DNA from: Halorussus rarus
Lineage (GTDB): Archaea; Halobacteriota; Halobacteria; Halobacteriales; Haladaptataceae
Length of the DNA: 64,000 nt
Direction of reading: 5' to 3'
Assembly: GCF_003369835.1 (NCBI RefSeq)
Contig: NZ_QPMJ01000005.1
Coordinates: forward strand, 1 to 64,000
The position numbers and the translations under genes are program-made. The notes below the pieces were generated by a model, which searched no databases, was not told where the DNA came from, and saw only the letters and a program-made list of their open reading frames with translations. Position 1 is the first letter of the stretch. Each line of letters begins with the position of its first letter. Positions 1-64,000 of the stretch are shown in pieces.

Positions 1-1
1 G

Positions 2-937
2 TTCATCGAGAACTTCCGGCCGGGCCGACTCGAGGAGTGGAACCTCGGTTGGGAGACCCTCTCGGAGATCAACCCGGAACTGGTGATGGTCCGGACCACC
101 GGCTTCGGCCAGACCGGCCCCTACAAGAATTTCCCCGGCTTCGGCACCCTCGCCGAAGCCATGAGCGGCTTCGCCCACACCACTGGGCAGGCGGACGGGC
201 CGCCGACGCTGCCGCCGTTCGGGCTGGCGGACGCGATCTCGGCGATGCATTCGACGTTCGCGACGATGTTCGCCTTGTACTGGCGCGACGTCAACGACGG
301 TACGGGCCAGTACATCGACTCCAGCGTGCTCGAGCCCATCTTCGGCGCCCTCATGCACTCACAGGTCGTCGAGTACAGCGAACTCGGCATCGTGCGCGAG
401 CGGATGGGCAATCGAATCCCGTTCACCGCCCCGCGGAACACGTACAAGACGAAAGACGACCGGTGGGTGGCGATCTCGACCAGCGCCGAGAACATCGCCG
501 AGCGCGTCCTCCGGCTGGTCGGCGGCGAGGACCTCGTCAACGACCCCCGCTTCCAGACGATGAGGGACCGAGTGGAACACGTCGAAGAACTGGATGCGAT
601 CATGCAGGACTGGTTCTCCGAACACACCCGCGAGGAGGCGCTCGAGGAGTTCCGCGAGGTCGAAGCCGCAATCGCGCCCGTCTACAATATCGAGGACATC
701 TTCGAGGACCCTCACTTCAACGCCCGCGACGCCATCATCGAGATCGAAGACGAGGAACTCGGCGAGATTGCCCTCAGCGGTGTGTTTCCGAAGCTCTCGG
801 CGACGCCGGGCCGCGTCGACCATCCCGGCCCGCCGCTGGGCGACAGTACCGAAGAGATACTACTCGATCGCACTTCACACACCAGTAGTACCATCGCCGA
901 CCTCGAGGAGCGAGGCGTCATCAACTCCGGCGACTGA
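2..937 (+). CDS. Class III (CaiB/BaiF) acyl-CoA transferase, 5' end missing
   Basis: The reading frame is open from the left edge, so the N-terminal part lies outside the window; 311 residues are visible. Family features are the segment IENFRPG shortly after the edge, RTTGFGQTGPY, and the late segment VDHPGPPLGD typical of the C-terminus of class III CoA-transferases. These enzymes move CoA between carboxylic acids without a covalent acyl-enzyme. The expected catalytic Asp is upstream of or within the part not seen. A CitE-like C-C lyase follows 115 bp downstream on the same strand, suggesting that a dicarboxylate is activated to its CoA thioester and then cleaved. Succinyl-CoA:mesaconate or itaconate CoA-transferase are possible roles, but the substrate cannot be read from the sequence. 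Confidence 0.85.
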   Translation, partial: FIENFRPGRLEEWNLGWETLSEINPELVMVRTTGFGQTGPYKNFPGFGTLAEAMSGFAHTTGQADGPPTLPPFGLADAISAMHSTFATMFALYWRDVNDGTGQYIDSSVLEPIFGALMHSQVVEYSELGIVRERMGNRIPFTAPRNTYKTKDDRWVAISTSAENIAERVLRLVGGEDLVNDPRFQTMRDRVEHVEELDAIMQDWFSEHTREEALEEFREVEAAIAPVYNIEDIFEDPHFNARDAIIEIEDEELGEIALSGVFPKLSATPGRVDHPGPPLGDSTEEILLDRTSHTSSTIADLEERGVINSGD

Positions 938-1019
938 AGCGGACTCACGTCGAACCTCGCCGAGGGGAGCGAAGTCGGAACGGCAGTACGGTGCACGCGA
1001 CCAGCGTTCTTTCGAGCCA

Positions 1020-1029
1020 AAGTATAAGC
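1020..1029 (+). promoter_or_regulatory. TATA-like promoter of the CitE-like gene
   Basis: AGTATAAGCC ends about 23 nt before the ATG at 1052. This spacing implies a leaderless or near-leaderless transcript, common in haloarchaea. It suggests the lyase can be transcribed separately from the CoA-transferase. Confidence 0.45.
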
Positions 1030-1051
1030 CACGATAGGGAGTATCTAACAC

Positions 1052-1954
1052 ATGGAGATTCGCAGGTCGCTACTGTCGACGCCAGCGAGCGATATGGAAA
1101 TGCTCCGCAAGGCCGCAGCATCGAGTGCAGACGAGGTGTTGTTCGACCTCGAAGACGCAGTCGCTCCCGATATGAAAGCGCGGGCCCGCGAAAACGTCGT
1201 CACCGCCGTGGACGAGTTCGACTGGGGGGACAAACTCCTCACGTTCCGGATGAACGACCTCACGCTCCCCTACGCGTACCGCGATCTCGTGACCGTCGTC
1301 GAAGCAGTCGGTGACGAGATGGACACCGTCACGGTTCCGAAGGTCGAGCGTGCGGAGGACGTGTACGTCGTCGAGACGCTCCTCTCACAGATCGAGGCCC
1401 AGATGTCGATAGCGAATCCCGTCGGTCTCAAGATACTTGTCGAGGAGACAGAGGCGCTGCAGAACATCGACGAAATCGCGGCCGCCAGCGACCGAATCGA
1501 GACCATGGACTTCGGGTCCGGCGATTACTCGGCGTCCATCGGGGTGGACCACCCCTCGGCGAAGTCCGACGCCGAGGAGACGAGCGATCTCTGGCACTAC
1601 GCGCGCCACCGACTCCTGAACGCGGCCCGTTCGAACGGGATCGTCCCGGTCGACGGGGCGTACGCCGACTTCAGCGACGCCGAGGGGTATCGTCAGGAGT
1701 GCAGAGCGGTCGAACGGGCGGGATACGTCGGAAAGTGGGCGATCCACCCCGATCAGATTCAGATCGCCAACGAGGTGTTCACGCCGAGCCGAGACGACAT
1801 CGAGTACGCCGAAGCGGTCATCGAAGCCCTCGACGGGGGCCGGGAGGAAGATGCAGGGGCGGTGAACCTCGATGGCGTCATGGTCGACAACGCCCACTAT
1901 CGGCACGCTCGGCGGACGCTCGAACGCGCCGACGAACTTGATCTTCGACGATGA
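1052..1954 (+). CDS. HpcH/HpaI aldolase / citrate lyase beta-like (CitE-like) acyl-CoA lyase
   Basis: The 300-residue protein has the CitE/malyl-CoA lyase signature: RRSLLSTPA at the N-terminus, FDLEDAVAP near residue 32 (acidic metal ligands), VPKVE, a central ILVEETEAL segment, MDFGSGDYS and the late KWAIHPDQI. Family members are Mg-dependent TIM-barrel enzymes that cleave or form malyl-, beta-methylmalyl- or citramalyl-CoA. The length fits the short CitE-like branch rather than the 430-residue haloarchaeal malate synthase found later at 9039. With the preceding CoA-transferase it could cleave an activated C4-C5 hydroxy acid into acetyl-CoA or propionyl-CoA plus an oxo acid. The exact substrate is inference. 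Confidence 0.8.
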   Translation: MEIRRSLLSTPASDMEMLRKAAASSADEVLFDLEDAVAPDMKARARENVVTAVDEFDWGDKLLTFRMNDLTLPYAYRDLVTVVEAVGDEMDTVTVPKVERAEDVYVVETLLSQIEAQMSIANPVGLKILVEETEALQNIDEIAAASDRIETMDFGSGDYSASIGVDHPSAKSDAEETSDLWHYARHRLLNAARSNGIVPVDGAYADFSDAEGYRQECRAVERAGYVGKWAIHPDQIQIANEVFTPSRDDIEYAEAVIEALDGGREEDAGAVNLDGVMVDNAHYRHARRTLERADELDLRR

Positions 1955-2017
1955 GTGACCGGAACCCCTACGGGACCGCCGAAACGACTAGTTCGCGATG
2001 TTCGGTGTGATTCAGCA

Positions 2018-3118
2018 ATGAAAGCAGTTGTCTGTTACGACTTCGGAGAGTCCGCAGTCGAAGAGATTCCTCGACCCGACCCGGACCCGACGGAGGTACT
2101 GGTCGAAGTCCACCAGGTCCAGTTGAGCGTCACGGAGTGCAGTCTCTACAGGGGCGAGGAGATCACCCACTACGAGGCCATTACGTCTCGGCTCGGCCCC
2201 GACGGGGCGAAGTTGTTCGGACACGAGTTCTGTGGGCAGGTGGTAGAGACGGGCGAGGAGGTGACCGAGTTCGATACCGGTGACCGCGTCTACGCCCCCG
2301 GAAAGATTCCCTGTCTCGAGTGTGCGTCCTGCGAGGCCGGGTACACTCACCTGTGCCACGACAAGGACAACATCGGGTACGAGCGTCCCGGAGCGCTGGC
2401 GGAGTACGTTACGGTGCCCGCGCACCCGCTCGAAACGCTCTCCGACGGGATTTCAGATGCCGAGGGAGCGGCGATGCAGCCGTTCTCCACGTCGGTGCTC
2501 TCGGTTCACGACGCCGAAATCGAGACCGGCGATGTAGTCGTCGCCGTGGGAATGGGTGTGATCGGCGCTCAGTGCGCACAACTTGCGCTCAGACAGGGGG
2601 CCAGTACGGTGTTCGGCGTCGATATCGTCGACGAGAAGCTCACGCTCGCCGAATCGTACGGGGTCGAATCGATCGACGCTCGCGAGGAGGACCCTGTCGA
2701 ACGGATAGTGGCGGCGACGGACGGAATCGGTGCGGACGTGGCATTCGAAGCTGTCGGCGGCTCGCAGGACCGGCTGACCGACGGAGACGGGCCGATCACA
2801 CAGGCGTTTCGCGCTCTTCGGACCGGGGGAACTCTCGTCCAGGTGGGCCACATCGCGGGTGATGTCTCGGCGACCGCACGGGACCTCCGGGACAAATGTC
2901 TGACGTGGCGCCACCCGCTGCGCGGAAATCCGCAGCTCGGTCCGAACGCCTCGCCAGGCGAGGTCGCGCCCGAGTTGGTTGACGATGGGCTAGTCACGAT
3001 AGACGATCACATCACTCACGAACTCGACGGTCTCAGTTCGTTCGAGAGAGCGGTCGAGATGACGCTGAACAAGGAAGAGTACGGAGCGCTCGGACCGGCG
3101 CAAATCGTGGTCGACTAA
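2018..3118 (+). CDS. Zinc-dependent alcohol dehydrogenase (MDR family)
   Basis: The ATG at 2018 gives the typical start MKAVVCYDFGE; an upstream GTG at 1955 would add 21 residues of non-family sequence. The 366-residue protein has a GroES-like catalytic domain with TECSLYRG and GHEFCGQV (catalytic zinc Cys and His-Glu). The structural zinc loop reads CLECASCEAGYTHLC. The Rossmann domain contains VVAVGMGVIGAQCAQ, followed by an acidic residue in FGVDIVD, which favours NAD over NADP. It belongs with the threonine/butanediol dehydrogenase-like group. It lies 63 bp after the lyase on the same strand and may oxidise a hydroxy compound in the same pathway. Confidence 0.85.
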   Translation: MKAVVCYDFGESAVEEIPRPDPDPTEVLVEVHQVQLSVTECSLYRGEEITHYEAITSRLGPDGAKLFGHEFCGQVVETGEEVTEFDTGDRVYAPGKIPCLECASCEAGYTHLCHDKDNIGYERPGALAEYVTVPAHPLETLSDGISDAEGAAMQPFSTSVLSVHDAEIETGDVVVAVGMGVIGAQCAQLALRQGASTVFGVDIVDEKLTLAESYGVESIDAREEDPVERIVAATDGIGADVAFEAVGGSQDRLTDGDGPITQAFRALRTGGTLVQVGHIAGDVSATARDLRDKCLTWRHPLRGNPQLGPNASPGEVAPELVDDGLVTIDDHITHELDGLSSFERAVEMTLNKEEYGALGPAQIVVD

Positions 3119-3151
3119 CGTTCAGCATCGGAGCTCCGTCGCGGAGACGAA

Positions 3152-4195
3152 TCACGGCGTAATGCGATCGACGACCGCGTCGGTGAACGTTTCGGTCGTC
3201 TCGTCACCGCCGATATCGGGCGTTCGGACGCCCGAGTCGAGAGCATCGTTAACCGCCGTCTCGATTGTCGCCGGTGCGTCCCCGACAGCAGCATCCCCGT
3301 TGGATTCTATCCACTCGAGCAACATGGCGGCGGAGAGGATCATCGCCGCGGGGTTTGCGATACCTTCGCCCGCGATGTCCGGCGCCGCACCGTGACTGGC
3401 CTGCGCCATCGCGTGTTCGGCACCGTAGTTGAGACCCGGCGCTACGCCGAGGCTTCCGACAACCCCGGCGGCTTCGTCGGACAGGATATCACCGAACAGA
3501 TTGGTCGTCACCACGACGTCGTGGTCGGTTGGGTTGCGAACCAGTTCCATGGCGAACGCGTCGACGAGGGACGTCTCTAACGTAACGTCGGGGTAATCGT
3601 CGGCGACCGCCCGGCACTCCTCGAGGAACAGTGCCTCGCCGTGTTTGAGAACGTTCCCCTTGTGGACGGCTGTTACGTCCTTGTCGTGAGCGTCGGCGTG
3701 GGCGAACGCCGCTTCGGCAATCCGTCGGGACTCCTTCCGCGTGACGACGCGGACCGACAGTGCGGTGTCTTCGGTCGGCATGAACCGGCCGTCGCCGATG
3801 TGCATGTTCCGGTCGGCGAGGAACCCTTCGGTGTTCTGTCGGAATACGGTGACTTCCATCCCCTCGGGACCGAGGCTCTCGTACGCGCGAATCGGACGGA
3901 CGTTCGCGTACAGGTCGAACTCGGAGCGGAGCGTGCTGCTGGGGTTCTGGTTCGCGGGGTCGTCCTCGGGGTACTCGCCGGCGAGAATCGGCCCGAGAAA
4001 CCACCCGTCGCACTCCTCTAGCGCTTCGAGCGTCGTCTCCGGAACCGTCGATCCGTGCCTCTCGTAGCCCTCCCAGCCGACGGGTAACTCGACGAATTCC
4101 GCATCGGCCTGACTCGCTTCTACCGCTCGTCGTGCTGCCGAGACGATTTCCGGCCCGATTCCGTCTCCCGGCAGGATTCCGAGTCGAAGTACCAT
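3152..4195 (-). CDS. Isocitrate/isopropylmalate dehydrogenase family beta-decarboxylating dehydrogenase
   Basis: The start [17 protein letters not shown] at 4195 matches the family N-terminus; the longer frame upstream adds 94 residues of unrelated sequence. At 347 aa the size is normal. Signature elements are [21 protein letters not shown] (substrate Arg residues), [15 protein letters not shown], the metal-binding DILSDEAAG and the NAD loop HGAAPDIAG. Members oxidise and decarboxylate 2-hydroxy-dicarboxylates: isocitrate, 3-isopropylmalate, homoisocitrate, tartrate or D-malate. The absence of leucine-pathway neighbours and the presence of a CoA-transferase, a lyase and aconitase suggest catabolism. 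Specificity cannot be called by eye. It is divergent from the carbonic anhydrase-like gene. Confidence 0.8.
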
Positions 4196-4303
4196 CCAGT
4201 GATGTAACGTAATCGATCGTGTTATACGTTCCCGTACGGTCAACATTGACTCCCGGCGCCCCTGAGGGACAACTTCCTTATAGTCCGTCGTAAAGTACCG
4301 AAC
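4196..4303. promoter_or_regulatory. Divergent promoter region
   Basis: This 108-bp gap separates two divergent genes. On the plus strand CTTATA lies about 25 nt before the ATG at 4304, consistent with a leaderless transcript. On the minus strand a GTATAAC element near 4230-4236 sits about 35 nt before the start at 4195. Confidence 0.4.
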
Positions 4304-4804
4304 ATGATACGGTCGTTCGATGGTACAACACCCCAAATCGCGGACTCGGCGTACGTGGACGAGGCGGCAGTCGTCATCGGTGATGTCGTCATCGAGGCGG
4401 AGGCGAGTGTCTGGCCGAACGCGACCCTTCGAGGTGATAGCGATAGAATCGTCGTGGGAGCCGGTGCCAACGTCCAAGATAACGCCGTGTTACACGAGGA
4501 CGCCGTTCTCGAACCGGAGACCACAGTCGGCCACAGCGGTATCGTCCACGCCGCAACGGTCGCAGAGGGCGCGCTCGTGGGGATGAATGCGGTAGTCCTC
4601 GACGATGCACGTATCGGCGAAGACGCGATCGTCGGGGCCGGAGCCGTCGTGACCGAGGGTACCGAAGTACCGACCGAAACGCTCGTGACCGGCATACCCG
4701 CAGCATCGAAGGCCGAACTCGACGAGCCTCGTTCGGCGACGACCGCCGAGCATTACGTAGAACTCGCGAACCGCTACGAGGAGACCTCCAGACGTATCGA
4801 GTGA
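4304..4804 (+). CDS. Gamma-class carbonic anhydrase-like hexapeptide-repeat protein
   Basis: The 166-residue protein folds as a left-handed beta-helix, judged from the repeated hexapeptide rhythm from about residue 10 to 125. The three zinc-ligand His residues of gamma carbonic anhydrases are in place: one in NAVLHED and two in VGHSGIVHAA. The Arg-x-Asp (LRGDSD) and Gln (NVQDN) that organise the active site are also present. It would interconvert CO2 and bicarbonate, or be an inactive homologue, in the cytoplasm. A link to CO2 released by the adjacent beta-decarboxylating dehydrogenase is attractive but is inference. Confidence 0.85.
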   Translation: MIRSFDGTTPQIADSAYVDEAAVVIGDVVIEAEASVWPNATLRGDSDRIVVGAGANVQDNAVLHEDAVLEPETTVGHSGIVHAATVAEGALVGMNAVVLDDARIGEDAIVGAGAVVTEGTEVPTETLVTGIPAASKAELDEPRSATTAEHYVELANRYEETSRRIE

Positions 4805-4921
4805 CGAACGCGAGTGCCTCGCGCCTACGGAGCCGACAGACCGCCGATCGTCGTCGCTGAAAATCGGCGCCGGCGGAGCAGTACATTGCGGGCCTGTCGC
4901 CGAAAGAAGTACGTCGTTCGA

Positions 4922-6871
4922 CTAGTCCGCCGAGAGCTGCGCCCTAGTGTGAGGAAGCTTCCCACCGGCAGCGAGCAGTTCGCGTTCCCGGTCGTTCACC
5001 CGTAGGGTGGCTGGAGCGTCCCACTCGTCGTTCACCCGCACGGTGAACTCCGTCCGTCCGTTTAGCACCGCACTTACGACGTCGTCGACCAGTTCGATAT
5101 CATCACCCTGCCTGATGCTGTCGTAGGTCTCGTCGTCGATAGTCAGCGGCAACAACCCGAAGTTGATGAGGTTGGCCTTGTGGATCCGGGCGAGGCTCTT
5201 CGCGAGGACGCCGTGGACGCCCAAGTACATCGGACAAAGGGCAGCGTGTTCGCGCGAGGAGCCCTGCCCGTAGTTCTCGCCGGCGACGAGGAAGCCGCCG
5301 TCGGCCGCCTCCGCGCGCTCGGCGAAGCTTCCGTCGACCCGTGAGAGGGTGAACTCCGAGAGTTTGGGGACGTTCGAGCGGTACATCGACACCTCCTTGG
5401 TCGCCGGGATCACGTGGTCGGTGGTGATGTTGTCGCCCATCTTCAGCAGGGCCGGTCCGTCGAGGTCGGACCCTAACTCATCTTTGAGCGGGACGTCGCC
5501 GATGTTCGGGCCCTTGACGAGCTCGTCGTCGACCGACTCCTCGGGGAGGATGATGTCGGAGTCGGGCGTACCGTTGTACAGTTCGGGCATCTCGCGGCCG
5601 GGTGCCGCCAGACCGAGCTCGTCGGCGAAGTCCCTCGGGTCGACGATCTCGCCCGCGATAGCCGACGCGGCCGCGACCTCCGGCGAGCAGAGGAACACCG
5701 CGTCGTCCTCCATCCCCGAACGGCCCTCGAAGTTGCGGTTGAACGTCCGGAGCGACACCGAATCGCTCGCTGGAACGTGACCGGCGCCGATGCAGGCGCC
5801 GCAGGTCGCCTCGGAGAAGTTGACGCCGGCCGCCATCATCTCGGCGACCCAGCCCTCCTTCGCGAGCATCTCGGAGGCCTGCTTGCTGCCGGGTGCGACG
5901 ATCATCTCGGTCGACTGGTCGGTTTCGCGGCCCTCGAGTATCTTTGCGACCGGGAGGATGTCCTCGTAGGCGCCGTTGGTGCAGGAGCCGACGATGACCT
6001 GGTCGACCTCGGTGCCCGCGACTTCGCCGACGGGCACGACGTTGTCGGGCATCGACGGCTCGGCGACCAGTGGCTCGATAGCCGAGAGGTCGATCGCGAG
6101 TTCGTCGTCGTAGTCGGCGTCGTCGCCGGGGGCGAGTGGCCGGAAGTCGTCCTCGCGATTCAATCGGCGGAAGTACTCCTCCGTGCGCTCGTCGGACGGA
6201 AAAATGGAAGTCGTCGCTCCGAGCTCCGTCCCCATGTTCGAGATCACCGTTCGTTCGTGCGCCGAGAGGCTCTCGATGCCGGGTCCGGTGTACTCGAACA
6301 CCTTACCGACGCCGCCCTTCACGGAGAGTCGACGGAGCAGCTCGAGGATGACGTCCTTCGCGGTCGCCCACTCGGGAAGTTCACCCTCCAGTCTGACGTT
6401 GACGATCTCCGGCATCTCGATGTAGTAGGGTGCCCCGCCCATCGTCGTGGCGATGTCCAGGCCCCCGGTGCCGATGCCGAGCTGACCGAGTCCGCCCGCC
6501 GTCGGCGTGTGCGAGTCCGCACCGAGCAGGGTCTTGCCGGGCGTGACGAAGTTCTCCTTGTGAACCTGGTGGAGGATTCCGGTTCCCGGACGGGCGAAGT
6601 ACGCCCCGAACGTGCCTGCCGCGCTTCGGAGGAACCGATGGTCGTCGGAGATCTTGAAGTCCGGCTGATAGGTCTGGTGGTCGCAGTGTTGACCGGCGAT
6701 TTCGACCTGAACCTTGTCCAGGTCGAGGGCCTCGAACTGCAGCCAGACCATCGTCCCCGTCAGGTCGTGTGCAAGGACTTGGTCGATCTCGATGCCAATC
6801 TCCTCGCCAGTCTCGAGTTCCCCGTCGACGAGATGATCTGCGAGTATCTTCTCCGTGAGGGTCCGTCCCAT
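4922..6871 (-). CDS. acn: Aconitate hydratase (about 650-residue type)
   Basis: The start MGRTLTEKIL at 6871 is preferred; the frame extends 19 residues further without family similarity, and a TATA-like TTTAAC lies near 6898-6903 on the minus strand. The 649-residue protein carries the three [4Fe-4S] ligand cysteines (GSCTNG, then CGACIGAG), the LLGADSHTPTAGG and GGLDIATTMGG motifs, and the C-terminal swivel-domain GQGSSREHAAL active-site loop. The size matches the single-chain 'Aquifex-type' aconitases common in haloarchaea, not the 900-residue AcnA/IRP form. It interconverts citrate and isocitrate; a related tri-acid substrate in the local pathway is possible. Confidence 0.9.
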   Translation of the reverse strand: MGRTLTEKILADHLVDGELETGEEIGIEIDQVLAHDLTGTMVWLQFEALDLDKVQVEIAGQHCDHQTYQPDFKISDDHRFLRSAAGTFGAYFARPGTGILHQVHKENFVTPGKTLLGADSHTPTAGGLGQLGIGTGGLDIATTMGGAPYYIEMPEIVNVRLEGELPEWATAKDVILELLRRLSVKGGVGKVFEYTGPGIESLSAHERTVISNMGTELGATTSIFPSDERTEEYFRRLNREDDFRPLAPGDDADYDDELAIDLSAIEPLVAEPSMPDNVVPVGEVAGTEVDQVIVGSCTNGAYEDILPVAKILEGRETDQSTEMIVAPGSKQASEMLAKEGWVAEMMAAGVNFSEATCGACIGAGHVPASDSVSLRTFNRNFEGRSGMEDDAVFLCSPEVAAASAIAGEIVDPRDFADELGLAAPGREMPELYNGTPDSDIILPEESVDDELVKGPNIGDVPLKDELGSDLDGPALLKMGDNITTDHVIPATKEVSMYRSNVPKLSEFTLSRVDGSFAERAEAADGGFLVAGENYGQGSSREHAALCPMYLGVHGVLAKSLARIHKANLINFGLLPLTIDDETYDSIRQGDDIELVDDVVSAVLNGRTEFTVRVNDEWDAPATLRVNDRERELLAAGGKLPHTRAQLSAD

Positions 6872-7216
6872 GATACCTTTCGATTTGGGGGCTCTCGTTA
6901 AATGTGTTTGTCCGCTCGGTCGCAGCACAACGTTGTCTCGAACAGTACGCCTTCAGCGTTCCCGCAGTCGACGGTACCTATGTGCATCGATACGGGTAAC
7001 TGGAACCTTCCATGTCGAAGTGGGGAATGCCAAGTCGAATCTCCGGTAACGGTATCCTACGCGATTCAACAGGATTTGCTGCTCACAACAAAGTGAGTCC
7101 CAGCTCATGGTGACGACCTTGTCTATCTGACCGATGGGTTCTTGCTCCCGACCGCCAGTTCAGTCGGATAAGACAGAGGGAAATTTATTTGCTTACTTCG
7201 TCCATTTACTCACATC
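6872..7216. other. Gene-free AT-richer spacer
   Basis: I see no coding region. Only the aconitase promoter (minus strand, near 6898-6903) and an AATTTATTTGC TATA-like stretch near 7181-7191 ahead of the methyltransferase relic stand out. Base composition shifts here to AT-richer DNA, which continues to about 9.0 kb. Confidence 0.4.
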
Positions 7217-7878
7217 TTGGCTAAGGATTCAGAACAGAAGCGGGAGGCGGCAGACTCGTTCAATATGTACGCCTCGGCGTATGTGGAAAGTCATATCCAT
7301 CAGAGTGGTGATGACTTGGAGACGCTTGCTGAGTAGTGTGCAAACGCTGAGCAAGCCCTTGATATAGCGACCGGCGCAGGTCATACTGTGGGTGCCGTCT
7401 ACAAGTCCGGTGTCCTTTCGGTGGTAGCGACTGATGCCGCACCAACCATGGTCGCGACAGTAAAAGCGAAGTTTCCAAGCATTATAGGAGCTGTTGCTGA
7501 CGCTGAGCAGTTACCGTTTCCGGATGATATGTTCGACGCTGTAATGTGTCGTATCGCTGCTCATCACTCCCTCCAGAGACATTTGTAAACGAAGTAGCCC
7601 GAGTAACTGAATCAGGTGGAGTATTCGCGTTCGAGGGCAATATTGCACCCGAAGACGAACAGCTCGATGAGTTTTTTGAACTCGGTCGGACGATTGCGTG
7701 ATCCGACTCATCACAGGTCATACACTGAATCGGAATGGTGTGAGTGGTTTCAGGCCGCCGGATTTGATGTCGAAGGGTATTTTGCGATTAATAAAATCAT
7801 TAATTATCAAACTGGGCTGAGAAGCTCGACACACCAGCAGAATGTTGTTGGTTCGTCGGGGCTCACAGTCTAATTTAG
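7217..7878 (+). pseudogene. Class I SAM-dependent methyltransferase, broken by a stop and frameshifts
   Basis: A possible TTG start at 7217 begins LAKDSEQKREAADSFNMYAS. An in-frame TAG stop occurs at 7334-7336, and the same frame then gives the SAM-binding region DIATGAGHT, then ADAEQLPFPDDMFDAVMCR. Near 7565 the sense shifts frame (PPETFVNEVARVTESGG), and near 7690 it shifts again to RDPTHHRSYTESEWCEW. A last shift near 7810 gives WAEKLDTPAE and a TAG ending at 7878. This is the order of a UbiE/COQ5-type methyltransferase, so the gene was real and has decayed. Its 3' end abuts the IS6-type transposase relic on the other strand. Confidence 0.75.
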
Positions 7879-8395
7879 TACCTCCTCCGCTGGCGTCGTT
7901 CCGTCGAGTACTTGATACACCCTCTGTCGTTTGTAGTAATGTGCAAAATACGCAAGATATTTGCGGGCACTCGCCTGACGTCCACCCATGAATTGTGGAA
8001 GCGGTCGATCCGCATCTTGAGGGCATGAAACCATTTTTCAATGTGGCTTCGGTCAGCGTAGTCAAGTATCCGTTCAATCCGATTCGAGAGAGGGTAGTCA
8101 GATAACAGTAGCTATCGACGAGATACACTGCGTCCGAGAAATTTTGTTTCTTGGTGAGTTGATGCAGAAACACAGCTGCTGGGTCGGTATCGCGCCGCCC
8201 AAAAAATGCGACATCAAGCAGCAGTTTTGGCTCGGTAACTATTGCAGCGTATACCCAAGACCACTCACCGTTAGTCCGGAACGCGGTCCCGTCAACCGCG
8301 ACCCATGTCGGCGACGCCGATGGCGGGTCGCACCCACTGACAGCCAACCGATGTACCCAGTGTCAAACCGCTCCACGAGAACATTATACACTTAA
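7870..8395 (-). pseudogene. IS6-family transposase remnant
   Basis: Minus-strand reading gives DDE-domain pieces typical of haloarchaeal IS6 elements: AVDGTAFRTNGEWSWVYAAI (first catalytic Asp), LLLDVAFFGRRDTDPAAVFL, DAVYLVDSYCYLT (second Asp), then after a frame change IEKWFHALKMRIDRFHNSWV (catalytic Glu) and a C-terminal DGTTPAEEVLN followed by a stop at 7870-7872. At least two frameshifts separate these blocks and the N-terminal HTH is not intact. The copy cannot make a functional transposase. I did not find convincing terminal inverted repeats. Confidence 0.7.
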
Positions 8396-8416
8396 GACCG
8401 ACAAAACCGATGTAGT

Positions 8417-8476
8417 CTCCCGAAACGAATAGCCTGTTTCGTGGAGACGGACGCCGAACGCCCTGACGGGCGTCGC
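8417..8476. repeat. Paired hairpins, possible transposon-end relic
   Basis: Two inverted repeats lie side by side. The first pairs CTCCCGAAAC (8417-8426) with GTTTCGTGGAG (8436-8446), with one bulge. The second pairs the arm around CGGACGCCGAACGCCC with GGGCGTCGCCGTCCG across a TGAC loop (about 8448-8476). Closely spaced imperfect hairpins of the second kind resemble subterminal structures of IS200/IS605-type elements. No transposase gene for such an element is present here. Confidence 0.35.
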
Positions 8477-9038
8477 CGTCCGCTCATCCTCTCAGGTTTC
8501 TTCTAAGTCCGTCTCCAAGATCTTGTTAAGCAAATCTACGAGCAGTTCGGACACGATACTCCACGACCTGCTCGTTCCTCAAACTGGCTCAACCAGACCG
8601 TGGGCGTCGGGGGAATATTCTACATCGGCCAGCACTCATCGAGTAGAATTTCCAATTATGGGTTTTGACCTCGGTAAGTATCTCACAGAAGTTCGATTTC
8701 AGAGAGGCTTAGCTCCGGGATGGCAGACAAGTGGTCCATCCCAATAAGAGGACTTATTTTATAGCAAATAGATATTCGCCGGGCAAATCGTCATACTCCT
8801 TCGGTATCGGGTATTTAACATGGCGTTTCCTCTCCATAAGTGTTAATTACCATGTTTTTCAAACGATACGAGTACCAAAACCGGCTTTCTGAATTTCCAC
8901 CTCTATTGGGATGCATTCATTGCACGCTCGGTGCGGTATTTGGCAACCTCATTATTTATCCGATTGGGCCTCAGGCGTGCGAGACAACCACGTTCGTGTG
9001 AACTCTTAACACTGAGAAGGTCGACAGTAGAGTCGCAC
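8477..9038. other. Gene-free spacer before malate synthase
   Basis: I found no convincing gene. A short open frame around 8527-8660 has no recognisable similarity. A TCTTAAC element near 9003-9009 lies about 30 nt before the malate synthase ATG and may be its promoter. Confidence 0.35.
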
Positions 9039-10340
9039 ATGGCGACAGAGCATCACGACCGCACGTTCGTGCGGACGTTCTTCACGTCACCGACCGCCGT
9101 CGAGGGCGACGACACCGCCGAGATGCTGCGTAAGGCCTCCCAGCTCGAGGGGATGCAAGCGCCCGACGTCTGGGTGCCCGACAACGAGGACGCGACGGCG
9201 CCGAGCATGCGCGACGAGGGCGTCGAGAACATCTTGGACGTGGTCGCCGAGCACGGCGCGGACTTCCCCGGCGAGATCCACCCGCGCGTGGTCTGGCACC
9301 GCGACGACCCCGAGACGCGGCGACGGGGCTTCGAGCACATGATGCAGTTGGCCGACCCCGACGCGGGGGCGATAGAGCACATCGACGGGTTCGTGGTTCC
9401 GGAGGTGGGCGCCATCGACGACTGGAAGAAAGCCGACGAGTTCATCACCATCGTCGAGGCCGAGAACGGCCTCGAGGAGGGTAGCCTGGCGATGTCGCCC
9501 ATCGTCGAGAGCGGCGAGGCCGAGCTCGCGATGTCCCGCATCGACCGGGAGATCGGCAAGCGCTCGAACAACTTAGAGCGACTCTTCATGCTGGTCGACG
9601 GCGAGGTCGACTACACCAAGGACATGCGCGCTCAGACCCCGGCGGGCGACCTGCCGCCGTGGCCGGAGCTGCGGCACAACACCTCCCGGGCGGCGAGCGC
9701 GAACGACCTGATCGCGGTCGACGGCCCGTACGACGACATCCGGGACGTCGAGGGGTACCGCCGGCGGATGACCGACAACCGGGCGAAGGGGATGACGGGC
9801 ATCTGGTCGCTGACGCCCGGCCAGGTCGTCGAGGCGAACACGGAGCCCCTACCGCCCCAGGAGGGCAGCTACCTGCTCGACCTCGGGGACGACACCGTCG
9901 AGTTAGAGCGGACCGGCGACGACGCCCACGCCTACGACGGCGACGACGTGGAACTCGAAAAACTCGGAGACGGGCGATACCGGCTCCGGATCGGACGCGA
10001 GGAACGCGAACTCGACGAGGACGAACTCCACGACGAGCTCCGGGACCGGCTCCAGTACGTCATGGCGATGGACGACTACGTCGAGTCGATGACCGAGTTC
10101 GAGGAGGCCAAGGAGTCGGGGAAGGGCGCCATCTCGATGTCGCGGACCGCGCGACTCGTCCTCGGCGGCACCGAGTTCGAGGTCACGCGCGACCGGATGT
10201 GGGACGAGGCCACCTACCAGGCGGCGAAGACGCCGATTACCCTGTTCCAGGAGGTGTACGAGGCGCGGCCGGACCAGCGCGACGACCTCGAGGAGCGGTA
10301 CGGCCGCGAGGTCGTGGACCGCGCGATGGACGTCGGGTAG
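9039..10340 (+). CDS. aceB: Malate synthase, haloarchaeal citrate-lyase-like isoform
   Basis: From the ATG at 9039 (MATEHHDRTF) the protein is 433 residues, the same length as the characterised Haloferax volcanii malate synthase. That enzyme belongs to the HpcH/HpaI/CitE superfamily rather than to classical AceB/GlcB. Visible family features are FTSPTAVEGDDTAEMLRKA, PDNEDATAPSMRDEG (acidic metal-binding region), FVVPEVG and GMTGIWSLTPGQVVEAN. The long helical and beta C-terminal region, about residues 300-433, is specific to this isoform. It condenses glyoxylate with acetyl-CoA to malate, closing either the glyoxylate bypass or the haloarchaeal methylaspartate cycle. No isocitrate lyase is next to it, so the glyoxylate source must be elsewhere. 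Confidence 0.9.
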   Translation: MATEHHDRTFVRTFFTSPTAVEGDDTAEMLRKASQLEGMQAPDVWVPDNEDATAPSMRDEGVENILDVVAEHGADFPGEIHPRVVWHRDDPETRRRGFEHMMQLADPDAGAIEHIDGFVVPEVGAIDDWKKADEFITIVEAENGLEEGSLAMSPIVESGEAELAMSRIDREIGKRSNNLERLFMLVDGEVDYTKDMRAQTPAGDLPPWPELRHNTSRAASANDLIAVDGPYDDIRDVEGYRRRMTDNRAKGMTGIWSLTPGQVVEANTEPLPPQEGSYLLDLGDDTVELERTGDDAHAYDGDDVELEKLGDGRYRLRIGREERELDEDELHDELRDRLQYVMAMDDYVESMTEFEEAKESGKGAISMSRTARLVLGGTEFEVTRDRMWDEATYQAAKTPITLFQEVYEARPDQRDDLEERYGREVVDRAMDVG

Positions 10341-10507
10341 CGCCCGCTCCTACGTCGACGGGGCGCATGAGGACCGATAGCGAACGGTGATGGGAGTGTG
10401 ATGTGTCGAGCACGTCGGGACTGCGACTTCGACTGTCCACCGACGGTCGCCCGACTGCCCCCGACGAGAATCCAGCTATTTAATTCGGCAGCGTCGCACG
10501 GTCGCGT

Positions 10508-11083
10508 ATGAATCGGACCCGGTTCTCTGCGGTACTCGGCGTCGCGGCCGTACTCGTCTCGTTTCTCGGCATCCTCGGCGGCGTCTCGACTGCGCCGTGG
10601 TTCTCGTGGGCCAGCAACGATCTCTCGGACCTCGGTATCTCGGCCGGTCCCGAGCGGTGGCTGTTCAACTACGGGTTGATACTATCGGGGATCGTCGGCC
10701 TCGGGTTCCTCCCCGCGCTGTGCGCGACCGCACGGCACCGCGCGCATCGACTCGCGCTCGTCCCGTTCGCGGTCGCGATGGTCGCCGTCGCCGGCGTCGG
10801 CGTCTTCCCCGCCGACCAGCCGCAAGCACACGCCCTCTCGGCCGTTACCGCCTACGTCGCGTTCGTGGCGACGCCCGTTGTCTACGGTGTCGGCGATCTG
10901 TTGGCGGGCGCCGGCAATCGCGGCGCGGCGACGATAGCCAGCGCCGTCATCCACCTCGGTCTCTGGGTGCTGGCGGTCGCGTCGCTCGGGGAGACGCTGA
11001 CCGGAATCGCCGTCCCGGAGTTCGTCGGCGCCACTCTGTTCAACGCGTGGGTCCTCTATACCGCGTTCCGGGCGTGGCGCTGA
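10508..11083 (+). CDS. DUF998-type integral membrane protein
   Basis: The 191-residue protein has about six hydrophobic helices: residues 8-28, 57-75, 84-103, 110-130, 138-158 and 168-186. A conserved loop after helix 1 reads PWFSWASNDLSDLG, the hallmark of the DUF998 family in archaea. A second conserved spot is the GVFPADQPQAHALS loop, with an acidic residue and His. The function of the family is not established. The gene stands alone. Confidence 0.7.
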   Translation: MNRTRFSAVLGVAAVLVSFLGILGGVSTAPWFSWASNDLSDLGISAGPERWLFNYGLILSGIVGLGFLPALCATARHRAHRLALVPFAVAMVAVAGVGVFPADQPQAHALSAVTAYVAFVATPVVYGVGDLLAGAGNRGAATIASAVIHLGLWVLAVASLGETLTGIAVPEFVGATLFNAWVLYTAFRAWR

Positions 11084-11192
11084 CTACTGAACCCGACATC
11101 TCGACGGTCCGGTCCCGGACCACGACGAGGCGACGAGAAAAACGGCGCATCGACGCCGTTTTTGTTTCGGCCAGTCGCGTCGACGAGGTCGC

Positions 11193-11585
11193 TCAATACG
11201 TTTCGACGTCGAGACCGTCGATCCGCTCGAAGTGGTCGCTGTTGCGAGTGACGACCGGCTCGTCGGTGAGTAACGCGGTCGCACCGATGAGACAGTCCTC
11301 GCGGTCGATCTCTTCGCCCCGGGAGCGGAGCCCGCCCGAAATCTTCCCCGCTTTCTGCATCACCGTATCGTCGGCGGGAACGACGTGGCGGGTGTCTAGC
11401 ACGTCGAGTATCTTCCGCTGGCGTTTCTCGGGGACGTCTAACTGCGGAACGGCTTCGTAGAGTTCGAGGACGGTGATCGAGGCGACCTTTTCGGGGCGGT
11501 TCTCCTTCTCGATGCGGTCGAGATACGCGAGCGCGTCAGGGTCATCGTGCAAGATGTCGATAACGAACGACGTGTCCTCGATCAT
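11193..11585 (-). CDS. vapC: VapC-type PIN-domain ribonuclease toxin
   Basis: The start MIEDTSFVIDILHDD at 11585 overlaps the antitoxin stop by 4 nt (ATGA), fixing the 130-residue product. PIN active-site acids are visible: the Asp in IEDTSFVID, the Glu in TVLELYE, and the late REDCLIGATAL plus RNSDHF segment. VapC toxins are Mg-dependent ribonucleases that cut tRNA or rRNA when the antitoxin is lost. The gene is translated from the vapBC transcript, antitoxin first. The longer open frame upstream is basic, overlaps vapB and is not real. Confidence 0.85.
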   Translation of the reverse strand: MIEDTSFVIDILHDDPDALAYLDRIEKENRPEKVASITVLELYEAVPQLDVPEKRQRKILDVLDTRHVVPADDTVMQKAGKISGGLRSRGEEIDREDCLIGATALLTDEPVVTRNSDHFERIDGLDVETY

Positions 11586-11824
11586 CCGTCGCTCCGCAAG
11601 TCCGAATCGAGGCGGTCGCGCCGGTCGCGGGACCGGTCCCGTCCCTCCTCGATTTTGCCCTCGAGCTCCTGGGCTTCCTCGTCGGAGAGAATGCCGGCGA
11701 CCTCCTTCCACGAGCGTTCACCCGCGATCCGCTTGACGACCTCCGAGAACGACTCTCCTTCCCGTTTATGGGCCTTGAGGCGTTCGTAGGCCTCCTCGTC
11801 GAGAGAGATTGTTTTGGTCGCCAT
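11582..11824 (-). CDS. vapB: VapB-family antitoxin
   Basis: This 80-residue protein begins MATKTISLDEEAYERLKAHK, the usual start of PF02697-type archaeal VapB antitoxins. A short strand-helix-helix DNA-binding part is followed by an acidic and basic toxin-wrapping tail (EGKIEEGRDRSRDRRDRL). It neutralises the overlapping VapC and probably represses its own promoter. A TATA box 29 nt upstream makes the message leaderless and supports this start over the upstream in-frame ATG. Confidence 0.85.
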   Translation of the reverse strand: MATKTISLDEEAYERLKAHKREGESFSEVVKRIAGERSWKEVAGILSDEEAQELEGKIEEGRDRSRDRRDRLDSDLRSDG

Positions 11825-11829
11825 CTCAA

Positions 11830-11857
11830 TACACAGTCGTGTGTGTAGATGTATAAA
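11830..11857 (-). promoter_or_regulatory. vapBC promoter with palindromic operator
   Basis: On the minus strand a TTTATA box (11853-11858) lies 29 nt before the vapB start. Between box and start is the palindrome ACACA-GTCG-TGTGT (11831-11844), extendable to TACACA...TGTGTA. It would cover the transcription start, as expected of an autoregulatory toxin-antitoxin operator. Confidence 0.5.
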
Positions 11858-12147
11858 GGTACGGGCGAACGCCCGGAAGTGGTCGAGCGTTACTTTATTG
11901 AAACCCCGTCTATGCAGCCGGGGGTCACACGTTTGGCCCGCATTCGGGGGAATCGGTTCGGTGATTCGTCGGTCGTCTGCCAATTTGACCGCCTCGCGGC
12001 CGAGGGGTCGGTTCGTCTGAGGCGCGAGCGAATCGGTCGGGTTGGTTCGACGCGCCCTCGCGGTATTACTACATCGAATACGCCGCCCTCCGAGTATGGT
12101 CTATTCCCTATGGAACGTTTTTACGGGTCCGCGTCCTTCCTTCTGGT
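11858..12147. other. Gene-free spacer
   Basis: I found no gene here. GTTTTTACG near 12117-12125 may be the TATA element for the small zinc-ribbon gene starting at 12148. Confidence 0.3.
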
Positions 12148-12339
12148 ATGGCAGCGAGCGACTCGCCGCCGATCGGTCTCGCCCACCCGACCGTGAACCC
12201 CGAGTCCGGGGTCGGCCCGGCGGACCGCCGGACCGACCGCTGCGCGTGCAACGACTGCGACTACACCGTCGAGACGGGCGACGATCTGCCGCCGAAGTGC
12301 CCCGACTGCGGCGGCGCGCTGATCCGGTTCACCTCGTAG
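12148..12339 (+). CDS. Small rubrerythrin-like zinc ribbon protein
   Basis: The 63-residue protein ends in a compact zinc ribbon: CACNDCDY, then KCPDCGGALIRF, giving two Cys-X2-Cys knuckles about 20 residues apart. Such short ribbons are abundant in haloarchaea and are of unknown function. They often look like the isolated rubredoxin-like end of rubrerythrin. A TATA-like element about 25-30 nt upstream supports the ATG at 12148 and a leaderless mRNA. Confidence 0.65.
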   Translation: MAASDSPPIGLAHPTVNPESGVGPADRRTDRCACNDCDYTVETGDDLPPKCPDCGGALIRFTS

Positions 12340-12497
12340 TTGTACGCAGCGGGCGCGGCGATCAGTCTGGACGAACGCCACCGCTGGCGGACGCCCGTGC
12401 GAGTGCTCGCGACTCGTCCCGCGGAAGCGACCGACGACCAGCGGTGCCGGAGTCGATTCCGGAAGAGCATTTACCGTTCTCTCCCGTAGCCATCGCC

Positions 12498-13331
12498 ATG
12501 TACGGAATCCTCACGAGCAGTCCCGCGCTGGTCAGGGAGGACGTCGGCGACTTCGCCCACTTCGTCGCCGAGGACGTGAGCGGTCGACGCGGCGACCCGC
12601 TCGACGGCGCGATCAACTCCGTGGCCTGCTGGGGGGACACGCAGGTCGTCGCGGACGACCCGGAGCGGGCCGCCGTCGCGGGCGACGGGACTCGCGCGAC
12701 GCCCGACGCCGAGGGTCACCACTGGGGCACCGTCTGTCCGACCGACTCCGACTACCGCGCCGGACTCCTCGACCGGGTCGAGACGGTCGGCGCTGCGGGC
12801 GACGTCAGGCTCACCACCGTCGGGTTCCCAGGCGCCGGGTTCTGCCGGTGCAGTCGGTGCGACCGCCAGTTCGCGGCGATCGACCGCGACGACAGGGTCG
12901 CGTGGCGGACCGAGACGGTCACGGAGTTCGTCCGGGACGCATCGGACCGGGTCGCGGGCGACCTGCTCGTCACGCTGTATCCGGACCCCTACCCCGGGAA
13001 CCTCCGCGAGCGCGCCGGGCTGGATCCGGAGTCGCTCGCACCCCTCGTCGACGGCTTCCTCGTTCCGCTCTGCGGTATCGGGTACGAGACGACGTACTGG
13101 GTCGAGTCGCTGGCCCGCGGCTTCGCTCGCGAACTCGGAGGACTCGACGCGCGGCTCACCGTCCAGCTCTCGGCGTCCGAAGCCGGTGCCGACCGGCTCG
13201 TCGACGTGACCCGACAGATCGACCCGCACGCCGACGCGGTCGTCTACGGGACCGACGAGGAGAACGTCGACACCACTCGGGCGGTCCTCCGTCGGTGCGG
13301 GACGGCCGAGCCGCCGTCGCCTCCCGCCTGA
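12498..13331 (+). CDS. Conserved hypothetical protein, possibly TIM-barrel hydrolase-like
   Basis: I do not recognise a named family. From the ATG at 12498 the product is 277 residues. It contains HHWGTVCPTDSDYR near residue 75, a cysteine cluster FCRCSRCDRQF near 115-125, VTLYPDPYPGNL near 160 and GFLVPLCGIGYETTYWVE near 190. The alternation of strands and helices and the sugar-hydrolase-like phrases (WGTVCP, LTVQLSASEAG) suggest a TIM barrel resembling hypothetical glycoside hydrolases with a metal-binding Cys loop. The longer open frame beginning at 12042 is the same frame extended through non-conserved sequence. Confidence 0.55.
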   Translation: MYGILTSSPALVREDVGDFAHFVAEDVSGRRGDPLDGAINSVACWGDTQVVADDPERAAVAGDGTRATPDAEGHHWGTVCPTDSDYRAGLLDRVETVGAAGDVRLTTVGFPGAGFCRCSRCDRQFAAIDRDDRVAWRTETVTEFVRDASDRVAGDLLVTLYPDPYPGNLRERAGLDPESLAPLVDGFLVPLCGIGYETTYWVESLARGFARELGGLDARLTVQLSASEAGADRLVDVTRQIDPHADAVVYGTDEENVDTTRAVLRRCGTAEPPSPPA

Positions 13332-13388
13332 AGTTCTCTGCGGTACTCTCCGATCGACGGGGCGAGGCGCCGGAACGACCTGCTCCGG

Positions 13389-14090
13389 TCAGTACTCGGT
13401 GCCCTTGCGGGCGCGCTGCCCGTCCTCGATGGGGTGGCGCTCCTTGCGGACGTTCGTGACCAGGTCGGCGTGGTCGAGGAGGTACGTCGGCCGCTCGTGC
13501 CCGCCGGTGAGAACGAGTTCGAGGTCGTCGGGCTTCGACTCGACGAGGTCGACCACAGTCTCGGGGGCGAGCAGGTCGCGGTTCACCGCGTAGAGTATCT
13601 CGTCGAGGATCAGCATGTGTACACCCTCGTCGGCCGGCGCGTCGGGCGGTCGGGGCGCGGCGAGGTCGGCGTCCCCGGCCGCCGCCAGCAGCTCCTCGGC
13701 CCGGGCGAGTCCGCCCTGGGCCTTCGCGGCGTGCTCGTCGTCGTCCGAGCCGTCGAGGAAGCCGTGCCAGCCGTAGTGGCCGGTGTTCTCGTAGCTGAAG
13801 CCAGGGAACCGCTCGATGGCGTTGTACTCGCCGCGGACGGCCTCGACGCTCGACGCGCCGCCCTTCATGAACTGGAGCACGTGGACCCGGAAGCCGTGGC
13901 CCGCGGCCCGGAACCCCATCCCCATCGCGGCGGTGGTCTTGCCCTTGCCGTCGCCCCACCAGACCTGCACGAGGCCGAACTCCTCGGGCGCCGACGGTTC
14001 GATGGGCTCCGCCTCGGGTGACGTGCCTCTTCCCGGCGTCTGTGCGTGCAGTTCGTCGCGGTCGTCAGTAGGTTGCGTGTCTCGTGACAT
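13389..14090 (-). CDS. cobA: Cob(I)alamin / cobyrinate adenosyltransferase (CobA/BtuR type)
   Basis: The 233-residue protein has the BtuR P-loop WGDGKGKTTAAMG, then HVLQFMKG, the acidic LILDEILYA (Walker B-like) and ELVLTGGHERPTYLL. It ends in a KGTEY-type tail. It adds the 5'-deoxyadenosyl group to the reduced corrin during cobalamin synthesis. The N-terminal 35 residues are an acidic, variable extension typical of haloarchaeal copies. It lies 2 bp downstream of cbiA on the same strand, so the two are co-transcribed. Confidence 0.9.
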   Translation of the reverse strand: MSRDTQPTDDRDELHAQTPGRGTSPEAEPIEPSAPEEFGLVQVWWGDGKGKTTAAMGMGFRAAGHGFRVHVLQFMKGGASSVEAVRGEYNAIERFPGFSYENTGHYGWHGFLDGSDDDEHAAKAQGGLARAEELLAAAGDADLAAPRPPDAPADEGVHMLILDEILYAVNRDLLAPETVVDLVESKPDDLELVLTGGHERPTYLLDHADLVTNVRKERHPIEDGQRARKGTEY

Positions 14091-14092
14091 GG

Positions 14093-15445
14093 TCAGAGAT
14101 TATCGACGAATCGGTCGAACGCGCCGCTCTCGGCGTGGACGTGGGCGTAGGTGCCCAGCGTTCGGTACTCGGTGAGCCCGTCGCGGTCGCCGTCGACGCC
14201 CGACCCCCGTTCGACGTCGAACGCGAACCGGGCGTCGGCGCCGACGTCGGCGCTGGAGTAGTGGAACTCGTGGCCCCGGACGGCGTCGTTCGCGCCGGCG
14301 GTGAGCGTCGGTTCGCGGGCGCGGAGTTCGACGTGGTCCAGCGCCTGGTACCGGTCGTGCATCCGGACCTCAGCGGGGAGCACCCCCGCCATCTCGTAGG
14401 TCTCCCCGTCGGCGGTCGTCAGCGACTCGCTCAGCGCCATCAGCCCGCCGCACTCGGCCAGCATCGGGACGCCGTCCTCGGCGCGGCGGCGCAGCGACGC
14501 GAGCGCCGGCCCGTCGGCGAGGGCGGCGGCGTGCAGTTCAGGATAGCCGCCGGGGAGGTAGACGCCGTCCGCGACGGGAACGTCGTCGCCGTCCGTCGGC
14601 GCGAACGTCACGACCTCGGCGCGCGAGCGGAGCCGGTCGAGCGTCGCCGGATAGACGAACCGGAACGCGTCGTCGCGCGCCACGGCGACGCGCGCGTCGC
14701 GAGTCGTTCGTCGGTCGCTCCCGTCGCGAGTCGACCGCCGGTCGTCGCCCGACTCGGGTCGCGGCGGCTCCCTGGCGACCGCCAGCAGTCGCTCGGCGTC
14801 GACGTGCTCGGCGGCCTCGTCGAGGGTCTCCCGGTCGAGCGGAGCCTCCGCGCCCATGTGGAGACCGAGGTGGCGATCGGGGATCTCGAGGTCGGGAGTC
14901 GGCGGAATCCGGCCGAAGTAGGTCAGGTCCTCGGGGAGGGCGTCGGCGATACCCGCCTCGTGCCGGCCGCCGTGGGCCCGCTGGGCGATGACGCCCGCGA
15001 CGTCGACGTCGCGACCCGCGTCGGCGGCGTACTCCCGGAAGCCCAGCGCGGTCGCGGCCACGCTCTCCATCCCGGCGCTGGCGTCGACGACCAGGACCAC
15101 CGGGAGGTCGAGCGCCTCGGCGACCATCGCCGTGCTGGACCGGTCGCCGTCGTACAGCCCCATGACGCCCTCGACGACGCAGACGTCTCCCTCGCCCCGG
15201 TGGTAGTTCCGCCGGAGTCCGCCTTCGCCTTCGAGCCAGACGTCGAGAGTGCGCGAGGGGCGTCCGGCGACGGTCGCGTGGTGGCTGGGGTCGATGAAGT
15301 CGGGGCCGGCCTTCGCCGGCTGGACCGAGCGGCCCGTCGCCTCCAGGGCCCGGACGACGGCGAGCGTGGCGACTGTCTTGCCCACGCCCGACCGCGTTCC
15401 GCCGACGACGACGCCCTTCACGGTTTCACCACGGGGTCGGACCAC
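14093..15445 (-). CDS. cbiA: Cobyrinate a,c-diamide synthase (CbiA/CobB)
   Basis: The 450-residue protein begins with a dethiobiotin-synthetase-like ATP domain: VVGGTRSGVGKTVATL P-loop, KAGPDFIDPSHH and VVEGVMGLYDGD. It ends with a class I glutaminase domain containing the nucleophilic Cys in MLAECGGLMAL and a late GHEFHYS His. It amidates the a and c side chains of cobyrinate using glutamine and ATP. The MVRPRGE start is used here; a GTG eight codons later (VKGVVVGG) is equally plausible. An acidic/Arg-rich linker around residues 225-250 separates the domains. Confidence 0.9.
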   Translation of the reverse strand: MVRPRGETVKGVVVGGTRSGVGKTVATLAVVRALEATGRSVQPAKAGPDFIDPSHHATVAGRPSRTLDVWLEGEGGLRRNYHRGEGDVCVVEGVMGLYDGDRSSTAMVAEALDLPVVLVVDASAGMESVAATALGFREYAADAGRDVDVAGVIAQRAHGGRHEAGIADALPEDLTYFGRIPPTPDLEIPDRHLGLHMGAEAPLDRETLDEAAEHVDAERLLAVAREPPRPESGDDRRSTRDGSDRRTTRDARVAVARDDAFRFVYPATLDRLRSRAEVVTFAPTDGDDVPVADGVYLPGGYPELHAAALADGPALASLRRRAEDGVPMLAECGGLMALSESLTTADGETYEMAGVLPAEVRMHDRYQALDHVELRAREPTLTAGANDAVRGHEFHYSSADVGADARFAFDVERGSGVDGDRDGLTEYRTLGTYAHVHAESGAFDRFVDNL

Positions 15446-15486
15446 CTCGCCACGGGTTCACGCTCCGAACTGTACATCCGGGTTGT

Positions 15487-15512
15487 AGTTAGTGCAAGCT
15501 AACTTTAATCGT
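15487..15512. promoter_or_regulatory. Palindrome overlapping the cbiA-cobA promoter
   Basis: AGTTAG-TGCAAG-CTAACT (15487-15504) is a perfect 6-bp inverted repeat with a 6-bp spacer. It directly abuts a TTAAAG TATA-like element on the minus strand (15505-15510). It lies about 42-60 nt upstream of the cbiA start, so a regulator bound here would control access of transcription factors to the corrin genes. The binding protein is unknown. Confidence 0.4.
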
Positions 15513-15896
15513 TTGGTGCGGCTGCGAGGCAGGGGAAGGGCGACCGAGCTGGACCTTCCTCCACCGTAAGACAAACTCTCGACGCACACCGACAGGCTTC
15601 GCGAGCAGAACAGTAGCTACGAGGTCGTCGACGTCGCGGGGTAGTCCGATCGGCGAGACGCCCGGTGGTACGAGTGCGGGAACGACTTCTCGACCGCGCC
15701 GCGTCGCCGACTACCGGGTGGTGTACTCCGCTGGCCGACTTCCTCGAGTGACGACAACGCCGCTCATATACACGCTCAGTATCTCGCACGCATCGTCTCA
15801 ATCTACTTAGTGGCTGTCAGAAGCGTCCTGCTGGATAGGGGGCGCGTAGTCAGCAGTGCGACCATTATATCTGCTTTAGGCCGAACAACCAATTAA
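15513..15896. other. Intergenic region containing a conserved repeat copy
   Basis: No gene is supported; a 98-residue minus-strand open frame is Arg-rich and looks spurious. The part at 15813-15860 is similar to 17939-17985 (see the repeat entries). Confidence 0.35.
15813..15860. repeat. Repeat copy 1, 3' of the first FilR1-like regulator
   Basis: The sequence starts GCTGTCAG-AA and contains CTGCTGGATA, then GGGGCGCGTAGT and CAGCAG, so CTGCTG...CAGCAG form inverted arms. A second copy lies at 17939-17985, again just 3' of a FilR1-like regulator. The two share GCTGTCAG, (T/C)GCTG(A/G)ATA and GGGCGCG in the same order. It could be a shared terminator/structure or a mobile-element end. Confidence 0.45.
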
Positions 15897-16706
15897 TTAC
15901 GCTTCGGGTAGCATCGCCGGATCCAGCAGTACAGCCTCGGCACGGTAGTCAGCGTAGAGTGACTCGGCCCATGACACAACGGCAGGGTTCTCGACTACCA
16001 CCAATCCCCGAACTACATCCCTGGCTTCCTCACTGGCCCAGATTCCGACCGCTTCATCGATGACATGGAAACTGATTGGAACCTCTCCGTCATAGATTAA
16101 GACGTCACCTCTCTCCGCTCGTGTCCGCCATAGTGGTATTTGTTTTGGCTCCGCGGCGAGCGTATCGAACCAGTCAGCTTGAATCACGGATTCGGACTCC
16201 AATTTTCCCGCGACACACTGATCATGGATTAACTGCACAAATCTAGTGACGGCGCCGATCGCAAGTGAACGTTTTTTACTCCCAGTACGGACCCACTCCT
16301 CCAGATAATCAAATGGCTTGACCGGGTTGGTACCGGTCGGCGTTATGATGTCAGCACTACGGAAATGCCGGAAATCGAGTTCGCGAGCCGGCGATGGAAG
16401 CCACTGGATCATCTCCTCGAGGTGGTGAACTCCCTTGATGGTCTCTAAATAGTCGGAGAACTCGTCGATCATGGTTTCGCCCAAGTCGGTGAGTTCATAC
16501 TGGCTCCCTTCGGAATCGACCCACCCGCGCGTTTCCCCGTCGGCGAGAATGCGCGCGACTGTTGACCGGGAGGCCCCCGTCTGCTCTGCAAGAGCACGGC
16601 TCGTCGTCGGTCCGTCCGCAAGTGCCTCGAACACCCGTACACTATGGGACGAATTCGCGAACACTTGAATCGCATCCAACGCCGATTCTGTGGTAGACGT
16701 TGGCAT
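15897..16706 (-). CDS. FilR1-like winged-helix transcriptional regulator (copy 1)
   Basis: The 269-residue protein begins with an ArsR/TrmB-like winged helix, about residues 20-85 (SRALAEQTGASRSTVARIL recognition region, then YELTDLGETMIDEF wing). An effector-like C-terminal domain follows, resembling the FilR1 middle domain of archaeal regulators (ELDFRHFRSADIITPTGTNP onward). It is clearly paralogous over its whole length to the regulator at 18024-18845. It is divergent from the Tat-exported protein at 16854, which is its likely target together with its own promoter. Confidence 0.75.
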   Translation of the reverse strand: MPTSTTESALDAIQVFANSSHSVRVFEALADGPTTSRALAEQTGASRSTVARILADGETRGWVDSEGSQYELTDLGETMIDEFSDYLETIKGVHHLEEMIQWLPSPARELDFRHFRSADIITPTGTNPVKPFDYLEEWVRTGSKKRSLAIGAVTRFVQLIHDQCVAGKLESESVIQADWFDTLAAEPKQIPLWRTRAERGDVLIYDGEVPISFHVIDEAVGIWASEEARDVVRGLVVVENPAVVSWAESLYADYRAEAVLLDPAMLPEA

Positions 16707-16853
16707 ATAACACTGGTAGTCCGTATAGTCTCTAATACCTTGTGCAGAGGGCGAGGATATTCCCAGGGGGTCGGAAGATGCCGATCAAGTAAGGCTACGG
16801 ACTGCCCCGGCATTATCTGTTACCACGGCCCAAGCGGGTCGGGGAGTAGACCA

Positions 16854-17729
16854 ATGACACTACCAAATCGAACGGAGCGTATTGACCGCCGGTCGTTCCT
16901 GAGGATAGGGGCGCTCGTTGCGGGTGGCGTCCTCGTAACCGGGACGGGTAGCGCGACATCGGCGGCGACGACCACTGCGTTCCACGAAGGGGAGTCGATT
17001 GCTGTCGGGGACGGGACGGTGACGGCGTATGCAACCACCACTCCGAAGGCGACTGTGGAATCGCTCGGTGTTCACGTCGATGGCGCCGCTATGGACGCGT
17101 TCGACGACGAGGAGGTGAAAGCACCGCTTGCCTTCCCCGCACAGACAGCGGCTGGCAACGCGCTCGACCATCATCAGTTCAGGTTCGTGCGCTTCGAGTA
17201 CCTGCCGGAGGGGCATATTCCGAAGGGGGTGTACGACGTACCTCACTTCGATTTCCATTTCTTCATGCTCGATGAGTCGATTGTCGAGACGATTGAACGG
17301 GGGCCAGCCCGATATTCGATTCCGGAGGCCCAGATGCCCGAGGACCACATCCGGCCGCCACTGGTCGATACCGACGATGACGGGGAGCCCGACGCTCCGC
17401 TCGTCGAGTCGAAGCGAGGTGAGCCCATCACTGATCCAGGCTTCACGGAGTATCAAGAGGACGGAGAGTTCACCCACACCCACCTCTATGGCGGATATGA
17501 CCCGGACGGAGACGGTGAGGGGCGACTTATTCTGTTCGAGCCGATGCTCACTACTGACTTCGTCGACCAATTAGACACGCTACTGGATGTCAATATGCAG
17601 ATACCGACGGCGTACTTCACTGGCGACGAGTACCCGACGTCGTACGTGATCCAACCAGTCAGCGACGGCGGCATCTACGTCTGCCTGACCGACTTTGAGG
17701 GGTTCCCATCCCCCGGGACAGTCCAGTAA
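16854..17729 (+). CDS. Tat-exported protein, TTHB210/DUF5602-like
   Basis: The 291-residue product starts MTLPNRTERIDRRSFLRIGA, a twin-arginine signal with a hydrophobic stretch and AxA-type processing region near residue 40. The mature part has VPHFDFHFFMLDESIVETI, a histidine-rich motif, and TPTAYFTGDEYPTSYVIQP-like C-terminal sequence (read as IPTAYFTGDEYPTSY). These are features I associate with the DUF5602/TTHB210-like family, whose function is not established. The many acidic and His residues suggest metal binding at the cell surface. The gene is divergent from a FilR1-like regulator 147 bp away. Confidence 0.65.
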   Translation: MTLPNRTERIDRRSFLRIGALVAGGVLVTGTGSATSAATTTAFHEGESIAVGDGTVTAYATTTPKATVESLGVHVDGAAMDAFDDEEVKAPLAFPAQTAAGNALDHHQFRFVRFEYLPEGHIPKGVYDVPHFDFHFFMLDESIVETIERGPARYSIPEAQMPEDHIRPPLVDTDDDGEPDAPLVESKRGEPITDPGFTEYQEDGEFTHTHLYGGYDPDGDGEGRLILFEPMLTTDFVDQLDTLLDVNMQIPTAYFTGDEYPTSYVIQPVSDGGIYVCLTDFEGFPSPGTVQ

Positions 17730-17938
17730 CCTCCGTAGGCACAATTCGTCCCCTTGTAGCATAGTTCCCGTGGGACCCGAACCACAACTGGAATCAGGTA
17801 GGCGGTGCGCTGCAAGATGCCTGGTTTTCGGTCGCGATTCGTCACCATGTCGCCGCTATTGGTCGCTTGCGATGTCCGCAAACACGACTGCTAAATACAG
17901 CCTCTGTATCTTGCACCGGCCCCTTCGGCCTTCCCAAC

Positions 17939-17985
17939 GCTGTCAGGAATAGCGTGCTGAATAAAGGGCGCGCGTTCATCAGATG
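17939..17985. repeat. Repeat copy 2, 3' of the second FilR1-like regulator
   Basis: This contains GCTGTCAGGAA, GTGCTGAATA, AAGGGCGCGCG and TTCATCAG, in the same order as the copy at 15813-15860. It lies 39 bp beyond the stop of the regulator at 18024, in the 294-bp gap after the Tat protein gene. I see no gene in that gap. Confidence 0.45.
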
Positions 17986-18023
17986 TCCGTTGCGGAACAC
18001 AGTAGCCCGTACGAATCACTTGG

Positions 18024-18845
18024 TCACATGTCGGGCAACATCGCCGGGTCTAGCGGCACAGCATCGGTCCTGTAGTCCTCGTAGAGGGACGCGGCCCACG
18101 ACACAACGTCGGGAGCCTCAGTGACTAACACGCCGTGAACCACCAGTTCATCCTCCATCTTCTGCTCTTCGCCCAACCAGATCACCACCGTGTCATCGTA
18201 CAGTTCCAAGTTGACCGGTACCTCCCCTTCGTATACCCAGACGCCGTCCCGCTCCGCTCGGGCCCGCCAGAGTGGCACTTGGTCAGGATTCTCATCGAGC
18301 GCATCGAACCAACTGGCTTCAATTACGAGTTCGGAGTCCAACTCCCCTGCTTCCGACTGGGTGTATGCGAGTTCCGCGAAGCGAGGGACGGCCGTTGTCG
18401 CGAGTGAACGCTTCTTGGTTGCAGCCAACAGTAGCTCTGCTACGTAATCAAATGGCTTGGCTGGATTAGTAGGAACTGCAGTGATAATGTTGACGTCTCT
18501 GAAATGACAGAAATCGAGCGACTGAACTGGCGGCGGCAGCCAATAGATGGCGTCTCCGAGGCGCTGCACACCTTCGATGGTCTGCCGATACGCGTGAAAC
18601 TCCTCGATCATGACTTCCCCCAGATGTGTGAGTTTATACTGACTCCCTTCGGAGTCGATCCACCCGCGCGATTCACCCTCGTCGAGAATCCGCGCGACGG
18701 TCGACCGGGAAGCCCCGGTCTGCTCGACGAGACTGCGACTCGTTGTCGCCCCGTCGGTGAGTGCCTCGAATACCCGCACGCTATGTGGCGAGTTCACGAA
18801 CACTTGCATCGCGTCCAGCGTGGATTTCAGTGTGTCTGGTGTCAT
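18024..18845 (-). CDS. FilR1-like winged-helix transcriptional regulator (copy 2)
   Basis: The protein is paralogous to the regulator at 15897 over its full length: STLDAMQVFVNSPHSVRVFE, then TSRSLVEQTGASRSTVARIL, then LDFCHFRDVNIITAVPTNP. Alignment of the N-termini favours the ATG at 18845 (MTPDTLKSTLD, 273 aa). An in-frame ATG at 18893 would add 16 residues. The last residues (AVPLDPAMLPDM) also match copy 1 (AVLLDPAMLPEA). It is divergent from the DUF1330 Tat protein at 19278, about 430 bp away. Confidence 0.75.
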   Translation of the reverse strand: MTPDTLKSTLDAMQVFVNSPHSVRVFEALTDGATTSRSLVEQTGASRSTVARILDEGESRGWIDSEGSQYKLTHLGEVMIEEFHAYRQTIEGVQRLGDAIYWLPPPVQSLDFCHFRDVNIITAVPTNPAKPFDYVAELLLAATKKRSLATTAVPRFAELAYTQSEAGELDSELVIEASWFDALDENPDQVPLWRARAERDGVWVYEGEVPVNLELYDDTVVIWLGEEQKMEDELVVHGVLVTEAPDVVSWAASLYEDYRTDAVPLDPAMLPDM

Positions 18846-19277
18846 AGCCTCGGCCACCTCAGAGGACTTCTCGACAGTCGTTGCTCGCACCACCCCTGTT
18901 TCGTGTCGGTGTGTTCATGCTGGCCAGCAACCCAGTTGCTGGTCCCAAGGGCCGGGAATTGTTGCATGGGGTGGGCAGATTCGAATCGAGTAAGAATATC
19001 AACCGACTCATTGTTATATGTTATCGTGGTTCACGACCGGGCCGGGGAATGGGATACTGGCCCCGAGCCATGGAGTGTCAATCACCGGCCGATTGAACGA
19101 ACTCGGTGCCGGCGAACGACCCAGAGCAGGGACCTGAACGGACGACCGGAGAGGATGAGAATGCCTACCAACGGAGATCAACGGAAGACTGACGACATCG
19201 ACTCCAAAGACCACCACGCGGACCGCGTACGCGCACAGGAACTACAAAATCAGTGGAGAGAGTGTGAGACTGTGACA
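18846..19277. promoter_or_regulatory. Divergent intergenic region of module copy 2
   Basis: No gene is supported. The stretch around 19012-19055 (TATATGTTATCGTGG...CCGGGCCGGGGA) resembles 16813-16852 in module copy 1 (TATCTGTTACCACGG...GCGGGTCGGGGA). The regulatory DNA of the module therefore appears to have been duplicated together with the regulator. Confidence 0.4.
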
Positions 19278-19739
19278 ATGACCAACGAATCGAATCCAGA
19301 CGCCATCTTGCGCCGAAGGCTGTTGAAATCAGGGGCGGTCTTAGCGGGCGCATTCGGGATGATACCGGCCGCAACAGCTAGCGACCGTGAGAACGAGACG
19401 CAGACTGACGAAACGACCACCAGCGAACCTGCCCAATCCCGGAAGGGATACGTGATTGCTGTCGACGGGATAACAGACAGGGACCGGTATATGAACGAAT
19501 ATTTCCCCGTTGCCGCAGAGACAACTGCCGCACATGACGGAGAGGCGCTCGTTATCTCGTCTGAGCCGACCGTGCTTGACGGCGAATGGGGTCATGACCT
19601 GACGGTCGTCTTGGAATTCCCATCCGTTCAAGCAGCGAAGGAGTGGTATGCCGATGACGCCTTGCAAGGAGTCCAGCAGATTCGCTACGAGACCACCGCC
19701 TACTCCAATAAGATCGTCACCTCTCAATACTCCCCCTGA
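19278..19739 (+). CDS. Tat-exported DUF1330 protein
   Basis: The ATG at 19278 gives 153 residues beginning MTNESNPDAILRRRLLKSGA, a twin-arginine-like signal (RRRLLKSG) with the hydrophobic AVLAGAFGMIPAATAS. After an acidic linker, residues 58-153 form a DUF1330 domain, a ferredoxin-like fold: KGYVIAVDGITDRDRYMNEY, then VVLEFPSVQAAKEWYADDAL. DUF1330 proteins are usually cytoplasmic, so the export signal is unusual. Longer open frames starting further upstream add unrelated sequence. Confidence 0.7.
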   Translation: MTNESNPDAILRRRLLKSGAVLAGAFGMIPAATASDRENETQTDETTTSEPAQSRKGYVIAVDGITDRDRYMNEYFPVAAETTAAHDGEALVISSEPTVLDGEWGHDLTVVLEFPSVQAAKEWYADDALQGVQQIRYETTAYSNKIVTSQYSP

Positions 19740-19803
19740 AGATCGCGCGTAGGAATTGCACCATCTTCTTTCCTCCCGGTAAATGGGAAGCATCCTCTCC
19801 GGC

Positions 19804-19980
19804 TCAGAAGACTTCGTCGAGGAACTCACGGATGATCGCGTTCACAGCTCCGGGGTTCTCGAGGTTCGAGGCATGGCCCACTTCGGGAATCCGTTCCAAG
19901 CGGGCGTCGGACAGCTGATTGACCGCCGGCTCGGCGCGGTCCGGTTCCACCACGAGGTCCACCTCGCCGTGGACTCGGAC
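19804..19980 (-). pseudogene. C-terminal remnant of an alpha/beta hydrolase
   Basis: The minus strand reads VHGEVDLVVEPDRAEPAV, then ARLERIPEVGHASNLENP, then IIREFLDEVF and a stop. This is the last fifth of an alpha/beta hydrolase, with the catalytic-His motif VGHASNLENP. Upstream coding is lost: a stop-rich stretch follows on the minus strand and no N-terminal domain is found. It sits in the gene-poor gap 19740-20282. Confidence 0.6.
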
Positions 19981-20282
19981 TGATCACGCGCCGGCACGCT
20001 ACTCCGGCTCACGCTGTAAGCCGCGGACGCAGTTCATCCTTCGACCGGCTGGCGTAGATAGCCCGCATCTCGGTCACCCATTGCGTTCTCGGTGCGGTCG
20101 GTCGTCGGTCCGTTACCACCCGCTCGTCGCGGCTCTCTCTTGTGTCGCGGTCGAGATGCTCGCATTGTTTTACGTAGAATTCCCCCCGTCGGGCTACCTC
20201 TCAACGTCGCACCGCCCGCAAATCGGTCGCCCCGAATCTGTTCGGCCCAACTACTACCGATTACGGACCCAAATCGCCGGCC

Positions 20283-21062
20283 GTGATCGAGACGAACCGA
20301 CGGCGAAGGCCCGCGCGTGGGACGACGGGGGACGACGAGGCGACCGGCAGCGGAGGGCCGGGAAGCGAGCCGGGGTCCGGCGACGTCGCCGGCGTCGTCC
20401 TCGCGGGCGGCTACTCCCGTCGGTTCGGCGACCGCGACAAAGCGCTCGCCCGCCTCGCCGGCCGGCCGCTCCTCGCGCGGGTGGTCGCTCGACTCGGTGC
20501 AGCGACCGACAGCGTGGTGGTCAACTGCCGGGCCGACCAGCGCGCGGCGTTCGCCGACGCGCTCGACCTGTCCGCGGATTCGGAGACCGGAGTCGACGTC
20601 CCGGTCCGATTCGCCCCGGACCCCGTGCCCGATCGCGGCCCCCTGTTCGGCTTCCGGACCGCGCTCCGGGCCGTCGAAGCCGAGACCTGTGCGCTGTCAG
20701 CCTGCGACACTCCGTTCCTCGACCCCCGCCTCCTCTCGGACCTCGCCGACCGACTGACCGCCGACTCGGCGGCCGAGGCGGTCGCAGTCGTGACTAAGGA
20801 CCGTCCGCACCCGGTTCCGGCGGTCTATCGGACCGCACCGGCGCTCGAGGCCTGCGACGCGCTGCTCGACGCCGGCGACGGTCGGCTCTCGGCACTGTTC
20901 GACCGCCTCGCCGTCCGTCGCGTGTCGGCCGACGACGCGGTCGGCGACGTCGCCCGGAACCTGTTCGACGTGGACACGCCGGAGGACCGCGAGCGGGCGG
21001 CCGTCCTGCTCGCCGACCGGACGTCGAGCGAGCGCGGGCGGGAGGCCACCCCGCCGCGATGA
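20283..21062 (+). CDS. mobA: Molybdenum cofactor guanylyltransferase MobA (copy 1)
   Basis: The 259-residue protein has a disordered acidic N-terminus of about 35 residues, then the nucleotidyltransferase signature VVLAGGYSRRFGDRDKALA, the metal-binding ALSACDTPFL and a C-terminal NLFDVDTPED. It transfers GMP to molybdopterin to make the MGD cofactor needed by the DMSO-reductase-family enzymes encoded from 27.9 kb and 41 kb. The start is a GTG. It overlaps the next gene by 4 nt, so the two are co-translated. Confidence 0.85.
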   Translation: MIETNRRRRPARGTTGDDEATGSGGPGSEPGSGDVAGVVLAGGYSRRFGDRDKALARLAGRPLLARVVARLGAATDSVVVNCRADQRAAFADALDLSADSETGVDVPVRFAPDPVPDRGPLFGFRTALRAVEAETCALSACDTPFLDPRLLSDLADRLTADSAAEAVAVVTKDRPHPVPAVYRTAPALEACDALLDAGDGRLSALFDRLAVRRVSADDAVGDVARNLFDVDTPEDRERAAVLLADRTSSERGREATPPR

Positions 21063-21502
21063 CCCGCGTCGTCGCCCGCGGGACGTTCGACCTGCTCCAC
21101 CCCGGCCACGTCCACTACCTGCCGGAGGCCGCCGCGATGGGCGACGAGCCCCACGTGGTCGTGGCCAACGGCGACCGGGTCTCGCACAAGGACCCGGTGG
21201 TCCCCGACGCCCAGCGAGTGCAGGTGGTCGCGGCTCTCGACCCTGTGACCGCGGCCCATCCCGGCCACTCGAAGGGCATCTCCGCGCCCATCCGTCGGAT
21301 CGACCCGGACCTACTGGTCCTCGGTGGCGACCAGCACCACGACGAGGACGAGGTCGCGTCGATGCTCGCGGCGTGGGGCGTCGACTGCGAGGTCCGGCGC
21401 GCCGCGGTAGCCGAATCGGGTGAGGACGAACGCTACTCGACGAGCGACATCGTCGACCGAATCCTGGCGGAGCGCGGCGAGAAAGCGGTTCCGCGTCCGT
21501 AA
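21059..21502 (+). CDS. ribL: Archaeal FAD synthetase RibL-type cytidylyltransferase-fold protein
   Basis: The 147-residue protein has the nucleotidyltransferase motif RGTFDLLHPGHVHYL (HxGH) near the start, ANGDRVSHKDP and the late ERYSTSDIVDRI, equivalent to the ISSSxI motif. Archaeal RibL proteins of this size adenylylate FMN to FAD; glycerol-3-phosphate cytidylyltransferases are close relatives. The start overlaps the mobA stop (ATGA). Confidence 0.75.
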   Translation: MTRVVARGTFDLLHPGHVHYLPEAAAMGDEPHVVVANGDRVSHKDPVVPDAQRVQVVAALDPVTAAHPGHSKGISAPIRRIDPDLLVLGGDQHHDEDEVASMLAAWGVDCEVRRAAVAESGEDERYSTSDIVDRILAERGEKAVPRP

Positions 21503-21513
21503 TCGGCGGCCCG

Positions 21514-21939
21514 CTATTCCGGTGACGCTCCGACTCGCGGTTCCTCGTCCGGATCGAGCGACACCGCCGTAATCGACTCCACGCGCTTGACGAATCGCTC
21601 GCCATCGACGCCGTCGGCCACGAGCCTGGGAAGTCCCGACTCCCCGTCGTCGCGGCCCCTCCGGCGCTCGAAGGCCAGCACTCCGTCGAGCGCCGGCCGG
21701 ATCGGCACGTCGGCTGCGAAGTCCGCTGCTTCGACCCGGAGGTGGGTCGTCTCGCCGGGGAAGTCCGCCGCAGTTGCGAGTTCGGCGAGGGGGACGCCGG
21801 TCCACTCGTCGGTGTTGCGCTCGCCCGACGTGCACTCGACCGTGCAGCGGGCAGTGGTGCGGGGCAGGGCGCGGTCGGCCGGCGGGCGCTCGTGGTCTTC
21901 GGTCGGGACTCCGGTCGGTTCGTCGGTCGCAGCGTTCAT
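21514..21939 (-). CDS. Short molybdopterin-oxidoreductase-like (sulfite-oxidase fold) protein
   Basis: From the ATG at 21939 the protein is 141 residues. TVECTSGERNTDEWTGVPLA and THLRVEAADF...VPIRPALDG match the central part of the Oxidored_molyb (YedY/sulfite oxidase) domain, including a Cys at the place where the Mo-ligand Cys could be (TVECTSG). The domain is much shorter than in YedY, and several cofactor-binding segments are absent, as in a group of small haloarchaeal homologues. It lies 116 bp beyond the first Mrp gene on the same strand. Confidence 0.5.
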   Translation of the reverse strand: MNAATDEPTGVPTEDHERPPADRALPRTTARCTVECTSGERNTDEWTGVPLAELATAADFPGETTHLRVEAADFAADVPIRPALDGVLAFERRRGRDDGESGLPRLVADGVDGERFVKRVESITAVSLDPDEEPRVGASPE

Positions 21940-22055
21940 GGTTGTCGTCTCAGGGTGGTCGGTCGGATCCGATTCGATACCGGATGTTCTGTGCCGATTC
22001 GTGCTTGATGGTGCCACCAGTGCGGGTCGCCCGATCACCTCGGCTTCGACGGGAA

Positions 22056-23384
22056 TCAGGCCGCCCGCCGGAGTTCGAGCACCCACTCGTCGGGCGCGCG
22101 GCGGTGGACCTCGCAGGCGTCGAACGCCTCGTCGGCCGACCCCTCGGCGTGCTCGCCAGCGAGCATCTCGGCCAGCGGCGAGGGGTCGTGGTCGTTCACC
22201 ACGTAGAAGGCCTCGCCGGGGTCGAGCGCCCGGAACTCCTCGCCGACCTGCTCGTGGCGGATGCGCGGCGGCAGCCCCCGGACGTCGAGCGCCGAGTCGG
22301 GCACCGAGACCGGGCCGGCGTCGTCGCTCTCCAGGAAATCGGCGACGGCGTCGGCCACGTCGGCGATCGGACCGGGGCGGGCCGCCGCGTCGGACCGCTC
22401 GGTTTCCGGACTCTGCAACCCCCTGTCGAACGGGAGCTCGGCCAGCACGTCGACGCCGAGTTCCGCCTCGGGGTCGGCGTCGCCGTAGAGTTCGTGGTCG
22501 TGACCGCACTCCTCGCAGGCGAACCCCGCCATGTTCACGACCGCGCCGACCATCAGCACGCCGTTCTCCTCGAACAGCGCGGCGCTCCGGCCGGTGTCGC
22601 CCAGGCTGGTCGGGAACGGCGTGGTGACCAGCACGGCGCCCGAGACCGGCACCTCCTGAAGCGTCGTCAGCACGACGTCCCCGGTCCCCGGCGGTAGGTC
22701 GACCACCAACACGTCCCGACCCGTCCACGCGGTGTCGCCCAGCAGCTCCGTCAGCGCGTCGTGGGCCATCGCTCCGCGCCACGCCAGCGGCGCGTCGTTC
22801 GCCACGAGACCGACGCTCATCACCTGCATGCCGTCGACCTCGGCCGGCGCGGCCCGGCCGTCGTCGGTGGCCTCGACCGGCCCCTCGACGCCGACCAGGT
22901 CGGGCACGTTCGGCCCGTGGATGTCGGCGTCGAACAGGCCGACGTCGTACTCGTGGGCCAGCGCGCGGGCGAGGTGGGTCGCCACGGTGGTCTTGCCCAC
23001 GCCGCCCTTCGCGCTGCCGACCGCGACGACGTGGTCGACCTCGGGGAGCGAGAGGTCGGCGCCGCGGCTGTGGGCTCCCGCCGAGCTATCGTGGCCGTGC
23101 CCGCGATGGAATTCGTCCACTTCCCCGCTCTCACCGCCGGCCAGGTCGCTCTCCACGCGGACCTGCTCGACGCCGGGGACCTCGAACGCCTCGCGCCGGA
23201 CCGCCTCCGCGACGTCCTCGGCGTCTCCGGGGGCCGCACCCGAGAGGTCCATCGACACCGTGACGACGCCGTCGGCGACCGCCACGTCGGTCACGAGGCC
23301 GGCGTCGACGACGCTCGCACCGAAGTCGGGGTCCTCGACCTCGGCGACCGCCGCCTCGACGCGGGCCTGGATGTCCTCGGCCAT
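22056..23384 (-). CDS. Mrp/NBP35-type ATPase with DUF59 and DUF2249 domains (copy 1)
   Basis: The 442-residue protein has three parts. Residues 1-80 are a MIP18/DUF59 domain (VEDPDFGASVVDAGLV). About 110-355 are the Mrp P-loop ATPase with GSAKGGVGKTT, FDADIHGPNVP and VVDLPPGTGDV, plus the metal-binding CEECG. About 365-442 are a DUF2249 domain (LDVRGLPPRIRHEQVGEEF, then FYVVNDHDP). Mrp proteins carry and deliver Fe-S clusters. This one is the last gene but one of the left molybdoenzyme operon, and an equivalent three-domain protein (34983) ends the nar operon, so a dedicated cluster-delivery role is likely. Confidence 0.85.
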   Translation of the reverse strand: MAEDIQARVEAAVAEVEDPDFGASVVDAGLVTDVAVADGVVTVSMDLSGAAPGDAEDVAEAVRREAFEVPGVEQVRVESDLAGGESGEVDEFHRGHGHDSSAGAHSRGADLSLPEVDHVVAVGSAKGGVGKTTVATHLARALAHEYDVGLFDADIHGPNVPDLVGVEGPVEATDDGRAAPAEVDGMQVMSVGLVANDAPLAWRGAMAHDALTELLGDTAWTGRDVLVVDLPPGTGDVVLTTLQEVPVSGAVLVTTPFPTSLGDTGRSAALFEENGVLMVGAVVNMAGFACEECGHDHELYGDADPEAELGVDVLAELPFDRGLQSPETERSDAAARPGPIADVADAVADFLESDDAGPVSVPDSALDVRGLPPRIRHEQVGEEFRALDPGEAFYVVNDHDPSPLAEMLAGEHAEGSADEAFDACEVHRRAPDEWVLELRRAA

Positions 23385-23385
23385 G

Positions 23386-23973
23386 TTACCACGCCTCGAA
23401 GTCGTCCATCGGGTTCTCGCCTTCCTCGTCCGCTTCGTCGTGCATCAGCGTCCCGCCGTAGGGCCGGAACTCGAAGTCGTAGGCGCTGGCGACCCTGTCG
23501 AGTTCGTCCTCGCGCTCGGCGATGACGCCGGTATCGAAGTCGGCCCGCTCGACCGCCGCGACCAGCTCGTCGTCGTCCACGACGCCGTCGGCGTATGCCG
23601 CGGCCACGCCGTCCCGGAACTGGTCGGCGTTGCGCCGACATCGGGCTGCCTCGTCAAACTCGCTGCGGATTTCCTGGGTGGGCCGGCCGCGGTCGGTCGG
23701 AATGTCGGCCAGTCGGTCGACCGCGCGCTCGTCGTAGTGCGCGGCGGCCGAGAGCACCTGGACCACCTGCTCGGTCGCCGAGAGGTCGTTCCACGCCTCG
23801 CGGGCCTCGTCGGCAACCATCGCGTCGACCACCTCGTCCCACGCCGTGTCGCGCTCCACGTCTTCGAACGCCTCGGCGACGAACGCCCCGACGTGGTCGT
23901 CGGGGATGGAAACGCCGAGCGATTCCTCCGCGGTCCGTCCGCGCTCTGCGTCTGTCTCTGTCATCTGAATCAC
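23386..23973 (-). CDS. Uncharacterised acidic operon protein
   Basis: I do not recognise this 195-residue protein. It is mostly helical and very acidic, with an N-terminal SIPDDHVGAFVAEAFEDVERD and a Cys in FDEAARCRRNADQF. The C-terminus reads FEFRPYGGTLMHDEADE. No signal peptide or membrane segment is visible. It lies between the HEAT protein (4-nt overlap) and Mrp (1-bp gap), so translation is coupled to molybdoenzyme maturation genes. The nar operon has no equivalent of it. Confidence 0.6.
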   Translation of the reverse strand: MIQMTETDAERGRTAEESLGVSIPDDHVGAFVAEAFEDVERDTAWDEVVDAMVADEAREAWNDLSATEQVVQVLSAAAHYDERAVDRLADIPTDRGRPTQEIRSEFDEAARCRRNADQFRDGVAAAYADGVVDDDELVAAVERADFDTGVIAEREDELDRVASAYDFEFRPYGGTLMHDEADEEGENPMDDFEAW

Positions 23974-24893
23974 TCCTCCGTCGGTCGCCCGGGACCGCCG
24001 GGCGGTCGTCGGTCGTTCGGTCCGGGCCCGCCGGTCGGTCCCGTGCCGCCCTTCGGCCCCGCCCCGTCGCCGGGGACGCCGCGGGGCGTGTCGGCGGGCG
24101 CCTGGGGGCCGCCGCCGGGCGGGCCGTCGTCTATCTCCACGTCGAGTTGGTCGGGGTCGACGCCGCGGGCCGCCGCCAGCGCGCGCTTCGCGGTTCGCTT
24201 GACGTCGTCGCTCCGGTCCGTGATGCCGTGGGCCTCCAGGGCCTGCTCGGCCCGGTCGGTCGCGAGGTCGCCCAGCGACTCAGCGGCCTTCGCCCGGACG
24301 AACGCCTCGGGGTCGCGGGCCAGCACCGCTGCCAGCAACCGTACCGCCTCCTCGACGTCGTCGGCGCGCTCGCCGAGGTACTGCGCGGCGTACTCCCGGA
24401 CGGCGGGATGGGGGTCGTTCTTGATCCGGTCGGTCAGCTGCTCGGGGGCGACCCGGCCGGTCTTGCCGAGCGCGATGACCGCGTTGCGCCGGACCCACCC
24501 GCTGTCGTCGTCGAGCGCGTGCGCGAGCGCGCCGGCCTCGGGTGCGGCCCGCGAGAGCGCGACCACCGCCTCGGCCCGGACCCACTCGTCGGCGTCGTCG
24601 AGCCCGGTCCGGATCGCGCTCTCGGCCGCGTCGGGCGCCTCGCCGGCGGCCGCCCCCAGCGCCTCGACCGCGAACTGCCGGACGTCGGCGCTGTCGTCGA
24701 CGGAAAGCCGGTCGGCGAGCGCGGTCACGGTATCGGGGTCGAGCCCCGCTGCGTCCGCGCAGTCCACGAGCGCGAGCGCGGCGTCCCGGCGAACGGGTTC
24801 GCGGTCGTCGTCGAGCAGGTCCCGAAGGTCGGCCTCGTCGCCGTCGCGGGCGGGCGAGCGGTTCCGGGCGCTCCGGTTGGCGTACTCGCTCAT
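23970..24893 (-). CDS. HEAT-repeat protein (copy 1)
   Basis: From the ATG at 24893 the protein is 307 residues, beginning MSEYANRSARNR. Residues about 20-250 are HEAT repeats with the PBS-lyase-type pattern (VRRDAALALVD, VRQFAVEALG, VRAEAVVALS, VRRNAVIALG, VREYAAQYLG, VRAKAAESLG). The last 55 residues are a Gly/Pro-rich tail. HEAT arrays are protein-binding scaffolds; with TorD, Mrp and the beta subunit genes alongside, an assembly platform for the Fe-S/Mo enzyme is likely. It overlaps the gamma subunit gene by 4 nt. Confidence 0.75.
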   Translation of the reverse strand: MSEYANRSARNRSPARDGDEADLRDLLDDDREPVRRDAALALVDCADAAGLDPDTVTALADRLSVDDSADVRQFAVEALGAAAGEAPDAAESAIRTGLDDADEWVRAEAVVALSRAAPEAGALAHALDDDSGWVRRNAVIALGKTGRVAPEQLTDRIKNDPHPAVREYAAQYLGERADDVEEAVRLLAAVLARDPEAFVRAKAAESLGDLATDRAEQALEAHGITDRSDDVKRTAKRALAAARGVDPDQLDVEIDDGPPGGGPQAPADTPRGVPGDGAGPKGGTGPTGGPGPNDRRPPGGPGRPTEE

Positions 24894-25906
24894 TCCTTCG
24901 CCCTCCAGTAGACGACTGTCCAGGTGAGCAGGGTCGTCGCGACCAGGCCGAGCACCCAGTTGCCGACCGAGTGGGTGAGCCACATGCCGCCGGCCGAACC
25001 GCCGGAGCCCGATCCGCTGTCGGAGCCGCCCGACTGGCTCCCGCCCGAGTCGCTCGACCCCGAGCCGGCGGACGCGTCGGTCATCGCCCAGTCGCCGGTG
25101 TCGAGCTTCGTGAACTGGAGCGTGATGGACTTCTGGCCGTTGACCTCGTCGGCGCTCCCGTTCCACACCGCGAACGCCAGGTAGACGTTCTTCGACCCCG
25201 AGAGGCTGGCGTCGAACTCCCCGTCGGTGTCGTGCGCTCGGGTGAACACCACCGACCAGCCATCGTCGGTCCGCTCGGCGTTCGCCCGGACGTTCTGGCG
25301 GGGCGCGTGGGTCAGCGAGCCGTACCCCTTCGCGTAGTAGTTCTGGGCGTACCGGTCGTACTGGCTCTTCGACAGGGGGTTGCCCGCGGCCCTGCCGGGC
25401 ATCGTCTCGTTCTCGGGGTGCGGATACGTGTACATCTGCCCGAACGACGACCGGTTCTCGAACTGCCAGCTCGCCCGCCAGTACCAGATGTCGACCGGCT
25501 TGCCGGCCGCGCCCATCGTGATGGGCGGCCGGTCGCCCGACCGGAGCATCACCGCGGCGGCGTCGCTGTAGTTGCGCGGCGCCCGGATGTCGGCGTCCCG
25601 GGTCGGGTCGGCCCAGGACAGCCGGAACGCGGTGTGAGACTCGTTGTGAACGGTCTGGACCGTCAGGTCGTCGACGCTCCCGCCGCCGAACGGCGGGGCC
25701 ATCTGCTGCTTCGACAGCGACACCGTGCGCTCGGGCGCGTCGCTCCACTGGGACGCCGCGGGATCGGTCGGCACCGACTCGACCGCGACCGCCGGCTGGG
25801 TGCCGCCGGTGACCGCTGCTGCGACCGCGGTCTGGGCGAGCACCAGCGCGGCCACGACGACCGCAGTCACTATCGTCGCCCGCCGCGCCGCGTCGCGGTC
25901 AGCCAC
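24890..25906 (-). CDS. Heme-b gamma subunit of a type II DMSO-reductase-family enzyme (EbdC/DdhC-like)
   Basis: The 338-residue protein has an N-terminal signal/anchor (residues 10-33), an EbdC-like domain and a C-terminal membrane helix (WLTHSVGNWVLGLVATTLL region) after a Ser/Gly linker. In ethylbenzene dehydrogenase gamma, a Met and a Lys ligate heme b. Here PPITMGAAGKPVDIWYWRA offers the Met, and AFAVWNGSADEVNGQKS offers the Lys. It would take electrons to or from the beta-subunit Fe-S chain outside the membrane. The same architecture appears at 38817. It overlaps the HEAT gene (4 nt) and the TorD gene (8 nt). Confidence 0.75.
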   Translation of the reverse strand: MADRDAARRATIVTAVVVAALVLAQTAVAAAVTGGTQPAVAVESVPTDPAASQWSDAPERTVSLSKQQMAPPFGGGSVDDLTVQTVHNESHTAFRLSWADPTRDADIRAPRNYSDAAAVMLRSGDRPPITMGAAGKPVDIWYWRASWQFENRSSFGQMYTYPHPENETMPGRAAGNPLSKSQYDRYAQNYYAKGYGSLTHAPRQNVRANAERTDDGWSVVFTRAHDTDGEFDASLSGSKNVYLAFAVWNGSADEVNGQKSITLQFTKLDTGDWAMTDASAGSGSSDSGGSQSGGSDSGSGSGGSAGGMWLTHSVGNWVLGLVATTLLTWTVVYWRAKE

Positions 25907-26693
25907 GCGGACTCACCTCCGCGGCCGCGTCGACGTCCACGTCCGGCTCGGGATGGGCGGCGACGTCTCGCGTGACGACCGCCTCCGCGAGGTCGGCGGC
26001 GGCCCGGTAGACCGCCTCGGCGGCGCGCCGGGGGTCGTCGTAACCCTCCCGCTCTTTCAGGTCGGCGGTGGCTTCCCGGACGTCGTGGGCGAACGCCGGC
26101 ACGAAGTCCCCGAGGTGCTCGTCGAGCACCATCCCTTCGGCGCGTTCGAGGTTCGCCGCGGCGTCGGTCTCGCCGTCCTCGCGGGCGACCGCCCGGCGGG
26201 CGGCCAGCACCTGGAGGAGTTCGAGCTCGACGACCACGTGGTCCTGGCGCTCGTGGAAATCCTCGGCGGGCTCAACGCCGAACGCCTCGAGCAACCCGAC
26301 CACCGTGGCGATGCGGCGCTGCTGGCGGCTCACCTCGTCGCCGACCGTGTACTCGGCCTCGTAGGGCACCACGGCGTAGGTGCCGTCGTCGCTCGGCAGG
26401 CCGAACAGTTCGTTGTACGCCGATTCGAGCGCCTCGCGGTCGGTCGCGGCGAGCGCTTCGAGCAGGGCCTCGACCTCGGCGATCAGGTCGAGTTTCCGGC
26501 CGGCCGACCGGAGGCCCTCGACGGTCTCCTCGTGGGTCAGCTCCGCGACCAGCTCGTCGTCGGGGTAGCAGTACGCACCGGCCGCAGCGCTGTAGAGCGC
26601 TGCCCGGGCGGCGTGGCGTTCCGAGGGAGACAGTTCGTCGGCCCCCTCGTCGTGGTGGGGATCCGTGTTGTCGGTTGGTTGTGTGTCGTCCAT
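25899..26693 (-). CDS. TorD/NarJ-family chaperone of the left molybdoenzyme
   Basis: The 264-residue all-helical protein has TorD features: RAALYSAAAGAYCYPDDEL, LESAYNELFGLPSDDGTYA and VPYEAEYT near residues 100-115, then EDFHERQDHVVVELELLQVL (the ExxxxPxDH-like helix) near 145-160. Such chaperones bind the alpha-subunit Tat signal and hold the apoenzyme for MGD insertion. The context supports dedication to the alpha subunit at 27884-31063. Confidence 0.8.
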   Translation of the reverse strand: MDDTQPTDNTDPHHDEGADELSPSERHAARAALYSAAAGAYCYPDDELVAELTHEETVEGLRSAGRKLDLIAEVEALLEALAATDREALESAYNELFGLPSDDGTYAVVPYEAEYTVGDEVSRQQRRIATVVGLLEAFGVEPAEDFHERQDHVVVELELLQVLAARRAVAREDGETDAAANLERAEGMVLDEHLGDFVPAFAHDVREATADLKEREGYDDPRRAAEAVYRAAADLAEAVVTRDVAAHPEPDVDVDAAAEVSPRG

Positions 26694-26702
26694 GCTGTCA
26701 CC

Positions 26703-27884
26703 TCACGGTTGGTTGGTCCACTGCTCGCCCTCGCGGACCTCGAGCTCCTCCTCGATGGGCATGTCGACGACCTTCTTGCCCTTCCGGTCCCAGCCCTTCA
26801 CCTTGTTCTCCTTGACGGTGTAGGTCTCGATGAGCCGGGTGGTCGCGCCGAACAGCTGGAGCACGCCCAGCAGGTGGTGGCTCGGGTCCCGGACGCGCTG
26901 CTGGATGATCTCGACCGACTCCTCGTAGCTGTTGCCGGGCCAGTCGTTGCGCTTCCGCTCGGTGTTCGGCGTGAACATCTGGGTCAGGAACTCCGGCGGC
27001 ACGTGGTACGGCGGCATGTAGAACACCTGCGGGCGGGTGCCGAACTGCGGGTACAGCGGGAGCGCGACCTTCTCGTCGGACTTCGCCAGGTAGTTGATCG
27101 GGCTGCGGCCCTTCGCCGCTGACTTCTTCCCGTTGGGATGGCCCGCCATCGGCCCGCGGTTGATGTTGCCGTGGAGCCGGGTCTTGCCGATGCACGAGGA
27201 GACGCACCGGGGGACGTTGCCCTCCTCGATGCGGGGGAAGCAGCCCACCGGCTTCTCGGACACGCCGGTCTCGGGGTTGTACATCGGCTTGTGGTACGGA
27301 CACGCCTTCACGCACTTGCGGTAGCCCCGGCACCGCTCCTGGTCGAGCAGCACGATGCCGTCCTCCGAGCGCTTGTAGATGGCCTTCCGCGGGCACGCGG
27401 CCAGGCACGCCGGATTCTTGCAGTGGTTGCAGAGCCGGGGCAGGTAGAACTGCCACATGTCGTGGTACTTCCCCTCCTCGGGGTCGCTCTCGACCACGTC
27501 GCCGGTGGGGTACTCCCCGTGGGCCTGGTCGTCGCCCAGCGCGGGGTACTCCCACTCCTCCTTGCGGGCGACGTACCCCTTGACCTGTTCGCCTTGTTCG
27601 GCGGCCTCGAAAATGGTCTCGTCGGCGCCCAGGTCGTCGAGCAGCCGCATGTCCCAGCCCATCGGGTAGCCGCCGTAGGGCTCGGTCTCGACGTTCATCC
27701 ACCACATGTACTCCTCGCCCTTCCCGCTGGTCCAGGTGGACTTGCAGGCGAACGAGCAGGTGTTGCAGTTGATGCAGCGGTTGATGTTGACGATCATCCC
27801 CCAGTGCCAGTCGCGCTCCTGCTGGCGGTGCTCGTAGGGGTAGCTCTGCTTCCGGCCGAGCTGCGGGTTGTACACTTCGGGCAT
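26703..27884 (-). CDS. Beta (four Fe-S cluster) subunit of a type II DMSO-reductase-family enzyme
   Basis: The 393-residue protein carries four Cys groups. These are CINCNTCSFACKSTW, CNHCKNPACLAACP, CRGYRKCVKACPYHKP and CFPRIEEGNVPRCVSSC. This is the NarH/EbdB/DdhB pattern for one electron-transfer chain between the Mo centre and heme b. VNVNRC-type starts and the WHWGMIVNINRCI segment place the first cluster near residue 37. It overlaps the alpha stop by one nucleotide. It lacks a signal peptide and is presumably exported together with the Tat-carrying alpha subunit. Confidence 0.88.
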   Translation of the reverse strand: MPEVYNPQLGRKQSYPYEHRQQERDWHWGMIVNINRCINCNTCSFACKSTWTSGKGEEYMWWMNVETEPYGGYPMGWDMRLLDDLGADETIFEAAEQGEQVKGYVARKEEWEYPALGDDQAHGEYPTGDVVESDPEEGKYHDMWQFYLPRLCNHCKNPACLAACPRKAIYKRSEDGIVLLDQERCRGYRKCVKACPYHKPMYNPETGVSEKPVGCFPRIEEGNVPRCVSSCIGKTRLHGNINRGPMAGHPNGKKSAAKGRSPINYLAKSDEKVALPLYPQFGTRPQVFYMPPYHVPPEFLTQMFTPNTERKRNDWPGNSYEESVEIIQQRVRDPSHHLLGVLQLFGATTRLIETYTVKENKVKGWDRKGKKVVDMPIEEELEVREGEQWTNQP

Positions 27885-30800
27885 CAGTCGTCACCTCGCG
27901 TGGTCGTGGTCCCGTTCGTCGACTGCAGCGACCCGCTGACGTACTGCTGGAACGTCGGGTCCTCGCGCGCGTCACCGGGCCAGTAGTCCGCGTCGTCGTA
28001 CTTCTCGACCTTCACTAGCGTGTCGCGCTCGACGCCCGTCGGCGACCAGACGGCCTCCTCGTACCCGACGTGGAACCCGGATTCCCCGCTCCACGAGATG
28101 GTGTCCTCGACCTCGTCGTTGATGTTGGGGTTGCCGAAGGTCGATTTGTGGACGAGGTCGTCGGTCTCCAGCATCGGGTTCAGCCAGATGTTCGTGGCGA
28201 CGTTGTAGCCGGCGATGTCGTCGCCGTCCGCCTCCTCGTCCTCGGGGAAGTGTTGCTCCCACCAGCCGTGCCAGATGGTGAGCTGACCGACGTCGCCGGC
28301 GTCGCTCGGCCGCTGGCGCTCGCTTATCATCACGCGGACGACGACCGACCCACGCTCGCCGACGATGCGGACGTAATCGCCGTTCTCGACGTCGTACTGC
28401 TCGGCGTCGCTCGGATGCATCTCGACGAACGCTTCGCCGAGCGGCGGCGTCTCCTCGGTCTCACCGTCGCCCTGCGGGAACGAGAAGTCCTCGACCAGCC
28501 GCTCGGTCCCTTCGGGGTCCGCGCTCGTCGACCCGAAGTCCCTCGACGCCCAGATGAGGTTCCAGTCGGTCATCCCCCACGACGAGTGGGTCCGGTACTT
28601 CGGGTGGGGCGTGTTGTAGAAGAACTGGTACCCCTCCTCGTAGAGGTCGTTGGTCTCGTCGGCCGCGCTGTCCCACGTCTGGTTCGGCCCGTACGGCGTC
28701 CCCTCCGGGCTCTCGACGTGCGAGAGGTCGCTGCGTCCGAGTTCGAGGAAGCGGTCCTCCTCCTTGTGGAACTCCATCCGCCCGGTCTTCGTGAAGAACG
28801 GGCGGTCCTCGTGGGTCTGCGAGTAGAACGGCGTCCGGGGATACGTCTTCAGTTGGAGCCGCTCGGGGCCGCTCTCCAGGTCCTCGACGTCGATGTCGCG
28901 GGTCGTCATGCTCGCGTCGAACACCTCCCGCATGTAGTTGCGGACGTCGCCGTCCTCGTCGAGGAACTCCGCGAAGTACTCGCGGTAGGAGTCGACCCGG
29001 CGCTCCTCCGGCGGGATCTTCTCGTCGAGCTTCTCGGCGACCAGCGCGACGATCTCGCCGTCCTGTTTGGTGTCGTAGATGGGGTCCATGACGCCGCTGT
29101 CCATCGTGATGAACGGGTTCTCCGGGCCGACGGTGATGTCCGGGTACTCGCACTCCAGCCAGGAGGGGACCGGGAGCACGATGTCCGCGTGCCGGGCGGA
29201 GTACGTCATGTGCATGTCCGAGACGACGAACAGCTCGTTGTCGGTGTCCGGATGCTTCACGAAGTTCCGCATCACGTGCTCCTGGTGCTTGGTCTGGTTC
29301 AGGAGGTTGCAGTTCATCGTCCACAGGACCTCGGGCTTGGCCATCGTGTACGTCTCGGCGCCCTCGGGGATGACCGGCTCGTCGGCGTCCCCCTGCGGTA
29401 CCAGGTCGAGTTCCCCGTCGAAGTCCCCGCGGATTTCGTGGGGGTCGAGCTGCTCGCCGCCGAAGAAGGCGAACGCGTAGCCCGGGTACATCCCGTGGGC
29501 CTTGTGCTCGCCGGGGTTGACGTACTCGGGGTAGCCGTCCAGGAGCTCTATCTTGTACTGTCCCGAGAAGTTGTGATAGCCGCCGCCGGGTTCGCCGATG
29601 TTGCCCAGCATCGACTGGACGAAGAAGACCGTCCGCTGCAGCTCGGTCGCGCCGTGGAACCAGTGGTTGATGCCCTCGCCGGTGATCCACTGGGCGGTGT
29701 CGGCCTCGGCGAACTCCCGGGCGGTCCGCCGGAGCGCGTCGGCGGGAACGGTCGTGATCTCCTCGACCCGCTCCGGCGGGTAGTTGGCCACGATGTTCTC
29801 CTTCTGGCGGGCGAAGTCGGTCCGGACCGACACCGTCGACTCGTCGAGGAGTTCGACCTCCCGCTCGGCCTCCAGCTTCGGGGTCGCGGGCGTCTCGGAG
29901 CCGACCTCCTCCCGGGCCAGCGGTTGCAGACTCCCGTCGTCCGCGACGACGACGAAGTCGCCCCAGTCGCCCTCCTCCTCGGCGTCGTGGGCGTTCTCCG
30001 GCGGGGCCTCGCGGTCCGCGAACACCTCGTGCGCCCGGAGGTACTTGCCGGTGTCCTCGCGGACCAGCAGCGGCAGGCTCGTGTACCCCCGCATGAACTC
30101 GGGGTCGTACAGCTCCTCGTCGATGATGACGTGGGCGAACGCCAGCGGAATCGCCGGGTCGCTCCCGGGGCGGACCGGCAGCCACCGGTCGCACTTCTGG
30201 ACCGTCGGCGAGTAGTCGGGGTAGATGCCGACTATCTCGCCGCCGCGCTCGCGCATCTCCTGGAACCAGTGGTTGTCCGCGAGCTTGTTGTGGATGAGGT
30301 TCTTGCCCTGGATGACGGTGTAGTCGGACTTCCGCCAGCCGGCGGCGTCGCCGTCGCTGGTCTGGTAGCCCGTCGTGATGACGTGACCCGGCGGCAGGTC
30401 GGCGTACCAGTCGTACTCGGTCCACTCGCACCCGCCGAAGACGGACGCGAGCCGCCGCCCCGACCCGTGGCGCGTGAACAGCCCGTCGGACTTGATGGCG
30501 TTGAACACCTGGAAGTGCTTGTGGTCCTCCAGGTTCGCCATCTTCTCGGCGATGAGGTCGATGGCCTCGTCCCACGAGACCCGCTCGAACTCGTCCTCGC
30601 CGCGTCCCTCCGGGCTCGGGTCGTCTGGCGACCAGCCCTTGCGGACCATCGGGTACTTGATGCGACTCGGCTCGAAGGTCCGCCGGTGGAGCGTCAGCCC
30701 CTTCATGCACCCGCGGGGGTTCCAGTTCTGGCTCACGTCGGCGTCCTCGTAGCCCGACGGGCCCACGCTGGGCTCCTCGTTGTGGTAGACCTGCTCGGCT

Positions 30801-31063
30801 CGAATCGGCACCCCGTTCTTCATGTAGAAGTTGAGCGCGCACGACTGGGTGCAGTTGGGGTGACAGACCGTCCAGTCGACGTCGTCGTAGGCGTAGATGT
30901 CGTGGTAGACCTGCTCCCAGTCCCTGTTCGGGTAGGATTTCAGGGGGTTGTTCACCTCGGTCACGGGTTCGACGCCCTGGGTCGCGCCCCACTCGCTCGT
31001 GAGGAGCGCGCCGACCGCACCGGCTCCCGCTCCGCGGATGAAATCTCGGCGCGAGAGACTCAT
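27884..31063 (-). CDS. Molybdopterin alpha subunit, type II DMSO-reductase family, substrate unknown
   Basis: The 1059-residue protein starts with a Tat signal (MSLSRRDFIRGAGAGAVGAL). The proximal [4Fe-4S] site reads C67-HPN-C71-TQS-C75, then Cys119; the first ligand is Cys where the NarG in this window has His87. The expected Mo-ligand Asp is in EYDWYADLPPG (Asp218), which marks the type II group with NarG, EbdA, DdhA, SerA and PcrA. Tat, TorD, beta and gamma partners indicate a heterotrimer on the outer face of the membrane. No cytochrome b or Rieske gene accompanies it. Candidates include hydrocarbon, sulfide, chlorate/perchlorate or selenate chemistry; none can be chosen by eye. Confidence 0.85.
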   Translation of the reverse strand: MSLSRRDFIRGAGAGAVGALLTSEWGATQGVEPVTEVNNPLKSYPNRDWEQVYHDIYAYDDVDWTVCHPNCTQSCALNFYMKNGVPIRAEQVYHNEEPSVGPSGYEDADVSQNWNPRGCMKGLTLHRRTFEPSRIKYPMVRKGWSPDDPSPEGRGEDEFERVSWDEAIDLIAEKMANLEDHKHFQVFNAIKSDGLFTRHGSGRRLASVFGGCEWTEYDWYADLPPGHVITTGYQTSDGDAAGWRKSDYTVIQGKNLIHNKLADNHWFQEMRERGGEIVGIYPDYSPTVQKCDRWLPVRPGSDPAIPLAFAHVIIDEELYDPEFMRGYTSLPLLVREDTGKYLRAHEVFADREAPPENAHDAEEEGDWGDFVVVADDGSLQPLAREEVGSETPATPKLEAEREVELLDESTVSVRTDFARQKENIVANYPPERVEEITTVPADALRRTAREFAEADTAQWITGEGINHWFHGATELQRTVFFVQSMLGNIGEPGGGYHNFSGQYKIELLDGYPEYVNPGEHKAHGMYPGYAFAFFGGEQLDPHEIRGDFDGELDLVPQGDADEPVIPEGAETYTMAKPEVLWTMNCNLLNQTKHQEHVMRNFVKHPDTDNELFVVSDMHMTYSARHADIVLPVPSWLECEYPDITVGPENPFITMDSGVMDPIYDTKQDGEIVALVAEKLDEKIPPEERRVDSYREYFAEFLDEDGDVRNYMREVFDASMTTRDIDVEDLESGPERLQLKTYPRTPFYSQTHEDRPFFTKTGRMEFHKEEDRFLELGRSDLSHVESPEGTPYGPNQTWDSAADETNDLYEEGYQFFYNTPHPKYRTHSSWGMTDWNLIWASRDFGSTSADPEGTERLVEDFSFPQGDGETEETPPLGEAFVEMHPSDAEQYDVENGDYVRIVGERGSVVVRVMISERQRPSDAGDVGQLTIWHGWWEQHFPEDEEADGDDIAGYNVATNIWLNPMLETDDLVHKSTFGNPNINDEVEDTISWSGESGFHVGYEEAVWSPTGVERDTLVKVEKYDDADYWPGDAREDPTFQQYVSGSLQSTNGTTTTRGDD

Positions 31064-31592
31064 GGTTCGGCCCCTCGTCTATGCGGTCGTCCCGGCGTTG
31101 CTACTTGCGTCATACACTAGCTCTTCATGACGTCTCAACCTTCAAGCCGCAAACCGATTGCAGACCCGTGAGAACGCCCGCGAACACCTTCGGTCCGATA
31201 GTCTTCAGTAGGATTCCGGGCGCGCGGAACGCTCGAGGGGTCTCTTTACTCAGGAGTGGTACGTGGTCCGCGATTCGTACGGGCGTCGAACGGTAGGGCA
31301 CGATCTGGGACCTCCCGGCGACTTCACCGTCCTCGGTGACAACGGTACTTCCGACGGATGCGGTCACGCATGTGCGAGCAACGTCGTTCACCGAGGGATC
31401 TGACTCGATTCACCGAGGGATCCGACTCGACGGCCACAGCGTCCTTTCGTGCCAGTTCTCAGCAGCACCTAACGTCTGTTCGTTCCCCGACATCGGCTAG
31501 GATTCGTCTGGCTCCCCTCGCAACGTCGGCGTCAATGGGTGACCGAATTCCCTTATCGCAGGCTCCCGTACAGGGCGTCAAGAGAGCAACTG
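31064..31592. other. Intergenic region between the alpha subunit and copB
   Basis: This 529-bp divergent region has no convincing gene. A minus-strand open frame at 31125-31391 lacks recognisable features. CCCTTATCG near 31550-31558, about 38 nt before the copB start, is a possible promoter. I could not define the promoter of the molybdoenzyme operon. Confidence 0.35.
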
Positions 31593-33872
31593 ATGAACGA
31601 TCGGAATTCTTCACCGAACGACGAATCGTCGCACGACCACCGCGAACACGACGGCCACGGCCGTCCGTCGAGAGATGGTGCGGAGACGGGCGATGTCGAC
31701 CGCGTCGAACAGTCCATGCTCGAGGAGGAAACTGCGGAGTCCGAACAGACAGAGAATCACGGGGGTCACGGGACTGACCACGACGCTGGACAAGTCGGTA
31801 TGGACCACAGCGGTCACGGCGAACAGGAACACGACGGACACGGAGACCACGGCGGGATGCACGCCGGCCACGAGCAGATGTTTCGCCGGCGCTTCTTCGT
31901 CTCGGCGTTGCTGTCGATACCGGTCCTCCTGTACAGCGAGACGCTTCAGGAATGGCTCGGGTTCTCAGTGCCGGCGTTTCCCGGTAGCCAGTGGATCAAC
32001 CCCGTCTTCGCGGTGGTCGTCTTTGCCTACGGAGGAATCCCGTTCCTCCGGATGGCAGTCCCCGAACTGAAGGACCGTTCGCCGGGGATGATGACGCTCA
32101 TCTCCATGGCTATCAGCGTCGCCTTCGTCTACAGCCTCGCGAGCGTCGTCTTCCCGACGGAATCGGCGTTCTTCTGGGAACTCGTGACGCTGATCGACAT
32201 CATGCTCCTCGGTCACTGGATCGAGATGCGCTCCGTCCGCCGGGCCTCGAGTGCGCTCGATGAGCTGGCGAAGCTCATGCCCGACACTGCGGAGCGCGTT
32301 ACCGACGGTGGCGAAACGGAGGAGGTCCCAGTGAGCGAGCTCTCCGAGGGGGACCTCATCCTCGTCCGTCCGGGAGCTAGTGTTCCTGCCGACGGCGTGG
32401 TCGAGGAAGGTGACTCGGACGTGAACGAGTCGATGATTACCGGCGAATCCAAACCCGTTTCCAAAGAACCGGGAGACGAGGTCATCGGCGGTACGATTAA
32501 CGGTGACGGGAGTCTGCGAGTGCGAATCGACGCGACCGGCGAGGAGACGACGCTCGCGGGCATCATGCGCCTCGTCGAGGAGGCGCAGGGCAGCAAATCG
32601 CAGACCCAGGTGCTCGCGGACAGGGCTGCCGGATGGCTGTTCTACGTCGCCGTCGGCGCAGCTCTCGTCACCGCTATCGCTTGGACTCTCGCGACGTCGT
32701 TCGACGCAGCAGTGATCGAGCGGGTCGTCACAGTGCTCGTTATCGCATGTCCACACGCACTCGGTCTGGCGATTCCGCTCGTCGTCGCCATCAACACCTC
32801 ACTCGCCGCGCGGAACGGGATGCTGGTCCGCGATCGAATCGCCATGGAGCAGGCCCGTGAACTCGACGCGATAATCTTCGACAAGACGGGGACACTCACC
32901 GAAGGCGAACACGGTGTCGTCGGGTTGGCAACCGTCGACGGCGTCGACGAAGATGAGGCCCTGACTCTCGCGGCAGCCGTGGAGGGCGACTCCGAGCACA
33001 TGATTGCCAAAGCCATACGCGAGGCGGCCGACGAACGTGGAATCGAAGCGCCAGACGCCACCGGCTTCGAGGCGATGAAAGGCCGCGGGGTGAGCGCCAC
33101 GGTAGACGGACAGGAGGTCTTCGTCGGCGGGCCGAACCTTCTGGATCAGCTCGACAGCGACGTCCCCCCGGACCTCGAGTCGTTCGCCGACGAGGCCGGC
33201 GAGAACGCACAGACCGTCGTCTACCTCGTTCGCGAGGGAGAACTGATCGCTGCGTTTGCGATGGCCGACGTCATCCGCGAGGAAAGTTACCGAGTCGTCG
33301 ACGCGCTTCACGAACTGGACATCGAAGTGGCGATGCTCACGGGCGATTCCGAAGACGTGGCGAACGCCGTGGCCGACGAACTCGGCATCGACACGGTCTT
33401 CGCTGAAGTGCTGCCCGAAGACAAGGACACGAAGGTGCAGGAGCTGCAGGATCAGGGGAAACTCGTCGCGATGGTGGGCGACGGCGTCAACGACGCGCCG
33501 GCGCTGACCAGGGCGGACGTCGGTATCGCCATCGGCAGCGGCACGGACGTCGCCGTGCAGTCGGCCGACGTGATCCTAGTCCAGAACAATCCGATGGACG
33601 TCGTGCGCCTCGTGAAACTTAGCAACGCAAGCTATCGAAAGATGCAGGAGAACATCCTCTGGGCCGCCGGATACAACGTGTTCGCCATTCCGCTCGCCGC
33701 GGGCGTACTGGCCCCCATCGGCATCCTGCTGTCGCCGGCCGTGGGTGCGCTGTTGATGTCGCTCAGTACGGTGATAGTGGCAATCAACGCTCAGCTGCTT
33801 CGGCGGGTTGACCTGTCAGTGCCGAGTCTACCGGGCGTATCGACGCCGGAGGGGGCGCGACCGGCGGACTAG
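31593..33872 (+). CDS. copB: Copper-exporting P1B-type ATPase CopB
   Basis: The start [20 protein letters not shown] at 31593 is preferred; an in-frame upstream start adds 18 residues. The 759-residue protein begins with about 95 His/Asp-rich residues ([28 protein letters not shown]), a metal-binding extension. It has eight membrane helices, the TGES actuator motif, the transmembrane CPH motif ([11 protein letters not shown]), [11 protein letters not shown] with the phosphorylated Asp, and [13 protein letters not shown] rather than CPC together with a His-rich N-terminus marks the P1B-3 (CopB) group that exports Cu. It stands alone between the two molybdoenzyme operons. Confidence 0.92.
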
Positions 33873-33878
33873 CGATTA

Positions 33879-34196
33879 CGAGCCCAATTCAGATACGAGA
33901 ACTGCCGGAACATCCCCGAAGCCACGAGCGAGGAATCGCTGTCCACCAGCAAGATATCGGACGAGTGTGACATCCCGCTCTCGACCGCCTACCGCAAGGT
34001 AGAGTTGCTCACCGACGCGGGACTGCTCGCGGAGAAGACCCGGCTCCGTCAGTCGGGCAAACACACAAGCGAGTACTCGCGGAACGTCGGTGAGGTCTCG
34101 GTGGCGATCACCGCGGACGGCGACCTCGAGGCGACTGTCTCGCGGCGCGTGCAGTCCGACGGTCCCAAGCAGTTGCTGTTCGGCCGAGCGCAGTAG
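33879..34196 (+). pseudogene. Winged-helix regulator lacking its start
   Basis: Directly after the copB stop and in the same frame, translation gives CRNIPEATSEESLSTSKI, then SDECDIPLSTAYRKVELL and LTDAGLLAEKTRLRQSG, ending GRAQ. This is a typical haloarchaeal ArsR-like winged helix, but no ATG or GTG exists between the copB stop and the HTH; the first usable codon is a TTG inside the recognition helix. The first 10-20 residues of the regulator seem to have been lost. Translation by readthrough of the copB stop is a less likely alternative. Confidence 0.5.
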
Positions 34197-34298
34197 GCGC
34201 GATGTTCGGACCCTCGGACCGCACACGGAGGCTGGCCTCGCTGTTCGAGGCGGTCGCCGGGACCGACGCGACGACGGACGACTGGGCCGGAACGGGTC

Positions 34299-34976
34299 TC
34301 AGTCGACGCGGCGGAGGGCCGGTGATTCTACTTCACACCGGAGCTCCTGATACTCCCGTCTGGTGTTGATGTTCCGGACTGACGTGGCGAGAGGGACGTC
34401 CGACGGCGCAGCCTCGATGGGCACGGTGATCGTCTCCGACACCGCGTCCAGTAGCGCTCGCAGACCGGCAGCTGACGGGAGGCGGTGACGCACGTCGACC
34501 ACTGCCTCCCGACGATAGAACCCGTGTAACGGCTGGCACCGTCCGTCCGCGTCCGCCGGTACGAGTGCGTCCGGTGGTGGATCGACCGACCGAATCCGGG
34601 TCGCGAGCCACGCGATCGCCGCCGGCGAGAGCCGCGGCATATCACAGGCCGTCAGGAACAGCCATTCGTCGTCGACGTCGGGGAGGGCACCGTACAGGCC
34701 GGCGACCGGTCCATCGAGCGACGCCGCGTCGAACGCGAACCGCGGTTCGATTCCCGACTCCAGTCCCGCTTCGATGGCGTCGCGCTGCTCGGTCCGGTTC
34801 ACCGCGACGATCGGCGGGTCGTCCGCGATGGCGTGCACGGCTTCGGCCACGCGCTGAACGAAACTTGTACCGTTCACGACTGCGACAGCCTTGTCCGCCT
34901 CGCCGAACCGCCGACTGTCGCCCCCCGCGAGCACGACGCCGGAGAAGTCGGGACGGCGATGAGGGTCCCCGGACAC
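34299..34976 (-). CDS. mobA: Molybdenum cofactor guanylyltransferase MobA (copy 2)
   Basis: The 225-residue protein has VVLAGGDSRRFGEADKAVAV, LDGPVAGLYGAL, FLTACDMPRL and a late SVRNINTRREY, all MobA features. It is the last gene of the nar operon, 6 bp after the Mrp gene. It makes the MGD cofactor needed by NarG. It is divergent in sequence from the MobA at 20283, so the two are not a recent duplication. Confidence 0.88.
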   Translation of the reverse strand: MSGDPHRRPDFSGVVLAGGDSRRFGEADKAVAVVNGTSFVQRVAEAVHAIADDPPIVAVNRTEQRDAIEAGLESGIEPRFAFDAASLDGPVAGLYGALPDVDDEWLFLTACDMPRLSPAAIAWLATRIRSVDPPPDALVPADADGRCQPLHGFYRREAVVDVRHRLPSAAGLRALLDAVSETITVPIEAAPSDVPLATSVRNINTRREYQELRCEVESPALRRVD

Positions 34977-34982
34977 GGTTTG

Positions 34983-36233
34983 TCAGGGCCGGACGGCCTT
35001 GAGCGCCCACTTCTCGAGGCCCCGACGTTCGACCGCGAACTCCGGGAGCGCCTCGGTCGGGTCGCCCTCCCGGCCCGTCAAGTCGGTCAGGAACTCGCCG
35101 ACTGGCGTGGGGTCGCGGTCGCTCACGAGGTAGAGCGGGTCGCCCGAGCCCAGCGACTCGAACGACTCCCGCACTCGGTCGACCCGTTGCTGGGCCTCGA
35201 GACCCCGGATGTCGACCGGGTCGCCCGGGAGTTCGAGGCGGTCTGCGTCGGCCAGCCGCTCCGCGACGGTCTCTGCCAGCGCCTCGAACGCCTCGGGGGC
35301 GGACCCGGGGCTTGGCTCGGCCTGGAGGTCGGGCGAGAACGGGAGCTCGGCCAGCACCGGCATCTCGAGGCCCTCCGCGGGCGACTGGCCGGGGAACATG
35401 TCGTGGTTCTCGCCGCAGTCGTCGCAGACGAAGCGCTCCATGTTGAGGACGGCGCCGAGCACCGGCACGCCGTTCTCCTCGAAGAGCCGGCGGCTCCGCC
35501 GGGTGTCCTCGACGCTGGTATGGAACGGGGTCGTAACGAACACCACGCCGTCGATGGGCACCTCCTGGAGCGTGGTCAACAGGACGTCGCTGGTGCCGGG
35601 CGGCAGGTCGATGACCAGGGTGTCGGGGTCGTCCCACGCGGCGTCGGCGAACAGGTCCGACAGCGCGTCGTGGGCCATCGCGCCCCGCCACGCCAGCGGG
35701 CCGCCCTCGGTCATCAGCCCGACGCTCATCAGCTCCATCCCGTCGACCGTGGTGGGGATGGGATTGTCCTCGTCGTCGGCCATGATGGTGTCGTCTACGT
35801 CCAGCAGCGAGGGGACGTTCGGCCCGAAGATGTCGGCGTCGAACAGCCCCACGTCGCGGTCGGCCGCCATCGCGCAGGCCAACTGGGTGGCGACCGTCGA
35901 CTTCCCGACCCCGCCCTTGGTCGAGGCGACCGCGACGACCGTGTCGATCTCCGCGATGGACACCCGGTCGTCGGCGTCGACGCCCGCCGGCTCGACGTGG
36001 GCGGTCTCGACGCCCGAGACGTTCCGCACCGCCCGGAGCATCGTCTCCATCACCTCGCTGCTGGTCCGGGGGTCGAACCGGCCCAGGTCGGCCTCGACGG
36101 TGACCGCCCCGTCGTCGATCTCGATGTTCTCGACCAGGCCGGCCTCGAACACGTCCATCCCGGTCCGGGAGTCCTCGACCGCCCGGAGGGTCGATTCCAC
36201 GTCGTCCTGTAGCTGGTGTTGGTACTCGCTCAT
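34983..36233 (-). CDS. Mrp/NBP35-type ATPase with DUF59 and DUF2249 domains (copy 2)
   Basis: The 416-residue protein has the same order as copy 1: DUF59 (residues 1-85), Mrp ATPase (ASTKGGVGKST P-loop, FDADIFGPNVP, VIDLPPGTSDV and CDDCGENHD), and a C-terminal DUF2249 (VDIRGLEAQQRVDRVRESF, then YLVSDRDPTP). It lies between the HEAT and mobA genes of the nar operon. A role in Fe-S delivery to NarGH is inferred from position and from the parallel arrangement in the left operon. Confidence 0.85.
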   Translation of the reverse strand: MSEYQHQLQDDVESTLRAVEDSRTGMDVFEAGLVENIEIDDGAVTVEADLGRFDPRTSSEVMETMLRAVRNVSGVETAHVEPAGVDADDRVSIAEIDTVVAVASTKGGVGKSTVATQLACAMAADRDVGLFDADIFGPNVPSLLDVDDTIMADDEDNPIPTTVDGMELMSVGLMTEGGPLAWRGAMAHDALSDLFADAAWDDPDTLVIDLPPGTSDVLLTTLQEVPIDGVVFVTTPFHTSVEDTRRSRRLFEENGVPVLGAVLNMERFVCDDCGENHDMFPGQSPAEGLEMPVLAELPFSPDLQAEPSPGSAPEAFEALAETVAERLADADRLELPGDPVDIRGLEAQQRVDRVRESFESLGSGDPLYLVSDRDPTPVGEFLTDLTGREGDPTEALPEFAVERRGLEKWALKAVRP

Positions 36234-36243
36234 GGGTCGTCGG

Positions 36244-37185
36244 TCAGAGATTCGGCTGTCGGTTGAGCAGGTCCTCGCCGGGCAGCAGCGTGTCGCCCTC
36301 GGCCATCGCGCCAGTGAACCGCCGCCGGAACCGGTCGGGGTCGACCGACCGGGCGTGGCGGGCGGTGAGTGCCACGATGTCGCTGTCGTCGCTGGTCGCC
36401 ATCCCCTCCAGGGTCCGGCGGGCGCGGTCGTCGTCGATGCCCGCCAGTACGTGGGCCGCCCACTCCCGAACGCGCTCGCTCGGGTCGGTCGCGGCCTCGA
36501 TGGCGTCGTCTAACACCGCCTCGCCCCGGAGCTTGAACAGCGAGATGAGCGCGTTCCGGCGGCTTGCGTGGTGGTCGTCGGCGAGCGCCTCGTCCATCCG
36601 GTCGGCGTACGCCTCGCGGTCGATGCGGTCGAGCGCCACCACCGCCTCGGCCCGGACCCAGGGGTCGTCGTCCTCGCGGGAGACCGCCAGCGCAACCTCC
36701 CCGGCGTCGTCGGCCCGGAGCTTCGCCAGCGACTCGACCGCGAACTGCCGGACGTCGGCGTCGTCGTCGCTCAGCGCGACCGTCGAGAGGGCCTTCACGA
36801 CCGCAGCCCCGCCGTCGGTGTCGGCCAGCGCCAGCGCGGCGCGTCGCCGTTCCTTCGTCGACCCGTTCTCCAGGTCGTCGAGCAGGTCGCGGGCCGAGGC
36901 GTCGGCCACAGGGTCGGTGTCGCTGGCGGTCAGGTCGTCGGGGTCCATCTCGCCGATGGTCACGTCTCGGCTCACCTCGATGTCGGCGAGGCTGTCGAGA
37001 CTGTGGCCGAACCCCGGGCTCTTCGTGGGGTCGAGCTGCGGGTCGGGCTCCTCCTCGACCTCGTCGTACTCGGGGTCGTCGGCGTAGGGGTCGGTCGCGC
37101 AGCCGCAGTCGCCCCCGCAGCCGCACTGGTGGTCCTGTCCGTGCTGTTCGTCTCCGTCGTGGTGGTGGTCGTGTTCGTGACTCAT
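36244..37185 (-). CDS. HEAT-repeat protein with a His/Cys-rich N-terminus (copy 2)
   Basis: The 313-residue protein begins MSHEHDHHHDGDEQHGQDH and continues QCGCGGDCGCATD, a strong metal-binding candidate in the first 32 residues. After an acidic linker come HEAT repeats, about residues 95-285 (RRRAALALAD, VRQFAVESLAK, VRAEAVVALD, SRRNALISLF, VREWAAHVLAG). It is the counterpart of the HEAT protein at 23970, which lacks the His/Cys head. Its start overlaps the stop of the membrane-protein gene by 4 nt. Confidence 0.75.
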   Translation of the reverse strand: MSHEHDHHHDGDEQHGQDHQCGCGGDCGCATDPYADDPEYDEVEEEPDPQLDPTKSPGFGHSLDSLADIEVSRDVTIGEMDPDDLTASDTDPVADASARDLLDDLENGSTKERRRAALALADTDGGAAVVKALSTVALSDDDADVRQFAVESLAKLRADDAGEVALAVSREDDDPWVRAEAVVALDRIDREAYADRMDEALADDHHASRRNALISLFKLRGEAVLDDAIEAATDPSERVREWAAHVLAGIDDDRARRTLEGMATSDDSDIVALTARHARSVDPDRFRRRFTGAMAEGDTLLPGEDLLNRQPNL

Positions 37186-38111
37186 GCCGAAGTCCCTCCG
37201 CCTGCGATGGTCGCCGCGACGAACGCCGCCGCGAGGGCCGCTCCCAGCGCCCGCGGAATCGACGACGGGACGCCCGCCGCCAGGAGCAGTAGCCCGGCCG
37301 CCGCGGGCGCGACCCGTCGGCCCGCCGCGCCCTCGGCCACCGTCGCCGCGAGTCCGCCGATTGCCGCCGCGAGCAGGGGGGCCGACGCGCCCACGACCCC
37401 GCCCGCGACCAGGACGACCGCCCCGGAGACGAACGGGGCGGCCCCGGTCAGGTGGAACGCCGCCGCCGCGGCGAGGCCGCCGACCGCGAACGCGCTCGGC
37501 CGGGGCCGGAACGCCAGCGGGGTCGCCGCCATCCCGACGAGCGCGAGCGTCGACCCGGCGGGCCGGAGCGCGGCCGGCCGGACGCCGACCGCGCCGAACA
37601 GCGAGAGCGTCAGCCCGCCGAGCAGTGCGGCCGCGACGAGACCGCCCGCCACATCCCAGTGCGTCGCAGGACGGTCGACCGCCCCGGCCCGGCCGACCAG
37701 GGTCAGCCAGCTGCCGACGACGACGGCGCCGACTGTCGGGAGCGCGAACGCGGTCGACACCGCCGACAGGAAGCCGAAGGTCCCGACCAGAATCAGGCCG
37801 GTCCGCGCCCACGCCTCGTCGGCGGTCGCGCCGAGGAGCGTCGCCCCGGCGGCCGGCCCCAGAACCGCGGCGGTCGCGGCCGCGTCGAGCCAGGCGGCGG
37901 ACGCGGCGCTCGGCAGGACGACCGGGGCGTTCAGCGCGACCCGCGTGGCGGTCAGCGGGCCGAGCCCGGCCACCGCCGCGCTCGCCGCTGCGAGCCTGAC
38001 GGTCCGCGTCCGGGGCTCGGGCGCCGCTGCTACGGCTGCGACTGCCAGCGACCGGCCGCGCTCGCCGACGGCCGCCGCGCGCTCGCGGACGCCGCCGGTC
38101 GACTGACTCAT
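37182..38111 (-). CDS. Multi-pass membrane protein of the nar operon
   Basis: From the ATG at 38111 (MSQSTGGVRE) the product is 309 residues and very Ala/Gly-rich, with roughly eight to ten hydrophobic helices from residue 40 to the C-terminus. I recognise no family signature or heme-ligand His pattern. It lies between the NarJ-like chaperone (1-bp gap) and the HEAT protein (4-nt overlap). The left molybdoenzyme operon has no counterpart. A transport or assembly role is possible but unsupported. Confidence 0.6.
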   Translation of the reverse strand: MSQSTGGVRERAAAVGERGRSLAVAAVAAAPEPRTRTVRLAAASAAVAGLGPLTATRVALNAPVVLPSAASAAWLDAAATAAVLGPAAGATLLGATADEAWARTGLILVGTFGFLSAVSTAFALPTVGAVVVGSWLTLVGRAGAVDRPATHWDVAGGLVAAALLGGLTLSLFGAVGVRPAALRPAGSTLALVGMAATPLAFRPRPSAFAVGGLAAAAAFHLTGAAPFVSGAVVLVAGGVVGASAPLLAAAIGGLAATVAEGAAGRRVAPAAAGLLLLAAGVPSSIPRALGAALAAAFVAATIAGGGTSA

Positions 38112-38112
38112 C

Positions 38113-38817
38113 TCAGTCGCCCTCCAGCCGGTCAACGAGTCCCGCCCGGTCGGCGGCGGTGAACTCCTCGAGCAGTCGGGCGAACCGGCCGTACGCGCCG
38201 GTGTTCGCCTCGCTCTCGATGCGCTCGACGACCCCCACCGAGAGGTACCGGAGGTGGCGGTCGAGGAAGTCGAGCCGCGCCCGGGCGGCGTCCTCGCCGT
38301 CGGCGGCGGCCTCGCGCCGGGCGAGGTAGCCCGCGAACTCCAGTTCGATTCGGAGGTGGTCGTGGTGCTCGCGGTCCGACGACGACGGTCGGAGCCCGTA
38401 GTAGTCGAAGGCCCGCGCGAGGTCGAGGTTCACGTCGGTCCACGACGCCTCGGGTCGGTAGGCCGACTCGTAGAGCGGGACCGGCGGCTCGTCGGTCGAG
38501 AGCGTGCCGTCGGTCCGGTCCTCGTACTCGGAGTAGCCGATGACGAACAGGTCGTTGTAGCGGGCACAGAGGGTGTCGTAGTCGTCGTCGGTGGCGATAT
38601 CGTCGACCGATACGTCGAGGGGCGTCCGGGCGAGCAACTCCCCGAACTGCTCGCGGAGGTCGCCACCGGCGAGCGCGCCGTACAGTTCCTCGTTCGGGTG
38701 CTCGAAGGCGCTGGCGAGCAGGGCGTACGCCGTCCCGCGGGCCGCGGCGTCCGGGTCGAGCGCCTCGCGGTCGACCGCCGGGTCCGGCCGATCAGAGGTC
38801 GGGGCGTCGGTCCCCAT
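38113..38817 (-). CDS. narJ: NarJ/TorD-family chaperone of nitrate reductase
   Basis: The 234-residue helical protein reads GTAYALLASAFEHPNEELYG near residue 28, LCARYNDLFVIGYSEYEDR near 85, VPLYESAYRPEA and DREHHDHLRIELEFAGYL near 160. This follows the TorD/NarJ order. Its start shares one nucleotide with the stop of the gamma-subunit gene, so expression is coupled. It probably holds apo-NarG for cofactor insertion before Tat export. Confidence 0.78.
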   Translation of the reverse strand: MGTDAPTSDRPDPAVDREALDPDAAARGTAYALLASAFEHPNEELYGALAGGDLREQFGELLARTPLDVSVDDIATDDDYDTLCARYNDLFVIGYSEYEDRTDGTLSTDEPPVPLYESAYRPEASWTDVNLDLARAFDYYGLRPSSSDREHHDHLRIELEFAGYLARREAAADGEDAARARLDFLDRHLRYLSVGVVERIESEANTGAYGRFARLLEEFTAADRAGLVDRLEGD

Positions 38818-39665
38818 CAGGAACCACCCCTCGTGACCGCGACCGCGGTGACGCCGACCACGACCGCGATGGCCAGCCCCGCGATCGCCCACAGCACGGT
38901 CTGGTACGGCGGCCCTTGCGGCCCCGGACCGAACGGAAGTGTCTGCCACTCGCTGACCGCCTTCCGACCGGCGCGCTCGGTGTTCGATCCGTTCCAGACC
39001 GCGAACGACACGGGGACGTCCTGCTCCAGCCCGATGGACGCCCGGTTCTGCTGCTCGGCGGTGAGGTTGCGCGAGAACACCACGTACCACCGGCCGTCGC
39101 GGTACGACGCGTTGGTCGCGATGGCCGTCCGGTTGAACGGCGTGGTCGTCCCCGGGCCGGCGGCCAGCAGCTCCTGGCGACCCATCGCGCCGTTCCACCA
39201 CCAGACGTTCACCATCGACTGGGGGCTGCCCATCGCGATGCCGGGCTGCTGGCTGACGTTGGCCGGGAACTGGACCGCGACGGCGTCGCCGTACGAGCCG
39301 ATTCGCGGCGCATCGTACTGGGACGGCGTCACGTTGCCGTCCTTGGTCGCGTCGGCCCACGACACCCGGACGAACAGCCGCTCCCGAGTGTGGGCGGCCT
39401 CGACGTTCGCCCGCTCGACGGAGGTCTGGTTGGCGTTCGGCACCTGGCTCGGGGCGCTCGACAGCGTGACGGTGGCGGTCGAGGCGTCGTTCCACGCCGG
39501 TGCGGTCGGCGTCATCAGCGAGCGCACCTGATCCTGGGACGCGGCCATCACCGGGATCTGGCCGGCCGGAGCGCCCGAGGCGTACATCGGGACGAACGTC
39601 GCCGCGAGCACCAGCGCGCCGGCGAGCAAGAGCCGCCGTGCCGTCGCCGCGAGCTCATCCTCCAT
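38817..39665 (-). CDS. Heme-b gamma subunit of the nitrate reductase operon (EbdC-like)
   Basis: The 282-residue protein has an N-terminal hydrophobic signal (residues 10-30), an EbdC-like domain and a C-terminal membrane helix (VLWAIAGLAIAVVVGVTAVA). Candidate heme ligands are the Met in PGIAMGSPQSMVNVWWWNG and the Lys in SFAVWNGSNTERAGRKAVS. It mirrors the gamma protein of the left operon. Classical NarGHI lacks such a subunit, so electrons probably pass through it between NarH and the NarBC-like bc segment. The start overlaps the end of a 61-codon open frame. Confidence 0.72.
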   Translation of the reverse strand: MEDELAATARRLLLAGALVLAATFVPMYASGAPAGQIPVMAASQDQVRSLMTPTAPAWNDASTATVTLSSAPSQVPNANQTSVERANVEAAHTRERLFVRVSWADATKDGNVTPSQYDAPRIGSYGDAVAVQFPANVSQQPGIAMGSPQSMVNVWWWNGAMGRQELLAAGPGTTTPFNRTAIATNASYRDGRWYVVFSRNLTAEQQNRASIGLEQDVPVSFAVWNGSNTERAGRKAVSEWQTLPFGPGPQGPPYQTVLWAIAGLAIAVVVGVTAVAVTRGGS

Positions 39666-39840
39666 CCTCGAACACCTCCGGACCGAAGGTCCGGCGAACT
39701 CGACGTCGTTCGCTCACTCGTCGAACGCCGTCGGACCGCGGGTCCGACGAGCTCGACGGTTCGACGCTTCGCTTACTCACCGTCGAACACCGCTGGACCG
39801 CAGGTCCAGCGAGCTCGAATTCGCTCCCGAGGTCGCTCAT
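39655..39840 (-). CDS. Possible 61-codon open frame over hairpin repeats
   Basis: The frame starts ATG at 39840, overlapping the narH stop (ATGA), and ends inside the gamma-subunit start region. The product is Ser/Arg-rich (SSSSDPRSDGVRRVSERRRV) and basic, unlike its acidic neighbours, and is built from the three hairpin repeats at 39678-39811. The tight overlaps favour translation coupling, but the composition suggests the frame is a by-product of the repeats. Confidence 0.3.
   Translation of the reverse strand: MSDLGSEFELAGPAVQRCSTVSKRSVEPSSSSDPRSDGVRRVSERRRVRRTFGPEVFEDGG
39678..39811. repeat. Three covarying hairpins between narH and the gamma gene
   Basis: Three units about 52-62 bp apart each pair X-GGACC with GGTCC-X' around a 3-nt loop. 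The stems are CCGGACC/GGTCCGG (39678-39694), CGTCGGACC/GGTCCGACG (39729-39749) and CGCTGGACC/GGTCCAGCG (39791-39811). The base pair outside GGACC changes on both sides (C-G, T-A, T-A) and further pairs also covary. Each is preceded by TCGAAC(A/G)CC, and units 2 and 3 are followed by GAGCTCGA. Confidence 0.7.
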
Positions 39841-40985
39841 TCGAACACCTCCAGCCGGTACTGCTGAGCCGGGTTGTTGGTCGTGAGCAGGTCCATCAGC
39901 TCGCTGTCGCCGCCCCGGCTCACCCGGTCGCGGTGGCGCTCGATGGTGTCGAGCGCCTCGTGGACCTGCTCGCCGAACAGCTCCTCGAGCAGCGGCCGCG
40001 GGATGCGCTCGGCGTCGATGCTCTCGCCGGTCTCGGCGTCGTGCTGGGGCGGGGCGAACGGCGGGATGTAGTAGACGTTGGGCTGGGTGTGGTAGTCGGG
40101 GTGGAGCCGGAGCGCGACCTCGTACTCGTTGACGAGCTTGTGGATGGGCCCCTGCTCGTCGTCGAGGTAGCCGACCAGCCGGAGCTGGGGCGGACACTCG
40201 GTCGCGCAGGCCGGCGGCACCGCGTCGCCGTCGTTGAGGTTGAAGTTGCCCTCGGTCTCGGCGCCCTCGCCCTCGATGCGGGGGTAGCAGAAGATGCACT
40301 TCTCCGACCGCTTGCGCATCACGTTGTAGTAGACCTTGTTGTACGGACACCCCTCGACGCAGTAGCGGTAGCCACGGCACCGCTCCTGGTCGACCAGCAC
40401 GATGCCGTCCTCTTCGCGCTTGTAGATGGCCTTTCGCGGACACGCCTCGGCGCACGAGGGATGGGTGCAGTGGTTGCAGATGCGCGGGAGATAGAAGTAG
40501 TAGGAGTTGGGGTACTCGCCCGCCCCCTGGTCCTCGTCCCAGTTGGGCCCCCACTCGGGCTCCTCGCCCTCCGGCTGGAGGGGCGCGTCGCTGCCGTCGT
40601 ACATGACCTCGGTGTGGTTGAAATTCCAGGCCCGGCCGTAGTCCTCCTGCGAGGGTATTGTGCCGTCGCCCTCCTGGTACTCGCCGTGGGCGTCTTCGTT
40701 CGCCTGCTCGGCCGACGCGTAGCCCCCGCCGTCGTCCTCCCAGCCCCGCGGGTAGCCCTGGCCGGGCTGGGTCTCGACGTTGTTCCAGTACATGTACTCG
40801 CGGCCGCCCGAGTCGGTCCAGAGCTTCTTGCAGGCGATGGTGCAGGTCTGGCAGCCCACGCACTTGTTGAGGTCCATCACCATCGCGACCTGGTGGTCGA
40901 TGCCCTCCGCGACGTCGATCTGCTGGCCCTGCCCCTGCCGTGTCGTGGTCTGCTCTTGCCGGTCTCGCTGGTTCTGGGAGCTCAT
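39837..40985 (-). CDS. narH: Respiratory nitrate reductase beta subunit NarH
   Basis: The 382-residue protein has four Cys groups for Fe-S clusters. These are CVGCQTCTIACKKLW, CNHCTHPSCAEACP, CRGYRYCVEGCPYNK and CIFCYPRIEGEG with a following CATECPPQLRL. The N-terminal 30 residues are Gln-rich and variable. It passes electrons between the gamma-subunit heme and the Mo site in NarG. It overlaps the narG stop by 4 nt. Like other beta subunits it lacks its own export signal. Confidence 0.9.
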   Translation of the reverse strand: MSSQNQRDRQEQTTTRQGQGQQIDVAEGIDHQVAMVMDLNKCVGCQTCTIACKKLWTDSGGREYMYWNNVETQPGQGYPRGWEDDGGGYASAEQANEDAHGEYQEGDGTIPSQEDYGRAWNFNHTEVMYDGSDAPLQPEGEEPEWGPNWDEDQGAGEYPNSYYFYLPRICNHCTHPSCAEACPRKAIYKREEDGIVLVDQERCRGYRYCVEGCPYNKVYYNVMRKRSEKCIFCYPRIEGEGAETEGNFNLNDGDAVPPACATECPPQLRLVGYLDDEQGPIHKLVNEYEVALRLHPDYHTQPNVYYIPPFAPPQHDAETGESIDAERIPRPLLEELFGEQVHEALDTIERHRDRVSRGGDSELMDLLTTNNPAQQYRLEVFE

Positions 40986-43900
40986 TCGGTGTCACCTCGG
41001 GAAGCGTCGTCGGCTGCGTCGAGGTCGGTCGCGTTTCCGCTCGGCGTGTCGTCCGTCGTCCCGGTCCTCCGCGTCGTCGTCTCGGTGTTCTCCGTCGTTG
41101 CTTGGTCCGCATCGGCGGTCGTCGTCTGGTCCGCGGCCGGTCCGGTCTGGTCCTGGGCGGGCGTCTCCGGGACGACATTCTGCGCCTCGTCGGCCGGTGT
41201 GACGGTCCCGGTCTCCTGGTCGGCCGACTCGTCCTCCACCAGTTCGACGTCGACGCGGACGTCGCTGTTCACCCCGGTCGGCCCCCAGTAGTTGGGAATG
41301 AACTCCAGGTGCTCGCCGGTGTCCTCGGGGTACTGCACCAGCTGGGTCGGCTTCATGTACATCCCGACGAGCGTGTTGAAGTTGCTCCGGCTCGGGAACT
41401 GGAAGCGCTCCCACGCGAAGTAGAGCTTCGCCACGCCGGGCTGGGCGCTCGGATAGATCTTGACGCCGACCTCGATCTCGTCGAGATCGTTGTACACCCG
41501 GACCGTGTCGCCGTCCTCGATGCCGCGTTCCTCGGCGTCGTCGGGGTGCATGTAGACGATGGGCTCGCCCCGCTGGAGCCGGAGCATGTGCTTGTTGTCC
41601 CGCCACGTCGAGTGGATGGACCACCGGCCGTGGGGCGTGTTGTACCGCAGCGGGTACTCCTGCTCGGCCTGGAGCACCTCCGGGTCCTTGTACGTCGGCA
41701 CCTGCTCGCCGAGGTCGAGGAACCAGTCGTGGTCGATGTAGTACTGCTGGCGGCCGGTGAACGTCGGCCACGGGTTCTTCTGCTGGACGTAGCGCTTCCA
41801 CGGGGTGTACGGCTCGCCCTCCTCCAGCGGCGAGGTCCAGTGGTCGCCCGACGCCTCGAACCGCCGGGGCTGTTCGACCGTGTCGTCGAACGTGATGCGG
41901 TTATCGCCTCCCTCCGGGTTGCTCTCCTCTGAGTGCTCGAGAATGAACTCGGCGGCGGCCTTGTCTTCCGCTAGCGCGTTCGGTTCGTCGTCCAGCCAGT
42001 TCCGGACGTAATCGTCGTGGACCGTCGTGAGGTCGATCTGGCGGTCGAACTGGCGGTCCTGGACCGGGTCCAGGTTCCGCCGTCTCGCGATCTCCTGGAC
42101 CTTCTCCGCCAGCAGCCGGAATATCTCCCAGTCGGTCTTCGACTGGCCCAGCGGCTCGATGGCCGGCGTGAACGGGTGGACGTAGCTGTGCATGTCGGTC
42201 ATGTTCAGGTCGTGCTTCTCGTAGTGGCTGGCTGCGGGGAGCACGATATCGCTGTACAGCGCGGTCGAGTCCATCCGGAAGTTGATGTCGACGATGAGGT
42301 CGAGCTTGGGCCAGAGGACGTTCTCGATGGCGATGCCGCCCTTCGACTGGTTGAAGTAGTTGCCCCGCCAGCAGAAGAAGACGCTCGGGTCCGGGCGAGA
42401 GCCGTCCTCGCGCTCCTTCGGGTAGACCGGCATCCACCCGCGGTCGATGGACTCCTGGATGCGCCGGCGGGTCTCGGGTTCGATGTTGCCGAGGAGGTCG
42501 CCGTGGTAGTAGGTCCACAGCGTCGTCGGCACGGCCCGGACGTTGCCGGTCGGGAACGAGAGCTGCTGCCAGCCCTTGTAGGTCCAGATCTTCTCCTGGC
42601 CGACGTAGTGGTCGAAGCCGGTCCCCTGTCGACCGATGTGGCCGGTGAGGGTCACGAGGAGCTGGATGGCCCGGTTGCCCAGGTCGTTGTGGTACCAGTC
42701 GTTGACGCCCTTCCCGTGGATTATCTTGCCCCGCTCGGCGTTGGCGAACTCCCGGGCGATCTGGCGGTGGGTGTCGCGGCCGACGCCGGTGAGCTCGTTG
42801 ACCCGCTGGGGGCCGTAGTTCGAGAGCTCGTCGGTGACGTGCGACCAGACCGTCCGGACCTGCACGCTGCCGCCGCCCTGCAGCGGGATCGACCGATCGA
42901 CGTTCAGTTGCGGATCGAAGTTCAGCGCGATGCTCGAATCCGGGTCGTGCTTGCCCTCACGGTTGCCCAGCGACCCCGGCGCCGCCCGGAGGTTGCCCTG
43001 CTGGTCGACCATCACGAACACCTTGCCGGCCTCGCCGTTCGTCGAGAGCCCCCGGACGTCGGCCACGCGCAGGAACTTCCCGTCGTCCTCGCGGACGAGC
43101 AGCGGCATGTCCGACTGCTCCTTGACGTGGGCCTCGTCGTAGAGGTTCTCGTCGACGATGGTCCGGGCCATCCCGAGCGCCAGCGCCGCGTCGGTGCCGG
43201 CCTGCGGCGAGAGCCACTCGTCGCAGTGGATGGCGGTCTGGGAGTAGTCGGTGAAGATACCGACCCGCTTGGTCCCGTTGTACGCGGCCTCCAGGAAGAA
43301 CTTCGCGTCCGGAATCCGGGTGACGTTGACGTTCGACCCCCACGCGATGATGTAGTCGGAGTTGTACCAGTCGGCGCTCTCGGCGTTGTCGGTCTGGGTG
43401 CCCCACGTGATCGGCTCGCCCGGCGGGAGGTCCGAGTACCAGTCGTAGAAGCTGTGGCTGACCCCGCCGATGAGGTTGACGAACCGCGACCCGGAGGCGA
43501 ACGACACCGGGCTCATCGCCGGGATGGGCGTGAACCCCGAGATGGCGTCGTAATTGCCCTGCTGGACCTCCTTGACGACCTTCTCGGCGATCTCCGTCAG
43601 CGCCTCGTCCCACGAGATGCGCTTCCACTTGCCCTCGCCGCGCTGGCCGACGCGCCTGAGCGGGTACTTGATGCGCTGCTCGGCGTTGACGTAGTCGGTG
43701 TAACACGCTCCCTTCTGGCAGCCCCGGGGGTTCGACGACGGGAGCTCGTCGTTGATAGCCGGGTAGTCGGCGGCTTGCTCCTCGCGCCAGACCTGGCCGT
43801 TCTTGACGTAGACGTTCCACGAGCAGCTACCCGTGCAGTTGACGCCGTGGGTCGACCGCGCGACCGAGTCCCAGTCCCACTTCTCCCGGTAGAAGTCCTC

Positions 43901-44107
43901 CCAGTCCCGGTAGGGGTAGTCGCCGATGTAGTCGCTACCGTCGACCTGTTCGATGCCGGTCATCTGGGTCAGGCTGTCCGCGATGGACGTCCCCGACAGG
44001 CCGAGCGCGGTCGACAGCCCCAGCCCCTTGAGGAAGCCGCGGCGACCGACGTCGCCGCTCGATTCGCCTGCGCTCTCAGCGTCCGCGTTCGATTGGTTGT
44101 CGCTCAT
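40982..44107 (-). CDS. narG: Respiratory nitrate reductase alpha subunit NarG (Tat-exported)
   Basis: The 1041-residue protein has a Tat signal (GRRGFLKGLGLSTALGLSG) at residues 21-40, so the active site faces outside, as in other archaeal pNar enzymes. The proximal cluster ligands are His87, Cys91, Cys95 and Cys130 (HGVNCTGSC, then 34 residues to PRGC). The Mo-ligand Asp lies in SFYDWYSDLPPG (Asp222), followed by WGTQTDNAESADWYNSDYI, strongly NarG-like. The last roughly 75 residues are a Thr/Asp-rich tail not needed for the fold. It reduces nitrate to nitrite with quinol-derived electrons. Confidence 0.92.
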   Translation of the reverse strand: MSDNQSNADAESAGESSGDVGRRGFLKGLGLSTALGLSGTSIADSLTQMTGIEQVDGSDYIGDYPYRDWEDFYREKWDWDSVARSTHGVNCTGSCSWNVYVKNGQVWREEQAADYPAINDELPSSNPRGCQKGACYTDYVNAEQRIKYPLRRVGQRGEGKWKRISWDEALTEIAEKVVKEVQQGNYDAISGFTPIPAMSPVSFASGSRFVNLIGGVSHSFYDWYSDLPPGEPITWGTQTDNAESADWYNSDYIIAWGSNVNVTRIPDAKFFLEAAYNGTKRVGIFTDYSQTAIHCDEWLSPQAGTDAALALGMARTIVDENLYDEAHVKEQSDMPLLVREDDGKFLRVADVRGLSTNGEAGKVFVMVDQQGNLRAAPGSLGNREGKHDPDSSIALNFDPQLNVDRSIPLQGGGSVQVRTVWSHVTDELSNYGPQRVNELTGVGRDTHRQIAREFANAERGKIIHGKGVNDWYHNDLGNRAIQLLVTLTGHIGRQGTGFDHYVGQEKIWTYKGWQQLSFPTGNVRAVPTTLWTYYHGDLLGNIEPETRRRIQESIDRGWMPVYPKEREDGSRPDPSVFFCWRGNYFNQSKGGIAIENVLWPKLDLIVDINFRMDSTALYSDIVLPAASHYEKHDLNMTDMHSYVHPFTPAIEPLGQSKTDWEIFRLLAEKVQEIARRRNLDPVQDRQFDRQIDLTTVHDDYVRNWLDDEPNALAEDKAAAEFILEHSEESNPEGGDNRITFDDTVEQPRRFEASGDHWTSPLEEGEPYTPWKRYVQQKNPWPTFTGRQQYYIDHDWFLDLGEQVPTYKDPEVLQAEQEYPLRYNTPHGRWSIHSTWRDNKHMLRLQRGEPIVYMHPDDAEERGIEDGDTVRVYNDLDEIEVGVKIYPSAQPGVAKLYFAWERFQFPSRSNFNTLVGMYMKPTQLVQYPEDTGEHLEFIPNYWGPTGVNSDVRVDVELVEDESADQETGTVTPADEAQNVVPETPAQDQTGPAADQTTTADADQATTENTETTTRRTGTTDDTPSGNATDLDAADDASRGDTE

Positions 44108-44292
44108 TGTCGTTTGCCGATGAACACTGTCGTTAGTCCGAGCACTGTTCCACAGACGCCCAGCAGCAGCCCCGCCGGCGTCGCGCCGCCGACCTCCAGG
44201 CCGGTCGCGACCAGCGCGAGGCCCGCGAGCTTCGTCGCGTAGTCGAGGAGCCGGTACGTTCGGCCGGTCACGGTCACGCGGTGGTCACTCAT
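44104..44292 (-). CDS. Small two-helix membrane protein of the nar operon
   Basis: From the ATG at 44292 ([18 protein letters not shown]) the product is 62 residues with two hydrophobic helices ([14 protein letters not shown] and [20 protein letters not shown]). It overlaps both neighbours, narC by 8 nt and narG by 4 nt. This strongly suggests a translated, coupled gene. An upstream in-frame ATG at 44310 would add six residues. It may stabilise contact between the cytochrome b and the catalytic subunits; that is inference. Confidence 0.65.
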
Positions 44293-45808
44293 CCGGACCA
44301 CCCCCGCCACCGGGGAAGTCGCTCGACTCTCCTCCCGACTCCCCCTCGGTCCCGCCCGTCGGTTCCGACTCCGTTCCGCCGGACATCTCCGCCTCGCTCT
44401 CGCCGGCCGGGTCCGTCGCGGGGTCGTCGACCTGGTCTCCCGACGCCGACCCGCCGTCGGCGGCTGTCTCGCCCCGGCCGGGCGCCTCGGTCGGACCGTT
44501 CCCCCGGAGAACGAGGTAGGTGATACCGCCGGCCACGACCGGGTAGAGCAGCACGCCGACCAGGAGCAGGGTGTTGATGGTGTCGGTCGAGACGTGGATG
44601 ACGTCCGCGAGGATGTTGTTCATCCCCGCGATGGAAGCGACCATGATGAACGTCACCGCCGCGACCCCGACCGCGGTCTGCCACGGTCGGCGGAGCGGGT
44701 CGACCGTGAAGTGGGTCGGCTCTTCCCGGTAGTCGACGAACGGCCACAGGAACACGAGGCCGAACACGATACCGGGGAGCACTATCCCGCTGAGGAACTC
44801 GGTCGAGACGTGGACGTCGGTGAACGGGACGGTGAAGCTCGTCCACGACGGCATCAGCTTCAGGAAGCCGAACACCCACATCAGGAACCAGTCGGGCATG
44901 ATGAGCGCCGGCGTGCCGGCGGGGTCGTTCGGGCCGTACTGCGCGACGTTGTGGACCGGCAGGAACCCCGCCAGCAGCGAGACGGTCGCCAGCGTCAGGA
45001 AGAACACCACGACGCTGACCGCGGCCTGGTTCGGGAACGCGGGCAGCCCGACGACGTAGGTGTCGTCGCCCCGGTCGATGGTGAGTTCGCCCGCAACGTC
45101 GCCGCTGCGGGGGCCTTCGGTGTGCTTCTGACGGATCAGGATGGCCATGTGGACCCCGATGAGCGCCATGATGGCGACCGGGATGAAGAACACGTGGAGG
45201 AAGTAGAACCGCGGCACCGTCGCGCTCGTCGGATACTGACCGCCGAACACTATCTCCGCCAGGATATCGCCGAGCAATGGCACCGACGTGGCGATGCTGT
45301 AGCCGATTCCGGTCGCGGTGCTGGCGAACTCGTCGAACGGCAGCGAGTAGCCCGTGTATGCGGCGAAGATCGCCAGCACCGCGAGGCCCCCGCCGACCAC
45401 CCAGTTGGGCTCGCGGGGGTTGCGGTACGCACCGGTGAAGAACACCCGGAGCATGTGGAGCCCGATGGAGGCCACGAAGAAGTGGGCGGCCCAGTGGTGC
45501 ATCCGCCGGAGGAACATCCCGTACGGGATGTCGTAGGTGATGTGGAGCACGCTCACGAACGCGGCGGGCAGGTCCTGGCCCTGATACTGGGCCACGCTGC
45601 CCTCGTAGGTGACCTCGGTGGTACTCGGCTCGAAGAAGAACCCGAGGAACACGCCCGTAATGACCAGCACGAAGAACGAGAACAGCGCCACCTCGCCGAG
45701 CAGAAACGAGTCCTCTGCCGGGAACGCCTTGCCGAGGAACTCGCTACCGCTGTCGAGGTCGAACCGGCCGTCGAACCAGTCGTAGATGCGATCGAACATC
45801 GTGCTCAC
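44285..45808 (-). CDS. narC: Cytochrome b (bc-complex type) of the nar operon, NarC
   Basis: The 507-residue protein is a cytochrome b/b6-plus-subunit-IV-type polytopic protein. Heme-ligand His pairs lie in [16 protein letters not shown]...GLHML and [14 protein letters not shown]...GVHMAI. The quinol-site PEWY-like motif reads MPDWFLMW. The C-terminal 85 residues are a soluble acidic Gly/Ser/Glu tail. In Haloarcula marismortui the third gene of the nar operon, narC, encodes a membrane cytochrome b of this class. Together with the preceding Rieske gene it would oxidise quinol and feed NarGH. Confidence 0.85.
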
Positions 45809-46500
45809 TCCGTTACCCCGACGGGCCCCTCAAAGTCGCCGGTGGCGATGAGATAACCGTCGCTCGACAGCGTGATCGGCAGTTGTGGCAGCGGACGGGG
45901 CGGCGGGCCGCCGACGACCGACGCGCCCTCTACCGGATTGAACTTCCCGAAGTGGCAGGGACACACCATCGTCTGGCCGTCGCGGTCCGACACCATGCAG
46001 CCGGCGTGGGTGCAGACCTTCGAGTAGGCCGCGTACCCCGAGACGGTGAACGCGAGCTGCGTCGGCTCGGCGTACTCCTCCTCGGGGTACCGGACCAGCA
46101 GCGTCGGCGCGTCCTCGAGGCCCGGCCGGGGCTCGGGAAAGACGGTTATGAAGTCGCCCATCCCCAGCGCGTTCTCGTCGATCCGGTCGCCGTCCGCGTC
46201 CACCAGCGGTACCCCGTCGGAGTAGATGGGACCGGTGTACTCGCGCTCGAACACCCGTGTCAGCCCCGCGAGCGGGGCGGCCAGGCTCCCGACCGCCGAC
46301 AGGCCGCCGATAGTGGCCAGGATCTTCGCCACGTCCCGACGGTCGAGTCCGTCGTCCTCTGCGGCCGGCGATTCGGCCCCACCGTCCGACCGGAGGGCCG
46401 CGGCCGAGTCGGCGCACGGGCAGCTCTCGCACGGGTCGTCGCTTCTCGGTCGCGTTCGGTCGTCGCCTCCGGATCGCGTCGAATCGTTGCTCTCGTCCAT
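45805..46500 (-). CDS. narB: Rieske iron-sulfur protein of the nar operon, NarB
   Basis: The 231-residue protein has a Cys-bearing acidic N-terminus ([12 protein letters not shown]), a Tat-like [15 protein letters not shown] with a hydrophobic anchor (residues about 55-80), and the Rieske cluster motifs CTHAGC and CPCHFGKF. It overlaps the narC start by 4 nt. It carries electrons from quinol oxidised by the cytochrome b. The extra N-terminal CxxCxC cluster is unusual for a Rieske protein and could bind another metal. Confidence 0.88.
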
Positions 46501-46503
46501 CGG

Positions 46504-47142
46504 TCAGTGCCCCCGTTTCTCCGCCACCTCGACGTGCGGCATGAACCACGCGTAGTACGCGACGGTCAGCGCAGCCAGCGAGAGGAACAGGCCGGCCGCG
46601 TACAGACCGAAGTACTGGGTTCGGGCCAGCGTCAGGTACTCGCCGGTGAACAGCGCCGAGAACACGATGGCGAGCACGGTCAGCGCGCCCATCACGACGA
46701 TGCCCTCGTTCGACCCGGTCGCGTCGTGGTACTCGACGAGCCACCGCTCGTCGGTGCTGAGCCACGGCAGGCCGACGCCGCCGTCGGACTGGCGGTCGGC
46801 GGTGTCCGCGCTGCCCTCGGCGTCGGACCGGTCGGCGTGACCGCCGTCGGAGACCACGACTTCGGCGTCGGCGTCCTCGGGTCTGACCGCGCTGTTCATG
46901 AAGCGGTGAGCGCCCGCGAGAGCGCCGTAGAGCGCGAACAGCGCGACCCAGACGATGACGCCGACCTGGCTGGGCGAGAGCTTGTTCGGCGTGTCTACCG
47001 GGCCGTCGAGGGGTCGTATCTCGCTGACGCTCGGGTCGATCGCTATCTCCTCGCTCGTCGCCTCCCCCTGGAGCGCGACGTACCACATCGGCAGCAGGAC
47101 CAGCGCGACGAGGATGCCGATGACGAGGGTCTCTGTTCTCAC
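46504..47142 (-). CDS. narA: First gene of the nar operon, membrane protein NarA-like
   Basis: A GTG start at 47142 with GGAGG 7 nt upstream gives 212 residues starting VRTETLVIGILVALVLLPMWY, a membrane helix. A second helix lies near residue 55-75 and two more near the C-terminus, separated by an acidic loop (residues about 85-150). An in-frame ATG at 47238 would suit the TATA position at 47279 but adds a basic, unusual N-terminus. The function is unknown. Position, before Rieske and cytochrome b, matches the first ORF (narA) of haloarchaeal nar operons. Confidence 0.65.
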   Translation of the reverse strand: MRTETLVIGILVALVLLPMWYVALQGEATSEEIAIDPSVSEIRPLDGPVDTPNKLSPSQVGVIVWVALFALYGALAGAHRFMNSAVRPEDADAEVVVSDGGHADRSDAEGSADTADRQSDGGVGLPWLSTDERWLVEYHDATGSNEGIVVMGALTVLAIVFSALFTGEYLTLARTQYFGLYAAGLFLSLAALTVAYYAWFMPHVEVAEKRGH

Positions 47143-47238
47143 TGTCCGGCCTCCCGGGGTCTTGTGTCCGTCAATTCGTACCCTCCGTTCTCGCTCTCCG
47201 TCCCCTCCGAGACGGCGAGTGACCTGACGGAGTGACAT

Positions 47239-47346
47239 CGCAAACGCGATTAGACCCTGTTCCTCGATATAGAGGCCCTTTAAGTGGAGCTGACCTGCCA
47301 ATGAGCGGAAGAACTGCTTAAGGAAGTCGACGGGGTCAATGAAAAC
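47239..47346. promoter_or_regulatory. Divergent narA / narO promoter region
   Basis: On the minus strand CTTAAAGG (47277-47284) is a TATA candidate for the nar operon. On the plus strand GCTTAAGG (47316-47323) lies about 24 nt before the narO ATG and implies a leaderless narO message. The two boxes are only about 35 bp apart, so a regulator bound between them could control both directions. Confidence 0.5.
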
Positions 47347-47979
47347 ATGCCGGGGGAGACCGTCTACGCTGAGTTGAAAATCAGGGAGCCGAACCGGTGC
47401 CAGGTCGCGGCCACGTCCGAGTCCGACGCCAGAGTGAGCCGGGTGTCCCGGACCGTCATCCCGAACGAAAACGGCCGCATCACCGAGGAACTCGAGGTCG
47501 AGCGGTCGCCCGACGACGAGGTGTCCGCCGCGCCGGTCGACCGGGAGAACGGCGTGTTCCGCCTCCGCCGGCCGGTCGGACAGGGCTGTCCCTGCGAGCT
47601 CGTCGAGCGCCAGGAGTGTCCGGTCCGGACCATCCACGCCGACGACGGGGAGCTCTTCCTGACGTTCTACGCCGAGGAGATCGGACTGGTGCGCCGAGCG
47701 GTCGCCGACCTGAAGGAGTGCTGCGAGGGGGTCCACCTTCAGCGGCTCTACGAGGCGGACGAAGGGGCGTCTCGGGACCTCGTCTACGTCGACCGCGACC
47801 GGTTCACCGACCGGCAGCTCGAGGCCCTCCGAACTGCGCACGAGATGGGCTACTTCTCGTATCCCAAGGAGGCCAACGCGGGCGAGGTCGCAGACGCGCT
47901 GGGAATCGCCTCGACAACGTTCACGGAACACCTCTCGAACGCCCAGTCGAAGCTCCTCGAGCACCTGCTCGGCGAGTAA
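47347..47979 (+). CDS. narO: NarO-type redox regulator with Bat HTH domain
   Basis: The 210-residue protein has Cys18 and then C81-P-C83-X7-C91, which reproduces the CXnCXCX7C motif reported for the Haloferax volcanii anaerobic regulator NarO, thought to hold an oxygen-sensitive metal or Fe-S centre. A further CC pair lies near residue 126. The C-terminus, about 152-210, is the Bat-type HTH_10 domain (FTDRQLEALRTAHEMGYF, then IASTTFTEHLSNAQSKLL). It is divergent from the nar operon, whose activator it probably is. Confidence 0.85.
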   Translation: MPGETVYAELKIREPNRCQVAATSESDARVSRVSRTVIPNENGRITEELEVERSPDDEVSAAPVDRENGVFRLRRPVGQGCPCELVERQECPVRTIHADDGELFLTFYAEEIGLVRRAVADLKECCEGVHLQRLYEADEGASRDLVYVDRDRFTDRQLEALRTAHEMGYFSYPKEANAGEVADALGIASTTFTEHLSNAQSKLLEHLLGE

Positions 47980-48093
47980 AGCGCTTAGGGGAATAGCGGT
48001 CCGGTCGGGTACGGGAATCGAACGCAGTAATCTTAAGCACCCTACATACCGAGGGTAGTGAACTTACTACTGGACGTCGTCGTCGGTTTCGAA

Positions 48094-48234
48094 ATGGCCC
48101 AGCGGTACCGGTTCACCTGTCCCGTCTGCGAAGAGTGTATCGTCGTGGACCGACACGTCCGCGAGGCTCTTCTCGCGCAGGGGTGTGTCGTCTGTTCCTC
48201 CAGCGTCGGGTCGGACTGCTTCGATGCTCGGTGA
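48094..48234 (+). CDS. Small DUF7560-like zinc ribbon protein
   Basis: The 46-residue protein reads MAQRYRFTCPVCEECIVVD, then REALLAQGCVVCSSSVG. Two Cys-X2-Cys knuckles are separated by about 18 residues with an Arg-Glu-Ala-hydrophobic helix between them. This is the layout of a very short haloarchaeal zinc-ribbon family. Its role is unknown. It sits 114 bp after narO on the same strand; Cys13-X-X-x also gives one extra Cys (CEEC). Confidence 0.6.
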   Translation: MAQRYRFTCPVCEECIVVDRHVREALLAQGCVVCSSSVGSDCFDAR

Positions 48235-48401
48235 CTCCGCGGCCGAGTCATCGATACAAAAAACGCACAGTCCGCACTCGCCGCGTCGGGCGCGAATCCG
48301 ACGTTCATCTGTAGGTGCTGCCGCAACTACTCGACGGAGCAATGAGAATCGGGACGCGAAGTAGTTCGTTCCCGGACGGAGCCCGCGTTAGGTTGTGCCG
48401 C

Positions 48402-49238
48402 TCAGTCGGCGGCTTGTCCGCCGTCGACGGGAATCGTGTGTCCGGTGATGTAGGAGGCGTCACTCGAGCAGAGGAACGCCACCACGCCGGCCATCTCCTC
48501 GGGCTCGGCGATGCGGTCCATCGGAACGTCCCGCATGGCCGAGGTATCGTAGTCGGCGCGCAGCGTTCGAACGGCAGTCCGAACGAGTTCGATGGCTGTC
48601 TTGACCCGGTTCAGCAATGACCGCGACGACCCGCTGGGCTCGCCGAGCAAGCCCGACTGGATGTTCGTCTTCGTCGGGCCCGGTGCGATCGCGTTGACGC
48701 GGATCCCCCGGCTGGCGTATTCGAGCGCGACCGACTTGGTCAGGCCGACCACCCCGTGCTTGCTCGCCGAGTAACTCGAGAGTCCGCCCATCCCGACCAG
48801 TCCGGCCTCGGAAGCGGTGTTGACGATCGCCCCGTGTCCCTGTTGGTTCATCACGGGGAGCTCGGCTTTCAGACAGGCCCAGATGCCCTTGAGGTTCACG
48901 TCGATGATCCTGTCCCAGCTGGCTTCTTCGATGCCGGTCACCTCCACGAAGTCGGTCAGGATACCGGCGTTGTTGTGCGCGAAATCCAGGCTCCCGTAGG
49001 TCTCGACGGCGACCTCGACCGCGTGTGTTACCGACGCGGGGTCGGAGACGTCCACCTCGACGAAGGTCGCGTTCCCGCCGGCGTCCTCGATGCGCTCGGC
49101 CGTCTCGCGTCCGGTGGCTTCGACGATGTCCGCGACGACGACGTTCGCGCCCTCCTCGGCGAACCGAAACGCCGACGCCCGGCCGATCCCCGAGCCAGCA
49201 CCCGTAACGAGGGCTGTCTTCCCGGCTAATCCGTTCAT
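48402..49238 (-). CDS. Short-chain dehydrogenase/reductase (SDR)
   Basis: From the ATG at 49238 ([15 protein letters not shown]) the product is 278 residues. Classical SDR motifs are [10 protein letters not shown] (cofactor loop), VVADIVEA with an acidic residue favouring [12 protein letters not shown], the catalytic YSASK with a preceding Ser, and IAPGPTKTN. The late VDGGQAAD end is typical. An insertion of about 30 residues after the PGPTKTN loop ([15 protein letters not shown]) is longer than usual. No substrate can be assigned. Confidence 0.85.
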
Positions 49239-49418
49239 ACTTGAATACCCCTGTAATTGACGGGACAAACGTCAAAGGTTTTCATCCATCCCGAGAGCCG
49301 CGTCCGGGGAAAAAGGAGTATCGGGAGCGAAAGTTCGGCCGCGCCGGATGTCGCTCCTCGCTCCTCGCTTGGAGCGGCGGGCGGCGGGTCGAACTGCCGT
49401 CGCGCCGCGTCGGTCGAC

Positions 49419-50462
49419 TTACTCGTCTTCGAGGTCTTCGAGTTCGTCCTCGACGTCGTCCAGTCGGTCCTCTATCCGGTCGATGTACTCCTCGATTCTG
49501 TCGTACTGCTGCTCCCAGTACTCCGTCCGCTCCTCGCGTCGCTCGCCCTCGTACTTCCGCTCGGCGTACTCGATCCGGTCCTCGATGGCGGACTGCTTCT
49601 CCTCGAGCTTGTAGAGCAGCTTCTTCAGCTTCTTCTTCTCGTACTTCAGTTTCTTGTACTTCCGGTCGTGGCTGTCCTGGTCGACGTCGGCCTCGTTCTC
49701 CTGGTCGACGTCGGCGTCGTTATCGCTGCCGTCCTGGTCGACATCGGCCTCGTTCTCCTGGTCGATGTCGGCGTCGTTGTCATCGCCGTCCTGGTCGACG
49801 TCGGCCTCGTTCTCCTGATCGACGTCAGCGTCGTTATCGCGACCATCTTGGTCAACATCTGCGTCGTTGTCCTGGTCGACGTCGGCATCGTTGTCGTCGC
49901 CGTCTTGATCGACGTCAGCATCGTTGTCCTGGTCGATGTCGGCGTCGTTGTCGTCGCCGTCCTGGTCCACATCGGCGTCGTTGTCCTGGTCGACATCGGC
50001 GTCGTTGTCGTCGCCATCTTGATCGACGTCGGCGTCGTTGTCCTGGTCGATGTCGGCGTCGTTGTCGTCGCCGTCCTGGTCGACATCGGCATCGTTGTCC
50101 TGATCGACATCTGCATCATTGTCGTCGCCGTCCTGGTCGACGTCAGCGTCGTTGTCCTGGTCGATGTCGGCGTCGTTGTCGCTGCCGTCCTGGTCGACGT
50201 CGGCCTCGTTACTCTGGCTGACGTCGGCGTCGTTACAGTCGCCGTTCTGGTCGACGTCGGCCTCGTTGTCCTGGTCGATGTCGGCGTCGTTATCTCCGCC
50301 GCTCTGGTCTATACTCGCTTCGTTGCTCTGGCTGATGTCGACCGACGACTCGCCGTCGCAGTCCTCGTCCGTCGCGTGGGCCAGCGCGCCGCCGCTCATC
50401 GCGGCGCCGACGAGCGCCGTGGCGACCAGCAGCGCGAGCAGGGTTCGTAGTGCGCGTTTCAT
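49419..50462 (-). CDS. Exported Asp-rich protein with 19-residue curlin-like repeats
   Basis: The 347-residue protein starts with a Sec signal (RALRTLLALLVATALVGAAMS, residues 3-22, cleaved near ALA-HA). Residues 40-266 are twelve tandem units of 19 residues, consensus DADVDQDNDADVDQDGDDN; ten are full-length and the ends are degenerate. Each unit fits the curlin pattern Q-x-G-x2-N-x-A-x3-Q. Residues 267-347 form a highly charged coiled coil (KYKKLKYEKKKLKKLL, then EEYIDRIEDRLDDVED). A beta-solenoid surface fibre is suggested, with Asp at nearly every outward position. DxDxDG-like phrases could alternatively bind calcium. No CsgG/CsgE-like genes are nearby. Confidence 0.7.
   Translation of the reverse strand: MKRALRTLLALLVATALVGAAMSGGALAHATDEDCDGESSVDISQSNEASIDQSGGDNDADIDQDNEADVDQNGDCNDADVSQSNEADVDQDGSDNDADIDQDNDADVDQDGDDNDADVDQDNDADVDQDGDDNDADIDQDNDADVDQDGDDNDADVDQDNDADVDQDGDDNDADIDQDNDADVDQDGDDNDADVDQDNDADVDQDGRDNDADVDQENEADVDQDGDDNDADIDQENEADVDQDGSDNDADVDQENEADVDQDSHDRKYKKLKYEKKKLKKLLYKLEEKQSAIEDRIEYAERKYEGERREERTEYWEQQYDRIEEYIDRIEDRLDDVEDELEDLEDE
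49665..50345 (-). repeat. 57-bp tandem coding repeats
   Basis: The DNA encoding residues 40-266 of the Asp-rich protein is built of about twelve 57-bp units. Copies differ mainly at third codon positions and at Val/Ile (GTC/ATC), Asp/Glu and the residue after Gly. Protein sequence is therefore more conserved than DNA, which indicates selection on the repeat. Confidence 0.8.
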
Positions 50463-50683
50463 GGGTTGTCTCCTTGGTTCGGTTTCGCCGCTGGACTCGC
50501 GGGGCGGTTCCCCCGCAACTCCATCTGGACAGAAACCCGCCCGAACCGAAGAACGAGGTTCTCAGTATTGCAAGCGTCTCGCGGCTCCGCCGGTTCTAGG
50601 TATCTAGATGCCGTCCGTCTCGGATACCTAGCGTCTCACTCTACCGTTGCGGGTCGCCACGAGTCGAACGTGAGGGAACGACG

Positions 50684-51127
50684 ATGGCCAGCAAACGATA
50701 CGACACGCCGAACCACCCCAGATGGGACGCGCGGACGACCGAGACCCGGTCCACCGACCCGCCGTCCCGGTGGCAGTCCGGGCGCGCTCGCGCCGAGAGG
50801 CCCGCCAGTGACGCGGCGACCGGTAGTGACACGCCGCCGGCGCTGGTGACGCGCGCGGAGACGGACGACGCGCCGGTGGAACTCTCCGACGGCCCGAACT
50901 GGACCCGGATCACCGCCGAACTCCCCGACCGCTCGCTCGACGACGTCCGGATCACCGCCGCCGGGACCGCGATACGGATTCGCGCCGCGTCCCCGGCATC
51001 GTCGGACCGGTCGGACGGTATCGACCGGACGATCGCGCTCTCGGGGGCCGCGGACGCCGACGGAGCCGTGGTCGCGTACTGCGACCCGGTGCTGAGCGTC
51101 CTCGTTCCGAAGCGCGATGCCGCGTGA
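50684..51127 (+). CDS. Hsp20/alpha-crystallin-like protein
   Basis: The 147-residue protein has a disordered charged N-terminus (residues 1-65). A beta-rich domain follows: WTRITAELPDRSLDDVRITA, then AIRIRAASP, IDRTIALSG and a closing LSVLVPKRD. The order matches the alpha-crystallin fold (ELPG-like turn, strand with EIRI/IRIRA, final L-x-V-x-V/I strand). Chaperone activity is inferred. The gene has no operon partner. Confidence 0.6.
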   Translation: MASKRYDTPNHPRWDARTTETRSTDPPSRWQSGRARAERPASDAATGSDTPPALVTRAETDDAPVELSDGPNWTRITAELPDRSLDDVRITAAGTAIRIRAASPASSDRSDGIDRTIALSGAADADGAVVAYCDPVLSVLVPKRDAA

Positions 51128-51148
51128 CAGTTCGCGATGCGACCGTCC

Positions 51149-51721
51149 TCACTTCCTGCCGCGGTCGATCGCGGTGAACTCCTCGAGCATCTCCTCGAAG
51201 CTCTCCGGCGGCACGTCGAGCCCCTCGCGGAGCTCCGTCGCCCGTCGGCGCATCCGGACGTACTCGCTGGAGTCCTCGAGCTGCTCGGGCGTCTGCTCGG
51301 ACTCGAGGACGGCCAGCTTGGCGGTGAGGGCGAACAGCTCCGAGACGGGGTCGTCGTACGACGCCGCCGCCAACTGCTGGTCGATCGCGGCGAACAGGTC
51401 CTCCCTGTCGGTGGGCTTGCAGAGGTAGTCGTCGAACGGCATGTCGACGATCTCGAAGCCGGGGTTGACCGCCGTGACCATGATGACCCGGCACTCGTAC
51501 CCCCGCTCGCGGAGCTCCCGCAGCACCTCGTCGCCGGAGAACGGCATGCGCCGGTCGAGCAGGACCACGTCGACGTCGTCGTCCATCTCCGCGAGCGCCT
51601 CCTCGCCGCCGTACGCGGTCCGCACGTCGGCGTACCGCCGGCGGAGTCGGAGCGCGTACGCGTCGGTGACCTCGGGCTCGTCGTCTACCACGAGCACCGT
51701 GGCGTCCCGGGGTTGGTCCAT
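51149..51721 (-). CDS. Response regulator with HalX domain
   Basis: From the ATG at 51721 the product is 190 residues. Receiver motifs are VLVVDDEPE, the phosphoacceptor Asp in VVLLDRRMP, VIMVTA and the Lys in YLCKPT. The C-terminal 65 residues (VSELFALTAKLAVLESEQTP, then SSEYVRMRRRATELREGLD) are a HalX domain, found only in haloarchaeal response regulators. It is divergent from the histidine kinase at 51894 and is its likely partner. Confidence 0.9.
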   Translation of the reverse strand: MDQPRDATVLVVDDEPEVTDAYALRLRRRYADVRTAYGGEEALAEMDDDVDVVLLDRRMPFSGDEVLRELRERGYECRVIMVTAVNPGFEIVDMPFDDYLCKPTDREDLFAAIDQQLAAASYDDPVSELFALTAKLAVLESEQTPEQLEDSSEYVRMRRRATELREGLDVPPESFEEMLEEFTAIDRGRK

Positions 51722-51893
51722 GGTATCAAAGGACAATGAGGGTAGGTCGCTGCCCGAGTTATACCTTTCGCGCCCCGCCGGTTCGGGCGCCCTCGACGAC
51801 GGTGAACTCGACGATAGTGGGACGCCACAGGAGGGACGACCGGGGGCGGAGACACCCGGAGCTATTAGTGTGCATTGGTAGCAGGTACCAAGA

Positions 51894-53666
51894 ATGGGGC
51901 TGAGGCTGCGGACCAAGTTCGTCGTCATCCTCGTGGCGATCACGCTCGTGCTGGGCGCGTCGGTCTACGTGACGCTGGAGTCGTACCAGCGCGACGCGGT
52001 GGCCGAGACGCGCGCGAGCGTCGACGAGACCGCCCGACTCGTCGCCGACCAGATCGACGCGTCGGTCCGCGACACCCGCGACGACGTGGGGAAGGTCGCC
52101 TCGCGACCGCGCGCGAGAGAGTTCGACGAGAGCGGCCGGTTCCTGGACGCGTTCCTGGCGAACTCGCCGTTCTACGCGGCGCAGGTCGTCGCCGCCAACG
52201 GGACGGTGGTCGCGTTCCGCGGCGACGTCTCGGCCGAACAGCGCCGGTCGGTCGTGGGCTCGGACCGCGGCGACGTCCCCTACGTCGCGCAAGCGCTCCG
52301 GGGACGGACCTACCTCGGTGACGTCCGGTACGTGGCCGAGACCGGCAAGCACGCCATCGTCTTCAGCGCGCCCATCATGCGGGGCGCCGAGGTCGAGGGC
52401 GGGCTCGTGGCCGCGATGTACCTCGACAACCAGACGGCGTTCGACCTGCTCCCGCCGCTGGAGACCAGCTCTCAGACGGTCGAGATCACCGGCAGCGGGG
52501 CGGTGCTCAGCGAGAGTCGCCGGACGTTCGGCGCGTCGGTCCGGAGTTCGGCGGTCGTCGAGTCGACCGGCTGGGAGGTGACCGTCACCAGGGACCGGAC
52601 CGCGCTCGACGCGCGGCTCCGACGGCTCGCGGCGTCCCAGGCCGCGGTGCTGGGCGTGCTGTTGCTGGCCATGGTGGGCTTCGGCTACTGGCAGTACGCC
52701 GTGAGCCTCCGACAGACCGAGCGGCTCCTCGCCGGGTTCGACAGGCTCGGCGAGGGCGACTACGACCACACGGTATCGCTGCGGGGCGGTTCCGAGTGGG
52801 AGCAGATGAGCGCCGGCTTCGACGAACTGGCGGGGACGCTGCGGGCCCGCGAGGCGGCGCTGCGCGAGCGCCAGCAGCGCCTCGAGGTCCTCTACCGCGT
52901 GCTCCAGCACAACCTGCGCAACCGGATGAGCGTCATCCTGAACTACGCGGACGTCGTGGAGGAGACGGCCGCCGACGAGGCGATGGCGAGCGCCGCCCGG
53001 ACCATCCGCGACGTCGGCTGGGAGGTCACGAGCCTGAGCCGGAAGGCCAGACAGATCCGGAACGCCATCGAGGCCGACCACGAGCGCCGGCCCATCGAGG
53101 TGACCGACCTCGTCGCCGAGGTGGTCGCCGACGTCGGCGAGGAGTACCCCGACGTCGAGGTGACCGCGTCGTTGCCCGATTCGGTTCGGGTGCTGGCGCT
53201 CCCGTCGCTGCGGCTGGCGGTCGAGAACGTCTGCGAGAACGCGTGCGAGCACAACGACAGCGCCGACCCGCGGGTCGAGGTCTCGGTCGCCACCGTCGAG
53301 CGCGACGGCGAGGGCCTGGAAGGACCAGGGAAGACGAGTGACGCGGGCGAGCAGGGGGGACTGGAACGCGCCCGGGCCGACCCGCACGACAGAGCCGGCT
53401 GGGTCAGCATCGCGGTGGCGGACAACGGCCCCGGCATCCCCGAGCAGGACCGGACCGCCATCGGCGAGGGCCGGGAGACCGACCTCGAACACGCGAGCGG
53501 GCTCGGCCTCTGGCTGACCTACTGGGTGGTCGACAACTCCGGCGGGCGGCTCCGGTTCGCCGAGAACGACCCGCGGGGCGCCGTGGTGACCCTGGAGCTA
53601 CCGCGCGCGTCACCCGACGGCGGGGCGGACGACGGGACGGCCGGCCGGGTCCGAGCCCGCGGGTAG
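51894..53666 (+). CDS. Membrane sensor histidine kinase (Cache-like sensor, HAMP)
   Basis: The 590-residue protein has a transmembrane helix at residues 9-27. An extracellular Cache-like sensor, about 28-245 (RDVPYVAQALRGRTYLGDV), is followed by a second helix (AAVLGVLLLAMVGFGYWQY), a HAMP linker and HisKA with His in VLQHNLRNRMSVILNYA. The ATPase domain has an N-box ENVCENACEHND, VADNGPGIP and GLGLWLTYWVV. Between the N-box and the DxGxG motif there is a 35-residue charged insertion. Its divergent neighbour is a HalX response regulator. Confidence 0.9.
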   Translation: MGLRLRTKFVVILVAITLVLGASVYVTLESYQRDAVAETRASVDETARLVADQIDASVRDTRDDVGKVASRPRAREFDESGRFLDAFLANSPFYAAQVVAANGTVVAFRGDVSAEQRRSVVGSDRGDVPYVAQALRGRTYLGDVRYVAETGKHAIVFSAPIMRGAEVEGGLVAAMYLDNQTAFDLLPPLETSSQTVEITGSGAVLSESRRTFGASVRSSAVVESTGWEVTVTRDRTALDARLRRLAASQAAVLGVLLLAMVGFGYWQYAVSLRQTERLLAGFDRLGEGDYDHTVSLRGGSEWEQMSAGFDELAGTLRAREAALRERQQRLEVLYRVLQHNLRNRMSVILNYADVVEETAADEAMASAARTIRDVGWEVTSLSRKARQIRNAIEADHERRPIEVTDLVAEVVADVGEEYPDVEVTASLPDSVRVLALPSLRLAVENVCENACEHNDSADPRVEVSVATVERDGEGLEGPGKTSDAGEQGGLERARADPHDRAGWVSIAVADNGPGIPEQDRTAIGEGRETDLEHASGLGLWLTYWVVDNSGGRLRFAENDPRGAVVTLELPRASPDGGADDGTAGRVRARG

Positions 53667-55307
53667 CGTCCGGGCCGACGATAGCGTCCGGTCCGGCGGT
53701 TCACCGACTGTCGCTCCTCCGCGCGAAGCCGACTCGTTCGTCGTGGTTCCCGGGCTGACCGTGACGTTCCCGGCGAACCGGTCGTTGACGTACAGCGCGT
53801 AGGTGCCCGGGTCGTCGAACGACTCGACGAACACCGTCTGGCGGGTGCCGTTGGGCGCGATGGAGAGCTCCCGGCGGTCGACCACGGCGTCTCCGCTGAG
53901 GAGCTTCACGACGTAGGTGCCGTCGGCGCCGCCGACGTTTGTCACCCGGACCAGGACCTCCGTGTCGTCGCCGGTGCGGATCTCGGTGACGCGCACGACC
54001 GCGTCGTCGATCTGGAACTTGGCCTGCTTGATGCCGGTCGCGAAGTCCGCCAGCCCCGTCGCCCGCGCCTCGTAGAAGTAGTGTGTGGGGCCCTCGTCGA
54101 CGAGCTGGGTCGGGAGTTCGGTCCACGTGCCGTTCTGCCGGGTGTAGAGGGTGACGTCCTCCGGTCCCGTCTCGTTCCCGGCCAGCTGGTCCTTGCGGAC
54201 GCGGAAGACGACGCTGACGTTCCGGAGGTCCTCGTCGGGGATGGTGCTGTTCATCGAGACGAACGCCGCGTCCTCGGTCCCGTCGTCCGGGTCGAACGGC
54301 GGCGTCCCCTCGAGCCGCTGGGTGCTTTTCGTCACGTTCAGCGTGAAGTTCTCGGTGCGCTCGGGGGTGAACGCGATGGAGTCGATCGCCACCGCGTCGT
54401 CGCGAGTGAGCGGCCACGAGACGTTCACCGACTGGGAGACGTTCGCCTGGACGTCCGTGACCGACACGTTCACGATGGTCCGGTCGGCCAGCACGGTCGA
54501 GGGCGAGACGTCGGCCACCATCGGCGTGTTCGTCAGCCAGACGTTGCGCTGGGGCTCGTCGGGGTCGTCGCTCATGACGTGGAGCGTCGCGAACCGCGAC
54601 CCCGATTCCGGCGGGTCGAACGTCACCGCGACGGTCCGGCTCCGGTCGGGTCCAATCGTGAACGGCCCCGCGTCGGCCACCTCGAAGGCGGTCCGGTCCG
54701 GACCGACGACGCTGACTGCCCGGACCGTCAGCGGCGCGTTCCCCTCGTTGGTCAGGGTGAGCGTCTCGGTGACCGGCCCGTCCGTCGCGTTCTCGAACCG
54801 GAGCGTCTCCGGTCGGACTTCCACGTCCGGCGCGAGCCCCGTCCCGCGGAGGTCGGCCGCGACCGCGTCGCCGTCGTCGGTCTCGACCCGGAGCGTCGCC
54901 GTCGCCGTCCCCGCCGACGCCGGCGCGAACGCGACCGCGATCACCCGGCTCTCGCCGGGTTCGAGCGTCCCCGGTCCGCCGCCCCGCAGCGTCTCGAACG
55001 CCGCGGCGTCCGGTCCCGCGACGGTCGTCTCCTCGATGGCGACCGGAGCGTCCCCCGCGTTGGTGACCGTGAGGAGTCGGGGAATCCGGTCGGTCGACGG
55101 CCCGCCGACCCGGACGCGCCCGAACTCGACGGCCTCCGGAGTCAGTTCGAGGTCGGACGCCTGGGCCGGACGGGCCGCGTCGGCGCGGCTCTCGGGCGGT
55201 CGGAGCGCGGCGGCAGGGACGACTACCGTCGAGACGACCGCGAGACACAGCAGCACCGCCATCGCGCTCCTCGCCCCTATTGTGGTAATCGGTATCATAC
55301 CACTCAT
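53610..55307 (-). CDS. Exported surface protein with ASH-like repeats and PGF-pre-PGF domain
   Basis: The 565-residue protein has a Sec signal (residues 10-36). Two choice-of-anchor-D/ASH-like immunoglobulin domains follow (VEFGRVRVGG...ITVTNAGDAPVAI and LRFENATDGPV...LTNEGNAPLTVRAV), then a PGF-pre-PGF-like domain (STIPDEDLRNVSVVFRVRK, then GTWTELPTQLVDEG), and a CARDB-like domain near the C-terminus. NVS/NVT sequons are frequent, as in glycosylated S-layer proteins. No PGF-CTERM motif or final membrane helix is present. The 3' end overlaps the histidine kinase gene by 57 bp, convergently. Confidence 0.75.
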   Translation of the reverse strand: MSGMIPITTIGARSAMAVLLCLAVVSTVVVPAAALRPPESRADAARPAQASDLELTPEAVEFGRVRVGGPSTDRIPRLLTVTNAGDAPVAIEETTVAGPDAAAFETLRGGGPGTLEPGESRVIAVAFAPASAGTATATLRVETDDGDAVAADLRGTGLAPDVEVRPETLRFENATDGPVTETLTLTNEGNAPLTVRAVSVVGPDRTAFEVADAGPFTIGPDRSRTVAVTFDPPESGSRFATLHVMSDDPDEPQRNVWLTNTPMVADVSPSTVLADRTIVNVSVTDVQANVSQSVNVSWPLTRDDAVAIDSIAFTPERTENFTLNVTKSTQRLEGTPPFDPDDGTEDAAFVSMNSTIPDEDLRNVSVVFRVRKDQLAGNETGPEDVTLYTRQNGTWTELPTQLVDEGPTHYFYEARATGLADFATGIKQAKFQIDDAVVRVTEIRTGDDTEVLVRVTNVGGADGTYVVKLLSGDAVVDRRELSIAPNGTRQTVFVESFDDPGTYALYVNDRFAGNVTVSPGTTTNESASRGGATVGEPPDRTLSSARTLPAGSDPAGRPVVRPAVG

Positions 55308-55443
55308 TTCGGGCTACGACAACCCCCGTCTTGTAGATACGGATGTCTCGGATTTCCGGTAGCAGGAGGTCGCCTCCGTACCGACGGTCCGGACGGACAT
55401 GGGGTGGCGAAGATTCACGTGGAGGTGTGTGGTATCGTATGGC

Positions 55444-57048
55444 ATGGAAGTCGTCATCGACAACGTGACCGACGGGGTAGTGGTCGTCGACGCCGACCTC
55501 CGGGTCACGTCGGCGAACGCCGTGGCGGCCGACCTCCTCGGGACCGACGCGGCGGCGCTCGTCGGAGCCGACCTCAGGGAGGCGTTCCCGCGGTCGGCGG
55601 CGGCGACGTTCCGCGAGCACTTCGGCGGAGAGGACCCGAAGCACGCGGAGGTCGCCTTCGAGGAGTACTTTCCGGACCTCGAGGCGTGGCTGGCCGTCAG
55701 GACGGTCGCGGCCGAGGAGGAGCTCGCGGTGTACCTCCGGGACGTCACCGACCGGAGGCGCCTCGAACGGGAGCTCGACGACCGCGAGCGGGAGCTGGTC
55801 CGACTCGGTCGGAACAACGCCATCGTCCAGCGCATCGTCCGGGACCTCGTCGGAGCGACGACCCGCGAGGAGATCGAACGGACGGTCTGCGAGCGGCTGT
55901 CGTCGAGCGACCGGTACGAGTTCGCCTGGATCGGCGAACTCGGGACGGGCGACGACGCGATCGCGCGGCGGGTCGCGGCCGGCGAGTACGAGGGCATCCT
56001 CGACCTCGTCGCCGAGGAGCGCGGCGACGCCGCGCCGGTCGGGCCCGAGCGCGCGGCCGTCGAGACGGGCGAGACGCAGGTCGTCGGACAGCTGGTCGAC
56101 GACGAGTCGGTGCCCGAGCCGGTCCGGCGCGAGGCGTTCGCGCGCGGGGTGCAGTCCAGCATCGCCGTGCCGCTCCGGTACGGCGGCACCACGTTCGGCG
56201 TCCTCGGCGTCTACGCGACCCGCCCGGACGCGTTCACCGACCGCGAACGCGGGAGCCTGGAGACGCTCGGCGTGGCCGTCGGATTCGCCATTAACGCGGC
56301 GCGCCAGCGCACCCTCCTGCTGTCGGACGCGGTGGTCGAACTCGCGTTCGACGTGACCGACTCGACGGCGTTCTTCGCGTCGGCCTCGGCCCGGCTCGAC
56401 TGCGAGATCGCCCTCGAGGGCATCGTCCCGCTGGACGAGCGCTCGCTGCTCGGGTACGTCCGGGTCGAGGGGGCGGCCCCGACGGACCTACACGACCTGG
56501 CCGCTGACCGAGCCGAGGTCGACGTCGGTCGCGTCGTCCACGAAGCCCCGGAGGAGGCCGGCGGGCTCGTCGAGGTCACGCTGTCGGGCGGGTCGCCGGT
56601 CCTCGTGCTGGTCGAGCGCGGCGCGACCGTCCGGACCGCCGAGTTCGACCGGGGCGCCGGGCGCGTCGTCGCGGAGATCGGAATCGGAGAGGACGTCCGG
56701 GAGATCGTCGAGGCCCTCGGTGAGGCGTTTCCGGCGTCCGAGCTCCGCTCGAAGCGCGAGCGCGAGCGGTCGGTCGAGACCGCCCAGGAGTTCCGGAGCG
56801 CGCTCCGCGAACGGCTCACCGACCGCCAGCGCGTCGCGCTCCGGACCGCGTACGTCGGCGGGTACTTCGAGTCGCCCCGAGACAGCACCGCCGAGGAGAT
56901 CGCCGCGGCGCTCGACGTCACCTCGCCCACGCTCCACTACCACCTCCGGGCGGGACAGCGCAAGCTGCTCGATGCCTTCTTCGACGACGAGGCGACGGTC
57001 GAACGACTCTCGGACGTCGACGAGTGGCGCGCGAGGACCGGCGAATGA
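55444..57048 (+). CDS. PAS-GAF-Bat HTH transcriptional regulator
   Basis: The ATG at 55444 (MEVVIDNVTDGVVVVDAD) starts a PAS domain directly; an ATG at 55399 would add 15 residues. Total length is 534. PAS spans residues 1-100, a coiled stretch follows, then a GAF domain at about 135-290 (SIAVPLRYGGTTFGVLGVYA). The Bat core follows at about 295-460, and the C-terminal HTH_10 at about 465-525 (LTDRQRVALRTAYVGGYF, then TSPTLHYHLRAGQRKLLD). These proteins are one-component sensors of light, redox or metabolites. It overlaps the next kinase gene by 4 nt. Confidence 0.85.
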   Translation: MEVVIDNVTDGVVVVDADLRVTSANAVAADLLGTDAAALVGADLREAFPRSAAATFREHFGGEDPKHAEVAFEEYFPDLEAWLAVRTVAAEEELAVYLRDVTDRRRLERELDDRERELVRLGRNNAIVQRIVRDLVGATTREEIERTVCERLSSSDRYEFAWIGELGTGDDAIARRVAAGEYEGILDLVAEERGDAAPVGPERAAVETGETQVVGQLVDDESVPEPVRREAFARGVQSSIAVPLRYGGTTFGVLGVYATRPDAFTDRERGSLETLGVAVGFAINAARQRTLLLSDAVVELAFDVTDSTAFFASASARLDCEIALEGIVPLDERSLLGYVRVEGAAPTDLHDLAADRAEVDVGRVVHEAPEEAGGLVEVTLSGGSPVLVLVERGATVRTAEFDRGAGRVVAEIGIGEDVREIVEALGEAFPASELRSKRERERSVETAQEFRSALRERLTDRQRVALRTAYVGGYFESPRDSTAEEIAAALDVTSPTLHYHLRAGQRKLLDAFFDDEATVERLSDVDEWRARTGE

Positions 57049-58169
57049 CGGGCGACGGCGCCCCTCGGAACGACGAGTCGCGCACGGAGACCGGCGACAC
57101 CGAATCTGCCGACTCCGCGCCGGTCGCCGACGCCTCGTCGGACGCAGAACTCTTTCGCGCGTTCCCCGACCCGCTGCTCCGCTACGAGCGCGAGGGGGAG
57201 GCGGCGGTCGTCCGGGCGGTCAACCCCGCGTTCGAGCGGACGTTCGCCGTCGGCGGGTCGGCGGTCGCCGGCGACCCGCTGGCCGACCACCTGCCGGTCG
57301 ACGCCGAGGCGGCGACCGCGGAGGACGTCCGGTCCCGCCTCGAGGACGGCGACGCAGTCACGGTCGAAACCCGGTGCGGAGAGGGGGACGAGCGGTGCCA
57401 CTTCCGACTCCGGACCGTCGACGACTCCGACGAGGCGGCGACCGTCGTGGTCTACACGGACGTCACCGACACCGAAAGGCGGGCGCGCGACCTCGAGGCC
57501 CGGGTCGAGCGGCTCGAGCGGTTCGTCGACGTCGCGGCCCACGACCTCCGGAATCCGCTCGACGTCGCCAAGATACGCGTCGAGGCGGCCCGCGATTCGC
57601 CCGAGGACGTCCACTTCGAGCGGGCCGAAGCCGCGCTCGATCGGATCCAACGCATCGTCCGGGACGTGCTTTCGGTCGGAAGCGCGGAACCGGACCTCGA
57701 CGAGGAGACGGCGCTGGAAGGGGTCGCGGAGGCCGCCTGGTCGACCGTCGACACCGACGCGGCGACGCTCGTGCTCGACGACGACCTTCCGACCGCGGTG
57801 GCGGATGCGGACCTCCTCCAGCACCTCTTCGAGAACCTGTTCCGGAACGCAGTGGAGCACGGCTCCACGAGCCCTCGCTCGCAGGCTCGCGAGGACGCGG
57901 TCGAACACGGCGACGGCGACGTGACCGTGCGGGTCGGCGACCTGCCGGACGGCTTCTACGTCGCCGACGACGGCCGCGGCGTCCCGCCTGCGGAACGCGA
58001 GCGCGTGTTCGACCCGGGCTACTCGACCGCGGACGGCAACACCGGGCTCGGACTGGTCATCGTCCAGCAGACCGTCGAGGACCACGGGTGGAGCGTCTCG
58101 CTCACCGAGTCCGAGTCCGGGGGAGCGCGCTTCGAGTTCACCGGGGTGCGGACGGACGGCCCCGACTGA
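57045..58169 (+). CDS. Soluble PAS histidine kinase
   Basis: The ATG at 57045 overlaps the stop of the Bat regulator (ATGA); the product is 374 residues. It has an acidic N-terminus, a PAS domain (FRAFPDPLLRYEREGEAAVV onward), HisKA with His in VDVAAHDLRNPLDVAKIR and an ATPase domain with NLFRNAVEHG, VADDGRGVP and TGLGLVIVQQTVEDHG. Within the ATPase domain AVEHG is repeated 16 residues apart, flanking STSPRSQARED. No membrane helix is seen. It lacks an adjacent receiver protein. Confidence 0.88.
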   Translation: MTGDGAPRNDESRTETGDTESADSAPVADASSDAELFRAFPDPLLRYEREGEAAVVRAVNPAFERTFAVGGSAVAGDPLADHLPVDAEAATAEDVRSRLEDGDAVTVETRCGEGDERCHFRLRTVDDSDEAATVVVYTDVTDTERRARDLEARVERLERFVDVAAHDLRNPLDVAKIRVEAARDSPEDVHFERAEAALDRIQRIVRDVLSVGSAEPDLDEETALEGVAEAAWSTVDTDAATLVLDDDLPTAVADADLLQHLFENLFRNAVEHGSTSPRSQAREDAVEHGDGDVTVRVGDLPDGFYVADDGRGVPPAERERVFDPGYSTADGNTGLGLVIVQQTVEDHGWSVSLTESESGGARFEFTGVRTDGPD

Positions 58170-58306
58170 CGACGCTTCCACCAATCGGTACCGTCGTACC
58201 GGGCAGAGTTACGAACTATCTAGAGGCGGTTCCCGCGCCGACGTCGCAAGCAATTAGAGCCCCGTTCTACCGGAGTCGGGGCCAAAACGACGATCGAGGG
58301 AGACAG

Positions 58307-58489
58307 ATGATAGACGAGCGCCACGAATCGGACGACCGGATCGCGCGGTACCCCGCCCGCGAGCCGTCGATCCCCGAGACCCACGACAGCATCGAACTGA
58401 CCGACCACGCGGTCGTCGTGTACGACCGAACCGACGCGGACCGGTGGCTCTGGTCCGACGCGGCCGTCCAACTGGAGAAGTGCCGCTGA
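58307..58489 (+). CDS. Small haloarchaeal protein (DUF7331-like)
   Basis: The 60-residue acidic protein ends SIELTDHAVVVYDRTDADRW then LWSDAAVQLEKCR. The pattern of a short disordered head followed by one beta-hairpin-like VVVYD...W segment resembles a widespread family of about 60-residue haloarchaeal proteins. Function is unknown. The start ATG at 58307 is preceded by GAGGGAG, a fair ribosome binding site. A longer frame running through it from 56720 is a shadow. Confidence 0.55.
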   Translation: MIDERHESDDRIARYPAREPSIPETHDSIELTDHAVVVYDRTDADRWLWSDAAVQLEKCR

Positions 58490-58543
58490 GCAGTCCCGGA
58501 GCCTCTTTCCCCAGGACCGAACGATGGTATATCGCTCGACGGT

Positions 58544-59152
58544 TTACTGTCCGTCGTCGGTCGAGTACCCCATCTCGAGCAGTTCGTCGAGGACGTCCGC
58601 GCGGTTGCGGAGCGCGGCGCGGTACACGGCTTCCCGGACGTCGAACTTCGGGATCGACCGGCCCAGGTCCGATTCGAGTTCCGTAACGAGGTCGCGCTCG
58701 CCCTCGACGACGTCGTCGTGGACGAAGAACGTCAGGCGCTCGTCGCGCTCGAACTGGACGGACTTGTCCTGCACCGCCCGGCGGACGATGTACGGCCGCT
58801 GGTGGCCCGACGAGTCGCCCGCGGACGACGGGGACCGTGACGAGGACGACGCCGAGGAATCCGGCCGAGAAGACGACGACGCGGGCGCCGAAGAGCCGGC
58901 AGTCGAGGGGGAGGAGGAGGTGTCGGTCTCGGACGCAGTGCTCGTCGTCGACTCGCCCTCGGCTGTCGCCGCTCGGCCCTCCGCCGTCCGAGCGGTCGAG
59001 TCCGCCTCCTCGGCGGCACTGTCCGCGCCGGCGTCGCCCGCTTGGGCTTCCGCGGCGGTGTCGCCGGCGTCGTCTGCCTCGTCACCGTCGTCCGTCTCGT
59101 CGGCGTCGTCGCTCCAGAGGTCGTCGCCCGACCCCGACTTGAGTCCGGTCAT
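58544..59152 (-). CDS. Putative partition partner protein downstream of ParA
   Basis: The 202-residue protein has a long Ser/Ala/Asp-rich disordered N-terminus (residues 1-115) and a small C-terminal domain, about 118-200: PYIVRRAVQDKSVQFERDE, then LTFFVHDDVVEGERDLV and FDVREAVYRAALRNRADVLD. The second half resembles a domain that follows ParA in haloarchaeal plasmids. It overlaps the parA stop by 4 nt. It is the natural candidate for the DNA-binding (ParB/ParR-like) partner, with the disordered tail stimulating the ATPase. That assignment is inference. Confidence 0.6.
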   Translation of the reverse strand: MTGLKSGSGDDLWSDDADETDDGDEADDAGDTAAEAQAGDAGADSAAEEADSTARTAEGRAATAEGESTTSTASETDTSSSPSTAGSSAPASSSSRPDSSASSSSRSPSSAGDSSGHQRPYIVRRAVQDKSVQFERDERLTFFVHDDVVEGERDLVTELESDLGRSIPKFDVREAVYRAALRNRADVLDELLEMGYSTDDGQ

Positions 59153-60045
59153 GCCCGGACCTCCGCGCGGTCGCGGTCGAGACTGCCCGGTTCCGGCGGG
59201 TCCGGCGCCTCGACGCCGCCCTCCGATTCGAGGTGCCGGGCGAGCTCGTCGAACTTCGCGAGGGTCTCCAGTTCGTAGTCGCGCTCTCGGTCGCGGTGCT
59301 CGCGCACGTACGCGTACGCGCTACAGTTCTCGCGCCAGCACCCTTCGAGCAGCGAGGTGCGGTCCCGGAGGACGACCGGGACGTCGAACCCCTGATCTTC
59401 GACCTCCTCGATGACGGCGCCCTGGTCGCGCGTCCCCTTGACGCGGTTCGGCACCGCCGCGAGGACGCCGATGTTGATCTCCAGCTGCGCTTCGAGGTTG
59501 GTCACGAGGTCGTTGAGCCCGCTCATCGAGGCCTGGCCCTTCCCCGACGGCTCGACTGGCATGACGAGGTTCCGGGTCGCGTCGAGCGCGTTGTAGAGGT
59601 GGGGCCCCGAACTCGCCGGCGGGTCGACGATGAGGACGTCGTACTGCTTGTGTACCTCCGCTTCCCGGAGGACCCGCTGGAGCTGTGTCCACATCGGGAA
59701 CGACTCGCCGAAGTCGCTCCGGGCCTCCTGTTCCTTGCGCAGCGTCTCGCCCAGGTCCTCGAGGCGGTTGTGCTCGGGGACGACGTCGACACCCTCCGCA
59801 GTGGACTCGATCAGGTCCACGAACTCCCCCTTCCCGCGACCCACGAGGTGGTGGACGAGCGTGTCGACCTCGCCGTCCGCGCGGTCGTGGTCGACGTCGA
59901 AGAGGTAGCTCAGGTCGCCGTCCTGGGGGTCGAGCGGGACCGCGAGGACGTCGAGACCGGCTCTGGCGTGCGCGACCGCCAAGTTCGCGGTGAGCGTCGT
60001 CTTGCCGACGCCGCCCGCTTCGCTGTAGACCGCGTACGATAGCAT
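59149..60045 (-). CDS. ParA/MinD-family partition ATPase
   Basis: The start MLSYAVYSEAGGVGKTTLTA at 60045 puts a deviant Walker A near residue 10. It is supported by a TATA box 27 nt upstream; the in-frame extension to 60222 runs into the repeat array. The 298-residue product shows VPLDPQDGDLSYLFD (Walker A' Asp), VLIVDPPASSGPHLYNALD (Walker B) and LVMPVEPSGKG. ParA ATPases position plasmid or chromosome DNA. With the overlapping partner gene and the upstream array it forms a complete-looking partition locus. Confidence 0.88.
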   Translation of the reverse strand: MLSYAVYSEAGGVGKTTLTANLAVAHARAGLDVLAVPLDPQDGDLSYLFDVDHDRADGEVDTLVHHLVGRGKGEFVDLIESTAEGVDVVPEHNRLEDLGETLRKEQEARSDFGESFPMWTQLQRVLREAEVHKQYDVLIVDPPASSGPHLYNALDATRNLVMPVEPSGKGQASMSGLNDLVTNLEAQLEINIGVLAAVPNRVKGTRDQGAVIEEVEDQGFDVPVVLRDRTSLLEGCWRENCSAYAYVREHRDRERDYELETLAKFDELARHLESEGGVEAPDPPEPGSLDRDRAEVRA

Positions 60046-60069
60046 GTACGGGTGCCATCGGAGACTTGG

Positions 60070-60078
60070 ATTATAAGT
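60070..60078 (-). promoter_or_regulatory. parA promoter
   Basis: TTATAA (read on the minus strand, within 60070-60078) lies about 27 nt before the parA ATG, giving a leaderless mRNA. The repeat array begins about 17 bp further upstream, so a protein covering the array would also block or modulate this promoter. Confidence 0.5.
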
Positions 60079-60094
60079 TTTCGTCAGACGTTTC

Positions 60095-60430
60095 GTTTGC
60101 ACCACTCGTTTGCTTGCTTCATTTGTAATCAACAATTGTAACTCGTATTTGGAACAACCATTTGTAACGCCATCTTGAAGCAGACGTTTGTGGCACCCAC
60201 ATGCAACAACAGATTCTAACAAGTGTTTGCGTCAACGAGTTCGTTCGGACGGCCGAAACTAGCAGTTCTAGCAACCGGACTGAGCGAACATTCGGATGAA
60301 TCACTCGGAGTAACTGGTTCCAGGAATCGTTTGCCGCAACCGGTTAGTGGGTGCCGACCAGTAATCGACACCCACCTGTTGGAACTAATACCAATGTTAC
60401 AACTAACCGTTTGTAACGGGCACTTGTAAC
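60095..60430. repeat. 13-bp periodic repeat array upstream of parA (candidate centromere/operator)
   Basis: A 9-bp core close to (A/G)TTTGNAAC recurs every 13 bp, with starts at 60095, 60108, 60121, 60134, 60147, 60160, 60173, 60186, 60199, 60212 and 60225. Clear cores are GTTTGCACC, ATTTGTAAT, ATTTGGAAC, ATTTGTAAC and GTTTGTGGC. The same register continues more weakly to 60342, for example AGTTCGTTC (60238) and GTTTGCCGC (60329). A second phase holds GTTACAACT (60396), GTTTGTAAC (60409) and ACTTGTAAC (60422). The region is AT-richer than its surroundings and carries no gene. It probably binds the partition partner protein. Confidence 0.7.
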
Positions 60431-60485
60431 AAACAGTGTAAGTAAGGCCGGGCGAGAAGAAGCTCGACGGGAAGACAAGTGTCCG

Positions 60486-61748
60486 TCAGAGATACCGGTC
60501 GAAGATGTCCGCGAGCTCCGATCGAACGAGGTCGCGCATGGCGTCGGCGCGCGCCAGCCGACGCGTGCGCTCGTCGAGGTAGTTGCGCTCGGAGACCGAG
60601 GCGTCCCGGCTGCCCTGGGCCGACGCGACCGCAGCGGTACCCGCCCTGATGGACGGGCGCTGGCGGCGGTAGAGCCGGTACCACGTCCGCCGACCCATCT
60701 TCGGCAGCGGCGGGCCGCCCGCGACCTGAACGTCCGCCCGCTCGCCCAGTTCGCGGAACCACCGCCGCGCGGTCTCCGTCGTCATGGGTCGGCCGTCTGA
60801 CTGCCCGGGGAGGAGGTAGCCGGTCCACGCGTCGTTTTCGTCGAGTGCGTCGATGCGGTTGCGGACCGCGTCGACGCCAACCAGGAGTTCGACCGTGTTC
60901 CGCGTGCGGCGTGCGTTCTTTCGCTCGCCCGCAGCGAACTCGACGTAGGGGACGTCCCCGTCGCCGGGGTCGAGCACGAGCTGGTCGACGTGGAGTTCGC
61001 AGGTCTCCACGGGTCGCAGTCCCCAGCCGGCGAGCGCGAGCAGGAGGAACCGCTCGTCTCCGTCCGCCGCCGCCAGGAGGGCGGCGAGGTCGTCGCGGCC
61101 GAGCGCCGGGTGGTCGTAACGGGGGTCCTCGTCCCACCCGAACCGGTTCAGGAGATTCGACGCGGGATTGTAGAGTCCGCGGCCCATCTCCTCGAGGAAC
61201 GTGTACCAGTTCTGGACGGCGGAGACGTACTTCTTCTTCGAGGCGAGCGTCCCAAGCTCGTCGTCGAGCACGCGGAAGGTATCGCGCACGCGCGCGATCT
61301 CGTCTGGCTTGGCGGTCTCGTCCAGCAGCGGCGTGAGCAGGTCGTCGGTACCGGTCGTCTCGCAGTAGGTCGTGACGTAGGTCCGGAGACGGGAACGGCG
61401 GGGGCCGACCGTGGTCTCGGCCCGCCCGCGGTCGCGTTCGAGCTCTTCGAGGTAATCGTCGAGCGCTTGAGCCGTGGGCTCGTGGTCGATACCCCAATCG
61501 CCTTCATCGTCGTCGTCCCCGCTCGGCGGAAGACCCACCGCGTCGTAGAAGTCGCCGGGCGAGAGGTCGTAATCGCGGCGGAGGCGTTCGACGAACCCCG
61601 AGTAGTTGCGCTTGAGCCAGGCGTAGGTCGGGGTCTCGCGGTCGGGGTCGACGTCGGCGTCCGGGTCGTCGCGGAGCGCGGGCGCGATCTCCTCGCGGTA
61701 GAACCGCTCGAAGTCGTCGAGGGTGTCGAAGCGTGCGTAGTTCGGCAT
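60486..61748 (-). CDS. Tyrosine recombinase (XerC/D-like integrase)
   Basis: From the ATG at 61748 (MPNYARFDTLDDFERFYREE) the product is 420 residues. Residues about 90-185 are a SAM-like core-binding domain. The catalytic domain has the first Arg in LALAGWGLRPVETCELHV, a beta-hairpin Lys in GERKNARRTRN, the second Arg in LPKMGRRTWYRLY (His of the usual HxxR replaced by Lys) and the nucleophile Tyr in SVSERNYLDE. It follows the HEPN gene by 2 bp, so recombinase and toxin-antitoxin are probably one operon. Multimer resolution or integration of the replicon is the likely role. Confidence 0.8.
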   Translation of the reverse strand: MPNYARFDTLDDFERFYREEIAPALRDDPDADVDPDRETPTYAWLKRNYSGFVERLRRDYDLSPGDFYDAVGLPPSGDDDDEGDWGIDHEPTAQALDDYLEELERDRGRAETTVGPRRSRLRTYVTTYCETTGTDDLLTPLLDETAKPDEIARVRDTFRVLDDELGTLASKKKYVSAVQNWYTFLEEMGRGLYNPASNLLNRFGWDEDPRYDHPALGRDDLAALLAAADGDERFLLLALAGWGLRPVETCELHVDQLVLDPGDGDVPYVEFAAGERKNARRTRNTVELLVGVDAVRNRIDALDENDAWTGYLLPGQSDGRPMTTETARRWFRELGERADVQVAGGPPLPKMGRRTWYRLYRRQRPSIRAGTAAVASAQGSRDASVSERNYLDERTRRLARADAMRDLVRSELADIFDRYL

Positions 61749-61750
61749 GG

Positions 61751-62185
61751 TCACTCGGTCGAGTCGCAGAGGGATTCCTTCTCGGAGACGAACCGTCGGG
61801 TCCGTCGAAGGAACTCCCCGACGTCCTCGTCGATAGTTCCGTAGCCGTAGTCGGCCTGCTGGCGGAACTCGGACAACTCGTACAGGAACCGGCCGCGCTC
61901 GCGCGGCGCGTCGCCGGTGGCGACGATCTCCGTACCGAACAGCGACAGCACGCCGCCGTGCGAGGTGGGTTCGCACCCGCGGTCGTAGAGCGCGGCCTGA
62001 ACGGCGTGGAAGGTCGCGTAGTAGAGGCGGTTGACGACTGCCGCGTCCGAGAGGCCGGCGTCGCGACCCGCGTCGGCGTCGGGGAGCGCCTGCCGGGCCT
62101 GCCCGAGTTCCCGTTCGACCGTCGGACCGCCTGGGCAGTCGTCACTGTCCCGGGAGTCACCGTCCCGTGGTTCGCCGTCAGGCAT
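61751..62185 (-). CDS. HEPN-domain protein of an MNT-HEPN toxin-antitoxin pair
   Basis: The 144-residue protein is helical and matches the HEPN family: NRLYYATFHAVQAALYDRG, then TSHGGVLSLFGTEIVATG and LSEFRQQADYGYG. R-x6-H in RLYYATFH fits the RX4-6H RNase motif. The start overlaps the nucleotidyltransferase gene by 8 nt. HEPN proteins paired with MNT are commonly ribonuclease toxins neutralised by nucleotidylation. Confidence 0.82.
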   Translation of the reverse strand: MPDGEPRDGDSRDSDDCPGGPTVERELGQARQALPDADAGRDAGLSDAAVVNRLYYATFHAVQAALYDRGCEPTSHGGVLSLFGTEIVATGDAPRERGRFLYELSEFRQQADYGYGTIDEDVGEFLRRTRRFVSEKESLCDSTE

Positions 62186-62543
62186 ACGACCGATCCTCGG
62201 CGACGGCGTTGCGGACGAACGGGTTCCCCTCCTCTCGGTACCAGGTGAACGGAGACTCGGTGAGGATGTGGAGTTCGACGACGGGACCGTGTTCGAGCAT
62301 CGCGTCGTACGCGGTGTCGCGGAGAGAGTCGGCGATATCGTCTCCGTCAGGGCCGTCCGAGAGGACGACGAGGACGTCGACGTCGCTCGACCGACCGCTC
62401 GCTCCGCCGCGGACGGTCGACCCGAAGACGTACAGTCCGGTGATCTCGTCGCCGTGCCGAGACCGCTCCCGGTCGACGAACGCCGCTGCCGCGTCGGCGT
62501 GGGCATCCTCCGGGGGAGGATCGGCCGTAGACTCGTCGTTCAT
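62178..62543 (-). CDS. Minimal nucleotidyltransferase (MNT) antitoxin
   Basis: The ATG at 62543 lies 28 nt after a TATA box and is chosen over an ATG nine codons upstream; the product is 121 residues. The nucleotidyltransferase motif reads VFGSTVRGG...SSDVDVLVV (GS, then DxD). A third acidic residue lies in VVELHILTE. It overlaps the HEPN gene, the usual order for such modules. It probably transfers AMP to the HEPN partner to silence it. Confidence 0.82.
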   Translation of the reverse strand: MNDESTADPPPEDAHADAAAAFVDRERSRHGDEITGLYVFGSTVRGGASGRSSDVDVLVVLSDGPDGDDIADSLRDTAYDAMLEHGPVVELHILTESPFTWYREEGNPFVRNAVAEDRSYA

Positions 62544-62568
62544 GCGCGTCGGTACGTCTGTCGGCGTC

Positions 62569-62577
62569 ATTTATATT
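62569..62577 (-). promoter_or_regulatory. Promoter of the MNT-HEPN-recombinase operon
   Basis: The minus strand reads AAATATAAATG across this site, a strong TATA box about 27 nt before the ATG at 62543. No other promoter-like gap is present before the HEPN or recombinase genes. Confidence 0.55.
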
Positions 62578-62923
62578 TCCCCGACGCTGTGCTGGGACGG
62601 CCGAGAAGGCCGGTCGCTCGGTGTAGGGGTGATTCGAAGGGCATGGATTTCGCTGGGTAGAGCAATACAGTCAGTTGGTTTAGTGTTTGTGGTGCGTGGT
62701 TGTCTGCTCTGGACAACCATACAACACAGAATACAAAGAGAAAACGCTCCGAGAACCATAAATCAAAATATGCGATATAAAATCTGGACGGGCGCTGTCC
62801 GGAAGTCAGCATTTTAAAATTGTAATAAGTAACTATTAACTGAAACTGTAGTAGAAATGTTTACTGTCTGATGAACCGGACTCCGCAACTGCTCCGTCGT
62901 AACAGCGATTTGAGTCGGTAGAT
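62578..62923. other. AT-rich spacer without a gene
   Basis: This 346-bp region, especially 62650-62870, is AT-rich for this genome (AAAATTGTAATAAGTAAC near 62815). It has no recognisable gene or repeat. It probably holds the promoter of the MFS gene; base composition suggests a junction between segments of different origin. Confidence 0.35.
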
Positions 62924-64000
62924 ATGACATCGAGCGAACGACTGACGATATGGCGCTATTACCTGTATCGTATCTCTCTCAACAACGGGTTCTTCATTCC
63001 GGTCGGTATCCTCTATATGCAGCATCGGGGTCTCGGACTCGACGTTATCGGGTTCACGCAGGGGGCCTTTCTGTTCGCAGTGGTCGCGGCCGAGATCCCG
63101 ACGGGCTATCTCGGAGACCGGATCGGGAGACGCCAGAGCCTCATACTCGGAAACTCGCTCGTCGCGCTGGTAATGGGAATCTATCCGTTTGCGGATTCGT
63201 TCCCCGGATTCGTCGTGCTGTACGTCGTCTGGGCGTTCGGTACGTCGTTCAAGTCCGGCACGTCCGAGGCGTGGCTCTACGAGATGCTCGAACGGCGGTT
63301 GGACGAATCCCAATTCGCCCGAATTAACGGCCGCGGAAGGTCGTTCACGCTCGGTACGTCGGCGCTCGCGGCCGCTTCGGCGGGCGCGCTTTTCGCTATC
63401 AACCCGGTGATTCCGTTCTTCGCTAACGCGGCGCTGAGTGCCCTCGGTATTCCCGTCTTGCTATCGCTTCCGAAAGTCAAAGTTGAAGACGAGGACGAGG
63501 ACCCCTTCGGTCTTCAGGACGCGGTGGCAGCGCTTCACGTCCAAGTCAGCGAACCGAAAATCCGGTGGTTCGTTCTGTACGTCTCGCTGTTCTTCGCGGT
63601 TCTGGAAATCGCGCGCTCCTACGAGCAACCCGCGGCGGTCGAGGTCGGCATGCCCGTAACACTCATCGGCATCATGTACGGCGTCTTCAAACTGCTGTCG
63701 GCGGGGGCCGCCTCGCTCGCCGGGACGGTCGAAGAGCGCCTGGGCATCCGGACGGCGTTCGTGCTACTCGTGCCGCTCGTCGTGGTGGCGTACGCGACCG
63801 TCTATTTCCTCCCGCAGATGATAATCGTCGTGTTCTTCATGTTGCGGGGCTCCCGCTCGATAACTGGTCCGCTCCGGAATCAATACCTCAACGACCGATT
63901 GGAGTCTACTGGCCGAGCGACGGCGCTCTCAGGTATTTCGATGACGATGTCGCTTGCGGGCGGGACCGCGCAGTTCCTTGCCGGAGAAATTGTCACGCAC
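62924..64000 (+). CDS. MFS transporter, 3' end beyond the window
   Basis: The frame starts MTSSERLTIWRYYLYRISLN and is open to the right edge (359 codons seen). Ten or so membrane helices are visible, with the MFS loop motif GYLGDRIGRRQSLILGN after helix 2, and a charged central loop (PKVKVEDEDEDPFG) between the halves. An Arg in helix 4 region (LRGSRSITGPLRNQYLN) resembles MFS drug- or sugar-exporter members. Substrate cannot be assigned. Confidence 0.8.
   Translation, partial: MTSSERLTIWRYYLYRISLNNGFFIPVGILYMQHRGLGLDVIGFTQGAFLFAVVAAEIPTGYLGDRIGRRQSLILGNSLVALVMGIYPFADSFPGFVVLYVVWAFGTSFKSGTSEAWLYEMLERRLDESQFARINGRGRSFTLGTSALAAASAGALFAINPVIPFFANAALSALGIPVLLSLPKVKVEDEDEDPFGLQDAVAALHVQVSEPKIRWFVLYVSLFFAVLEIARSYEQPAAVEVGMPVTLIGIMYGVFKLLSAGAASLAGTVEERLGIRTAFVLLVPLVVVAYATVYFLPQMIIVVFFMLRGSRSITGPLRNQYLNDRLESTGRATALSGISMTMSLAGGTAQFLAGEIVTH

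Follow-up and report, generated by a model that had tools for sequence, protein, structure and literature searches.

Among the functional amyloids of bacteria, curli serve as the model. The published mean length of a curlin repeat is 23 ± 5 residues, and curli are reported to be left-handed by cryo-EM and to be drawn right-handed by AlphaFold (PMC10192328). End-to-end stacking of subunits has been reported for CsgA and for R15.5, an acidic curlin (pI 2.98) that makes fibres with or without Ca, the ion bundling them or coating them with mineral (PMC10192328). A solenoid of another kind, Ca-bound, right-handed and RTX-like, with the consensus xGTGNDxuxuGGxuxGxux, forms region IV (RIV) of the 1.5-MDa Marinomonas adhesin MpAFP (PMC3492233). 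As far as the accessible parts of PMC12520557 and PMC4180959 go, the archaeal extracellular proteins of amyloid type include the MspA sheath of Methanosaeta/Methanospirillum; the same parts state that Haloferax biofilms bind amyloid dyes and give HVO_1403 as an unconfirmed candidate.

Here we describe a gene in a 64,000-nucleotide stretch of Halorussus rarus DNA (the window, that is, the whole stretch analysed). On our best reading overall, which we consider probable, it encodes a Sec-exported archaeal curlin whose fibres would form outside the cell and bind cations through Asp grids on either face. No archaeal or haloarchaeal curlin was found described in the open-access literature searched; an automatic Curlin_rpt annotation of this protein likely exists in databases.

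Gene and repeat architecture

The limits of the open reading frame were confirmed as exactly 49419-50462 on the minus strand (Table 1). The relatives carry MKRTLRITVALV where the window curlin has its N-terminus MKRALRTLLALL, an alignment that confirms the start codon. The Sec-type signal, MKRALRTLLALLVATALVGAAMSGGALA, was called by inspection of the sequence and by its conservation in homologues, and cleavage would follow A-L-A.

Table 1. Features of the curlin gene and its neighbourhood (window coordinates)
Feature	Position	Strand	Evidence
Archaeal curlin gene (probable), 347 aa	49419..50462	-	ORF, ATG start; Pfam PF07012 159.4 bits
Sec-type signal peptide (predicted), residues 1-28	50379..50462	-	KR n-region, hydrophobic core, small-x-small; homologues keep signal
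Twelve 19-residue curlin units, residues 39-262	49677..50348	-	Motif and turn counts; AlphaFold strands
Charged C-terminal tail, residues 264-347	49422..49673	-	AlphaFold; charge pattern; heptad score
Response regulator, HalX domain	51149..51793	-	Pfam; 71-74% identical to copy near Haloterrigena curlin
Membrane histidine kinase, extracytoplasmic sensor	51894..53666	+	HATPase_c E 3e-13; dCache_1 weak, below cut-off
Exported protein, two ASH/HYDIN-type Ig domains, adjoins kinase	53610..55307	-	Pfam
Bat-type regulator (PAS, GAF, BAT, HTH_10)	55399..57048	+	Pfam; ~65% identical to Haloterrigena copy

The protein contains 24 strand motifs N-x-A-x-[VI]-x-Q, one of them starting with S, and the turns between strands alternate between one residue (12 times) and four residues of the form X-G-X-X (11 times, each with an invariant Gly); the strands therefore make up twelve 19-residue units. 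In the DNA, TRF reports a 57-nt array of 11.3 copies (49665-50309, score 840). Across the eleven complete units N, A, Q and G never vary, and Asp fills most of the remaining positions; these counts bear out a preliminary description of the locus, which had read the protein as twelve curlin-pattern units of 19 residues made largely of Asp elsewhere. Asp and Glu account for 44% of the window curlin and 46.5% of the repeat region (about 226 residues, net charge -104), which is followed by a charged tail counted as 82 residues; the mature chain carries a net charge of -118.

Between units the median dN (0.09) is far below the median dS (0.62), a dS that over 19 codons is rough and is saturated or unusable in 17 of the 55 unit pairs. 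As synonymous divergence greatly exceeds protein divergence, the units are old copies under constraint at the protein level; the codon divergence with conserved protein repeats that had been pointed out earlier is thus real.

Membership in the curlin family

The protein matches the Pfam Curlin_rpt profile (PF07012) with 159.4 bits (E 1.8e-47, 13 stretches; cut-off 20.7). The repeat region alone scores 167.8 bits and the Haloterrigena homologue 154.8 bits. Because the composition of the window curlin is extreme, six composition-matched controls were run, comprising two full shuffles and four versions that each applied a single permutation of the 19 positions to every unit, so that composition and periodicity were kept; none of the six gave a Pfam match at E<=1. 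A low-complexity artefact is rejected, since the match vanishes in shuffle and permutation controls alike. Matches to NCBIfam serine-aspartate MSCRAMM models (E 2e-7 to 2e-3) reached 16-29 bits against cut-offs of at least 999 and were dismissed as matches of composition.

Solved curlins were recovered as well. The window curlin matched the sequence of PDB 8c50 at E 7e-36, and a profile of archaeal and bacterial rows, two bacterial curlins included, retrieved just two PDB sequences below E 0.1: that of the curlin fibre subunit 8c50 (E 5e-56) and that of the major curlin subunit 8enq (E 9e-8). The Haloterrigena homologue, less biased in composition, is 39-41% identical to E. coli CsgB (E 1e-5 to 1e-6). 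The NCBIfam models of CsgB and CsgA gave 92.5 and 70.7 bits, both under their cut-offs (165 and 160). Assignment to the Curlin repeat family PF07012 follows from the profile and from the N-x-psi-x-psi-x-Q strands with X-G-X-X turns; the 19-residue unit falls within the published spread of curlin repeats, and its second turn is a single residue, unlike those of the sampled bacterial curlins. We conclude with high confidence that the protein is a curlin relative. The curlin-type repeats proposed in the preliminary description are upheld by profile, homologue and structure evidence, and the HMM search it had called for gave a match of 159.4 bits, not the disordered linker without curlin similarity that would have spoken against it.

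Homologues and conservation

Clear curlins were found in five of 391 genomes of the class: the window genome and four genomes of another genus of the same order (g64), Haloterrigena salina JCM 13891 among them. In the window's own genus the window genome alone has a clear curlin (the weak match seen in G384 belongs to an acidic protein with a different pattern), and no further ones were found in 125 genomes of the g64 family or in 295 genomes sampled from the phylum. A scan of genome contigs returned H. salina as its sole archaeal curlin match.

When the two genera are compared, identity reaches 90-91% at the inward positions (N, A, V/I, Q), the remainder being mostly Val/Ile exchanges; it is 51-58% at outward positions, 24-30% in the four-residue turns (80-91% for the turn Gly) and ~10% in the single-residue turn, which is Asp or Glu in the window curlin and mostly Arg in g64. 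Such conservation of inward over outward positions is what would be expected for the curlin solenoid of PMC10192328. The turn Asps of the window curlin are replaced in homologues by Lys, Asn, Tyr, His or Cys.

All five archaeal curlins have alternating 4/1 turns and 19-residue repeats, and the sampled bacterial curlins mostly 4/4 or 4/5 turns and repeats of 22-23 residues. When sub-ranges covering 24 strands were aligned in register, each second archaeal turn was 3 residues shorter than in the bacterial rows. The one-residue turn has no record for curlins in the literature compared, and we count this against our best reading.

The faces of the predicted solenoid differ in charge among these proteins. 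Both are 97% acidic in the window curlin. One face is 81-90% acidic in the Haloterrigena curlins and the other 22-33%, with Lys, Arg, Phe and Gly; in the Lutibacter and Pontibacter curlins one face is 85% and 52% acidic, respectively, and the other 6%. The bacterial acidic curlins, too, thus have a carboxylate grid on one face, and the two-sided grid is special to the window curlin. The g64 homologues contain 22-24% D+E, compared with 44% in the window curlin. Since another halophilic genus keeps the fold positions at this level, the extreme Asp coat is specific to the window curlin and is no requirement of brine. The earlier suggestion that a curli-like solenoid had been adapted to saturated salt is therefore only partly supported, the halophilic relatives being half as acidic, and is insufficient to explain the coat.

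Other exported repeat proteins were seen in the haloarchaea. In another family of the order, L054:8471-9136 (G380) encodes a Q-rich protein of ~21-residue units (for example NDADQEQKNDQRQGVSQEGDR) with no Pfam match; the repeat keeps the X-G-X-X turn and N-x-A with an extra core Gln, and may form a Gln-core curlin-like solenoid. Two adjacent genes of G384, in the window's genus (L028:7903-8352 and L028:8750-10780), encode exported proteins of 149 and 676 aa rich in D, E, Q, N and S, with QDADAEADQ-type repeats and almost no Lys or Arg, the larger one without a Pfam match. A small exported protein of G242 (L055:7856-8323) has three long Gln/His-rich repeats (QQQQDVDQ...DVDLEQNNDNHQHQHG) and possibly binds metal. 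The IMG/VR scan gave one viral contig (L100:5007-5528) with the acidic repeat DQSNEADVDQSNEDGD, which resembles the window repeat in its letters and differs in period, and is not a clear curlin.

Predicted structure

AlphaFold was run on the mature chain with seven in-register sequences, two bacterial curlins among them, and the model therefore leans on the curlin family. It consists of alternating strands of 6-8 residues over most repeats, followed by a two-helix tail (mean pLDDT 73; block means 72-84 in the middle of the repeats, lower at both ends). Strands and a helical hairpin, rather than a disordered linker, are thus what the structure prediction proposed earlier returned, and on this model the repeats are predicted to fold as a two-sheet beta-solenoid, which we consider likely. 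Foldseek with the window model gave no match at E<=0.001, and solved curlins were not among the matches listed, which is uninformative either way. For the Haloterrigena homologue, modelled from 5 sequences, a mean pLDDT of 58 made the model too weak to use; Foldseek gave no significant match for it either, and its fold matches are generic beta-helices.

By VIA-align the best solved match was 3p4g (Z 21.6, rmsd 2.8 over 228 residues; next row 14.7). Judged from this match, the window model appears right-handed, a point against our best reading given the left-handedness reported for curli. The match does establish that coils of 19 residues can physically exist with turns of unequal length, one long and the other short.

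The tail helices, ~40 residues each with a short turn between them, carry net charges of +7 (264-303) and -14 (307-346), and their ends are complementary in charge when paired antiparallel. The heptad score was equalled by 3 of 1000 shuffles. The tail matched no Pfam family and is absent from the homologues, a search of 28 family genomes recovering the window tail alone. What had been described as a charged coiled-coil tail is indeed a charged tail, with the predicted form of an antiparallel helical hairpin.

Export and assembly

CsgG was not found in a genome-wide search of the window genome, in which control genomes were positive, and we therefore speak of a curlin-repeat protein and not of a csg curli system; the preliminary description had likewise seen no curli secretion genes nearby, and none are. 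Archaeal cells of this group have no outer membrane, so a CsgG channel is unneeded and the Sec signal should suffice. Export, which that description had also claimed, is supported by the signal and its retention in homologues, and seems to us highly likely.

In the mechanism that we propose, the precursor would leave the cell through the Sec pathway and its twelve 19-residue units would fold outside into a two-sheet beta-solenoid, with a predicted core ladder of Asn, Ala, Val/Ile and Gln. Each coil would have one X-G-X-X turn and one turn cut to a single residue. By analogy with curli, subunits would stack end to end via their open sheets into surface or matrix fibres, and the charge-paired C-terminal helical hairpin probably caps or anchors one end. 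With Asp at nearly every outward position, each side would carry a regular grid of carboxylates; such grids should bind brine cations and keep the fibres in solution, and through them divalent ions could bridge or coat the fibres. That the subunits form extracellular fibres is, on this analogy, somewhat favoured. Given the net charge of the mature chain (-118), stacking must overcome strong repulsion unless it is screened; neither a minor subunit nor a chaperone was identified, which counts against fibres.

Genomic neighbourhood

About 0.7 kb from the curlin gene lies the HalX regulator, followed by the divergent membrane kinase, the ASH/Ig exported protein and the Bat-type regulator. A matching kinase/regulator cassette lies within 6 kb of the curlin gene in all five genomes, and its kinases form one clade. 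The four Haloterrigena genomes have regulator, kinase and Bat near the curlin in rearranged order, with the regulator ~5.5 kb away. With the Haloterrigena copies the window kinase shares 64-65% identity, as against 43-46% with the closest kinases in its own genus. In the tree it is the sister of the Haloterrigena kinases (support 0.996), and three genomes of a third family form the nearest outgroup. These three have the cassette without a curlin, and a cassette serving the curlin alone is accordingly rejected; in such curlin-less genomes the ASH/HYDIN protein, too, belongs to the cassette. The simplest history is that the curlin joined the cassette before the cassette moved between families. 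The kinase/HalX regulator/Bat cassette may control curlin expression in the proposed mechanism, though, judged from clustering only, we entertain this with some doubt.

Kinases of this type are found beside an ASH-type protein elsewhere too, both in the window's genus and in three genomes of another family. A 147-aa open reading frame (50684-51127, plus strand) situated between the curlin and regulator genes has no Pfam match at E 0.01, and ~3 kb from the curlin, at 40982-46500 on the minus strand, inspection points to a nitrate reductase alpha subunit, a cytochrome b and a Rieske protein. After the Haloterrigena curlin come genes for a 258-aa membrane or exported protein and a protein of 175-179 aa without a Pfam family (L024:7181-7954 and L024:6462-6986, minus strand); they were not seen beside the window curlin and are candidate accessory parts.

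Discussion

The main competitor of an extracellular curlin fibre is a monomeric solenoid folded by calcium or salt, like the 19-residue repeats in region IV of the Marinomonas ice-binding adhesin MpAFP: acidic repeats would stay unfolded inside the cell and, once ions occupy the turns outside, fold into a stiff rod or a ligand-binding surface that the helical tail anchors or caps. The coils agree in length, with one long and one short turn in both, the D-G-D-D-N turn is rich in Asp, and 3p4g was by far the best structural match (Z 21.6 against 14.7). That match, however, would be inflated by AlphaFold's reported right-handed drawing of curlins, which cryo-EM is said to contradict, and the sequence profile does not find 3p4g. 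Searches of Pfam at E up to 10 gave no dockerin, EF-hand, thrombospondin type 3 or RTX family, identities that we reject, and homologues keep the curlin core positions instead of the turn Asps. The calcium alternative of the preliminary description thus gains a Ca-bound structural match and lacks a calcium family and conserved turn Asps; we judge it unlikely.

A curlin fold of the repeats would be dispensable if the protein were a disordered acidic polyelectrolyte acting as cation sponge, spacer or mineral-nucleating coat. Its composition would suit that role (46.5% D+E and a net charge of -104 over 226 residues), and the related genome with the L028 genes secretes acidic Q/N-rich proteins without clear curlin repeats. 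Yet buried-type residues recur with a strict two-residue periodicity, inward positions are conserved across genera, the Pfam match is lost on shuffling and strands are predicted, so that we give this explanation very little weight. Whether the N-D-A-D-V-D-Q unit arose by convergence or internal amplification, with no descent shared with bacterial curlins, is a matter of origin and is compatible with the mechanism proposed here. Convergence comes easily to short low-complexity repeats, the sampled bacterial curlins differ in turn pattern from the 4/1 seen here, and Q-rich repeats with other periods occur in further haloarchaea (L054, L055); the profile match to CsgB and curlin subunits nevertheless spans the X-G-X-X turn, the flanking Gln/Asn and the small/hydrophobic core, and separate origin appears quite improbable.

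The Sec-exported curlin that we prefer suggests that curli-like fibres exist also in brine archaea without the bacterial curli export gate. More tentatively, the locus may represent a csg-independent archaeal curli system, with export by Sec alone, a compact coil of 19 residues in which one turn is a single residue, carboxylate grids on two faces for brine, linked two-component control and a history in which the locus as a whole passed between haloarchaeal families. If true, the case would show how small a curlin unit can be, would tell whether curli can do without dedicated export machinery when they assemble in molar salt, and would provide a defined candidate for an archaeal matrix amyloid and a charged fibre material.

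Comparison with known systems

MspA and HVO_1403 are set apart from the window curlin by their descriptions, which in the accessible parts of these sources do not present them as curlins. MpAFP region IV (PDB 3p4g; PMC3492233) shares with the medium-confidence window model a coil of 19 residues and the alternation of a long with a short turn, and differs in its core residues, in its Gly-rich Ca turns and in having no sequence match to the window curlin. With E. coli CsgA/CsgB (PDB 8enq; NCBIfam NF007470, NF007506) the repeat motif is shared; E. coli curli differ in their longer coil, in their CsgG and csg operon, of which the window genome showed no CsgG, and in the N22 segment for CsgG targeting, no counterpart of which was recognised in the window curlin, and one CsgA motif has bulky core residues, unlike the window curlin (PMC10192328). 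The bacterial R15.5 of Pontibacter korlensis (PDB 8c50; PMC10192328) has longer repeats with turns of 4 and about 5 residues, compared with 19 residues and turns of 4 and 1, contains 20% D/E compared with 44%, and has no known helical tail. Like the window curlin it is acidic, with the string NDADVDQDG, N-x-psi-x-psi-x-Q strands and the X-G-X-X turn, and one of its faces is likewise an Asp/Glu grid.
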